From Phyllobacteriaceae bacterium (GTDB lineage Bacteria; Pseudomonadota; Alphaproteobacteria; Rhizobiales; Rhizobiaceae), in the NCBI GenBank assembly GCA_029279965.1, contig JAJUHJ010000020.1, forward strand, positions 1 through 35,960: a DNA stretch of 35,960 bases, given 5' to 3'. The notes beneath the pieces are model-generated. The model was not told the DNA's origin. It saw nothing but the letters and a program-made list of their open reading frames with translations, and searched no databases. The position numbers and the translations under genes were made by a program. Of this stretch, positions 1-35,960 are shown one piece after another. The number at the start of each line of letters is the position of its first letter. Position 1 is the first letter of the stretch.

Positions 1-1179
1 AACGATTATCTCTCCAGGAAAGTGGGTGCTCGCGTACTCCTGAAACGAGAGGACTTGACGCCCGTGCGCTCGTACAAGCTGCGTGGGGCCTTCAACTTCA
101 TGCGCAAAGCCATTCTGGAAGGCATCGGTGAGAATGGCTTCGTCTGCGCCTCCGCGGGCAATCACGCGCAGGGTTTTGCCTATGTCTGCCGCCATTTTTC
201 ACGCAAGGGCGTGGTGTTCATGCCGGTCACGACTCCGCAGCAGAAAATCGACAAGACGCGGCTGTTCGGAGGCGAATGGATCGAGGTCCGCCTCATCGGT
301 GATTTCTTCGAAGAGAGCTATGCCGCAGCCGAGGATTTTGCGAGCACCGGCGGGGCGCTGATGGTGCCTCCCTTCGATCATGCCGATATCATTGAAGGCC
401 AGGCCACCGTGGCGTTGGAACTGGCAGACCAGATGGGCGATCGGCTGGATGGCGCACTCGTCATGCTGCCCGTGGGCGGAGGCGGGCTGGCGGCAGGCGT
501 CAGCGGCTTCTTGCAGGATTTCGGCGCCGACGTTCGTTTCGCCTTCGCCGAGCCTGCCGGCGCCGCGAGCCTGCATGAAAGCCTTGCCGCGAACAAACGG
601 GTGAAACTGTCCCGTGTGGATAATTTCGTCGATGGCGCAGCGGTCGCGGAGGTTGGACGCCTGCCTTTCAAGCATCTGAAGAGATTTTCCGCGCAAGACG
701 TTCATGTCATTCCTGAAAATCGCCTGTGTTCTACCATGACGGAGATGCTGAACATCGAGGGTGTGGTCCTCGAACCGGCGGGTGCCCTGACAATCGACGC
801 GTTGAAGGATTTCACTCGCAAGGACCTGCGGGGCCGCACTGTCGTTTCGATTGTTTCGGGCGGTAATTTCGATTTCGAACGCTTGCCGGACGTGAAGGAA
901 AGGGCACTTCGCTTCGAGGGATTGAAGAAGTATTTCATCTTCCGCTTCCCGCAGCGCCCAGGCGCACTGCGCGATTTTCTTGATCTGCTGGGGCCGGATG
1001 ACGACATCACGCGATTTGAGTATCTGAAGAAGTCCGCGCGCAATTTCGGCTCGGTACTGATCGGTCTCGAGACGAGGGACCGGCGCAATTTTCCCACGCT
1101 CCTCAGGCGCTTCGACGAGTCGGGATGGGCATATCAGGACATCACCGATGACGAGACAATCGCGAGCCTTCTGATATGA
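1..1179 (+). CDS. ilvA: threonine ammonia-lyase (biosynthetic), 5'-truncated by window edge
   Basis: This PLP enzyme deaminates L-threonine to 2-oxobutanoate, the first step of isoleucine synthesis, in the cytoplasm. The frame is open from base 1, so the true start lies upstream and roughly 25 residues are missing; the GTG at 22 is internal. The PLP-lysine motif SYKLRGA is at visible residues 24-30 (Lys26), followed by SAGNHAQG and by the glycine-rich phosphate loop GGGGLAAG. The C-terminal ~80 residues (FRFPQRPGALRDFL onward) form one ACT-like regulatory domain. That matches the short, single-regulatory-domain form of about 400-420 residues and implies allosteric control. The stop overlaps the next gene's start in an ATGA, suggesting translational coupling. 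A catabolic threonine dehydratase is the alternative, but those lack this regulatory tail. Confidence 0.93.
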   Translation, partial: NDYLSRKVGARVLLKREDLTPVRSYKLRGAFNFMRKAILEGIGENGFVCASAGNHAQGFAYVCRHFSRKGVVFMPVTTPQQKIDKTRLFGGEWIEVRLIGDFFEESYAAAEDFASTGGALMVPPFDHADIIEGQATVALELADQMGDRLDGALVMLPVGGGGLAAGVSGFLQDFGADVRFAFAEPAGAASLHESLAANKRVKLSRVDNFVDGAAVAEVGRLPFKHLKRFSAQDVHVIPENRLCSTMTEMLNIEGVVLEPAGALTIDALKDFTRKDLRGRTVVSIVSGGNFDFERLPDVKERALRFEGLKKYFIFRFPQRPGALRDFLDLLGPDDDITRFEYLKKSARNFGSVLIGLETRDRRNFPTLLRRFDESGWAYQDITDDETIASLLI

Positions 1180-1718
1180 GCCATCAGCAGACCCGCTATG
1201 TGGTTCTGTTTCGGGGCGTCGGCGGCGCGACGCAACTCCCCGTCAAACAGCTTCGCACGGTGCTGGATGACGCGGGCTTCTCGATGGTGAAAACCTATAT
1301 CAACAGCGGCAATGCGGTTCTGTCCTCGAATCTCACCGGGCGTGAAGTGGCCGACAAGGTAACCGCGCTGGTCGGGGACCGAATGGGCTTTGAGAAAAGC
1401 GTGCTGGTGGCGAGTGCTGCCGAATGGGCGGAGCTGATAGCGCAGAATCCTTATCCCGAGGCGACAGGCGAGCCGACGAAGTTGCATGCCGCGCTTATGG
1501 AACGTGTGCAGGATGCCGATAAGATTACCGCTCTGGCGCAAAAGGCAACCGGCACGGAACGCTTCGACATAAGGGGCAGGGTGCTCTACCTGCATACGCC
1601 CGACGGCATGGGACGGTCGCGCTTTGCGCCGAAAATCCAGCCGACGCTGAAGCTATCGATGACGGCGCGCAACTGGCGGTCGGTGCTGGCGTTGGGCAAG
1701 ATGGCCGGTCTCTCCTGA
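1176..1718 (+). CDS. DUF1697 family protein
   Basis: This 180-residue cytoplasmic protein of unknown function is recognised from the DUF1697 pattern. The N-terminus reads RYVVLFRGVGG, followed by the VKTYINSGNAVLSS segment (residues ~33-46) and a C-terminal half with a TARNWRSVLAL ending. The usual length in the family is about 180, so the gene is complete. Its ATG overlaps the ilvA stop by 4 nt, and no separate Shine-Dalgarno is obvious, so it is probably translated by coupling. No catalytic motif is visible and the biochemical role is unknown. The link to ilvA may be positional only. Confidence 0.85.
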   Translation: MSHQQTRYVVLFRGVGGATQLPVKQLRTVLDDAGFSMVKTYINSGNAVLSSNLTGREVADKVTALVGDRMGFEKSVLVASAAEWAELIAQNPYPEATGEPTKLHAALMERVQDADKITALAQKATGTERFDIRGRVLYLHTPDGMGRSRFAPKIQPTLKLSMTARNWRSVLALGKMAGLS

Positions 1719-2026
1719 AGCAGCAAACCGTGCTTCCAAAATTAATCGTTTGCACTTTGCCCGTTCGTACGCCATATGGGCAACACAGGCGCATGAGCCG
1801 GGTCTGCCGGCTTTCTCAAACGAGACTGGTTGCGTCTTTTCTCCCTCACGTTCCTCTGGTTCGAAAGGCGGGAATCCCGGCGCAGCACGCACCGGGCGCG
1901 ACAGCGCAGCCGCGCGGAGCAGGGCTCCGCCGCCTTGTCGTTCATTAAATCCATAATCGGCAGGTTGCGCCCTGCCGCATTGCAAGTTGCGGCCGGAACT
2001 CTGGGCCGCTGACGAAAGAGAAACTA
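1719..2026 (+). promoter_or_regulatory. 308-bp gene-free stretch, probable structured leader of the DEAD-box gene
   Basis: No coding ORF in this stretch looks real. A weak promoter-like pair, TTGCAC (1750-1755) and CATATG (1773-1778), would give a leader of about 240 nt. Three clean hairpins follow: 1796-1812 (AGCCGG/CCGGCT), 1914-1930 (GCGGAGC/GCTCCGC, 3-nt loop) and 1958-1977 (CGGCAGG/CCTGCCG, 6-nt loop). A further pairing, 1975-1979 with 1988-1992, would compete with the third hairpin for its 3' arm. Long structured leaders are common on RNA-helicase mRNAs, where they can mediate cold or autoregulatory control; that role is inferred here. Confidence 0.4.
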
Positions 2027-3364
2027 TTGACCATTCAAGACAATGCGAACCCGCTCGGCTTCGCGCAACTCGGAATTACAGGCACGCTGCTGAAAGCCGC
2101 CACCGATGCGGGCATGTCCGCTCCTAAGCCCATCCAGGAGAAGGCAATCCCTCCCTTCCTCGAAGGCCGCGACATTCTCGGTATTGCTCAGACGGGCTCT
2201 GGAAAGACGGCGGCCTTTTCGCTGCCGATCCTGTCGCGGATCATCGGGCTTGGAAACAAGCGCCGCCCCCGAACCGCTCGCGCGCTTATTCTTGTGCCGA
2301 CGCGTGAACTTGCGGTGCAGATCGAGAAGGTTGTGCGTGAGCTTGCAGCCGGCGCGCACGTTTCCACCGCACTTGTGCTCGGCGGCGTTTCGCGCCGGAG
2401 CCAGGTCAAGCGCATGGCGTCTGGCGTCGATATCCTGATCGCCACGCCAGGCCGGCTTACCGATCTGGTGCGCGAAGGTGAGGTTGTACTCTCCGACACC
2501 ACTTGGCTGGTGCTCGATGAAGCCGACCGCATGCTCGACATGGGCTTCATCAACGATGTCCGCCGTATTGCGAAGGCAACGCATCCTGCACGCCAGACAG
2601 CGCTTTTCTCGGCCACCATGCCGACGGAGATCGAGAAGCTGTCGAAAACGCTCCTGCGCGATCCCGTTCGCATCGAGATCGCCCGGCAGGGCACCACCGC
2701 CGACAAGGTCCGGCAGCACGTCGTCATGGCGCGCCTCCGGCAAAAGCGGACCGTATTGGCCGAACTGCTTTCGGACAAGGGGATGGGCCAGGTCATCGTG
2801 TTCGCCCGCACGAAGCATGGGGCCGACCGGGTCACGCGCGACCTTCAGCGTGACGGATTCGAGGCTGCTGTCATCCACGGCAACAAGTCCCAGAACGCAC
2901 GCCAGCGGGCCCTCAATGATTTTCGTGAGGGCGTTGTCCGCATTCTGGTGGCAACCGACATTGCCGCCCGTGGAATCGACGTTCCCGGAATAAGCCATGT
3001 GGTGAATTTCGACCTGCCTGACGAAGCGGAGAGTTACGTCCACCGCATCGGCCGCACGGCGCGAAATGGTGCCGACGGCGAAGCGATCACGCTTTGCGAT
3101 CCAGGTGAGGGAAACAAGCTGCGGCAGGTGGAGCGCGTCATTCGGATGCCCCTTCCCGTGTCCAGGGATGTGACGGGCGACCCCGACCCGGTGCAGCCGA
3201 AGACGGCGGTTCCTTCCAAAGCACGTAGTCCGGAGGCTGCTTCGAAGGCAAGAAATGGCGGCGAGGCCATAAGAAAGGAAGCCGCTGGCAAGCCGCAGCG
3301 CCGGAAACGCAATCGCCGCGACCGCAAGGGCGGTTCCATGCGTTTCGGCTCAAAAGCTGCCTGA
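2027..3364 (+). CDS. rhlE: DEAD-box ATP-dependent RNA helicase, RhlE-like
   Basis: This 445-residue cytoplasmic helicase unwinds structured RNA during ribosome assembly, mRNA decay or cold adaptation. Visible motifs in order are: Q-motif region with KPIQEKAIP (~34-42), Walker A AQTGSGKT (54-61), PTREL, TPGRL, DEAD box D164-E165-A166-D167 in LVLDEADRMLDMGF, SAT near residue 195, then the second RecA domain with VATDIAARGID and HRIGRTAR (~340). The tail after about residue 375 is basic and low-complexity (RRKRNRRDRKGG), as in RhlE-type proteins, and probably binds RNA. The start is a TTG with a weak AAGAG upstream; rare-start use and the structured leader suggest restrained translation. The exact RhlE-versus-other assignment within the family is moderately certain. 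Confidence 0.92.
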   Translation: MTIQDNANPLGFAQLGITGTLLKAATDAGMSAPKPIQEKAIPPFLEGRDILGIAQTGSGKTAAFSLPILSRIIGLGNKRRPRTARALILVPTRELAVQIEKVVRELAAGAHVSTALVLGGVSRRSQVKRMASGVDILIATPGRLTDLVREGEVVLSDTTWLVLDEADRMLDMGFINDVRRIAKATHPARQTALFSATMPTEIEKLSKTLLRDPVRIEIARQGTTADKVRQHVVMARLRQKRTVLAELLSDKGMGQVIVFARTKHGADRVTRDLQRDGFEAAVIHGNKSQNARQRALNDFREGVVRILVATDIAARGIDVPGISHVVNFDLPDEAESYVHRIGRTARNGADGEAITLCDPGEGNKLRQVERVIRMPLPVSRDVTGDPDPVQPKTAVPSKARSPEAASKARNGGEAIRKEAAGKPQRRKRNRRDRKGGSMRFGSKAA

Positions 3365-3546
3365 CGACCGACACGATCACCGCTTCCGGGGAGGACCGCA
3401 AAATACGTCTCCGGTAGCGCTGTATTGCCGAAGCATTTGCCCGCGAATGAGCTTGCGGCGGAAAACGGAGGCTTGCCACTAGCCGCCTGCGTTTCTAGGT
3501 TTCCGTTACGCTTTAACCCCCGTCTGGGCGCGAACGAGGACCGGCC

Positions 3547-4587
3547 ATGCATAATTCGGTGATCGACACCATCGGTAACACGCCACTCATCCGCCTCAGG
3601 CGCGCTTCGGAGCAAACCGGCTGCGAGATCTACGGCAAGGCCGAATTCATGAATCCCGGCCAGTCGGTGAAGGACCGGGCGGGGCTGTTCATCATCCGCG
3701 ATGCGGAAAGGCGCGGCCTGTTGCGCCAGGGCGGGACGATCGTGGAAGGGACGGCCGGCAACACTGGCATCGGCCTGACGGTGGTTGCCAAGGCGCTCGG
3801 TTATCGCACTGTGATCGTCATCCCCGAAACGCAAAGCCAGGAGAAGAAGGACGCCTTGCGTGTCCTTGGCGCCGAGCTGATCGAGGTACCGGCGGTGCCG
3901 TATCGGAACCCCAATAACTATGTGAAGCTGTCAGGCCGCCTTGCCGAGCAACTGGCGCGCACCGATCCCAACGGAGCGATCTGGGCCAACCAGTTCGACA
4001 ACGTTGCCAATCGGGACGGGCATCGTGTGACAACGGCGGAGGAAATCTGGCGCCAGACCGAAGGCAAGGTCGACGGGTTTGTTTCTGCCGTCGGTACCGG
4101 CGGTACGCTGGCCGGCGTCGGCGACGGATTGCGTGCAAGGAAGCCGGACGTCAAGGTTGCGCTTGCCGATCCACTGGGGGCGGCGCTCTACAGTTACTAT
4201 ACCGCAGGTGAACTGAAGGCCGAGGGCAGTTCGATCACCGAAGGCATCGGGCAGGGCAGGGTGACTGCCAATCTGGAAGGCTTTCAGCCCGATTTCTCCT
4301 ATCAGATCGAGGATGCTGAAGCCCTGCCTATTATTTTCGACCTCGTGCAGGAGGAGGGGCTGTGCCTTGGCGGCTCCACCGGCATCAACATTGCAGGCGC
4401 GATCCGGTTGGCCAGGGAAATGGGGCCGGGCCACACCATTGTCACCATGCTGTGTGACTATGGTACGCGCTATCAGTCCAAACTCTTCAATCCGGCTTTC
4501 CTGCGTGAAAAAGGTCTGCCCGTACCAGCCTGGATGGAAAAAACGCCGGAGATTTCCGTGCCCTTTGAAGCAGTTCCGGAAACCTGA
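3547..4587 (+). CDS. cysK: cysteine synthase A-type PLP enzyme
   Basis: The enzyme makes L-cysteine from O-acetylserine and sulfide, using PLP, in the cytoplasm. The N-terminus has the signature IGNTPLIRL (9-17). The PLP lysine is Lys42 in GQSVKDRAG, the substrate loop is EGTAGNTGIGL (67-77), and the phosphate-binding loop is GTGGTLAGV (~183-191). At 346 residues it is longer than E. coli CysK (~323), as in the variant common in Alphaproteobacteria. GAGGA sits just upstream of the ATG. A cystathionine beta-synthase-like activity cannot be excluded from sequence, but there is no heme or CBS domain. The gene stands alone: a 182-bp gap precedes it, with a weak TTGCCA (3473-3478) / TAGGTT (3496-3501) pair, and a terminator follows. 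Confidence 0.88.
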   Translation: MHNSVIDTIGNTPLIRLRRASEQTGCEIYGKAEFMNPGQSVKDRAGLFIIRDAERRGLLRQGGTIVEGTAGNTGIGLTVVAKALGYRTVIVIPETQSQEKKDALRVLGAELIEVPAVPYRNPNNYVKLSGRLAEQLARTDPNGAIWANQFDNVANRDGHRVTTAEEIWRQTEGKVDGFVSAVGTGGTLAGVGDGLRARKPDVKVALADPLGAALYSYYTAGELKAEGSSITEGIGQGRVTANLEGFQPDFSYQIEDAEALPIIFDLVQEEGLCLGGSTGINIAGAIRLAREMGPGHTIVTMLCDYGTRYQSKLFNPAFLREKGLPVPAWMEKTPEISVPFEAVPET

Positions 4588-4597
4588 TGGCGATTTT

Positions 4598-4630
4598 ACG
4601 GGACGCTGACGCGTCCCGTCTTCATCTTCG
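4598..4630 (+). terminator. intrinsic terminator downstream of cysK
   Basis: A perfect 9-bp inverted repeat, ACGGGACGC / GCGTCCCGT (4598-4606 and 4611-4619), has a 4-nt loop and is followed by a moderately T-rich tail, CTTCATCTT. It lies 10 nt after the cysK stop and before the convergent MFS gene, as expected of a rho-independent terminator. The tail is not a pure T run, so efficiency is uncertain. Confidence 0.65.
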
Positions 4631-4660
4631 CGAGGGCGATTTCACCCGGATCAAATATGG

Positions 4661-5908
4661 CTATACGGCTGGGCTGACCTGCTGAAACAGGCGCCCGCGC
4701 TCGCCAAGAAGCACCAGGACGAGCGCGATTACTCCCAGAATGAAATAGCCTCCCGCCAGCGGCATCAGCGTGCCATCAAACGCTTGCCCGATTATCGCCC
4801 CGAGTAGGCCGCCACCCAGCGTGGTGACGAAGCCCAGAACGGCTGCCGCCGTTCCCGCCACATGCCCAAGCGGCTCCATGGCGATTGAGTTGAAATTCGG
4901 TCCCACCCAGCCGAACTGGAACATGGAAAGGGAGAAAAGCAGGAAAAACAGAGGGAAAGGGATCGGTCCGATAAAGGTGAGCAGAAGCCAGACGCCATTG
5001 ACGAGAACGAAACCGACCAAAGCGCCATGAGAAAGCCTGCGCATCCCGAAACGGCCGACGAAGCGGGAATTGGTGAACGATGATAGCGCCATCAGTCCGG
5101 CGCCGATTGCGAACAACAAAGGGAACCAGGCGCCGAGGCCATAGATATCGACATATATTTGCTGTGCCGAATTGATGAAGCCGAAAAGCCCGCCAAAAAC
5201 CGCCGTTGCGGCGAGCGTGTAGCATAGCGCGGTGCGGTTCGTGAGGACAAAACGAAAGCCTTCGATGATGGTGTTGAAACGAAGTGAACGCCGCATCTCA
5301 GGTGCAAGTGTTTCAGGAAGCCGTAGGAACGCCCAGATGCAGATGAAAAACGCCACCCCCGCCATCAACAGGAAAATTGCACGCCAGTTGCCCACGAACA
5401 TCGCTGCCTGACCCAAGGTGGGTGCCATGACCGGCACGACCATGAACACCATCATCACCATGGACATCACTTCAGCCATTCGCCTGCCGCCGAAGACGTC
5501 GCGAATGGCCGAGACGACGATGACGCGGGTGGAGGCGGCGCCGACGCCCTGCAGCACCCGCAGGATGAGCAGAGTGGAAAAGCTCGGCGCGAAAACCGCG
5601 GCAAGTGACGTGATAATGTAAATTACCGTGCCGATGAGGAGCGGCGCTCGGCGCCCGAACCGGTCCGTTATCGGCCCGTAGAAGAGCTGCGCAGCCCCCA
5701 GGCCCAACAAGTACGCGGTAATGATGAATTGACGGCTGTTTTCATCGGCGACGTTCAATGCACCACCGATCTGCTGGAGCGCAGGCAGCATGATGTCGAT
5801 GGCCATCGCATTGAGCGCCATGAGGGCCGCGGCAAGACCGATAAATTCCGCTCTGCTGATTGCAAGGGACGGCTGGAAAGGTTGTTCACGAGTGGCGGGC
5901 TCACCCAT
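4661..5908 (-). CDS. MFS drug exporter, Bcr/CflA family
   Basis: This inner-membrane H+-coupled exporter has 415 residues and twelve predicted hydrophobic segments. The N-terminal SRAEFIGLAAALMALNAMAIDIMLPALQQIG and the loop-2/3 GPITDRFGRRAPLLIG (MFS motif A form) place it in the Bcr/CflA subgroup, whose members export bicyclomycin, chloramphenicol or other small molecules. The start is set at the ATG at 5908 because GGAG(A) lies 6 nt upstream; the open frame runs another 35 codons, but that extension is hydrophilic and has no ribosome site. A promoter candidate lies about 120 bp upstream. There is no adjacent regulator gene, so the substrate is unknown. Confidence 0.88.
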   Translation of the reverse strand: MGEPATREQPFQPSLAISRAEFIGLAAALMALNAMAIDIMLPALQQIGGALNVADENSRQFIITAYLLGLGAAQLFYGPITDRFGRRAPLLIGTVIYIITSLAAVFAPSFSTLLILRVLQGVGAASTRVIVVSAIRDVFGGRRMAEVMSMVMMVFMVVPVMAPTLGQAAMFVGNWRAIFLLMAGVAFFICIWAFLRLPETLAPEMRRSLRFNTIIEGFRFVLTNRTALCYTLAATAVFGGLFGFINSAQQIYVDIYGLGAWFPLLFAIGAGLMALSSFTNSRFVGRFGMRRLSHGALVGFVLVNGVWLLLTFIGPIPFPLFFLLFSLSMFQFGWVGPNFNSIAMEPLGHVAGTAAAVLGFVTTLGGGLLGAIIGQAFDGTLMPLAGGYFILGVIALVLVLLGERGRLFQQVSPAV

Positions 5909-6031
5909 GCTTATCTCCGAATAAAGGCGCGCGGGAGGACGCGCTGGAAAACGATGAAGATCCGACGAAGAACTGAGGATCTTGAAGAGGGGACGGAAAA
6001 ACGCGCCGACCATTGGCCGGCGCTACACTGG

Positions 6032-6061
6032 ATTATAAAAACTTTATGAGATGCGTGTGCA
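6032..6061 (-). promoter_or_regulatory. candidate promoter for the MFS exporter
   Basis: On the minus strand a perfect TATAAT (6037-6032) is preceded at 18 bp by TGCACA (6061-6056). The pair lies between the end of the glutaredoxin gene and the exporter start, on the right strand for the exporter, leaving a leader of about 115 nt. A perfect -10 box is uncommon in this GC-rich sequence. Confidence 0.42.
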
Positions 6062-6094
6062 GGTTAATAGTGCCTGCACCGCCGTTTCATTGAG

Positions 6095-6430
6095 TCAGGC
6101 GGCCCCGCGGGCGCTTACGCCTTTCTCCTCAAGGAACGACTGCAATTCACTTGCCTGAAACATCTCACGCACGATGTCGCAACCGCCGACAAATTCGCCC
6201 TTTACGTAAAGCTGCGGAATTGTGGGCCAGTTGGAATATTCCTTGATTCCCTGGCGCAGGTCATCCGAGGTAAGAACGTTGATGCCCTTGTAGTCCACAC
6301 CGACATAATCGAGGATCTGCACGACCTGTCCGGAAAACCCGCACTGTGGGAAATCGGGCGTGCCTTTCATGAAGAGAACGACATCGTTCGTCTTCACCTC
6401 ATTGTCGATAAACTCGTTGATGCCGCTCAT
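6095..6430 (-). CDS. grxD: monothiol glutaredoxin, Grx4/GrxD family
   Basis: This 111-residue cytoplasmic thioredoxin-fold protein binds and transfers [2Fe-2S] clusters, usually as a homodimer or with BolA-type partners. The single-cysteine active site CGFS is at residues 30-33 within FPQCGFSGQVVQIL. WPTIPQLYVKGEFVGGCDI (68-86) carries the cis-Pro and the GG-C-D glutathione-binding segment typical of Grx4. Length matches the family. AAAGGA lies upstream of the ATG. A BolA gene on the same strand lies about 560 bp upstream; in related genomes the two are usually adjacent, but here a plus-strand gene intervenes. Confidence 0.95.
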   Translation of the reverse strand: MSGINEFIDNEVKTNDVVLFMKGTPDFPQCGFSGQVVQILDYVGVDYKGINVLTSDDLRQGIKEYSNWPTIPQLYVKGEFVGGCDIVREMFQASELQSFLEEKGVSARGAA

Positions 6431-6717
6431 AGCGCCGTCCTTTCATTGCCGGGTTCAAGGGCCGGCATTGGTAACCCAGAGCACCATGCGTTCACCTGGA
6501 CGCAAAAGGGTCGCTCTATCTCTTTGCTTTCCGCATGCTGATGTCAGATGTCGTCCACCCGACCGCAAAACGCTTCTGTTTCATATCTATTGCACGAGCC
6601 TCCGTGACGCAATGCTTGGCCCTCGCAAGAGATGCAAACGGCCTTGGCCGCGACGCTTGTCATAGGGCCGGAGCGTGATATCGTTATGATGGAGGCATTC
6701 GACGAGGAGGAGAGACA

Positions 6718-6990
6718 ATGCCGCAATTCGTCATTGAACGGGAAATGCCGGGAGTCGGGCAACTTGGCCAGGAGGATCTGAAAGGCGCCTCGCAAAAGTC
6801 ATGCGATGTTCTTCAGGATCTTGGTCCGGAGATTCAATGGGTCCACAGCTATGTCACCGACAACAAGATCTATTGCATCTATCGGGCGCCAAACGAGGAC
6901 CTTATCCGCCAGCATGCTGAGACAGCCGGCTTCCCGGCAAACAGTATCGCGCAGGTGCGAAACACCATCGATCCGACCACGGCCGATTAG
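6718..6990 (+). CDS. DUF4242 (SCO4226-like) small protein
   Basis: The 90-residue product is predicted cytoplasmic and matches the DUF4242 pattern: a PQFVIEREMPG start, a central QWVHSYVTDNKIYCIYRAPNEDLI-type segment (split here by His43 and Cys53) and a FPANSIAQVRNTIDP ending. The family includes the Streptomyces nickel-binding protein SCO4226, a ferredoxin-like beta-alpha-beta fold; whether this one binds metal is unknown. A strong AGGAGGAGAG precedes the ATG. A weak promoter-like pair, TTGTCA (6657-6662) / TATCGT (6679-6684), lies upstream. Its TAG overlaps the convergent BolA stop by 3-4 nt. It is alone on its strand here, between two genes that are normally neighbours. Confidence 0.82.
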   Translation: MPQFVIEREMPGVGQLGQEDLKGASQKSCDVLQDLGPEIQWVHSYVTDNKIYCIYRAPNEDLIRQHAETAGFPANSIAQVRNTIDPTTAD

Positions 6991-7220
6991 TCCGGGACGC
7001 TGGTCTGCAGGGCGAGCGCGTGCAGCACGCCGCCCATATTGCCCTTGAGGGCCTCGTAAACCATCTGATGCTGCTGCACCCGTGTCTTGCCGCGGAAACT
7101 TTCGGCAACGACTTCCGCAGCATAGTGATCGCCGTCACCAGCCAGGTCGCGGATGGTCACCTTTGCATCGGGAATGGCCTCTTTGATGAGGCGTTCAATA
7201 TCACCAGCGCTCATTGCCAT
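6987..7220 (-). CDS. bolA: BolA-family iron-sulfur partner protein
   Basis: This 77-residue protein of the BolA/YrbA (IbaG) fold binds a [2Fe-2S] cluster together with a monothiol glutaredoxin and takes part in iron sensing or cluster delivery. Visible features are the LIKEAIPDAKVTIRDLAGDGDHYAAEVVAE core and the RVQQHQMVYEAL segment, where His64-equivalent KxRVxQHQMVY marks the family; the ALQTSVP ending is also typical. It follows purL by 35 nt on the same strand and probably shares its transcript. The 3' end overlaps the convergent DUF4242 gene. The subgroup (BolA1 versus YrbA) is uncertain because the family is short. Confidence 0.92.
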   Translation of the reverse strand: MAMSAGDIERLIKEAIPDAKVTIRDLAGDGDHYAAEVVAESFRGKTRVQQHQMVYEALKGNMGGVLHALALQTSVPD

Positions 7221-7255
7221 GATCGTTCTCCCCTTCGGCTCACCCGTTCTGCTTG

Positions 7256-9466
<2,211 letters not shown>

Positions 9467-9504
9467 CTGCTGCCGCTTCTAACTCAATGTTCTCGGCTCA
9501 TAGC

Positions 9505-9532
9505 GCAGCCCGTGCAATGTTGCACGGGCTGC
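9505..9532. repeat. 28-bp interrupted palindrome upstream of purL
   Basis: A perfect inverted repeat with 13-nt arms (GCAGCCCGTGCAA and its complement) around a 2-nt centre; in RNA the stem would be about 11 bp with a 6-nt loop. It sits between the membrane-protein gene and purL. No T run follows it on either strand (CGTAAAAAC on plus, GCTATGAGC on minus), so it is not a standard terminator. It could be an mRNA processing or stability element, or an operator for purL. Confidence 0.6.
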
Positions 9533-9574
9533 CGTAAAAACAACCGGAGGTGTTTTGCCGCAGCGCAAACCGCT

Positions 9575-10150
9575 TCATGTCTTGCGCAACAGCCATATCG
9601 AATGCGCCATTGTATAAAGATAGGCGGTGAGTTCCAGAAACTCCTCGATACCCTGATGATGGGCATGTTCGGCCCAATCCGCTCCCGCAAGCATTGCGGC
9701 AGCAAGCACGAGCGGCCAGAACAACATGAACGTTCGTGGCCGGAGTGCCTCAAGAATATGTCGGCGTCTCATGAAGGCGAGAGCGAGGGCGCCCAGAAAT
9801 GCAATGCCGGAAATCCCGTACTTTCCGGAGCGCGACAGGCATATTCCGCCTTCATAGAACGCACTTCCGCAGCTAGGCGTCTCGCGCAGGACCGCCAAGA
9901 TGAGAATGAACGCGACGGAGATACAGGCTGCCGCCACCCCGTCAGCCGATTTAAAGATGCGCAAGGCATAGATCAGGACCGCCAAGCACAGCACCACCGT
10001 CTGGAGAGATTCGATCGGGCCGTTTTCCATAAGCATCATCTCTCCGGCCTCGTGGTTTTGCGCATAAATACCGGCCAGTGCCGCTAGAATGCCGGACCCA
10101 ATCGCGATGCCAGACCACAGAAGCGACCTGGGATACCCCGCTTTTCTCAT
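9575..10150 (-). CDS. multi-pass membrane protein of unknown function
   Basis: About 191 residues with roughly five or six hydrophobic segments. The first (SLLWSGIAIGSGILAALAGI) is followed by a short acidic/polar stretch, MMLMENGPIESLQ, after which the other segments run to the C-terminus. Similar E-x-GP-x-E stretches occur in small uncharacterised alphaproteobacterial membrane proteins, but I cannot name a family. Two cysteines (SCGSAF and GGICLS) lie in one probable periplasmic loop and could form a disulfide. The start is ATG at 10150; a TTG one codon earlier (10153) has better spacing to GAGG and is possible. It is encoded on the purine strand between purQ and purL, downstream of a repeat copy. 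Confidence 0.72.
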   Translation of the reverse strand: MRKAGYPRSLLWSGIAIGSGILAALAGIYAQNHEAGEMMLMENGPIESLQTVVLCLAVLIYALRIFKSADGVAAACISVAFILILAVLRETPSCGSAFYEGGICLSRSGKYGISGIAFLGALALAFMRRRHILEALRPRTFMLFWPLVLAAAMLAGADWAEHAHHQGIEEFLELTAYLYTMAHSIWLLRKT

Positions 10151-10281
10151 CAAAACGCAAGCCTCATATCCATTCCCCGATTGCCACCCACCACCCGCTT
10201 ACCGGATGCGCTCACGCTTTCGCTCATTTCGCGATCTGCCGTACCGAATGACCCGAGATGATTCCGCCACACCGCGATGGT

Positions 10282-10382
10282 CTACAGCATCGGCCCGAAA
10301 ATCTGAATCGATTTTCGGAAAGCACGATGCATGAGTTCAATGAAATGGCGCACTTGTGCGTCGAATAAGACGCACGGCGCGC
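10282..10382 (+). repeat. RIME-like two-hairpin repeat, copy 1
   Basis: This ~101-nt element recurs in inverted orientation at 15250-15349. The first 49 nt differ from copy 2 at one position only; the rest is more diverged but ends in a shared 16-nt block containing GACGCACGGCGCGC. Hairpin 1 has arms CCGAAAATC and GATTTTCGG around a 6-nt loop, with an outer pairing GCATCG/CGATGC. Hairpin 2 pairs GTGCGTC (10356-10362) with GACGCAC (10369-10375), flanked by GCGC on both sides. Length and two-palindrome design resemble the rhizobial RIME1 elements. It begins 131 bp upstream of the membrane gene's start and ends 10 bp from the lipoprotein gene's stop. Confidence 0.8.
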
Positions 10383-10391
10383 TCGTGTTTT

Positions 10392-10796
10392 CTACACGCA
10401 ACTGTCATCCCCGGTGCGCCATCGCTGGATATCGGTGGAAATCCTTGCAGCCGAGGTCTGTTGCATCAGAGGTCCGAAAACTTCGACATTGCTGGAAGAC
10501 CCGGCGGCCTGCACGACCAGAAGAGGAAGCCCGCCGTAATTCGTCGCCGGAACGAGGAGGAAACGGGGTCGTCCACTGTGAGAATCCAGCTCGTTGGCCA
10601 TGCGATAGGCGCGGAATGTCGGATCCCCGCTCGCAAACCAGCATTTGTGCGCCGCCGTGGCCACCTGCTCCATAACGCGCAGGGATGCGCTCTTGCCGGC
10701 AACAGGGGGCGCAGGCTCAACCGTTTGGCAGGCGATGAGGCTCAGAAGCATGATGCCGGCAATGGGCAAGGCGGCTATCGCGCGTCGCGCGGTCAT
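10392..10796 (-). CDS. small lipoprotein of unknown function
   Basis: A 134-residue predicted lipoprotein. A signal sequence (TARRAIAALPIAGIMLLS) ends in the lipobox LIAC, so Cys23 would be lipidated; Gln at +2 suggests outer-membrane sorting. The mature part is short, with KCWFASGDPTFRAYRMANEL, a RPRFLLVPA strand and a C-terminal Cys near the end (DDSC), which could pair with the internal Cys. No family is recognised with certainty. A strong GGGGAGG lies 6 nt before the ATG. It starts 28 bp after the purQ stop on the same strand, so it is likely cotranscribed with the purine genes. Its 3' end abuts the repeat. Confidence 0.78.
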   Translation of the reverse strand: MTARRAIAALPIAGIMLLSLIACQTVEPAPPVAGKSASLRVMEQVATAAHKCWFASGDPTFRAYRMANELDSHSGRPRFLLVPATNYGGLPLLVVQAAGSSSNVEVFGPLMQQTSAARISTDIQRWRTGDDSCV

Positions 10797-10824
10797 TCTT
10801 TGCCTCCCCGGGCTGGTCGGCGGA

Positions 10825-11493
10825 TTACGCGACCTTGCTCAGGGCGCTTTCGAAAAGGGCACGCCCGTCCGTCCCGCCGTGAGCGGCCTCGATCAGGTTT
10901 TCCGGGTGCGGCATCAATCCGAGAACGTTGCCACCGGTGTTGACGATCCCCGCGATGTCGTTGATCGAGCCGTTGGGGTTTGTCCCTTGCGCATAGCGAA
11001 AGACGACCTGACCTTCGCCTTCGATGCGCTTCAGCGTCTCAGGCTCGGCAAAGTAATTGCCGTCGTGATGGGCAACCGGGCATCGAATGATCTGATTCGG
11101 CGCGTACCCGCGCGTAAAGGCAGTGTTGGCGTTGGCGACCTGGAGCTTTACTTCCCGACAGACAAACCTCAAAGAGGCGTTGCGCATGAGTGCACCCGGC
11201 AAGAGGCCGCATTCCAGCAGGATCTGAAAGCCATTGCACACGCCCATTACCATGACGCCTTGTGCGGCTTTTTCGGCGACCGCCTTCATAACGGGCATGC
11301 GCGCGGCGATCGCGCCGCAACGCAAATAATCGCCATAGGAAAAACCGCCGGGAATGACGATCAGATCGACGTCCGGCAACTCGGTCTCGGTCTGCCAGAC
11401 AAGCGCAGGCGCATTTCCCGAAACTTTCTTCAGTGCCGCGATCATATCGCGATCGCGATTCAGGCCAGGAAGCTGGATAACGGCAGATTTCAT
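10825..11493 (-). CDS. purQ: phosphoribosylformylglycinamidine synthase, glutaminase subunit
   Basis: PurQ hydrolyses glutamine and channels ammonia to PurL. The 222-residue protein is a class I glutamine amidotransferase: the nucleophile elbow is GVCNGFQ (Cys86), and the catalytic pair His196/Glu198 lies in MPHPE. The N-terminus [13 protein letters not shown] and [14 protein letters not shown] (48-61) are diagnostic of PurQ. It lies 25 bp downstream of purS. The nearest GAGG is about 13 nt before the ATG, so its translation may depend on coupling to purS. Length equals the family norm. Confidence 0.97.
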
Positions 11494-11518
11494 TTGCTGG
11501 ATTAACCTCGGCGCGCCC

Positions 11519-11761
11519 TCAGGTGATGGCTATACTATAGTTTTCGATCACCGTGTTCGCCAGCAAGCGCTCGCACATTTCTTTCAGGTCCGCTTCCGCC
11601 TTGGCCTTGTCAGCCGTGTCAAGCTCGATGTCGAACACCTTACCCTGGCGCACGGAACCAACCCCGGAAAAGTCCAGAGCTCCCAGCGCGCCCTCTATGG
11701 CTTTCCCCTGCGGGTCGAGCACACCATTTTTGAGCGTGACGATGACACGTGCCTTAATCAA
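11519..11761 (-). CDS. purS: phosphoribosylformylglycinamidine synthase subunit PurS
   Basis: This 80-residue protein bridges PurL and PurQ in the FGAM synthase complex of organisms with split PurL. It is recognised by [24 protein letters not shown] and the [11 protein letters not shown] segment, followed by the [13 protein letters not shown] ending. The start is TTG at 11761, preceded by a G-run (GGGGGG) at 6-7 nt. The 14-bp gap to purC upstream and the 25-bp gap to purQ downstream indicate one operon. Confidence 0.95.
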
Positions 11762-11775
11762 TGGAGCCCCCCAGG

Positions 11776-12567
11776 TCAGTGCCGCGTTTTGCCATTCGGT
11801 TTGGAAGAGACGAGGACGGGGCCGCTGGGTTTCGGCGCCTCATTCTCGTTCATGATGCCGAGCCGGCGCGCCACCTCCTGATAAGCCTCTACCAGACCGC
11901 CCATGTCGCGGCGGAACCGATCCTTGTCCAGCTTGTCGCGGGTGGAAATGTCCCAGAGGCGGCATGAATCGGGTGAAATCTCGTCCGCCACGACGATGCG
12001 CATCATGTCGTTTTCCCACAGCCGACCACACTCGATCTTGAAGTCGACGAGCTGAATGCCGACGCCCAGGAAGAGGCCGGAAAGGAAATCGTTGACGCGG
12101 ATGGCCAACGCCATGATGTCGTCGATCTCCTGCGGGCTCGCCCAGCCAAAGGCGGTGATGTGCTCCTCGGACACCATGGGGTCGTCCAGCGCATCAGCCT
12201 TGTAATAGAACTCGATGATGGAGCGCGGCAGCACCGTGCCCTCTTCGATGCCGAGCCGCTTTGCTAAAGAACCGGCAGCGATGTTGCGAACGACGACCTC
12301 CAGCGGGATGATCTCGACTTCGCGGATGAGTTGCTCGCGCATGTTGAGCCGGCGGATGAAATGGGTGGGAATGCCCATCCTGTTCAGATGTTCGAACAGG
12401 TATTCGGAAATCCGGTTGTTCAGGACGCCCTTTCCATCCACGATGTCATGCTTCTTCTTGTTGAAGGCCGTGGCATCATCCTTGAAAAACTGGATCAGCG
12501 TACCCGGCTCCGGCCCTTCGTAAAGAATCTTGGCCTTGCCTTCATAAATACGGCGACGACGGTTCAT
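11776..12567 (-). CDS. purC: SAICAR synthetase
   Basis: The enzyme condenses CAIR with aspartate, using ATP, to give SAICAR in the purine pathway. The N-terminal [19 protein letters not shown] (4-22) is the ATP-binding strand-loop; [26 protein letters not shown] and LVDFKIECG follow in family order, and [12 protein letters not shown] (SAICAR signature 2) is intact. I place the start at 12567 (263 residues), since the 20 codons of further open frame are not conserved-looking; SD support is weak (AGAGA). Length is close to the ~254 of related proteins. It is first in the purC-purS-purQ operon. A weak promoter-like pair on the minus strand (CCTCAA and TCTGTA as read on plus, 12682-12654) could drive it. 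Confidence 0.95.
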
Positions 12568-12722
12568 GGCATTCTCTGAGACTATATGCCGGTCTGTGCG
12601 GTGACGATCATTGGTCCGACTCGGCAAAGGGGATGAGCCAGGTGGCTTGGCGGTCTGTAGCGCAAACGCGGCGCGACCTCAATGGTGTTTGATACCTTTC
12701 GATCGCCAGGCCCACAATCCGG

Positions 12723-12751
12723 TTGACCTGTTCCTGGCAGACGTTTCTACT
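12723..12751 (+). promoter_or_regulatory. candidate promoter for the DUF1476 gene
   Basis: TTGACC (12723-12728) and TCTACT (12746-12751) are 17 bp apart on the plus strand, 57 bp before the start codon. The region is shared with the divergent purC gene, so the two promoters may lie close together. Confidence 0.42.
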
Positions 12752-12772
12752 AAGGTAGCTATGATTTGTCAG

Positions 12773-12789
12773 ACGCCGCGGGGCGGCGT
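12773..12789 (+). promoter_or_regulatory. leader hairpin abutting the DUF1476 ribosome site
   Basis: Arms ACGCCGC (12773-12779) and GCGGCGT (12783-12789) form a perfect 7-bp GC-rich stem with a GGG loop. It ends 3 nt before the Shine-Dalgarno sequence AAGGAGG (12793-12799). Its position would let it protect the mRNA 5' end or limit ribosome access. It is not followed by a T run, so it is not a terminator. Confidence 0.4.
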
Positions 12790-12807
12790 TTCAAGGAGGC
12801 CGGAGAC

Positions 12808-13128
12808 ATGTCCAACATGAAGGAGCGGCAAGAAACATTCGAGCGAATGTTCGTCCGCGACGAAGAATTGAAGTTCAAGGCCATGTCGCGCCGCAACAGG
12901 CTGCTCGGATTATGGGCAGCGGAAAGGCTCGGCAAGTCGGATCAAGACGCGGAAGCCTATGCGAGGGAAGTTATCCGCGCCGATTTCGAGGAGGCTGGCG
13001 ACGAGGACGTTTTCCGCAAGGTGAAAGGCGATTTCGATGCCGCCGGGGTCGCTGAAACCGACGAGACCATCAGGAGCAAGATGCTGGAATTGTTGAGCGA
13101 GGCGATTGAACAGGTGAAGGCGCAATAG
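12808..13128 (+). CDS. DUF1476 protein, ATP synthase zeta-type inhibitor
   Basis: Proteins of this family are the zeta subunit of alphaproteobacterial F1Fo-ATP synthase, which blocks ATP hydrolysis by inserting its N-terminus into F1. The 106-residue product has the family's N-terminal MSNMKERQETFERMF inhibitory helix, then DEELKFKAMSRRNRLLGLWAAERLG, and a helical C-terminal bundle ending in LLSEAIEQVKA. I chose the ATG at 12808 because AAGGAGG lies 8 nt before it and the N-terminus then matches family members; the open frame runs 14 codons further upstream. It is divergent from purC. ATP synthase genes are not in the window. Confidence 0.9.
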   Translation: MSNMKERQETFERMFVRDEELKFKAMSRRNRLLGLWAAERLGKSDQDAEAYAREVIRADFEEAGDEDVFRKVKGDFDAAGVAETDETIRSKMLELLSEAIEQVKAQ

Positions 13129-13137
13129 CCCTGGCGC

Positions 13138-13686
13138 TCACAGCGTCGAGAGGAATTGCGCGAAGGTGAGCGAACCTTCCGGCCACGGACCGAATCCCGA
13201 TTCGGCGTTGATATGGCCCGCCTCGCCGGCATCCAGAAACCGCGCGCCCCAGGCGGCGGCGATCTCCTCGGCGGCCTCGAAGCTGCCGAAGTGATCGTTG
13301 CGGCTGGCGATCACGATGGCTGGAAATGGGAGCGGGTCGCGCGGATAGGGCCCGAAGGTCATAAAGTGCCTCGGCCTTATCTTCCGGTTGGTCAATTCGG
13401 GTGGAGCCACGAAAAAGGCACCTGCAACCGGCGTGCGAAATTGCGGGATGCCGTGAACGGCACAGGCGATTCCAAGCGAATGCGCCACCAAAACCACTGG
13501 CCGCTCCGCCTCATTTACGGCTTCGACGACGCGCGCCACCCAGTCCTCGCGCACCGGTTTGGCCCACGCCGCCTGGTCAACGCGGCGTGCGGTCGAAATA
13601 CGTGCCTCCCAACGGCTTTGCCAGTGATCGGGGCCGGAGTTCCTGTATCCCGGGATGATGAGAATGTCGGCGTCCTTGGCTTTCAT
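13138..13686 (-). CDS. RBBP9/YdeN-family alpha/beta serine hydrolase
   Basis: A 182-residue cytoplasmic hydrolase of unknown substrate. The N-terminal ILIIPGYRNSGPDHWQSRWE (9-28) is the family signature. The nucleophile Ser70 is in VAHSLG, with Asp131 in ASRNDHFGS and His158 in EAGHIN completing a credible triad. The start at 13686 gives a normal length; there is no strong ribosome site, and a 12-codon upstream extension is possible. Its stop lies 9 bp from the convergent DUF1476 stop. It has its own transcription unit on the minus strand, with the VOC gene 92 bp upstream. Confidence 0.9.
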   Translation of the reverse strand: MKAKDADILIIPGYRNSGPDHWQSRWEARISTARRVDQAAWAKPVREDWVARVVEAVNEAERPVVLVAHSLGIACAVHGIPQFRTPVAGAFFVAPPELTNRKIRPRHFMTFGPYPRDPLPFPAIVIASRNDHFGSFEAAEEIAAAWGARFLDAGEAGHINAESGFGPWPEGSLTFAQFLSTL

Positions 13687-13744
13687 GCCGCCGCATTTAG
13701 ACAGTGCGCCGTCATTGCGCAACCTTCAGAGGCAATAGAGGAGA

Positions 13745-13770
13745 AGCGCCGGCGCGGGTATGCCGGCGCT
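13745..13770 (-). terminator. hairpin downstream of the VOC gene, possible terminator
   Basis: Nine-bp arms AGCGCCGGC and GCCGGCGCT enclose an 8-nt loop, 9 bp past the stop of the minus-strand VOC gene. The tail on that strand, TCTCCTCTATT, is T-rich but interrupted. It could separate the VOC gene from the hydrolase downstream. Confidence 0.45.
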
Positions 13771-13778
13771 AAACTGTC

Positions 13779-14210
13779 TTAATTCGCAATCGCTTCGGCC
13801 GGTGCGCCTGTTGCCGCCGCAACATCCATCCACATCACTTCCCAGATGTGACCGTCCAGGTCCTCGAAACTGCGGCCATACATGAAGCCGTGGTCCTGGA
13901 CGGGGCAGGGGTCTTTGCTGCCGCCGCCTTTGACAGCTTTCTCGACAAGTCCGTCCACCTCACCGCGACTGTCGGCTGAAAGGCACAGAAGAACCTCGCT
14001 CGTTGTGTGTGCGTCGGCGATCTTCTTCGGCGTGAATTGCGTGAAATGTTCGTGCGTCAGAAGCATAACAAAGATGGTCTCTGAAAGAACCATGCAGGAA
14101 GCCGATCCGTCGCAGAACTGCTCGTTCTTCTCCGCGCCGATGGACTCGTAGAATGCCGTGGCAGCGGCAAGATCGCCGACGGGCAGGTTCACGAATATCA
14201 TTTTGGCCAT
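13779..14210 (-). CDS. VOC (glyoxalase/bleomycin-resistance fold) protein
   Basis: A 143-residue single-unit VOC protein of the kind often annotated as lactoylglutathione lyase-like. The beta-alpha-beta-beta-beta repeat is seen in KMIFVNLPVGDLAAATAFYESIGA and again in the C-terminal half, where the metal-side motif EDLDGHIWEVMWMD (115-128) is clear; Glu123 is a probable ligand. GAGAGGAG lies 7 nt before the ATG. The substrate is unknown. It is divergent from a second, two-unit VOC gene across a 204-bp gap with a palindrome, which suggests shared control. Confidence 0.88.
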   Translation of the reverse strand: MAKMIFVNLPVGDLAAATAFYESIGAEKNEQFCDGSASCMVLSETIFVMLLTHEHFTQFTPKKIADAHTTSEVLLCLSADSRGEVDGLVEKAVKGGGSKDPCPVQDHGFMYGRSFEDLDGHIWEVMWMDVAAATGAPAEAIAN

Positions 14211-14299
14211 GACAAAACTCCTCTCTTCATGGAACCGTCCAAGGACGGGCCTGCAGACCCTCAGCCGACAGGCCGGAGATCTTTTTTGCTGGTTTTGGT

Positions 14300-14312
14300 G
14301 AACACGGTGTTC
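14300..14312. promoter_or_regulatory. palindrome between divergent VOC genes, candidate operator
   Basis: GAACAC-G-GTGTTC is a perfect 13-bp inverted repeat, extended by a near match (GGT/GCC) on either side. It lies centrally in the 204-bp divergent region. No regulator gene is encoded nearby, so the binding protein, if any, is unknown. Confidence 0.35.
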
Positions 14313-14414
14313 GCCGGGCGTGACTTGCAGGAGAATCTGCCTACCTCCACATGACCGATATCGGCCGGTTTGAGCCTGGAGCGTTACTTCAGGAGCCAGC
14401 CTCAGGAGATTGAG

Positions 14415-15221
14415 ATGAAAAGAGAGAACATTCCCGTTTCGCCGGTGCAGATCGCTGAGGTTGGTCTGAAGGTGAAAGATGCTGCAAAGGTTTCCAGCTT
14501 CTATCGCGAGGTCATTGGGCTATCGGAATTATCGAACGTCGATGGTGTTGTGGTGCTTGGCGTAGGCAACAAACCGCTCGTCACGATTCGCCAGGACGCC
14601 TCGGCTGTTCCGGACGATCCGCGCGCGGCGGGTCTGTTCCATACGGCTTTCCTTCTGCCCACCCGAGCAGACCTGGCCCGTTGGGTGCGGCATGCCAGCG
14701 AGCGGAAGGTTCCTCTCGACGGCGCGTCCGATCATCTGGTGAGCGAAGCCGTCTATCTGCATGATCCGGAAGGAAACGGAATAGAAATCTATGCCGACCG
14801 GCCGCGTGAGGAATGGACCTGGCAAAATGGCGAGGTGGCCATGGAGACCTTGCGGCTCGATTTACAGGACCTTCTCTCGACGCCGGGTGTGGATGAAGCG
14901 TGGCATGGAATGCCGGAGGGTACGACAATCGGCCATATGCATTTGCGTGTCGGCGATCCTGCTCTGGCCGAGAAATGGTGGCATGAAAACTTCAGTCTCG
15001 ACACGATGGCGCGCTACGGGCCGCAGGCGGTCTTTCTCGCCTCCGGCGGGTATCATCACCACATCGGCGCGAATAGCTGGCACAGCGCCGGGGCTGGTAT
15101 GCGTGATCCGGCCTCCGCCGGTTTAGAGTGGCTGACGATGGAGGTTGCGGGTGCCAAGCAAGAGGCGACGCTTGAAGATCCGTGGGGAACGGTGGTGCGG
15201 GTTACACCCGGCAACGTTTAG
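14415..15221 (+). CDS. two-domain VOC protein, CatE/YfiE-like dioxygenase fold
   Basis: A 268-residue protein with two VOC units, as in ring-cleaving extradiol dioxygenases of the Bacillus CatE type. The first unit starts VQIAEVGLKVKDAAKVSSFYREVIGL and has His76 in GLFHTAF and Glu124 in DPEGNGIEIYADRP. The second has TIGHMHLRVGDP (171-182) and GGYHHHIGANSWH (211-223). The His and Glu residues are compatible with a metal site, but the substrate is not predictable and catechol cleavage is not established. AGGAG lies 6 nt before the chosen ATG at 14415; the open frame extends 15 codons upstream. Its 3' end faces purB across a repeat copy. Confidence 0.85.
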   Translation: MKRENIPVSPVQIAEVGLKVKDAAKVSSFYREVIGLSELSNVDGVVVLGVGNKPLVTIRQDASAVPDDPRAAGLFHTAFLLPTRADLARWVRHASERKVPLDGASDHLVSEAVYLHDPEGNGIEIYADRPREEWTWQNGEVAMETLRLDLQDLLSTPGVDEAWHGMPEGTTIGHMHLRVGDPALAEKWWHENFSLDTMARYGPQAVFLASGGYHHHIGANSWHSAGAGMRDPASAGLEWLTMEVAGAKQEATLEDPWGTVVRVTPGNV

Positions 15222-15249
15222 ATGGCAGAAGGGGGAGGGCAGCGCCCTG

Positions 15250-15349
15250 GCGCGCCGTGCGTCTTTGGCGCACAAGGACGCGCTATCTCGTTGAATCTAC
15301 GCATCGTGCTTTCCGAAAATCGATTCAGATTTTCGGGCCTATGCTGTAG
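15250..15349 (-). repeat. RIME-like two-hairpin repeat, copy 2 (overlaps the end of purB)
   Basis: This inverted copy of the 10282-10382 element is read on the minus strand. The 49-nt block 15349-15301 matches copy 1 except at one base. That base breaks the outer GCATCG/CGATGC pairing; the inner CCGAAAATC/GATTTTCGG stem is intact. The second hairpin is partly rearranged: GTGCG pairs with CGCAC around a different loop. The element covers the last seven purB codons, the stop and most of the gap to the convergent VOC gene. Confidence 0.8.
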
Positions 15350-16653
15350 GCCTCCCCGAACACTCGCCTGAACACCGTATCGACATGCTTGGTGTGGTAG
15401 CCAAGGTCGAACTTCTCGCGGATCTCCTCTTCGGAAAGCGCCTCGCGCACATCCTTGTCGGAAAGCAGTTCGGTGAGGAAATCCGCACCTTCTTCCCAGA
15501 CTTTCATGGCGTTGCGCTGGACGAGCCGATACGAATCCTCGCGGCTGACACCGGCCTGTGTCAACGCCAGAAGGACGCGCTGGGAATGAACAAGCCCGCG
15601 GAACCGATTGAGGTTCTTCTCCATCGCTTCCGGGTAGACCACCAGTTTTTCCATCATGCCCGTCAGCCGTGCCAGGGCGAAATCGAGCGTCACCGTGGCG
15701 TCGGGGCCGATCATCCGCTCGACGGACGAATGGGAGATGTCGCGCTCGTGCCACAGCGCCACGTTCTCCAGCGCCGGCACCGCGTAGGCGCGCACCATGC
15801 GTGCGAGCCCCGTCAGGTTTTCCGAAAGCACCGGATTGCGCTTGTGCGGCATGGCGGAGGAACCTTTCTGTCCCGGGGAAAAATACTCCTCCGCCTCCAG
15901 AACCTCCGTACGCTGCAGGTGCCGCACTTCCACCGCCAGCCGTTCAATCGATGAAGCGATCACGGCGAGCGTGGCAAAGAACATGGCGTGCCGGTCACGC
16001 GGGATAATTTGGGTGGAGATCGGCTCCGGCGTCAGGCCCATCTTCTCCGCCACATGCGCCTCTACGCGCGGATCGATGTTGGCGAAGGTGCCGACAGCGC
16101 CGGAAATGGCGCAGGTGGCGATTTCCTCACGTGCATTCACCAACCTCTCACGGCAGCGGGAGAACTCAGCAAACGCCTGCGCCAGCTTCAGCCCGAAGGT
16201 CGTCGGCTCGGCGTGGATGCCGTGGCTTCGGCCGATCGTGATGGTGTCCTTGTGCTCAAAAGCCCGCTTCTTGAGTGCGGCGAGAAGCGCATCCAGATCT
16301 GCAAGCAAAAGATCGCTGGCGCGCATGAGCTGTACACTGAGGCAGGTGTCCAGCACGTCGGAGGACGTCATCCCCTGATGCACAAATCGTGCCTCGGGTC
16401 CGACGATCTCTGCCAGATGCGTCAGAAAAGCGATGACATCATGCTTGGTCTCACGCTCAATTTCATCGATGCGTTCGACATCGAAAACAGCGTTCCCACC
16501 CTTCTCCCAAATGATTCTGGCTGCTTCCCTAGGAACAATTCCAAGCTCGGCCATTGCGTCGGCGGCGTGGGCCTCGATCTCAAACCAGATGCGGAACCTC
16601 GTTTCGGGAGACCAGATGGCGGCCATTTCCGGCCGCGAATAGCGCGGGATCAT
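15325..16653 (-). CDS. purB: adenylosuccinate lyase, C-terminus formed by a repeat
   Basis: PurB cleaves SAICAR to AICAR and adenylosuccinate to AMP. The 442-residue protein is of the fumarase/aspartase superfamily: HQGMTSSDVLDT (92-103), GRSHGIHAEPTTFG (141-154, with His144 and His147) and the mobile signature loop SSAMPHKRNP (265-274) are intact. The last seven residues, YSIGPKI (436-442), and the TGA lie inside the dispersed repeat, so the reading frame has borrowed its end. Homologs normally end near VFGE, at about 434-436 residues, so the tail is probably harmless. The purC-purS-purQ-purL genes are 2.7-8 kb away, transcribed in the same direction. Confidence 0.96.
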   Translation of the reverse strand: MIPRYSRPEMAAIWSPETRFRIWFEIEAHAADAMAELGIVPREAARIIWEKGGNAVFDVERIDEIERETKHDVIAFLTHLAEIVGPEARFVHQGMTSSDVLDTCLSVQLMRASDLLLADLDALLAALKKRAFEHKDTITIGRSHGIHAEPTTFGLKLAQAFAEFSRCRERLVNAREEIATCAISGAVGTFANIDPRVEAHVAEKMGLTPEPISTQIIPRDRHAMFFATLAVIASSIERLAVEVRHLQRTEVLEAEEYFSPGQKGSSAMPHKRNPVLSENLTGLARMVRAYAVPALENVALWHERDISHSSVERMIGPDATVTLDFALARLTGMMEKLVVYPEAMEKNLNRFRGLVHSQRVLLALTQAGVSREDSYRLVQRNAMKVWEEGADFLTELLSDKDVREALSEEEIREKFDLGYHTKHVDTVFRRVFGEAYSIGPKI

Positions 16654-16713
16654 GGGTTTACCTGTGCTTGGAAGGATGAGCCGCTCTGCTCCTAGCAGAC
16701 TGCGGCAGGAAGC

Positions 16714-17244
16714 TCAACGCGCGGCAAGCGCAAACCACAGGCCTGCCGCCACAAGCGCGGCAACTCCGAACGGGAAGTAAAGCCGCAGCCCTATTACCGC
16801 AAACTGGTAGACAGTCCCCGCGGTCGTGAAGAAGAGCTGCACGGCCCATGCGCGAGAGAAAGCATCCGCGTGCCCAGCCGAATGGTAGATCCGGTAATCG
16901 AGCGCGAACAATAGCGCCGTGAGCCCCGCCGTTATCAAAGCGAGGCTCAGGAGGATTGCCGCAAAACGACGTGATGCCGTTGCGTCTTCGGTCAAAAGCC
17001 GTGCAACAAAGAGGGCGAGAGGGAATGCCAGTGCCCCACCGCATCCAAAAAATGCAACGATGAGACCTCTGTGAGACGCCGTCGCCCAATGGGCGGCGCC
17101 GAGAAAGGCGCTGAGGCTCATCGCGCCGGCCCACAACGCTGCCCCGACAAAGGCGGTGCGCGCGGGAGGAAGCGCCCGCGCGAGGCGGACAGCCATTGCG
17201 TTGCCGGATGCGCGAGCGAGAGGTTCTTGCGGCCGGCTGCTCAT
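16714..17244 (-). CDS. small inner-membrane protein of unknown function
   Basis: A 176-residue protein with about four hydrophobic segments: TAFVGAALWAGAMSLSAFL, GLIVAFFGCGGALAFPLALFV, FAAILLSLALITAGLTALLF, and a C-terminal region ending GVAALVAAGLWFALAAR. No family is recognised. The start ATG overlaps the stop of the DUF2259 gene by 4 nt (ATGA), which supports 17244 as the start and implies translational coupling. It is the last gene of the minus-strand group beginning with a substrate-binding protein. The 60-bp gap to purB leaves room for readthrough. Confidence 0.75.
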   Translation of the reverse strand: MSSRPQEPLARASGNAMAVRLARALPPARTAFVGAALWAGAMSLSAFLGAAHWATASHRGLIVAFFGCGGALAFPLALFVARLLTEDATASRRFAAILLSLALITAGLTALLFALDYRIYHSAGHADAFSRAWAVQLFFTTAGTVYQFAVIGLRLYFPFGVAALVAAGLWFALAAR

Positions 17245-17960
17245 AGTCGCCCGGTTACGGCGATGAAGCGATGGTCCGGTCCTTCAAAGCCGACCTGGCG
17301 AACGGCTAGGAGCACCGCAAAGACAGGCTCGTCGCCTTCTGGAAAATAGGTTTGTACGCCGACTATGCTGTAGCCGAGCGGGCATGATCGGCTTGCCGGG
17401 ATTTCACTATCCTCATGGACAATTTGCGTTTGTACTCCAGGTTCGGTGGCCACCCGCAGCAACCTGAAGCCGACGGCCTTTCCGAGGTTTTCGCAGCCCG
17501 CCGGCTGGTTGAGCGTCAGTTCCTCCAATCGGAATTCCAAGCGATCATCGAGCGGCGGAAAGATAGGGCGCGGATTGACCATCATCCGGTGCGGATCGGC
17601 CGAAAGCTCCGTCACCGCATTCCACCCGGCGCTAAATCCCTCGTTTAACTCCTCATCGGAGACGATTGACTGTGCTTTGTCTTTGGACCGGGAGCGCGCT
17701 TCTTCGAGGGAGACCTGTTCGTTATCGAGCCGCACCCGTATCGGCGTGCCCGAAATGAAGGTGTCAGTGGCGGTATCGATGTAAAAGCGGTTGGAATAGG
17801 GAAAGCCGGAGCCGTCCTGAACACCATATTCCTCGAAGGCGAAAATCCCGCCATCAGCGCTGAAGCCGAGGATCTTCACGGTTGCCGTGTCGCCCGCCCG
17901 GACCAGACTGGAGGCAAACAGAAGGAAGGCGAGAACAAGGACATTTCGCAGAACGCTCAT
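17241..17960 (-). CDS. predicted secreted DUF2259 protein
   Basis: A 239-residue exported protein of unknown role. MSVLRNVLVLAFLLFASSLVRA is a signal peptide with probable cleavage before GDTATV. The KILGFSADGGIFAFEEYGVQDGSGFPYS-type segment at about 30-57 (split by Gly36 and Phe39) is the DUF2259 hallmark and looks like a beta-propeller-style strand repeat. Two cysteines (AGCENL and RSCPLG) in the mature part could form a disulfide. AAGGAGG lies 10 nt before the ATG at 17960. The gene is 32 bp from the peptidase upstream and overlaps the membrane-protein gene downstream. The family match is from memory of its sequence pattern. Confidence 0.78.
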   Translation of the reverse strand: MSVLRNVLVLAFLLFASSLVRAGDTATVKILGFSADGGIFAFEEYGVQDGSGFPYSNRFYIDTATDTFISGTPIRVRLDNEQVSLEEARSRSKDKAQSIVSDEELNEGFSAGWNAVTELSADPHRMMVNPRPIFPPLDDRLEFRLEELTLNQPAGCENLGKAVGFRLLRVATEPGVQTQIVHEDSEIPASRSCPLGYSIVGVQTYFPEGDEPVFAVLLAVRQVGFEGPDHRFIAVTGRL

Positions 17961-17992
17961 CGCGGGTTTTCCTCCTTTGTCGAAGCGTCGAT

Positions 17993-19000
17993 TCAGCCGT
18001 CGCGCCGATCGCGCCAACTTGGCATCAGGTCGCCGTTGATGCTCGCGGCGGAGTAAACCCCGCGGGCAATGGCGCGCGCCATCGTGGAGGCGGCTGCGGC
18101 GTAAAGTTCGACGGTTGCGGCCCGATCGAGACGTATATTCTTGCGGCCCGTGGCAAGTGCAAAGACGAGGTCGCCATCCACCGGGGTGTGGGCTGGCCAG
18201 ATGGCGCGCGCAAAGCCGTCATGAGCCGCGGTCGCGAGCCGGTGCGCTTCCGCCTTGGACAGATCGGCATCAGTGGCAATCACGGCGATGGTGGTGTTGC
18301 CCGAAACCCCGCCGGTTCGCTTGGGAGAAAGCTTCCGCGCCGATGATGGAATGGGCGAGGGCAATCCAAGTCCGCCGAATTCATCCCCGATTTCAAAGGG
18401 GGCTGCCCAGAAATGGACCGTATCCGAAACGGTTGTGGTGCCAGCGGCGTTCACCGCCGCCAGTGCGCCGATGGTAACGCCATTCTCCAGCACCGTGGAT
18501 GCCGAGCCAAGTCCGCCCTTAAGCCCCGCCGTCAGGGCGCCGGTGCCCGCTCCATGCGAGCCCAATGTGAAATCCGACGCTGCCGATTGAGCTGCGGCAT
18601 AGCCAAGCTCGCGATAGGGAGGGTATCGGCCCCAATCCTTGGACCCGCCATTGGCCAGATCGAAAATGATTGCCGCCGGCACGATCGGCACGCGGTGTCC
18701 GGCTGCCTCGAAACCCGCTCCCTTCTCACGAAGGAGTGCCTGCACACCGGAGGCGGCATCCAGGCCAAAGGCAGAGCCGCCCGACAACACCACGGCATTG
18801 ACCGCTTCAACCAACGCGTGAGGCGCCAGAAGATCCGTCTCGCGCGTTCCCGGCGCTCCGCCCAGCACTTTGACGCCCGCTGTCGCTGGTTCGTCGCATA
18901 TCACAACCGTGACGCCTGATTTCAGCCGATCGTCCTGGCTGTTGCCGACCATGAGGCCGGCGACATCGGTGATCAGGTTCTTCGGGCCCGTGCGCTCCAC
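17993..19000 (-). CDS. P1/DmpA-family (S58) aminopeptidase or amidase
   Basis: A 335-residue Ntn-hydrolase-like enzyme of the DmpA/BapA/NylC family. Members self-cleave into two subunits and hydrolyse beta-amino-acid peptides, D-amino-acid amides or related amides. The N-terminus LITDVAGLMVGNSQDDRLKSGVTVV is the family start; GGSAFGLDAASGV (74-86) is conserved. The auto-cleavage site is likely Asn235-Thr236 in SGNTTIAVIATDADL, with Thr236 as the nucleophile, as in NylC rather than Ser in DmpA. The start is GTG at 19000, directly after the TAA of the substrate-binding gene, with GGAG 9 nt before. No signal peptide is seen, so the enzyme is probably cytoplasmic. Confidence 0.9.
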   Translation of the reverse strand: MERTGPKNLITDVAGLMVGNSQDDRLKSGVTVVICDEPATAGVKVLGGAPGTRETDLLAPHALVEAVNAVVLSGGSAFGLDAASGVQALLREKGAGFEAAGHRVPIVPAAIIFDLANGGSKDWGRYPPYRELGYAAAQSAASDFTLGSHGAGTGALTAGLKGGLGSASTVLENGVTIGALAAVNAAGTTTVSDTVHFWAAPFEIGDEFGGLGLPSPIPSSARKLSPKRTGGVSGNTTIAVIATDADLSKAEAHRLATAAHDGFARAIWPAHTPVDGDLVFALATGRKNIRLDRAATVELYAAAASTMARAIARGVYSAASINGDLMPSWRDRRDG

Positions 19001-20071
19001 TTAATCCATCTCCGTGAACGCGTTTCCGTCATACCGGAAGAGCCGGTACGGGGTTTGCGCAAGATCCCCGTTTTCCTCGAAACTGACGAGACCCAGTGCC
19101 GTCTCGTAGGAGGCGCTTGCAAGAACGTCTTCGACGGGCACGCCTTGTGAGGCGGCCATGCGGGCGGCTTCGGCCGCCACTTCCAGGGCGGCATATCCCG
19201 GCAGCGTGTATCCCTCGGCCAGGATTTCCGCGTTCTGAAATGCGTCCAGTGCCTCCGGAGTGGCGACATCGCTCCATTTCGGCAGACCCACCATGAGAAT
19301 TCCGGCGGGGAGGGGAACGTCGCCGTCCGCGGCTCGCAACGCCTCTCCCCCCGCGAAGGTCACATCATAATCCAACTCGGCGGCGTCGCGTGCCATGATG
19401 GCGATATCGGCTCGGTCGCCGCCGACGAAAACATGGGTGGCGCCGGCATTTCGCAATCTTCCCAAGAGCCCGACCTGGTTGTCGAGCTGCGGACGGAACG
19501 TATCGACGAAAACGGGATTCAGACCAGCCAGCTCGGTCTCGGCGCGAAGATTTTCCGCCAGTTCCCGGCCGTAAAGGGTTCCGTCGTCGACGATGGCGAA
19601 ATGCGCATCGCGCCAGCGCGGCAAGAGAATATCGGCAACAGCCTTCTGCTCGTCATCATCACGTGGTCCGAGCCGGTAGACGGGCCAGCCGGTTCTCTCA
19701 CGGCGGTCGGTCAGGCTGTCGGTGCGCACCGGTGTGATCACGGGTATCCCGGCTTCCTTCAGCACCGGCATGGCAGCCTCAACGGCTGGCGTACAGAGAA
19801 AACCGATGACGACCGAGACATCCGCCTCCGCCAGATGCCGAGCCGCGGTCGCGCCGCCTTCCGCGGTGCAGCCGGTGTCTGCCTCAACGAGTTGCACGGT
19901 GCCCGATAAGGCGTTTACCGCCACCCGCACGCCATTTGCCCATTGCCGTCCGAGCAATTGGAAATCGCCGCTCAATGGTGCCGCGAGCCCGACATTCACG
20001 ATCGGCTGGGCGTGAACAGGGCACGGCGTGGCGACAAGAAGAGCCAGGAAGATGAGAGCGGAAATTCGCAT
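19001..20071 (-). CDS. periplasmic substrate-binding protein, branched-chain amino acid (LivJ/K) type
   Basis: A 356-residue type I periplasmic-binding protein. MRISALIFLALLVATPCPVHA is a signal peptide cleaved before QPIVNVG; VGLAAPLSGDFQLLGRQWANGV (~26-47) is the classic opening of the family, followed by the LVEADTGC and VIGFLCTPAVEAAMPVLKEAGIPVITP lobe. The start at 20071 is chosen for the signal peptide; the ribosome site is weak. No ABC permease or ATPase lies in the window, so the partner is elsewhere, or the protein serves another sensor or transporter. It directly precedes a P1-family peptidase gene (no spacing), which suggests a ligand that is an amide or peptide. Confidence 0.87.
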   Translation of the reverse strand: MRISALIFLALLVATPCPVHAQPIVNVGLAAPLSGDFQLLGRQWANGVRVAVNALSGTVQLVEADTGCTAEGGATAARHLAEADVSVVIGFLCTPAVEAAMPVLKEAGIPVITPVRTDSLTDRRERTGWPVYRLGPRDDDEQKAVADILLPRWRDAHFAIVDDGTLYGRELAENLRAETELAGLNPVFVDTFRPQLDNQVGLLGRLRNAGATHVFVGGDRADIAIMARDAAELDYDVTFAGGEALRAADGDVPLPAGILMVGLPKWSDVATPEALDAFQNAEILAEGYTLPGYAALEVAAEAARMAASQGVPVEDVLASASYETALGLVSFEENGDLAQTPYRLFRYDGNAFTEMD

Positions 20072-20152
20072 ATATCGGGCTGCACATCCTGAACGACGTG
20101 TTGATCTCAGCCACTGGTAAATGGTGGCGGAGCCGGGCGCAACACGGTATTC

Positions 20153-20180
20153 ATGCTGCGCGCTTGCAAGCGCGCGGCAT
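20153..20180. promoter_or_regulatory. 28-bp near-perfect palindrome in a divergent promoter region
   Basis: A perfect 18-bp palindrome (GCGCGCTTG and its complement, 20158-20175) is extended by one mismatched T/G pair and then ATGC/GCAT arms (20153-20156, 20177-20180). It lies between the substrate-binding gene (minus, from 20071) and the flavin reductase gene (plus, from 20212). No T run follows, so an operator or a leader hairpin of the flavin reductase mRNA is likelier than a terminator. Confidence 0.5.
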
Positions 20181-20211
20181 CCACCTATATCGAAGCGGCG
20201 AGGGATTATTT

Positions 20212-20706
20212 GTGCTGAAGACCAACGACATAGCACCGCAGGACTATCGAAACGCAATGGCCCGCTTTGCCGGTGCGGTGCATGTGGTCACCACCGATGG
20301 GCCCGCTGGGCGGCGAGGCGTGACGGCGATTGCGGCTTGCTCCGTATCCGACAATCCGCCCATGGTGCTGGTGTGCCTCAACCGTGAGAACGTTAATAAC
20401 GACGTCTTTCTCGACAACGGCGTTTTCGCGCTGAATACGCTGACAGCGAACCATCAGAGCCTTTCAACGGCGTTTTCCGGCCTGAACGGATTGCCGCCGG
20501 ACGAGCGCTTTGCCCTGGCGCAATGGGACACGCTGTCCTCCGGCGCTCCAACGCTGGTCGACGCCTTGGCGGTATTCGATTGTCAGGTGATCGACACCAA
20601 GGAACTCGCGACCCACCGCATCTATTTCGGCAAGGTGACAGGCTTGCGGCTCGGCGATAACCTTCAGCCGCTTCTTTATTTCGATCGGGGCTATCGCGTC
20701 CTTTAG
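20212..20706 (+). CDS. flavin reductase (RutF/HpaC-like)
   Basis: This 164-residue FMN-binding split-barrel enzyme reduces FMN or FAD with NAD(P)H, usually for a partner monooxygenase. The family pattern is clear: PQDYRNAMARFAGAVHVVTTDG (7-28), RRGVTAIAACSVSDNPPMVLVCLNRE, NGVFALNTLTANHQSLSTAFSG, and the GKVTGLRLGDNLQPLLYFDRGYRVL ending. The start is GTG at 20212, with GAGGG 7 nt before; the frame is open 38 codons further upstream through the palindrome but lacks family similarity. No two-component monooxygenase is nearby. It lies 24 bp before a MoxR-type gene and is probably in the same operon. Confidence 0.9.
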   Translation: MLKTNDIAPQDYRNAMARFAGAVHVVTTDGPAGRRGVTAIAACSVSDNPPMVLVCLNRENVNNDVFLDNGVFALNTLTANHQSLSTAFSGLNGLPPDERFALAQWDTLSSGAPTLVDALAVFDCQVIDTKELATHRIYFGKVTGLRLGDNLQPLLYFDRGYRVL

Positions 20707-20730
20707 GCGCCTCGACTTTCCGGAGATTGC

Positions 20731-21657
20731 ATGCCCGAAACCGCACCGCAAGCACTTCCGCGTTCGATTGATGAAACCGTCTCGCTGCTTAACGCAGCCG
20801 ACTATGTCGCTGATCGCGCGCTTGCCACGGTTTTGTTCCTGAGCCTGAAAATGCAGCGGCCGCTCTTCCTCGAAGGTGAGGCAGGTGTCGGCAAAACGGA
20901 AATTGCAAAGGTTCTGGCGAAATCCCTTGGCCGCAGGCTTATCCGCTTGCAATGCTATGAGGGGCTGGACGTTTCTTCCGCCGTGTATGAGTGGAACTAC
21001 GCCGCGCAGATGATCGAGATCCGCATGGATGAGGCCTCGGGCATCACCGACCGTGACGCTCTGGAGCGCAACGTCTTTTCGGAACGCTATCTCATCCGCC
21101 GGCCGGTGCTGGAAGCACTGACAGGAAAGGCCGGTGCCGCTCCGGTCTTCCTGATCGATGAACTGGACCGCACCGACGAAGCCTTCGAGGCGTTTCTTCT
21201 CGAGATATTGTCGGATTATCAGGTCACCGTGCCGGAACTCGGCACGATCCGCGCGGAGGAACCGCCGATCGTCATCGTTACGACCAACCGGACGCGCGAA
21301 ATCCACGACGCGTTGAAACGGCGCTGCCTTTACCATTGGGTGGATTATCCCGATGCAGAGCGGGAACTGGAGATTGTGCGCCGCAAGGTGCCCTTGGCCA
21401 ATGAACGTCTTTCCGACGAGGTGGTCGCCTATATCCAGAAGCTGCGTGAAATCGACCTTTTCAAGATGCCGGGCGTGGCCGAAACCATCGATTGGGCCAG
21501 TGCCCTTACCGAACTGGACAAGGTAGCGCTTGACCCGGAAACCGTTTCGGACACGCTGGGGGTATTGCTGAAGTACCAGGATGACATCGCCCGCCTCCAG
21601 GACGGTGAGGGCGCGCGCATCCTGAATGAGGTCAAGGCTGCATTTGCCGCCGGGTAA
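20731..21657 (+). CDS. MoxR-family AAA+ ATPase, CoxD-like
   Basis: A 308-residue AAA+ chaperone ATPase. Walker A GEAGVGKT is at 49-56, Walker B VFLIDE at 139-144, sensor-1 Asn lies in IVIVTTNRTREI, and the arginine-finger region follows in ALKRRCLYHWVDYPD. MoxR proteins remodel target complexes together with VWA-domain partners. The CoxD subgroup inserts the Mo/Cu cluster of CO dehydrogenase. GGAG lies 5 nt before the ATG. The next gene, 5 bp on, encodes the matching VWA protein, as in coxD-coxE pairs. The target enzyme here is unknown, because no CO dehydrogenase subunit gene is in the window. Confidence 0.92.
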   Translation: MPETAPQALPRSIDETVSLLNAADYVADRALATVLFLSLKMQRPLFLEGEAGVGKTEIAKVLAKSLGRRLIRLQCYEGLDVSSAVYEWNYAAQMIEIRMDEASGITDRDALERNVFSERYLIRRPVLEALTGKAGAAPVFLIDELDRTDEAFEAFLLEILSDYQVTVPELGTIRAEEPPIVIVTTNRTREIHDALKRRCLYHWVDYPDAERELEIVRRKVPLANERLSDEVVAYIQKLREIDLFKMPGVAETIDWASALTELDKVALDPETVSDTLGVLLKYQDDIARLQDGEGARILNEVKAAFAAG

Positions 21658-21662
21658 TTCTG

Positions 21663-22883
21663 ATGACCGCTGAACCGGAAGAGACCCGGCCACAGGGCCG
21701 GATTGCGGACAACATCGTCTTCTTTGCCCGAGCCCTGCGCAAGGCAGGGCTGCGGTTAGGGCCGGCAACCGTTACCGACGCAATCCAGGCTGTGTTGACC
21801 GCGGGCATCGGAACGCGCGAGGATTTCTACTGGACGCTGCATTCCGTGCTTGTGGGACGCCACGAGGACCACGCGGTATTTGACGAAGTGTTCGATCTGT
21901 TCTGGCGTTCGCGCCGGCCGGCGGACGAAATGCTGGAGATGCACTCGCCTGTGGCAGGAGAACGGAAGGAGAAGCCTCGCCCGGGGGAGCGGCGTGCGGG
22001 CTCGGCGGTTCTGAATACACGGGGGCGACAGGAAAACATCGAGCAAGAAGCCGAGGTCGATGCCCATCTTTCTCTTTCTCCGCGCGAGGTGCTGCGGAAG
22101 AAGGATTTTGCCCAGATGACCGCGGGCGAGCTTGCCGAAGCGCGCAAGGCCATTGCGAACCTCGTGATACCGCATGATCTTGTCGTCACCCGCCGCTTTC
22201 GGCCCGATCCCGGCGGCGCGCACATCGATCCGCGCGCGATGATGCGTTTCGGGCTGCGTACCGGCGGCGACCTGATCCTGCCGCGCTACCGCTCCCCGCG
22301 CCACGTGCAACCGCCTCTTGTGGTGCTTGCCGATATTTCCGGTTCCATGGGCCAGTACACCCGCATCTTTCTGCATTTCCTCCATGCCTTGACGGAACGC
22401 CGCCGGCGCGTGCACAGCTTTGTGTTCGGCACCCGGCTCACCAATCTCACACGTCAGTTGCGTCACCGGGACGCTGATGAGGCGCTGGCCGAATGCGCGG
22501 GCGCCGTTGAGGACTGGTCGGGCGGCACGCGCATCGGCGAGACGCTCGCCACATTCAACCGGCACTGGTCGCGCCGCGTGTTGGGACAAGGAGCGACGGT
22601 GCTTCTGATCACCGACGGGCTGGAACGCGACGACATCAATCTTCTCTCACAAGAGACGCAGCGTTTGCGTAAGTCCTGCCGGCGTCTGATCTGGCTCAAT
22701 CCTTTGCTTCGGTTCGACGGATTCGAGCCGAAGGCCCGCGGGGTACGCGCCATGCTGCCTCATGTGGATGAACTGAGGCCGGTGCATTCCCTGGATGCGC
22801 TTTCGGACCTTTGCACCGCGCTTTCGGCTTTCAGCCCAAAGCGGGGCTCGCCTCGGGGGCTTGGCAAGCGGCGATCGCCATGA
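21663..22883 (+). CDS. VWA-domain protein, CoxE-like
   Basis: A 406-residue cytoplasmic protein, the usual partner of a MoxR ATPase. The N-terminal helical half (residues 1-170) includes KAGLRLGPATVTDAIQAVL, typical of CoxE. The C-terminal VWA domain starts with the MIDAS motif DISGS (224-228, D-x-S-x-S), with further metal-site residues in SGGTRIGETL and LLITDGLERDDI. In CO dehydrogenase operons CoxD and CoxE form a complex that matures the Mo/Cu centre. The region of residues 95-130 is charged and probably unstructured. The spacing to the MoxR gene is 5 bp. It is followed by an 89-bp gap with an inverted repeat. Confidence 0.9.
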   Translation: MTAEPEETRPQGRIADNIVFFARALRKAGLRLGPATVTDAIQAVLTAGIGTREDFYWTLHSVLVGRHEDHAVFDEVFDLFWRSRRPADEMLEMHSPVAGERKEKPRPGERRAGSAVLNTRGRQENIEQEAEVDAHLSLSPREVLRKKDFAQMTAGELAEARKAIANLVIPHDLVVTRRFRPDPGGAHIDPRAMMRFGLRTGGDLILPRYRSPRHVQPPLVVLADISGSMGQYTRIFLHFLHALTERRRRVHSFVFGTRLTNLTRQLRHRDADEALAECAGAVEDWSGGTRIGETLATFNRHWSRRVLGQGATVLLITDGLERDDINLLSQETQRLRKSCRRLIWLNPLLRFDGFEPKARGVRAMLPHVDELRPVHSLDALSDLCTALSAFSPKRGSPRGLGKRRSP

Positions 22884-22893
22884 GCATATTAAA

Positions 22894-22911
22894 GTTCAAC
22901 CGATATTGAAC
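22894..22911. promoter_or_regulatory. inverted repeat between the VWA and XdhC genes
   Basis: GTTCAA (22894-22899) and TTGAAC (22906-22911) are 6-bp arms around 6 bp. They lie 11 bp after the VWA stop and 62 bp before the XdhC start. This is an operator candidate for a second promoter in the block. The half-sites are AT-rich and short, so chance cannot be excluded. Confidence 0.3.
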
Positions 22912-22972
22912 GTGATCTCAGCGAAATGCTGTTGGTGCTGACGATCACAGCCAGCGGCCTGGAGGTGATGAC

Positions 22973-23311
22973 ATGCCTCAAATTGCACAAGGCAGACCGT
23001 CGAACGATCCGCTGATGGTTGCCGAAGAATGGATGAAGGCAGGCAAGGATGTGGCAATCGCCACCGTGGTGGAGACCTGGGGCTCTGCGCCGCGGCCGGT
23101 CGGCAGCCATCTGGTAATCGATGCAGAGGGCCGGTTTGAAGGTTCCGTCTCGGGCGGTTGCGTGGAGGGTGCGGTTGTGGCCGAAGCGGCCGATGTGCTT
23201 GCCGATGGTAAGCCGCGGATGCTGGAGTTCGGCGTTGCCGACGAGACCGCGTGGGAGGTCGGCCTTTCCTGCGGGGGCCGCATCAAGGTCTATGTCGAGC
23301 GGCTGGGATAA
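22973..23311 (+). CDS. XdhC/CoxI N-terminal domain protein
   Basis: A 112-residue protein made only of the XdhC_CoxI domain, whose members bind molybdenum cofactor and deliver it to molybdenum hydroxylases. The pattern VAEEWMKAGKDVAIATVVETWGSAPRPVG-type opening (split by several variable residues), SGGCVEGAVVAEA (58-70, with the conserved Cys62) and GLSCGGRIKVYVERL (97-111, Cys100) are intact. GGAGG lies 7 nt before the ATG. Its stop is 4 bp before the next gene, which carries the C-terminal XdhC domain; the two together equal a full-length XdhC. Confidence 0.9.
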   Translation: MPQIAQGRPSNDPLMVAEEWMKAGKDVAIATVVETWGSAPRPVGSHLVIDAEGRFEGSVSGGCVEGAVVAEAADVLADGKPRMLEFGVADETAWEVGLSCGGRIKVYVERLG

Positions 23312-23315
23312 CGCC

Positions 23316-24023
23316 ATGGATCCTTACGCGCTGAAGAAGCTCAACCAGTGCCGTCGGGAACGGCGCGCGGCGATCCTCATAACCGACCTTGGAGATGGGC
23401 GAGACCGCGTGGTCGTCGAGGGAGACACGGTTGCCGGCACACTGGGCGAGGCGGTCGCAGCAGCCTTCCGCTCCGGCAAGTCGGGCACGGCAGAAATCGA
23501 CGGACGCACTTTCTTTCTCAACGTGTACCTGCCTGCGCCGCGGCTGGTGATAATCGGTGCGGTTCACATCAGCCAGGCGCTCGCCCCGATGGCGGCGGCC
23601 GCTGGTTTCGATGTGCATATTATCGACCCGCGTACGGCGTTTGCTTCGCCGGAGCGCTTTGCCGATGTGAGACTCGACGCCGAGTGGCCGGAGGAAGCGC
23701 TTTCACGAAGTCCGCTCGATGCCTGGTGCGCGCTGGCCGCATTGACGCACGATCCAAAGATCGATGACCCGGCGCTCAAGGCGGCGCTGGAAGGCGGCTG
23801 CTTCTATGTCGGCGCGCTTGGCAGCCGCAAAACTCACGCCAAACGCGTGGAGCGGCTGATGGAGGCGGGTGTTTCCCGCACAGCGATCGACAGTATCCAT
23901 GCGCCGATTGGGCTTTCCATCGGCGCGGCAAGCCCGGCGGAGATCGCCGTCGCGGTTCTTGCCGAAGTTATTGCCGCGCTCCGCTCCCGCGGGACCGAGG
24001 CGGAGAAGGGAAGGGCGGCATGA
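23316..24023 (+). CDS. XdhC C-terminal (Rossmann) domain protein
   Basis: A 235-residue protein with a ~60-residue N-terminal stretch followed by the XdhC_C Rossmann domain: RLVIIGAVHISQALAPMAAAAGFDVHIIDPR-type nucleotide-binding fold (from about residue 77), then THDPKIDDPAL, YVGALGSRKTHAKRVERL, and IHAPIGLSIGAASPAEIAVAVLAEVIA. It acts with the N-terminal domain protein in inserting sulfurated Mo cofactor. The ATG at 23316 is 4 bp after the preceding stop, so translation is likely coupled. It overlaps the next gene by 4 nt (ATGA). The frame is open to 23121, but that stretch overlaps the first XdhC gene and is not used. Confidence 0.9.
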   Translation: MDPYALKKLNQCRRERRAAILITDLGDGRDRVVVEGDTVAGTLGEAVAAAFRSGKSGTAEIDGRTFFLNVYLPAPRLVIIGAVHISQALAPMAAAAGFDVHIIDPRTAFASPERFADVRLDAEWPEEALSRSPLDAWCALAALTHDPKIDDPALKAALEGGCFYVGALGSRKTHAKRVERLMEAGVSRTAIDSIHAPIGLSIGAASPAEIAVAVLAEVIAALRSRGTEAEKGRAA

Positions 24024-25636
24024 AATTCGGACGGGTAGCCCTTGAAAACGCCGAAGGCGCAGTGCTTGCACATGCGACAGTCGCCGGTGAGAGGCGCTTT
24101 CGCAAGGCGCACCGCCTGACGGGCGAAGACATCGGCGTGCTGAGGGAAGCCGGCCTGCAAGAGGTGACCGCTGCCCTGCTTGAACCGGGCGATCTCGATG
24201 AGAACGAGGCTGCCGCGCGCATCGCCGCGGCGCTCAGCGCGGACTATGTCGAGGCCCGCCCGCCCTCTACGGGCCGTGTCAATTTCCATGCCACCGATGC
24301 GGGCATTTTTCTGGTAGAACGGCGGGTGATCGACGGGATCAACGCCATCGACCCGGCAATCACCATTGCGACGCTGGAGCCTTATGCCGCTGTCGAAGCC
24401 GGGCAGATGGTGGCGACGGTGAAAATCATTCCCTTTGCCGTGCATGAGACGCTGGTTGCGCGCGCGGTTGCAGCTTGTGAAGACGTTGAGGTGTTTTCCG
24501 TTCGCGCTTTCCGTCCGCACCGCGTGGGGCTGGTGCAGACCGTTCTGCCAGGCATGAAAACGAGTGTGCTCGACAAGACCGCGCGCATTACAGAAGCCCG
24601 GCTTTCGCGTTCCGCAAGCCTTTTGACGGAAGAACTTCGCCCGCCACATGAGGAGGAACGCGTTGCAAATGCCATTCGCGCGCAGTTTGCCGACAACGAC
24701 GTGCTGCTGGTCTTTGGCGCTTCGGCCGTGTGCGATGAAGATGATGTCATTCCCGCGGCAATACGCCGTGCTGGTGGCGAAGTGGAGCGGGTGGGTATGC
24801 CCGTCGATCCGGGCAACCTCCTGGTCCTGGGCTCGCTCGACGGCAAACCCGTGCTTGGCATGCCCGGATGTGCGCGCAGCCCCAAGCTCAACGGATTCGA
24901 CTGGGTTCTGGACCGGCTGATCGCCGGGATTGACGTGACGCCGGAGGATATCGCCGGCATGGGGGTGGGCGGACTCCTTATGGAAATCCCGACGCGTCCG
25001 CAGCCGCGCGAAAAGCAGATGCGCGGTGCGTCGCCGCAGGTTTGGTCCGTGCTGCTGGCAGCCGGGCAGTCACGACGCATGGGGCAGCAGAATAAATTGC
25101 TGGTGGGCTTCGATGGGGAGCCATTGGTGCGCAGGACTGCCGAGCGTTTGCTGGCAAGCAGCAGCGCCGGTACCGTGGTGGTGCTGGGTCATCAGGCACA
25201 GGCCGTTCGCGACGCCCTTTCGGGGCTCGATCTTCGAATGGTCGAGAACACCGACTTTGCCACCGGGCTTGCAAGTTCGCTGAAGGCGGGCATTCGCGCT
25301 TTGCCGCCCTCTGCCGACGGTGCGCTGGTGGCGCTGGCGGATATGCCGGGCATTACCGCCGCCGATCTCGACCGGTTGGTCGAAGCCTTTGTTGCCGCCG
25401 GCGGGCAGGCGATCGTGCGGGCGACGCATGAGGGCAAGCGGGGAAACCCCGTAATCCTGCCACGAGCGCTTTATGGGGAGATCGAAAAATTGGTGGGAGA
25501 TACGGGGGCCCGCCAGATCGTCGAGACCGCGCCGCTGGAAATCGTCGACGTGGAGCTTGGCCCGGCGGCAAGCCTGGATGTTGATACACCGGAGGCGCTG
25601 CGCGCCGCACGCGGCGCATTGAGCCTGCAGAAATAA
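24020..25636 (+). CDS. molybdopterin-binding domain fused to MobA/MocA-like nucleotidyltransferase
   Basis: A 538-residue fusion. Residues 1-335 resemble a MoeA/MoaB-type molybdopterin-binding protein: LAHATVAGERRFRKAHRLTGEDIGVLREAG at the start, and DNDVLLVFGASAVCDEDDVIPAAIR with a GMPVDPGNLLVLG and GMPGCARSPK segment. From about 348 a nucleotidyltransferase follows: SVLLAAGQSRRMGQQNKLL (signature LAAGxSxRMG...K), LVALADMPGITAADLD and GNPVILPRALY, as in MocA, which makes molybdopterin cytosine dinucleotide. This would supply the MCD cofactor used by xanthine-dehydrogenase-type and CO dehydrogenase enzymes. It overlaps both neighbours (4 nt upstream, 1 nt downstream), so it is translationally coupled. 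Confidence 0.88.
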   Translation: MKFGRVALENAEGAVLAHATVAGERRFRKAHRLTGEDIGVLREAGLQEVTAALLEPGDLDENEAAARIAAALSADYVEARPPSTGRVNFHATDAGIFLVERRVIDGINAIDPAITIATLEPYAAVEAGQMVATVKIIPFAVHETLVARAVAACEDVEVFSVRAFRPHRVGLVQTVLPGMKTSVLDKTARITEARLSRSASLLTEELRPPHEEERVANAIRAQFADNDVLLVFGASAVCDEDDVIPAAIRRAGGEVERVGMPVDPGNLLVLGSLDGKPVLGMPGCARSPKLNGFDWVLDRLIAGIDVTPEDIAGMGVGGLLMEIPTRPQPREKQMRGASPQVWSVLLAAGQSRRMGQQNKLLVGFDGEPLVRRTAERLLASSSAGTVVVLGHQAQAVRDALSGLDLRMVENTDFATGLASSLKAGIRALPPSADGALVALADMPGITAADLDRLVEAFVAAGGQAIVRATHEGKRGNPVILPRALYGEIEKLVGDTGARQIVETAPLEIVDVELGPAASLDVDTPEALRAARGALSLQK

Positions 25637-26556
25637 TGCGGAAGTTTCCGCGCAACCCGCGGCAGGAAAGGCGCGGGCGCGCCATCTCGATCTGCCTCCC
25701 CATTCTCCTTGCCGTTCTTGCCGTCCCTGCTGGCGCTCTTGAACTCTCTCGGTTCAAGGACGGGCTCTTCGCCTATCCGCCAACGATTGAAGCGCGCGAC
25801 GGCGGCGCATACCGCATCATCGACTATCGCGAGATGAGGGACATCAATCGCCGTGATGCCGTGCCGGAACGGCGTGTTCACGGGCGTTACGTGGCGGTCG
25901 GAATCCGCGGCATGCAGCGGGATTTATCCCTGAAAACCGATACAGGCACAGTCCGCCACGTCGCCGTGGGAAAGGCCCAGGGAGCGCGCATCATCACCGT
26001 TTACCTCCACGGGCAGGGCGGCAATCGCCATCAGGGGGTGAACGATTTCTCGTTTGGCGGCAATTTCAACCGGATCAAGAACTTGATGGGCCGCAATGGC
26101 GGGCTTTATCTCTCCCCCGACATTTCGGATTTCGGAGAAAAGGGTGCGCGGGAGATACGCGCACTTTTGACAACATACGCGGCCCGTTCCCCGAACGCGC
26201 CGATCTTCCTCGCCTGTGGCTCGATGGGTGGCGCGCTTTGCTGGCGCCTGGCGCAAATACCATCACTTGCCGAGCGCCTGGGCGGGCTGCTTTTGCTCGG
26301 CTCTTTCTGGAACGAGGATTTTTTCACGTCACCAGCCTTCGACCGGCGCGTCCCGGTGTTTTTCGGGCATGGCAGCCGCGACACTGTTTTTCCGATCGAG
26401 AAGCAGGAAGCGTTCTACCGTAAGATGCGCGAGAGGGCGCCGGGATATCCCGTGCGGTTCGTACGTTTCGAGAGCGGTACGCATGGCACACCCATTCGCA
26501 TGACAGATTGGCGGGAAACGCTCAATTGGATGCTTCGGCAGGTCAGGGGCCGGTGA
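25636..26556 (+). CDS. exported alpha/beta hydrolase
   Basis: A 306-residue hydrolase with an N-terminal signal or anchor (RAISICLPILLAVLAVPAGA, residues 15-34), after which the mature chain begins LELSRF. The core shows the oxyanion segment VYLHGQGGNRHQG (122-134), nucleophile elbow CGSMGG (Ser196), Asp249 in GHGSRDTVFP, and His283 in SGTHGTP, a complete triad. It resembles phospholipase/carboxylesterase-type hydrolases but I cannot name the subfamily or substrate. The ATG overlaps the stop of the MobA-like gene (TAATG), so it is the last gene of the molybdenum-enzyme block by coupling. The 3' end overlaps a convergent gene by 14 bp. Confidence 0.82.
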   Translation: MRKFPRNPRQERRGRAISICLPILLAVLAVPAGALELSRFKDGLFAYPPTIEARDGGAYRIIDYREMRDINRRDAVPERRVHGRYVAVGIRGMQRDLSLKTDTGTVRHVAVGKAQGARIITVYLHGQGGNRHQGVNDFSFGGNFNRIKNLMGRNGGLYLSPDISDFGEKGAREIRALLTTYAARSPNAPIFLACGSMGGALCWRLAQIPSLAERLGGLLLLGSFWNEDFFTSPAFDRRVPVFFGHGSRDTVFPIEKQEAFYRKMRERAPGYPVRFVRFESGTHGTPIRMTDWRETLNWMLRQVRGR

Positions 26557-27571
26557 AAAAGTCGATGATCGTCTGCGGATTGACCTCTCCGTCGTACGAA
26601 GCGTCGACATCGTAGCGGACCAGTGTGAAATCGCCCGAGCGGAAAAGCCACAAAGCCGTGGAGGAAGCATCACCCACGCCGCGCCATTTTGCATCCGACG
26701 AGATGGTCAACGCGTCCGGATTGAATTGCGCGTTGACCAATTGGTCATGCGTTGAATAGCCGACGACCCGAACCTCGCTAACGGCGCCTTCCGGGTTGTC
26801 GTTCTCATAGCGAATGTTGAGATCGGGGACGACGAATTGCAGGGGCTCGGGTGCTCGACCTTCCAGCGCTAGATAAAAGACATGGATCTGGTTGTATGCG
26901 CCCTGCTGACAAAGAAAGCGAAACAGCCAAGCTTCGCGCTGCGGCGCCCCTTCCTCATCATAGCTATAGTTAAACTGGACCATGTGGCTGTCGGGATCCT
27001 GCCCGTCTTCCGCACGTGCCGCCGGACAGGTGCTGCCATAGTTCGTTTCGAACGCCCGCCGGGCCCGTTCGCGAAGTGTTTCTTCCACGTCGACGCGACC
27101 GTCCCCACAGCTTTCCGGCAACACCTCATCGAGGGACCCTTCGGCCGGTGACAGCGTGCCCTTGTCGATCACAAGGGGTTTGTAAGGCGTGGTCTGCGGC
27201 CCCGGCGAAACGAAAATGAGATCATAGCAGCCTGCAAAAACATGATCCTCGCCTTCGACGTCACGCGAGCGGATGGCCACGGGAATGGAATAGTGGAACG
27301 TTCCGGCCGCGCCATCGCCACCGGGAATGCCGGTGAGCACCTCAACGCTGATCGTATCGGCAAACCCTTCGGCATAGACCTCTACGGTTTCGGCCGGCGG
27401 CGTATCGAAATAGGCATAGGCGCGCGCGTACTCTTTCCGGTTGATGGCGTTGTAAAGCGACTGAATCAGCGTCTGCGGCGTCGAACGGTCGTCCACATAG
27501 CTGGGCACCGCACGCACAGGCTGAGCACCTGACACGAGGGCTACAATTGCCATTATAAACAGTAACTTCAT
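26543..27571 (-). CDS. secreted protein with DUF1176-like C-terminus
   Basis: A 342-residue exported protein. MKLLFIMAIVALVSGAQPVRA is a signal peptide, cleaved before VPSYVDD. The N-terminal half contains DDRSTPQTLIQSLYNAINRKEYARAYAYFD, like a small NTF2-type helix; the C-terminal half (KWRGVGDASSTALWLFRSGDFTLVRYDVDASYDG) resembles DUF1176. Mature cysteines (AGCYDL, ESCGDG, STCPAA, FLCQQG) are even in number and may form disulfides. The start is at 27571, with GGAG 12 nt before. The function is unknown. It is 62 bp downstream of the MATE gene on the same strand and may share its transcript. Confidence 0.72.
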   Translation of the reverse strand: MKLLFIMAIVALVSGAQPVRAVPSYVDDRSTPQTLIQSLYNAINRKEYARAYAYFDTPPAETVEVYAEGFADTISVEVLTGIPGGDGAAGTFHYSIPVAIRSRDVEGEDHVFAGCYDLIFVSPGPQTTPYKPLVIDKGTLSPAEGSLDEVLPESCGDGRVDVEETLRERARRAFETNYGSTCPAARAEDGQDPDSHMVQFNYSYDEEGAPQREAWLFRFLCQQGAYNQIHVFYLALEGRAPEPLQFVVPDLNIRYENDNPEGAVSEVRVVGYSTHDQLVNAQFNPDALTISSDAKWRGVGDASSTALWLFRSGDFTLVRYDVDASYDGEVNPQTIIDFFTGP

Positions 27572-27633
27572 TGCGAAGACGGCTCCGAACGTTGGATTCA
27601 GTCAGCAAGGACCATCCTCACCATAACACGCCT

Positions 27634-29031
27634 TCAAGCCGCAAACGACATCCGCTTCCCGCGCCGCAACCAGCGTGACAGGAGTAGCACAGCCACGCTC
27701 GCCAGACCCGCGCACAGACCGAACCAGATGCCGATGCCCCCGAAACCGAGCGGAAAGGCAAGCACCGTCCCCAATGGCAGACCGATGCCCCAATAGCCCA
27801 ACGCGCCGTAAATCATCGGCACAGTGGTGTCGTGCAGGCCGCGCAGCATACCGCTGGTGACGGCCTGGGCGCCGTCGAAGACCTGGAAAAGCGCGGCCAA
27901 AGCAAGGAACGTCGCCGCCGTGGCGATGACTGCCTGATTCTCGGGCGCTTGAAGATCAAGAAAGCCTGCAATGAGAAGGCGTGGCGCGAGAAGCATGATA
28001 AGTGCCATGAAAGCCATGAAGCTTACGCCCATGATGAAAGCGGTCCAGCCCGCCCGCGTCACCGCATCCGCGTCCTGAGCGCCATAAGCACGACCGACAC
28101 GCACGGTAACGGCCTGACCCAACCCCATTGGCACCATGAAACTTACGGAGGCGATCTGGACGGCGATTGCGTATGCGGCAAGCGATACCGTGTCGATCAA
28201 CCCCATCAGGAATGCCGCCGCGTTGAAAATTGACACCTCGAAAGTGAGGATGGCGGCGATCGGCAGTCCCAGACGCAGCATTCCCATGAAACGCGGCCAG
28301 TCGGGACGCCAAAGGCGGCCGAACAGGTGAAAACGACGGAACTGCCGATCCAGCGAGACCACGACAACAAGCCCCAGGAACATGAGCACGCTTGAGGTGG
28401 TGGTGGCGAACCCCGCGCCGACGGCGCCCAGTGCAGGAAAACCGAAATTGCCGAAAATCAGCGTCCAGTTGGCCAGCACGTTGAAGGCGACGCAAACAAA
28501 GGTGACGACCAGTGCCCAACCGGGCCGCTCCAGCGCCGCCATAAAGGAACGCAACACGATGTAGCCGTAAAAGGGCAGGGCGGCCCATTGCAGCGCGCGC
28601 ATATAGGCGGCGGCGGTCGCGCTCACATCGGGGTCCTGTCCCATCGCGAGCAAAATAGCTTCTGTATGCCACAGGACAGCCCAGATCGGCAGCGTGACGG
28701 CGACCGCCAGCCACAGGCCCTGACGGGCGGTACGGCGCACCTCGCGCACCGAATGCAAGCGCTTGCCGAGACTGCTTGCCATCATCGGCGAGGCGGCAAG
28801 CGTGAGGCCGAGGCCGAAGATCAGCGGCAGAAAATAGAGGTTGTGGCCAAGCGTGCCGGCGGCCAATGCCTCCGGTGACAATCTGCCAAGCATCATCACA
28901 TCGGTCACGGTCATGGCCGTCTGGGCCAGATTGGTCAGCACCATTGGCCAGGCAAGCGCCAGCGTGGCGCGTGCTTCGGAAAGCCAGGAATTGACCGTGG
29001 GCGCTCTGGCGCCCGTAGCCAGCGCTGTCAT
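27634..29031 (-). CDS. MATE-family multidrug efflux transporter, NorM-like
   Basis: A 465-residue inner-membrane Na+/H+-coupled exporter with twelve hydrophobic segments in two six-helix halves. The start WLSEARATLALAWPMVLTNLAQTAMTVTDVMMLGRLSPEALAAGTLG-like region is the NorM signature (repeated hydrophobic helices with TDVMMLGRL), and the second half opens FEVSIFNAAAFLMGLIDTVSLAAYAIAVQIASVSFM in the mirrored position. I set the ATG at 29031 because AAGG lies 5 nt before it; the frame is open 19 codons upstream, without a ribosome site. Substrates of this group are cationic drugs and dyes; the one here is unknown. Confidence 0.92.
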   Translation of the reverse strand: MTALATGARAPTVNSWLSEARATLALAWPMVLTNLAQTAMTVTDVMMLGRLSPEALAAGTLGHNLYFLPLIFGLGLTLAASPMMASSLGKRLHSVREVRRTARQGLWLAVAVTLPIWAVLWHTEAILLAMGQDPDVSATAAAYMRALQWAALPFYGYIVLRSFMAALERPGWALVVTFVCVAFNVLANWTLIFGNFGFPALGAVGAGFATTTSSVLMFLGLVVVVSLDRQFRRFHLFGRLWRPDWPRFMGMLRLGLPIAAILTFEVSIFNAAAFLMGLIDTVSLAAYAIAVQIASVSFMVPMGLGQAVTVRVGRAYGAQDADAVTRAGWTAFIMGVSFMAFMALIMLLAPRLLIAGFLDLQAPENQAVIATAATFLALAALFQVFDGAQAVTSGMLRGLHDTTVPMIYGALGYWGIGLPLGTVLAFPLGFGGIGIWFGLCAGLASVAVLLLSRWLRRGKRMSFAA

Positions 29032-29260
29032 GATTGCCTTGTCCGTAAATTGGTTGACCGCCCGCATTGTGCGGCGACGCTGCGGCACATCTTCGTCCGC
29101 CGCAGGGTTTTAGCGTCTGGTAGCGGCCAGACAAGTCAATTTCTTTTTCGCAAAGGTGCAGCGGGATTGATGAGTCGCCGGCGGATTGTCGGATACTCCC
29201 ATTCTCAATCGTCCTCAGGCCATCGAGCGCTGCGGGAAGGCAGCCTTTATGGAGGAGAAG

Positions 29261-30196
29261 ATGAAAAACACGTTGTTTGCCTTGATTGTTGCAGCGGCTG
29301 CTTGCGTCGCGCCACCCGCGATGGCCGGTGCTGACGAAGAAAACAGACTGGAAAAGGCGGCGCCTGCGGAAAGCGGCTATGTGCCGGCCAATGGTCTGAA
29401 GTATTATTACGAGGTGTACGGCGAGGGCGAGCCGTTGCTGCTCCTTCATGGAGGTCTCGGAAATATCGGCATGTTCGGTCCGATGTTGCCCATGCTGACG
29501 GGGGAACGGGAGGTGATCGCCGTCGACCTGCACGGTCACGGACGCACTCAGCTCGGCGACCGGGCCATCGATCTGATTGACATCGGCGACGATCTGGCTG
29601 CGGTTCTCGATAGCCTCGGCTACGAGCAAGTCGATGTCGTGGGATATTCCTTCGGAGGCGGTGCCGCGCTTCGCCTGGCCATTCAGCATCCTGAGAGCGT
29701 GCGCCGGCTGGTGGTCGTGTCCGCCGGCTTTTCCCGGGACGGCTTTTATCCCGAAATGCTGCCTCAACAGGCCCAGGTCGGCGCACAGATGGCTGAAATG
29801 ATGAAGGACACGCCCATGTACCAGTCCTATGCCGCGGTCGCGCCCGATGTCGCCGAATTTCTTGATCTTCTGGACAATATGGGCGCTCTCATGCGCAAGC
29901 CATACAATTGGGCTGAGGAGGTCAAGTCGCTGCGCATGCCGGTCATGCTGGTATTCGGTGACAGCGATATGTACCGCCCCGACCATATTGTCGAATTCTA
30001 TCAGTTGCTGGGCGGCGGCTTACGGGATGCCGGCTGGATGCGTGAGAACATGTCACAGAACCGTCTGGCGATCCTGCCAAATCTTACCCATTACGAAATG
30101 TTTGCTTCGCCGCGCCTGGGCGAAACCATTCTGCCATTCGTCAATGGAGAATATCAGGCCGAGCGCCCTGCCGGACAAATGGACACGGCGAACTGA
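29261..30196 (+). CDS. exported alpha/beta hydrolase (lipase/esterase-like)
   Basis: A 311-residue hydrolase with signal peptide MKNTLFALIVAAAACVAPPA-MA, cleaved before GADEEN; a Cys at 15 is not in a lipobox. The fold shows LLLLHGGLGNIGMFGPML (59-76), AVDLHGHGRT, nucleophile elbow VGYSFGGGAA (Ser130), Asp234 or Asp236 in VFGDSDMYRP, and His277 in LPNLTHYEMF. It belongs to the large esterase/epoxide hydrolase-like group; the substrate is unknown. GGAGG lies 5 nt before the ATG. The gene is divergent from the MATE exporter and ends 22 bp before the convergent DUF815 gene. Confidence 0.88.
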   Translation: MKNTLFALIVAAAACVAPPAMAGADEENRLEKAAPAESGYVPANGLKYYYEVYGEGEPLLLLHGGLGNIGMFGPMLPMLTGEREVIAVDLHGHGRTQLGDRAIDLIDIGDDLAAVLDSLGYEQVDVVGYSFGGGAALRLAIQHPESVRRLVVVSAGFSRDGFYPEMLPQQAQVGAQMAEMMKDTPMYQSYAAVAPDVAEFLDLLDNMGALMRKPYNWAEEVKSLRMPVMLVFGDSDMYRPDHIVEFYQLLGGGLRDAGWMRENMSQNRLAILPNLTHYEMFASPRLGETILPFVNGEYQAERPAGQMDTAN

Positions 30197-30218
30197 GATG
30201 CTCTTTTACAATGCGGCG

Positions 30219-31097
30219 TCAATCCTTCAGGCGCTGGCCCAGACGGCCGGCAAGGTCTTGAATGAATTGCCAGGCAACCCGGCCCGAGCGGCTGCCGCGC
30301 GTGGTTGCCCATTCGAGTGCCTCGGCCTTTAACGTCTCGTTGTCGATCGGCAGATCGTGGTAGGCCGCATAGCCCTCGACCATACTGAGATATTCGTCCT
30401 GAGAGCATTTGTGGAAGCCAAGCCAGAGGCCAAAGCGGTCCGACAGGGACACCTTTTCTTCGACCGCTTCGGAAGGATTGATGGCAGTGGAACGCTCGTT
30501 CTCGATCATGTCGCGTGGCAGGAGATGCCGGCGATTCGACGTGGCGTAGAGAAGGATGTTTTCCGGCCTTCCTTCCACGCCACCTTCGAGTGCCGCCTTC
30601 AGAGATTTATAGGACGTATCGTCATGATCGAATGACAGATCATCGCAGAACAGGATGAAGCGATGTTCCGACGCTTTCAGCAAACTCATCAGCTTCGGCA
30701 GGCTCTCGATGTCTTCGCGATGTATTTCCACAAGCTTCAGTGGAGGCTGTCCCGCTTCGCGCTGCTCATTGACGTGAGCGTGGATCGCCTTGACGAGCGA
30801 CGATTTTCCCATGCCGCGCGCGCCCCATAGAAGCGCGTTGTTAGCCGGCAGTCCGGCGGCAAAGCGGCGCGTATTGTCGGCCAGGATATCGCGCACCCGG
30901 TCGACCCCCCTGATCAGGGTCAAATCGACACGGTTCACCCTTGAAACGGGCAAAAGAGTGCTGCTTTCGGCGTGCCAAACGAAACAATCGGCGCTTTCGA
31001 AATCCACTTTTGCCGGCGGAGCAGGGGCCATGCGGGCAACCACTTCTATGAGGCGGTCGAGCTTTTCACTGAGGGTGTTGAGCACATTTCCCGTCAT
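30219..31097 (-). CDS. DUF815 AAA+ ATPase
   Basis: A 292-residue predicted ATPase of the DUF815 family. A short coiled N-terminus (LSEKLDRLIEVVARM) precedes the P-loop GARGMGKS (92-99) and the Walker B-like FILFCDDLSFD (147-157), followed by LLYATSNRRHLLPRDM, ERSTAINPSEAVEEKVSLSDRFGLWLGF (sensor/arginine region) and EYLSMVEGYA. The role is unknown. The family gene often lies beside yajC in this order of bacteria. GGAG is about 10 nt before the ATG. It is divergent from yajC across 209 bp that contain a palindrome and a promoter. Confidence 0.9.
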   Translation of the reverse strand: MTGNVLNTLSEKLDRLIEVVARMAPAPPAKVDFESADCFVWHAESSTLLPVSRVNRVDLTLIRGVDRVRDILADNTRRFAAGLPANNALLWGARGMGKSSLVKAIHAHVNEQREAGQPPLKLVEIHREDIESLPKLMSLLKASEHRFILFCDDLSFDHDDTSYKSLKAALEGGVEGRPENILLYATSNRRHLLPRDMIENERSTAINPSEAVEEKVSLSDRFGLWLGFHKCSQDEYLSMVEGYAAYHDLPIDNETLKAEALEWATTRGSRSGRVAWQFIQDLAGRLGQRLKD

Positions 31098-31123
31098 GAC
31101 GATCCATCTCCGGCAAAATCAGT

Positions 31124-31138
31124 ACCGTACCGTACGGT
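31124..31138. promoter_or_regulatory. palindromic operator candidate upstream of DUF815
   Basis: ACCGTACGGT (31129-31138) is a perfect 10-bp palindrome overlapping a second ACCGTAC (31124-31130), so the motif occurs in tandem with a 5-bp shift. It lies 27 bp upstream of the DUF815 start and could bind a TetR-type regulator; this is inference from shape only. Confidence 0.3.
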
Positions 31139-31224
31139 TCTGTCATAGCGCGTGGGATTATTCAAGCAGGGGCGATCTCGTTCGGACTGGAAAGGACGAC
31201 GTGGCTTGCGCTTACGACAACCAG

Positions 31225-31252
31225 TTGCAATGCAGGTCGTAACATCTATATT
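31225..31252 (+). promoter_or_regulatory. candidate promoter of the yajC-secDF operon
   Basis: TTGCAA (31225-31230) and TATATT (31247-31252) are 16 bp apart. A start near 31258 would give a leader of about 50 nt before yajC. The -10 box is close to consensus in a GC-rich genome. Confidence 0.5.
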
Positions 31253-31306
31253 CCGCGCAGTTTTTTACGGGCTGCATTCAGTCCTTTATATCTCGGGAGA
31301 ATTTTC

Positions 31307-31639
31307 ATGTTTGTGACACCGGCATATGCCCAGGCAGGCGGCGCACCGGACATCTTTGTCAGCATTCTGCCCTTCGTTCTGATCTTCGTGATCATGTACT
31401 TCCTGATCATCAGGCCGCAGCGCCAGCAGATGAAGAAGAGAACGGAAATGCTTGCCGCTGTGCGCCGTGGCGATACGGTAGTGACCGGCGGCGGGCTTGT
31501 CGGTAAGGTGACGAAAGTCATCGACGACAACGAGCTGGAGATCGACCTTGGCGGTGGAACCAAGGTGACGGCCATGCGCGCAATGCTCGCCGACGTCCGG
31601 GTCAAGGGCGAGCCGGCTGCCGAGAAGTCCAGCAAATAG
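31307..31639 (+). CDS. yajC: preprotein translocase subunit YajC
   Basis: YajC is a small single-span membrane subunit that forms a complex with SecD-SecF and assists SecYEG-driven export. The 110-residue protein has a short N-terminus MFVTPAYAQAGGAP, one transmembrane helix ILPFVLIFVIMYFLIIRPQ (residues ~20-38) with the family's RPQRQQMKKR at its cytoplasmic end, and the GDTVVTGGGLVGKVTKV domain. GGGAG lies 6 nt before the ATG. It starts the four-gene run that contains secDF. Confidence 0.96.
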   Translation: MFVTPAYAQAGGAPDIFVSILPFVLIFVIMYFLIIRPQRQQMKKRTEMLAAVRRGDTVVTGGGLVGKVTKVIDDNELEIDLGGGTKVTAMRAMLADVRVKGEPAAEKSSK

Positions 31640-31690
31640 TCCGCTTCGCGGAGGAAGGGCCGGGATCGGCCTGAAAGAATAAGAGAGACC

Positions 31691-34249
31691 ATGCTACATT
31701 TCTCGCGCTTGCAGACGATCCTCATCTGGCTTGTTGTGGCGTTGGGCGTCGCCTACAGCTTGCCGAACGTCCTTCCGCAATCCTATTTCTCTTCGCTGCC
31801 GTCATGGGCGCCCTCGCGCCCGATGACCCTCGGGCTCGACCTGCGGGGTGGCTCGCACATTCTCCTGCAGATCGACCGGCAGGAGCTTATCGACGAGCGG
31901 CTGGTGAGCGCCCGCGACGATGTACGCCGTCTCCTGCGCGACGAGCGCGTTGGTTATACGGGTCTTTCGACGTCTGACCGTTCCGTGCAGGTGCGTATTC
32001 GTGATGCCGGTGAGGTTGAAACGGCAAGAGAGGTCCTTCAGGAACTTACACAACCGGTAAACTCTGGCGTTTTCGGCGCGGGCACGGTTCGTGAATTCGA
32101 GTTTTCGGAGCCGGAGCCCGGCTTGTTGCGCCTGACGCTGACGGAGGGTGGAATTAACTACCGCCTTTCCACGGCCTTGTCGCAATCGATTGAGGTCGTC
32201 AGCCGGCGTGTCAACGAATTGGGCACGACTGAACCGGTCATTCAACGGCAAGGCGACGACCGCATTCTGGTTCAGGTGCCGGGACTGGACGATCCCGAGC
32301 GACTGAAGGAAATTCTCGGTACGACCGCGCGGCTGACCTTCCAGATGGTCGACCAGTCCATGCCGGTACAGGAGGCGATCGAAGGCCGCCCGCCAATCGG
32401 CACCTCGATCATGTACTCCACCGACAATCCGCCGGTTCCCTATCTCATCGAGGACCGGGTGATCGTCTCCGGCGAGAATTTGGTGGATGCGCAGACCAGC
32501 TTTGACCAACTGACAAACGAGCCGGTCGTCACCTTCCGCTTCGACACGCGGGGGGCGAGCCGTTTCGGTCAGGCAACGCAAGAGAATGTCGGACGGCTCT
32601 TCGCCATTATTCTTGACGATGAAGTGATCTCCGCACCGCAAATCCGCGAGCCTATTCTCGGCGGCACCGGCCAGATTTCCGGCAGCTTTACCGTTCAGAG
32701 CGCCAACGACCTGGCGGTTCTGCTGCGCGCCGGCGCACTGCCGGCAACGCTGACGATCGTGGAGGAACGTACAGTCGGGCCCGGCCTTGGCGCCGATTCG
32801 ATCGAGGCAGGCAAGATTGCCTCGGTGATTGGCGCAGTGCTCGTCGTTCTCTTTATGGTTGCGGTTTACGGCCTGCTGGGCGTCTTCGCTGTTGTGGCCC
32901 TTGCGGCCAATGTGTGTATGATCATCGCCGTTCTTTCCGGCCTCGGGGCCACCCTTACCTTGCCTGGGATCGCCGGTATCGTGCTGACCATCGGTATGGC
33001 GGTCGATTCCAACGTGCTTGTCTTTGAGCGTATACGCGAGGAGAGAGCGGGCGGGCGATCGCTCATCCAGGCCGTTGATGGCGGTTTCTCCAAGGCGCTT
33101 AGCACGATCGTGGACGCGAATGTCACGACGCTGATTGCCGCCGTCATACTGTTCTATATCGGCACCGGTCCTGTCCGAGGCTTTGCGGTGACGCTTGCCA
33201 TCGGCATCATCACCACCGTCTTCTCGGCCTATACATTGACGCGCTGGATAGTGGCCGAGTGGGTACGCCGCCGGCGGCCCAAGGAGCTGCCGCGCATGCC
33301 ATTGCAGGTGGTGCCGGAGCAGACCGATTTCCGCTTCATGTGGCTGCGCCGGTTCACCTTCCCGCTGACGGCATTGGCTTCGATCGCGGCGGTCGTGCTG
33401 TTCATGACAATCGATATGAATTATGGCATCGACTTCAAGGGCGGTTCCTCGATTGAAGTACGTGCACAGGACGAGAGCGCCGATATAGTGGATATTCGCA
33501 GCCGTCTCTCCACACTCGGCCTGGGCGAGGTGCAGGTGCAGGAGTTCGGCGATCCACGGGACGTTCTCATCCGCCTGCAGGCGCAGGGAGGGGGCGATGC
33601 CGCCGAGCAGCGTGCAATCGATGAGGTGCAAGCTGCGCTCGGAAGTGATTATGATTTTCGACGCATTGAGGTGGTGGGACCCACAGTCTCCAGCGAACTG
33701 GCACGTGCGGGCACCCTCGCGGTGGTCGTTTCTCTCGCAGCGATCCTGATCTACATCTGGCTGCGTTTCGAATGGCAGTTTGCCATCGGCGCCATCGTGG
33801 CGACACTGCACGATGTTCTGATGACGATGGGCTTCTTCGTTGTCACGGGCGTCGAGTTCAACTTGACCAGCATCGCCGCCATCCTGACCATTGTCGGCTA
33901 CTCCCTCAACGATACCGTCGTGGTGTATGACCGTGTGCGCGAGAATCTGCGTCGCTACAAGAAAATGCCGTTGCCTCAACTTCTCGACCTGTCCGTGAAC
34001 CAGACGCTGTCACGTACCGTGATGACCTCCCTGACGACACTGATAGCTCTGGTTTCGCTGTATGCCTTCGGCGGTGAGGTTATTCGCTCCTTTACTGCGG
34101 CGATGATTTTCGGTGTCGTTATCGGCACCTTCTCATCGATTTTCGTCGCAGGGCCGCTTCTCGTGCTGTTCCGGCTGCGGCGGCCCGTCGCCGAAACAGC
34201 CAATGAGGAAGAGAAAGAGGGCACCGCCGGCCAGGTGCCGGCAAGATAA
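31691..34249 (+). CDS. secDF: fused SecD-SecF protein translocase subunit
   Basis: SecDF uses the proton gradient to pull exported proteins and release YidC/SecYEG intermediates. At 852 residues it is the natural SecD-SecF fusion. TM1 is at ~8-24, then LGLDLRGGSHILLQID (SecD D1, ~38-53), a large periplasmic domain, and the SecD core helices with IGMAVDSNVLVFERIREE (~434-451). The SecF half begins near 545 (FRFMWLRRFTFPL), with YGIDFKGGSSIEVR (~577) and YSLNDTVVVYDRVRENL (~734-750). Conserved Asp residues for proton transfer lie in these helix motifs. The stop overlaps the next ATG (TAATG). It lies 51 bp after yajC. Confidence 0.97.
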   Translation: MLHFSRLQTILIWLVVALGVAYSLPNVLPQSYFSSLPSWAPSRPMTLGLDLRGGSHILLQIDRQELIDERLVSARDDVRRLLRDERVGYTGLSTSDRSVQVRIRDAGEVETAREVLQELTQPVNSGVFGAGTVREFEFSEPEPGLLRLTLTEGGINYRLSTALSQSIEVVSRRVNELGTTEPVIQRQGDDRILVQVPGLDDPERLKEILGTTARLTFQMVDQSMPVQEAIEGRPPIGTSIMYSTDNPPVPYLIEDRVIVSGENLVDAQTSFDQLTNEPVVTFRFDTRGASRFGQATQENVGRLFAIILDDEVISAPQIREPILGGTGQISGSFTVQSANDLAVLLRAGALPATLTIVEERTVGPGLGADSIEAGKIASVIGAVLVVLFMVAVYGLLGVFAVVALAANVCMIIAVLSGLGATLTLPGIAGIVLTIGMAVDSNVLVFERIREERAGGRSLIQAVDGGFSKALSTIVDANVTTLIAAVILFYIGTGPVRGFAVTLAIGIITTVFSAYTLTRWIVAEWVRRRRPKELPRMPLQVVPEQTDFRFMWLRRFTFPLTALASIAAVVLFMTIDMNYGIDFKGGSSIEVRAQDESADIVDIRSRLSTLGLGEVQVQEFGDPRDVLIRLQAQGGGDAAEQRAIDEVQAALGSDYDFRRIEVVGPTVSSELARAGTLAVVVSLAAILIYIWLRFEWQFAIGAIVATLHDVLMTMGFFVVTGVEFNLTSIAAILTIVGYSLNDTVVVYDRVRENLRRYKKMPLPQLLDLSVNQTLSRTVMTSLTTLIALVSLYAFGGEVIRSFTAAMIFGVVIGTFSSIFVAGPLLVLFRLRRPVAETANEEEKEGTAGQVPAR

Positions 34250-34641
34250 TGCCTGGGAGAGGGATAGAAATTCGCGACGCCCATTTTCCGGGGCGCGCCC
34301 CCATCGAAGCCTATGGCAATGGCGGGTTTCGCTTCGCGGAAATGTCGCATCGCGGCTCGCTTCTGTGCCTCCCCTCCGGCATTTACGGCTGGGAGGCGCA
34401 GAGTTCGGAGGCGTTGCAGAATGCCGATTTCGCCCGCACGATTGCGGAGGCCGGTGAGATTGAACTCTTGCTCGTGGGAACCGGAACCATGCTGAGGCCA
34501 TTGCCGGCGGAACTGCGTGAAACGTTGCGAGGGGCTGGAATGGCCGTCGAGACGATGTCCACCGGAGCCGCCGTACGCACGTTCAACGTGCTTCTGGCAG
34601 AGGATCGGGCGGTGGCCGCGGCGCTGATCGCCGTCGAATAG
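34249..34641 (+). CDS. Mth938-like (DUF498) protein, NDUFAF3-family
   Basis: A 130-residue single-domain protein of the Mth938/AAMDC family, to which human NDUFAF3, an assembly factor of respiratory complex I, belongs. Visible features are PIEAYGNGGFRF (18-29), the LLVGTGTMLRPLP turn (74-86) and GMAVETMSTGAAVRTFNVLLAEDRAVAAALI (96-126), which match the family core. The ATG shares a base with the secDF stop, so it is coupled to it. The gene after it resembles another complex I assembly factor. A role in complex I or membrane-protein insertion is inferred from family and position. Confidence 0.88.
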   Translation: MPGRGIEIRDAHFPGRAPIEAYGNGGFRFAEMSHRGSLLCLPSGIYGWEAQSSEALQNADFARTIAEAGEIELLLVGTGTMLRPLPAELRETLRGAGMAVETMSTGAAVRTFNVLLAEDRAVAAALIAVE

Positions 34642-34642
34642 G

Positions 34643-35479
34643 ATGACACCTGCGCAAGCCGAGGTGTTCTCAATCGTCCGCCTGGCCGACTCCGACCGTT
34701 ATCTCGCAACGCTCTATGCGCCGTCAGAAAGGCGTGGCGCGCTGTTCGCGCTTTATGCTTTCAACGCGGAGATCGCAGCCGTCCGCGATCGCATCCATGA
34801 ACCGCTACCCGGCGAAATCCGCCTGCAATGGTGGCGGGACGCGTTGGATGATCCCACCGCCGCCGCCGGGCATCCCGTTGCTGCCGAACTGCTTGAGGCA
34901 ATCCGGGCATATCATTTGCCCGTCGAGACTTTCGGGAACATGATCGAGGCGCGGATATTCGATCTCTATGACGATCCGATGCCCAGCCGTACGGATCTGG
35001 AAGGCTATTGCGGCGAGACCGCCGGTGCACTGATCCAGCTTTGCGCGCTGGTGCTTGACGCGGATGCCGCCATCGCTTCTGCCGCCGCTGCCGGTCACGC
35101 GGGATGCGCGCAGGCAATTGTCGGACTTTTGCGCATGCTGCCCATCCATCGCCGCCGTGGCCAATGCTATATTCCGGTCGATATTCTGCAGGCTGTTGGC
35201 ACGAGCCGTGACGCCTTTGTTTTGGGGGAAGACCGGGCCAGCGCTGCGCGGGCCGTTGCGGCTATGGCTGCGCTCGCAAGAGAACACCTGACGGCTTTTC
35301 AGCAAGCGGCGGGCGCGCTTCCCGCTTCCATTCGTCCGGCCTATCTGCCACTCGCGCTTACCGGTGCCTATCTCGACCGCATCCAGTCGGGCCGCTTCGA
35401 TCCGCTGGAAGAAAGCGGAGCCATTTCGCCCTGGCGCAAGCATTGGCTCCTGCTCAGGCGCGCCCGAAGCGGCTGGTGA
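34643..35479 (+). CDS. squalene/phytoene-synthase-fold protein, NDUFAF6-like
   Basis: A 278-residue protein with the trans-isoprenyl diphosphate synthase fold. It is often annotated as phytoene synthase, but the Asp-rich substrate motifs are missing: the first reads LYAFNAEIAAVRDRI (37-51) without a D-x-x-x-D. The HAGCAQAIVGLLRMLPIHRRRGQCYIPVDIL-type segment (about 152-182) closely parallels the mitochondrial complex I assembly factor NDUFAF6. EIRLQWWRDAL (58-68) is also shared. An isoprenoid-synthase activity is thus unlikely, and a complex I assembly role more so. It starts 1 bp after the Mth938-like gene and is followed by a terminator. Confidence 0.88.
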   Translation: MTPAQAEVFSIVRLADSDRYLATLYAPSERRGALFALYAFNAEIAAVRDRIHEPLPGEIRLQWWRDALDDPTAAAGHPVAAELLEAIRAYHLPVETFGNMIEARIFDLYDDPMPSRTDLEGYCGETAGALIQLCALVLDADAAIASAAAAGHAGCAQAIVGLLRMLPIHRRRGQCYIPVDILQAVGTSRDAFVLGEDRASAARAVAAMAALAREHLTAFQQAAGALPASIRPAYLPLALTGAYLDRIQSGRFDPLEESGAISPWRKHWLLLRRARSGW

Positions 35480-35514
35480 CTTGTGATAGCAGCGAGTTGC
35501 GCCCCAATTCCGCC

Positions 35515-35545
35515 CGCCTTTTTGCTCACGGGAGGCGTTTTCTTT
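35515..35545 (+). terminator. terminator of the yajC-secDF operon
   Basis: CGCCT (35515-35519) pairs with AGGCG (35533-35537), followed by TTTTCTTT. It lies 35 bp after the last operon gene and before the next start codon. The stem is short and the loop long, so its strength is moderate. Confidence 0.48.
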
Positions 35546-35574
35546 AGGTTTAAGAAATTGCAGAAGGATTCGGG

Positions 35575-35960
35575 ATGGTGGCGGTGGTGGGAGATAAGGA
35601 TGCGGGGACCGGCTGGGGCGCTGTTCTGAGGGAAATGTTCGTTGGTGCGCGCGCCGCAACCCTTCGTTTTCCGGTGACCACGCTTTTTCTGCTGGCAGCT
35701 GCGGTTCAGGCGAACCTCATTGCGGCGGATATAAACCTTCTATCGGAAAACGAAGGCGGATCCGATCTCAATTTTCCCCTGGTGATGGGGCTCGCAGCCG
35801 GCGCGATGGCCAGCCTTGCGGCGACGCTCAATGGGGAGGCGAGGGGCCATTCGCTGTTGGCAAGGATGCTTGCGGCCTTTGCCGCCGGCGTTCCGGCCTG
35901 CATCGTCATCACCCTCTCAGAGCCGTTTCTTACCGTGGAATGGACATTGATGCTTGCCCT
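35575..35960 (+). CDS. probable DUF4153 membrane protein, 3'-truncated by window edge
   Basis: An open frame runs from an ATG with AAGGA 6 nt before it to the end of the window without a stop (128 full codons). The visible part has a short N-terminus, then hydrophobic segments beginning LRFPVTTLFLLAAAVQANLI (residues ~31-50), FPLVMGLAAGAMASLAATL and MLAAFAAGVPACIVITL. The RFPVT-type opening and the succession of helices resemble DUF4153 proteins, large inner-membrane proteins of unknown function. The family name is tentative because most of the gene lies outside. It is separated from the preceding operon by a terminator. Confidence 0.65.
   Translation, partial: MVAVVGDKDAGTGWGAVLREMFVGARAATLRFPVTTLFLLAAAVQANLIAADINLLSENEGGSDLNFPLVMGLAAGAMASLAATLNGEARGHSLLARMLAAFAAGVPACIVITLSEPFLTVEWTLMLA

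Follow-up and report, generated by a model that had tools for sequence, protein, structure and literature searches.

The window analyzed here is a stretch of 35,960 nucleotides from a Phyllobacteriaceae bacterium. Four of its genes follow one another on the plus strand with gaps of 51, −1, and 1 bp. The first, yajC (31307 to 31639), encodes the YajC accessory subunit of the Sec translocase (PF02699, E = 5.1e-27), and the second, secDF (31691 to 34249), encodes a fused SecD-SecF protein with matches to PF02355, PF22599, PF21760, and PF07549. Both products also exceeded the cut-offs of curated models, TIGR00739 for YajC (85.8 bits against 44.2) and NF011315 for SecDF (1372.9 bits against 1249). 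Next come a gene of the DUF498/Mth938 family, the family of NDUFAF3 (34249 to 34641; PF04430, E = 8.5e-32), and an SQS_PSY gene without Asp-rich motifs that we call NDUFAF6-like (34643 to 35479; PF00494, E = 1.3e-61). The initial annotation had described this order and spacing, and both were confirmed, as were its family assignments at the Pfam level.

Outside the run, a divergent gene for a DUF815 ATPase (PF05673, E = 1.2e-107), a conserved neighbor, lies on the minus strand at 30219 to 31097. A terminator-like hairpin follows the last gene (35515 to 35537, plus strand). It is a consensus match only, and a weak one, since the region holds nine terminator-like sites against a mean of 5.4 in shuffled sequences.

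The NDUFAF6-like protein lacks the motifs of phytoene and squalene synthases

The product of the fourth gene scored 209.1 bits against the SQS_PSY model (cut-off, 26). Its predicted structure (pLDDT 96.1) has a squalene-synthase fold and matches that of the CrtM-like protein 8is8 with a TM-score of 0.84 at 19% identity. It thus has its fold and Pfam family in common with synthases of the HpnC, HpnD, and CrtB types. At the two aligned Asp-rich sites, AAVRD and MLPIH replace DxxxD, which bears out the earlier claim that the phytoene-synthase motifs are absent, and with both motifs lost a phytoene-synthase label would be wrong. We rejected identity with CrtB, HpnC, or HpnD because the two DxxxD motifs that it requires are missing; the protein also fell below four NCBIfam equivalog cut-offs (HpnD, 125.5 bits against 278.6; HpnC, 50 against 250.45; CrtB, 41.7 against 550 and 22.3 against 500). 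This was the one SQS_PSY gene found in the window genome, and the annotation "phytoene or squalene synthase" is misleading for it.

Scoring of 168 SQS_PSY sequences gave 107 with neither Asp-rich motif, mainly the copies around DUF498, and three mixed cases, whereas the synthase paralogues in the fetched loci retained both motifs (58 sequences). In the aligned columns (n = 111), the first motif read AxxxE or AxxxD in 71 sequences and the second AxxxH or SxxxH in 61. NDUFAF6 (C8orf38, PF00494) is itself a member of the SQS_PSY family; two papers describe it as having lost both DxxxD motifs (PMC8007014, PMC12470011), and the second gives AxxxD and AxxxH/SxxxH at the motif sites of the human and Arabidopsis proteins (PMC12470011). 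AAVRD in the window protein fits this replacement pattern, while MLPIH, an MxxxH rather than an AxxxH or SxxxH motif, fits in its His only; the window protein differs further in being bacterial, and its role in complex I is putative.

The DUF498 protein belongs to the family of NDUFAF3

The DUF498 protein matched PF04430 over positions 1 to 109 of 109 with 109.8 bits (gathering score, 33). Its solved relatives include 2fi9 (E = 3e-46) and 2fvt (E = 7e-33). These two and 2gm2, 3cpk, 2k2e, and 2ab1 belong to the same Pfam family across the full domain, and the solved chains go by labels such as hypothetical, uncharacterized, or outer membrane protein. Among the PDB matches of the window protein, none was named NDUFAF3; the sole one named as a human-type gene product was C11orf67 (2ab1).

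SecDF and DUF498 are neighbors across the Alphaproteobacteria sampled

We looked at gene order in a class sample of 142 genomes, which gave 76 DUF498 loci from 75 genomes, and in a second sample of 80 named loci. DUF498 followed secDF in the same orientation at a distance of no more than 1.5 kb in 73 of the 76 class loci and in all 80 named loci; in 68 of the 76, SecDF was no more than 250 bp upstream. By our own arithmetic, random placement would yield roughly 4e-5 such cases per genome, so the conservation of this order across loci speaks against a chance association. The context suggested by the initial annotation is accordingly conserved across the Alphaproteobacteria that we sampled.

Its reading of the four genes as a single operon did not hold as a general rule. 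The tight four-gene form was in the minority: 7 of the 76 class loci had it, and 37 of the 80 named ones. A same-strand SQS_PSY match lay downstream of DUF498 in 54 class loci, with a gap of more than 250 bp in 47 of them, and the genes in between that we identified by family, at two sampled loci (L071 and L092), were antisense and of Urate_ox_N-like or SOD type. In four genomes (G039, G099, G462, and G509), yajC and DUF498 were paired with no secDF between them.

The DUF815 gene was divergent upstream in 56 of the 76 class loci and 50 of the 80 named loci, and it shares the neighborhood with SOD and Urate_ox_N-type genes in sampled loci. To our knowledge, no complex I role has been described for any of these three.

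Co-occurrence with complex I in the class sample

SecD/F was present in 141 of the 142 class genomes and nuoD in 121. By our own counts, an NDUFAF6-like match of at least 150 bits occurred in 67 of the 142, of which 63 also had nuoD; the other four, without nuoD, were 68 to 84% complete. DUF498 was absent from 41 of the 104 complete genomes with nuoD and from all 12 complete genomes without it (Fisher p = 3.9e-5), but these 12 all measure 0.8 to 1.8 Mb, so that its absence is confounded with genome reduction. The presence of both genes in lineages lacking complex I, which the initial annotation named as an argument against its proposal, was likewise not seen in those 12 small genomes. Their small size makes natural loss of complex I in this sample a weak test, and we dropped it. 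A search of 389 class genomes for larger nuoD-less genomes gave 38 without a match; among the 20 of these that were listed, one exceeded 1.8 Mb (G226), and it led to our choice of family f28, probably the Acetobacteraceae, for a comparison of nuo types.

NDUFAF6-like genes co-occur with separate-type nuoD in family f28

The f28 sample comprised 160 genomes: 129 with separate-type nuoD, 14 with NuoCD-like genes only, and 17 without a full nuoD match. All nine of the 14 NuoCD-like open reading frames that we tested were NuoC-NuoD fusions. An NDUFAF6-like gene was present in 124 of the 129, 1 of the 14, and 5 of the 17, respectively; it was thus absent from 25 of the 31 genomes without separate-type nuoD, against 5 of the 129 with it. 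Those 25 genomes all retain HpnC- and HpnD-type genes. DUF498 behaved differently, scoring over its cut-off in 2 of the 160 genomes while nuoD was strong in 143. Since a strong nuoD persists without DUF498 in 141 genomes, retention of nuoD does not depend on the DUF498 gene.

Among the 129 genomes, 18 had weak NDUFAF6-like scores that we initially read as absence, a reading that we dropped: the first profile search had scored only 15 candidates for most of the 18, and a later Pfam search, which scored all, found a further divergent copy in 13. Each of the 13 (including those of G343 and G439) was retrieved and fits the NDUFAF6-like model but not the HpnC or HpnD model. The five genomes with separate-type nuoD and no detectable NDUFAF6-like gene are G452, G482, G579, G493, and G554; in G554 the sole copy, and in G482 and G452 the additional ones, are CrtB-like, and a pattern search picked up one or more Asp motifs in them. 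All of 30 loci checked among genomes counted as present by score were NDUFAF6-like. Five genomes with an NDUFAF6-like gene had weak nuoD matches (G429, G442, G451, G499, and G550) and were kept in the counts. Given that they are in 160 to 550 contigs and that, for three of them, another genome of the genus has a strong nuoD, assembly gaps are the likely cause.

A tree of 68 of the 160 genomes (69 regions fetched) plus six outgroup rows, built by a quick method, placed about three co-loss events, two of them on well-supported branches. Genome G554 was left out since its sole copy is not HpnD, G459 formed a long branch inside the outgroup, and the HpnC sequences of G450, G461, G470, and G495 are absent from the tree. 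We ran the co-loss test with and without four ambiguous genomes (G429, G442, G550, and G448). It was not significant with them omitted (p = 0.5), and with them included most independent pairs showed no difference. With the ambiguous genomes omitted, the NDUFAF6-like state changed six times and the nuo type three times, so some losses are unmatched. The association in f28 is supported by few independent events.

A probable neighborhood for membrane biogenesis and complex I assembly

These observations are consistent with an alphaproteobacterial membrane-biogenesis neighborhood that was probably the source of two mitochondrial complex I assembly factors, an explanation that, taken whole, we favor with some reserve. 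YajC and SecDF would act as the general export and insertion motor, and the DUF498 and NDUFAF6-like proteins would most likely be nonenzymatic helpers in building the complex I of mitochondrial type, in which NuoC and NuoD are separate. In mammals, ND1 synthesis is said to be sustained by NDUFAF3, 4, and 6 (PMC6056720). If the role of NDUFAF6 in ND1 is taken as a guide, the NDUFAF6-like protein, a squalene-synthase fold minus its Mg-binding aspartates, could be a membrane-facing chaperone at the junction of NuoH and the Q module; DUF498 probably serves the same step, yet is dispensable. A narrower form of this explanation, in which the NDUFAF6-like protein is a dedicated factor of the separate-NuoC/NuoD enzyme, dropped upon loss of that enzyme or its replacement by a NuoCD-fusion type, with DUF498 as optional partner, strikes us as evenly balanced. 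The two genes probably share a run with secDF because membrane-assembly genes are expressed jointly, rather than because SecDF and the assembly factors form an obligatory complex.

The block might instead be housekeeping genes that are slowly reshuffled, with the functions of DUF498 and the NDUFAF6-like protein unrelated to complex I or SecDF. The unrelated-looking DUF815 gene and the antisense genes at L071 and L092 would suit such inertia, but inertia would account neither for the loss of the NDUFAF6-like gene along with separate-type nuoD in f28 nor for the motif pattern common to NDUFAF6-like proteins and eukaryotic NDUFAF6, and we regard it as unlikely. The proposal of the initial annotation, that the run encodes a direct coupling of complex I membrane-subunit insertion to SecDF-YajC, is unproven, and we doubt it strongly. 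The tight order in the window, the 37 named loci with an NDUFAF6-like match within 250 bp of DUF498, and the closeness of SecDF to DUF498 agree with it; the yajC-DUF498 pairs without intervening secDF and the near-universal presence of SecD/F, also where nuoD is missing, do not, and one source lists the protist Andalucia with NDUFAF3 and NDUFAF6 and without SecY, SecE, and SecG (PMC7050145). A role for the NDUFAF6-like protein in isoprenoid or hopanoid metabolism alongside hpnC and hpnD, with binding or turnover of a prenyl diphosphate retained, might be suggested by its fold and family and by the divergent HpnC/HpnD-type genes adjoining it in several loci (L064, L080, L082, L086, L088, and L106, for example). 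Such a role is very improbable given the loss of both Mg-binding motifs in 107 of the 168 sequences, mainly copies around DUF498, and the 25 f28 genomes that keep HpnC- and HpnD-type genes without it.

Both NDUFAF3 and NDUFAF6 have been tied to disease in humans. Saada et al. (2009, Am J Hum Genet 84:718) reportedly linked NDUFAF3 to the bacterial membrane-insertion cluster SecF/SecD/YajC and to C8ORF38 (NDUFAF6), the same observation as the window run and much the same idea; on that account the gene-cluster link itself would be old. Beyond that report, we saw no statement on SecDF-NDUFAF3 gene order in the literature searched. Our work adds tallies from the 142 class genomes and the 80 named loci, as well as the nuo-type comparison in one family, and we believe the latter, relating NDUFAF6-like genes to nuo type in f28, to be new. 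Simple genetics could test the ancestral role in bacteria where the relatives adjoin secDF and in sister bacteria where the NDUFAF6-like gene and one type of complex I are both missing; if the proposed role is correct, Acetobacteraceae-like bacteria would be natural knock-outs for studying what a gene now linked to human disease did ancestrally.

Gene run and identity of the NDUFAF6-like protein

Family searches identified the four genes of the run, all on the forward strand, as yajC (31307-31639), a fused secDF (31691-34249), a DUF498/Mth938 gene of the NDUFAF3 family (34249-34641), and an SQS_PSY gene (34643-35479). The gene coordinates of the window bore out the positions and gaps reported for all four in the initial annotation. 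A DUF815 ATPase gene (30219-31097, reverse strand) lies divergently upstream of yajC, and a weak terminator-like site lies 3' of the last gene. In this genome (3.26 Mb, 206 contigs), the SQS_PSY gene of the run was the only one found, and the one nuoD found, our marker for complex I, was on a contig other than the window's.

Among 168 SQS_PSY sequences of the fetched loci, 107 lacked both Asp-rich motifs, 58 had both, and 3 were mixed. The motif-less copies lay mainly near DUF498, a few being divergent outliers, and the motif-bearing sequences resembled HpnC, HpnD, or CrtB. On aligned columns, 57 paralogues had DxxxD at both motifs; the remaining 111 had AxxxE or AxxxD at motif 1 in 71 cases and AxxxH or SxxxH at motif 2 in 61, with both replacements together in 47. 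Human and Arabidopsis NDUFAF6 have AxxxD and AxxxH/SxxxH at the motif sites, according to PMC12470011, and PMC8007014 describes the DxxxD motifs as absent from NDUFAF6 orthologues. An AlphaFold2 model of the window's protein, made from an alignment of 35, had a pLDDT of 96.1; its fold is that of squalene synthases (TM 0.84 and 19% identity against 8is8). The earlier view that it is not an ordinary phytoene synthase was correct, given its loss of the Asp-rich motifs.

Conservation of the gene order

We looked across 142 alphaproteobacterial genomes, almost one per family, and found DUF498 in 75, SecD/F in 141, SQS_PSY in 102, and nuoD in 121. Stretches were fetched for 75 of the 76 DUF498 places outside the window (a fragment in G079 was left out), giving 76 class loci with the window; a collection scan confirmed 560, of which the best 80 were added as named loci. 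The run had been read as the likely ancestral context of NDUFAF3 and NDUFAF6; the survey shows that this context is conserved among the sampled Alphaproteobacteria. SecDF lay upstream of DUF498 on the same strand within 1.5 kb in 73/76 class loci and 80/80 named loci (best 80 of 560), and within 250 bp in 68/76 and 73/80; yajC was upstream in 73/76 class loci. Tight linkage of SQS_PSY was not general: the distance from DUF498 to a same-strand match downstream was at most 250 bp in 7/76 class loci and 37/80 of the best 80 of 560, and at most 1.1 kb in 30/76 and 48/80; such a match lay anywhere in the available stretch in 54/76 and 58/80.

Antisense genes, by family search for a Urate_ox_N-like membrane protein (locus L071) or an Fe/Mn superoxide dismutase (L092), can separate DUF498 from the NDUFAF6-like gene. 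In five additional loci fetched for the purpose (G003, G102, G059, G121, and G091), an SQS_PSY gene follows secF and DUF498 was not found. Together with the distance counts, these loci show that the conserved neighbourhood, which takes in the divergent DUF815 gene upstream of yajC (56/76 class loci; 50/80 of the best 80 of 560), is looser than the four-gene run, one of its variants. Judged by eye, L087 has a close relative of the L071 Urate_ox_N-like gene. In G107, a second degenerate SQS_PSY protein (L079:6400-7563, reverse strand) is encoded between DUF498 and the NDUFAF6-like gene; by pattern match, its first Asp motif is lost and its second retained.

Co-occurrence with complex I

Among class genomes with completeness ≥90% and contamination ≤5%, DUF498 was present in 63/104 with nuoD versus 0/12 without (Fisher p 3.9e-5), which says little because all 12 nuoD-less genomes are small. 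A profile of NDUFAF6-like proteins, A2, scored at least 150 bits in 67 of the 142 class genomes, a threshold that divergent copies fall below, with at most 17 candidates scored per genome. Sixty-three of the 67 have nuoD; the other four (G011, G032, G064, and G127) are 68-84% complete.

We chose a family of 160 genomes, f28, which to judge by its genome sizes and nuoD-less members is probably Acetobacteraceae, as a better test of the link between the NDUFAF6-like gene and complex I. By match E value, 129 genomes had separate-type nuoD (<1e-117), 14 had NuoCD-like matches only (1e-117 to 1e-100), and 17 had no match below 1e-100. A NuoC-NuoD fusion was confirmed in 9/9 tested of the 14 and was not seen in one separate-type control; the other genomes were assigned from score only. 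Across 19 fetched nuo loci and four search loci, separate-type proteins scored 564-668 bits against the window genome's NuoD and NuoCD-like proteins 326-347. The fusion type is the sole complex I in the genomes of L400-L409, where it apparently replaced the separate type; some other members have nuoD matches of both score classes.

NDUFAF6-like genes were found in 124/129 separate-type genomes (none detectable in the other 5), 1/14 NuoCD-like genomes, and 5/17 with no nuoD match below 1e-100. All SQS_PSY candidates were scored in the 25 genomes lacking both separate-type nuoD and an NDUFAF6-like gene, and every copy found was HpnC-/HpnD-type, plus a CrtB-like copy in G444. HpnC-like and HpnD-like domains share one frame of ~580 aa, a possible HpnC-HpnD fusion, at L336 (G454) and L342 (G525); joint frames also occur in G428, G489, and G459.

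On a tree built from HpnD and HpnC proteins, the 12 nuoD-less genomes cluster together with support, next to ten NuoCD-like genomes, and G454/G525 and G444 are additional cases; co-loss of the NDUFAF6-like gene and separate-type nuo therefore amounts to about three events. The NDUFAF6-like state changed 6 times and nuo type 3 times (7 with ambiguous genomes). With four ambiguous genomes excluded, two independent pairs on well-supported branches changed in the same direction in 1.9/2 on average (p 0.5); with them included, five pairs gave 1.4 in the same direction, 0.1 opposite, and 3.5 with no difference. The evidence that the NDUFAF6-like gene tracks separate-type nuoD in f28 is suggestive, not proof.

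Saada et al. 2009 reportedly connected NDUFAF3, in their abstract, with C8ORF38 and with the SecF/SecD/YajC gene cluster of bacteria. A 2012 paper describes NDUFAF3, C8orf38, and C2orf56 as tightly co-evolving (PMC3436739). On the strength of these two reports, we regard the gene-cluster link as probably already known, and believe the f28 comparison to be the new part.

DUF498 and the proposed SecDF-YajC link

DUF498 does not show the tracking of complex I seen for the NDUFAF6-like gene in f28, since it was above cut-off in 2/160 genomes versus strong nuoD in 143/160. The initial annotation had suggested that insertion of complex I membrane subunits is coupled to SecDF-YajC. A putative obligatory link of the assembly factors to SecDF-YajC would fit the proximity of the genes, but SecD/F is near-universal and yajC-DUF498 pairs exist without intervening secDF. 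Three class loci have no SecDF near DUF498: in G039 and G099, yajC adjoins DUF498 and secDF is elsewhere in the genome, and the third is a second copy in G016. In G462 and G509, the two f28 genomes with DUF498, yajC is directly upstream with no secDF between. Moreover, in PMC7050145, Andalucia godoyi is listed with NDUFAF3 and NDUFAF6, and SecY, SecE, and SecG are reported absent.

The second G016 copy (L129, contig C98) is weaker (70 bits), with no SecDF in the fetched stretch, and the usual copy is also present. Locus L225 of the f28 genome G498 matches DUF498 over a short length, with a score under the cut-off; the match contains one internal stop codon and is perhaps a decayed copy.
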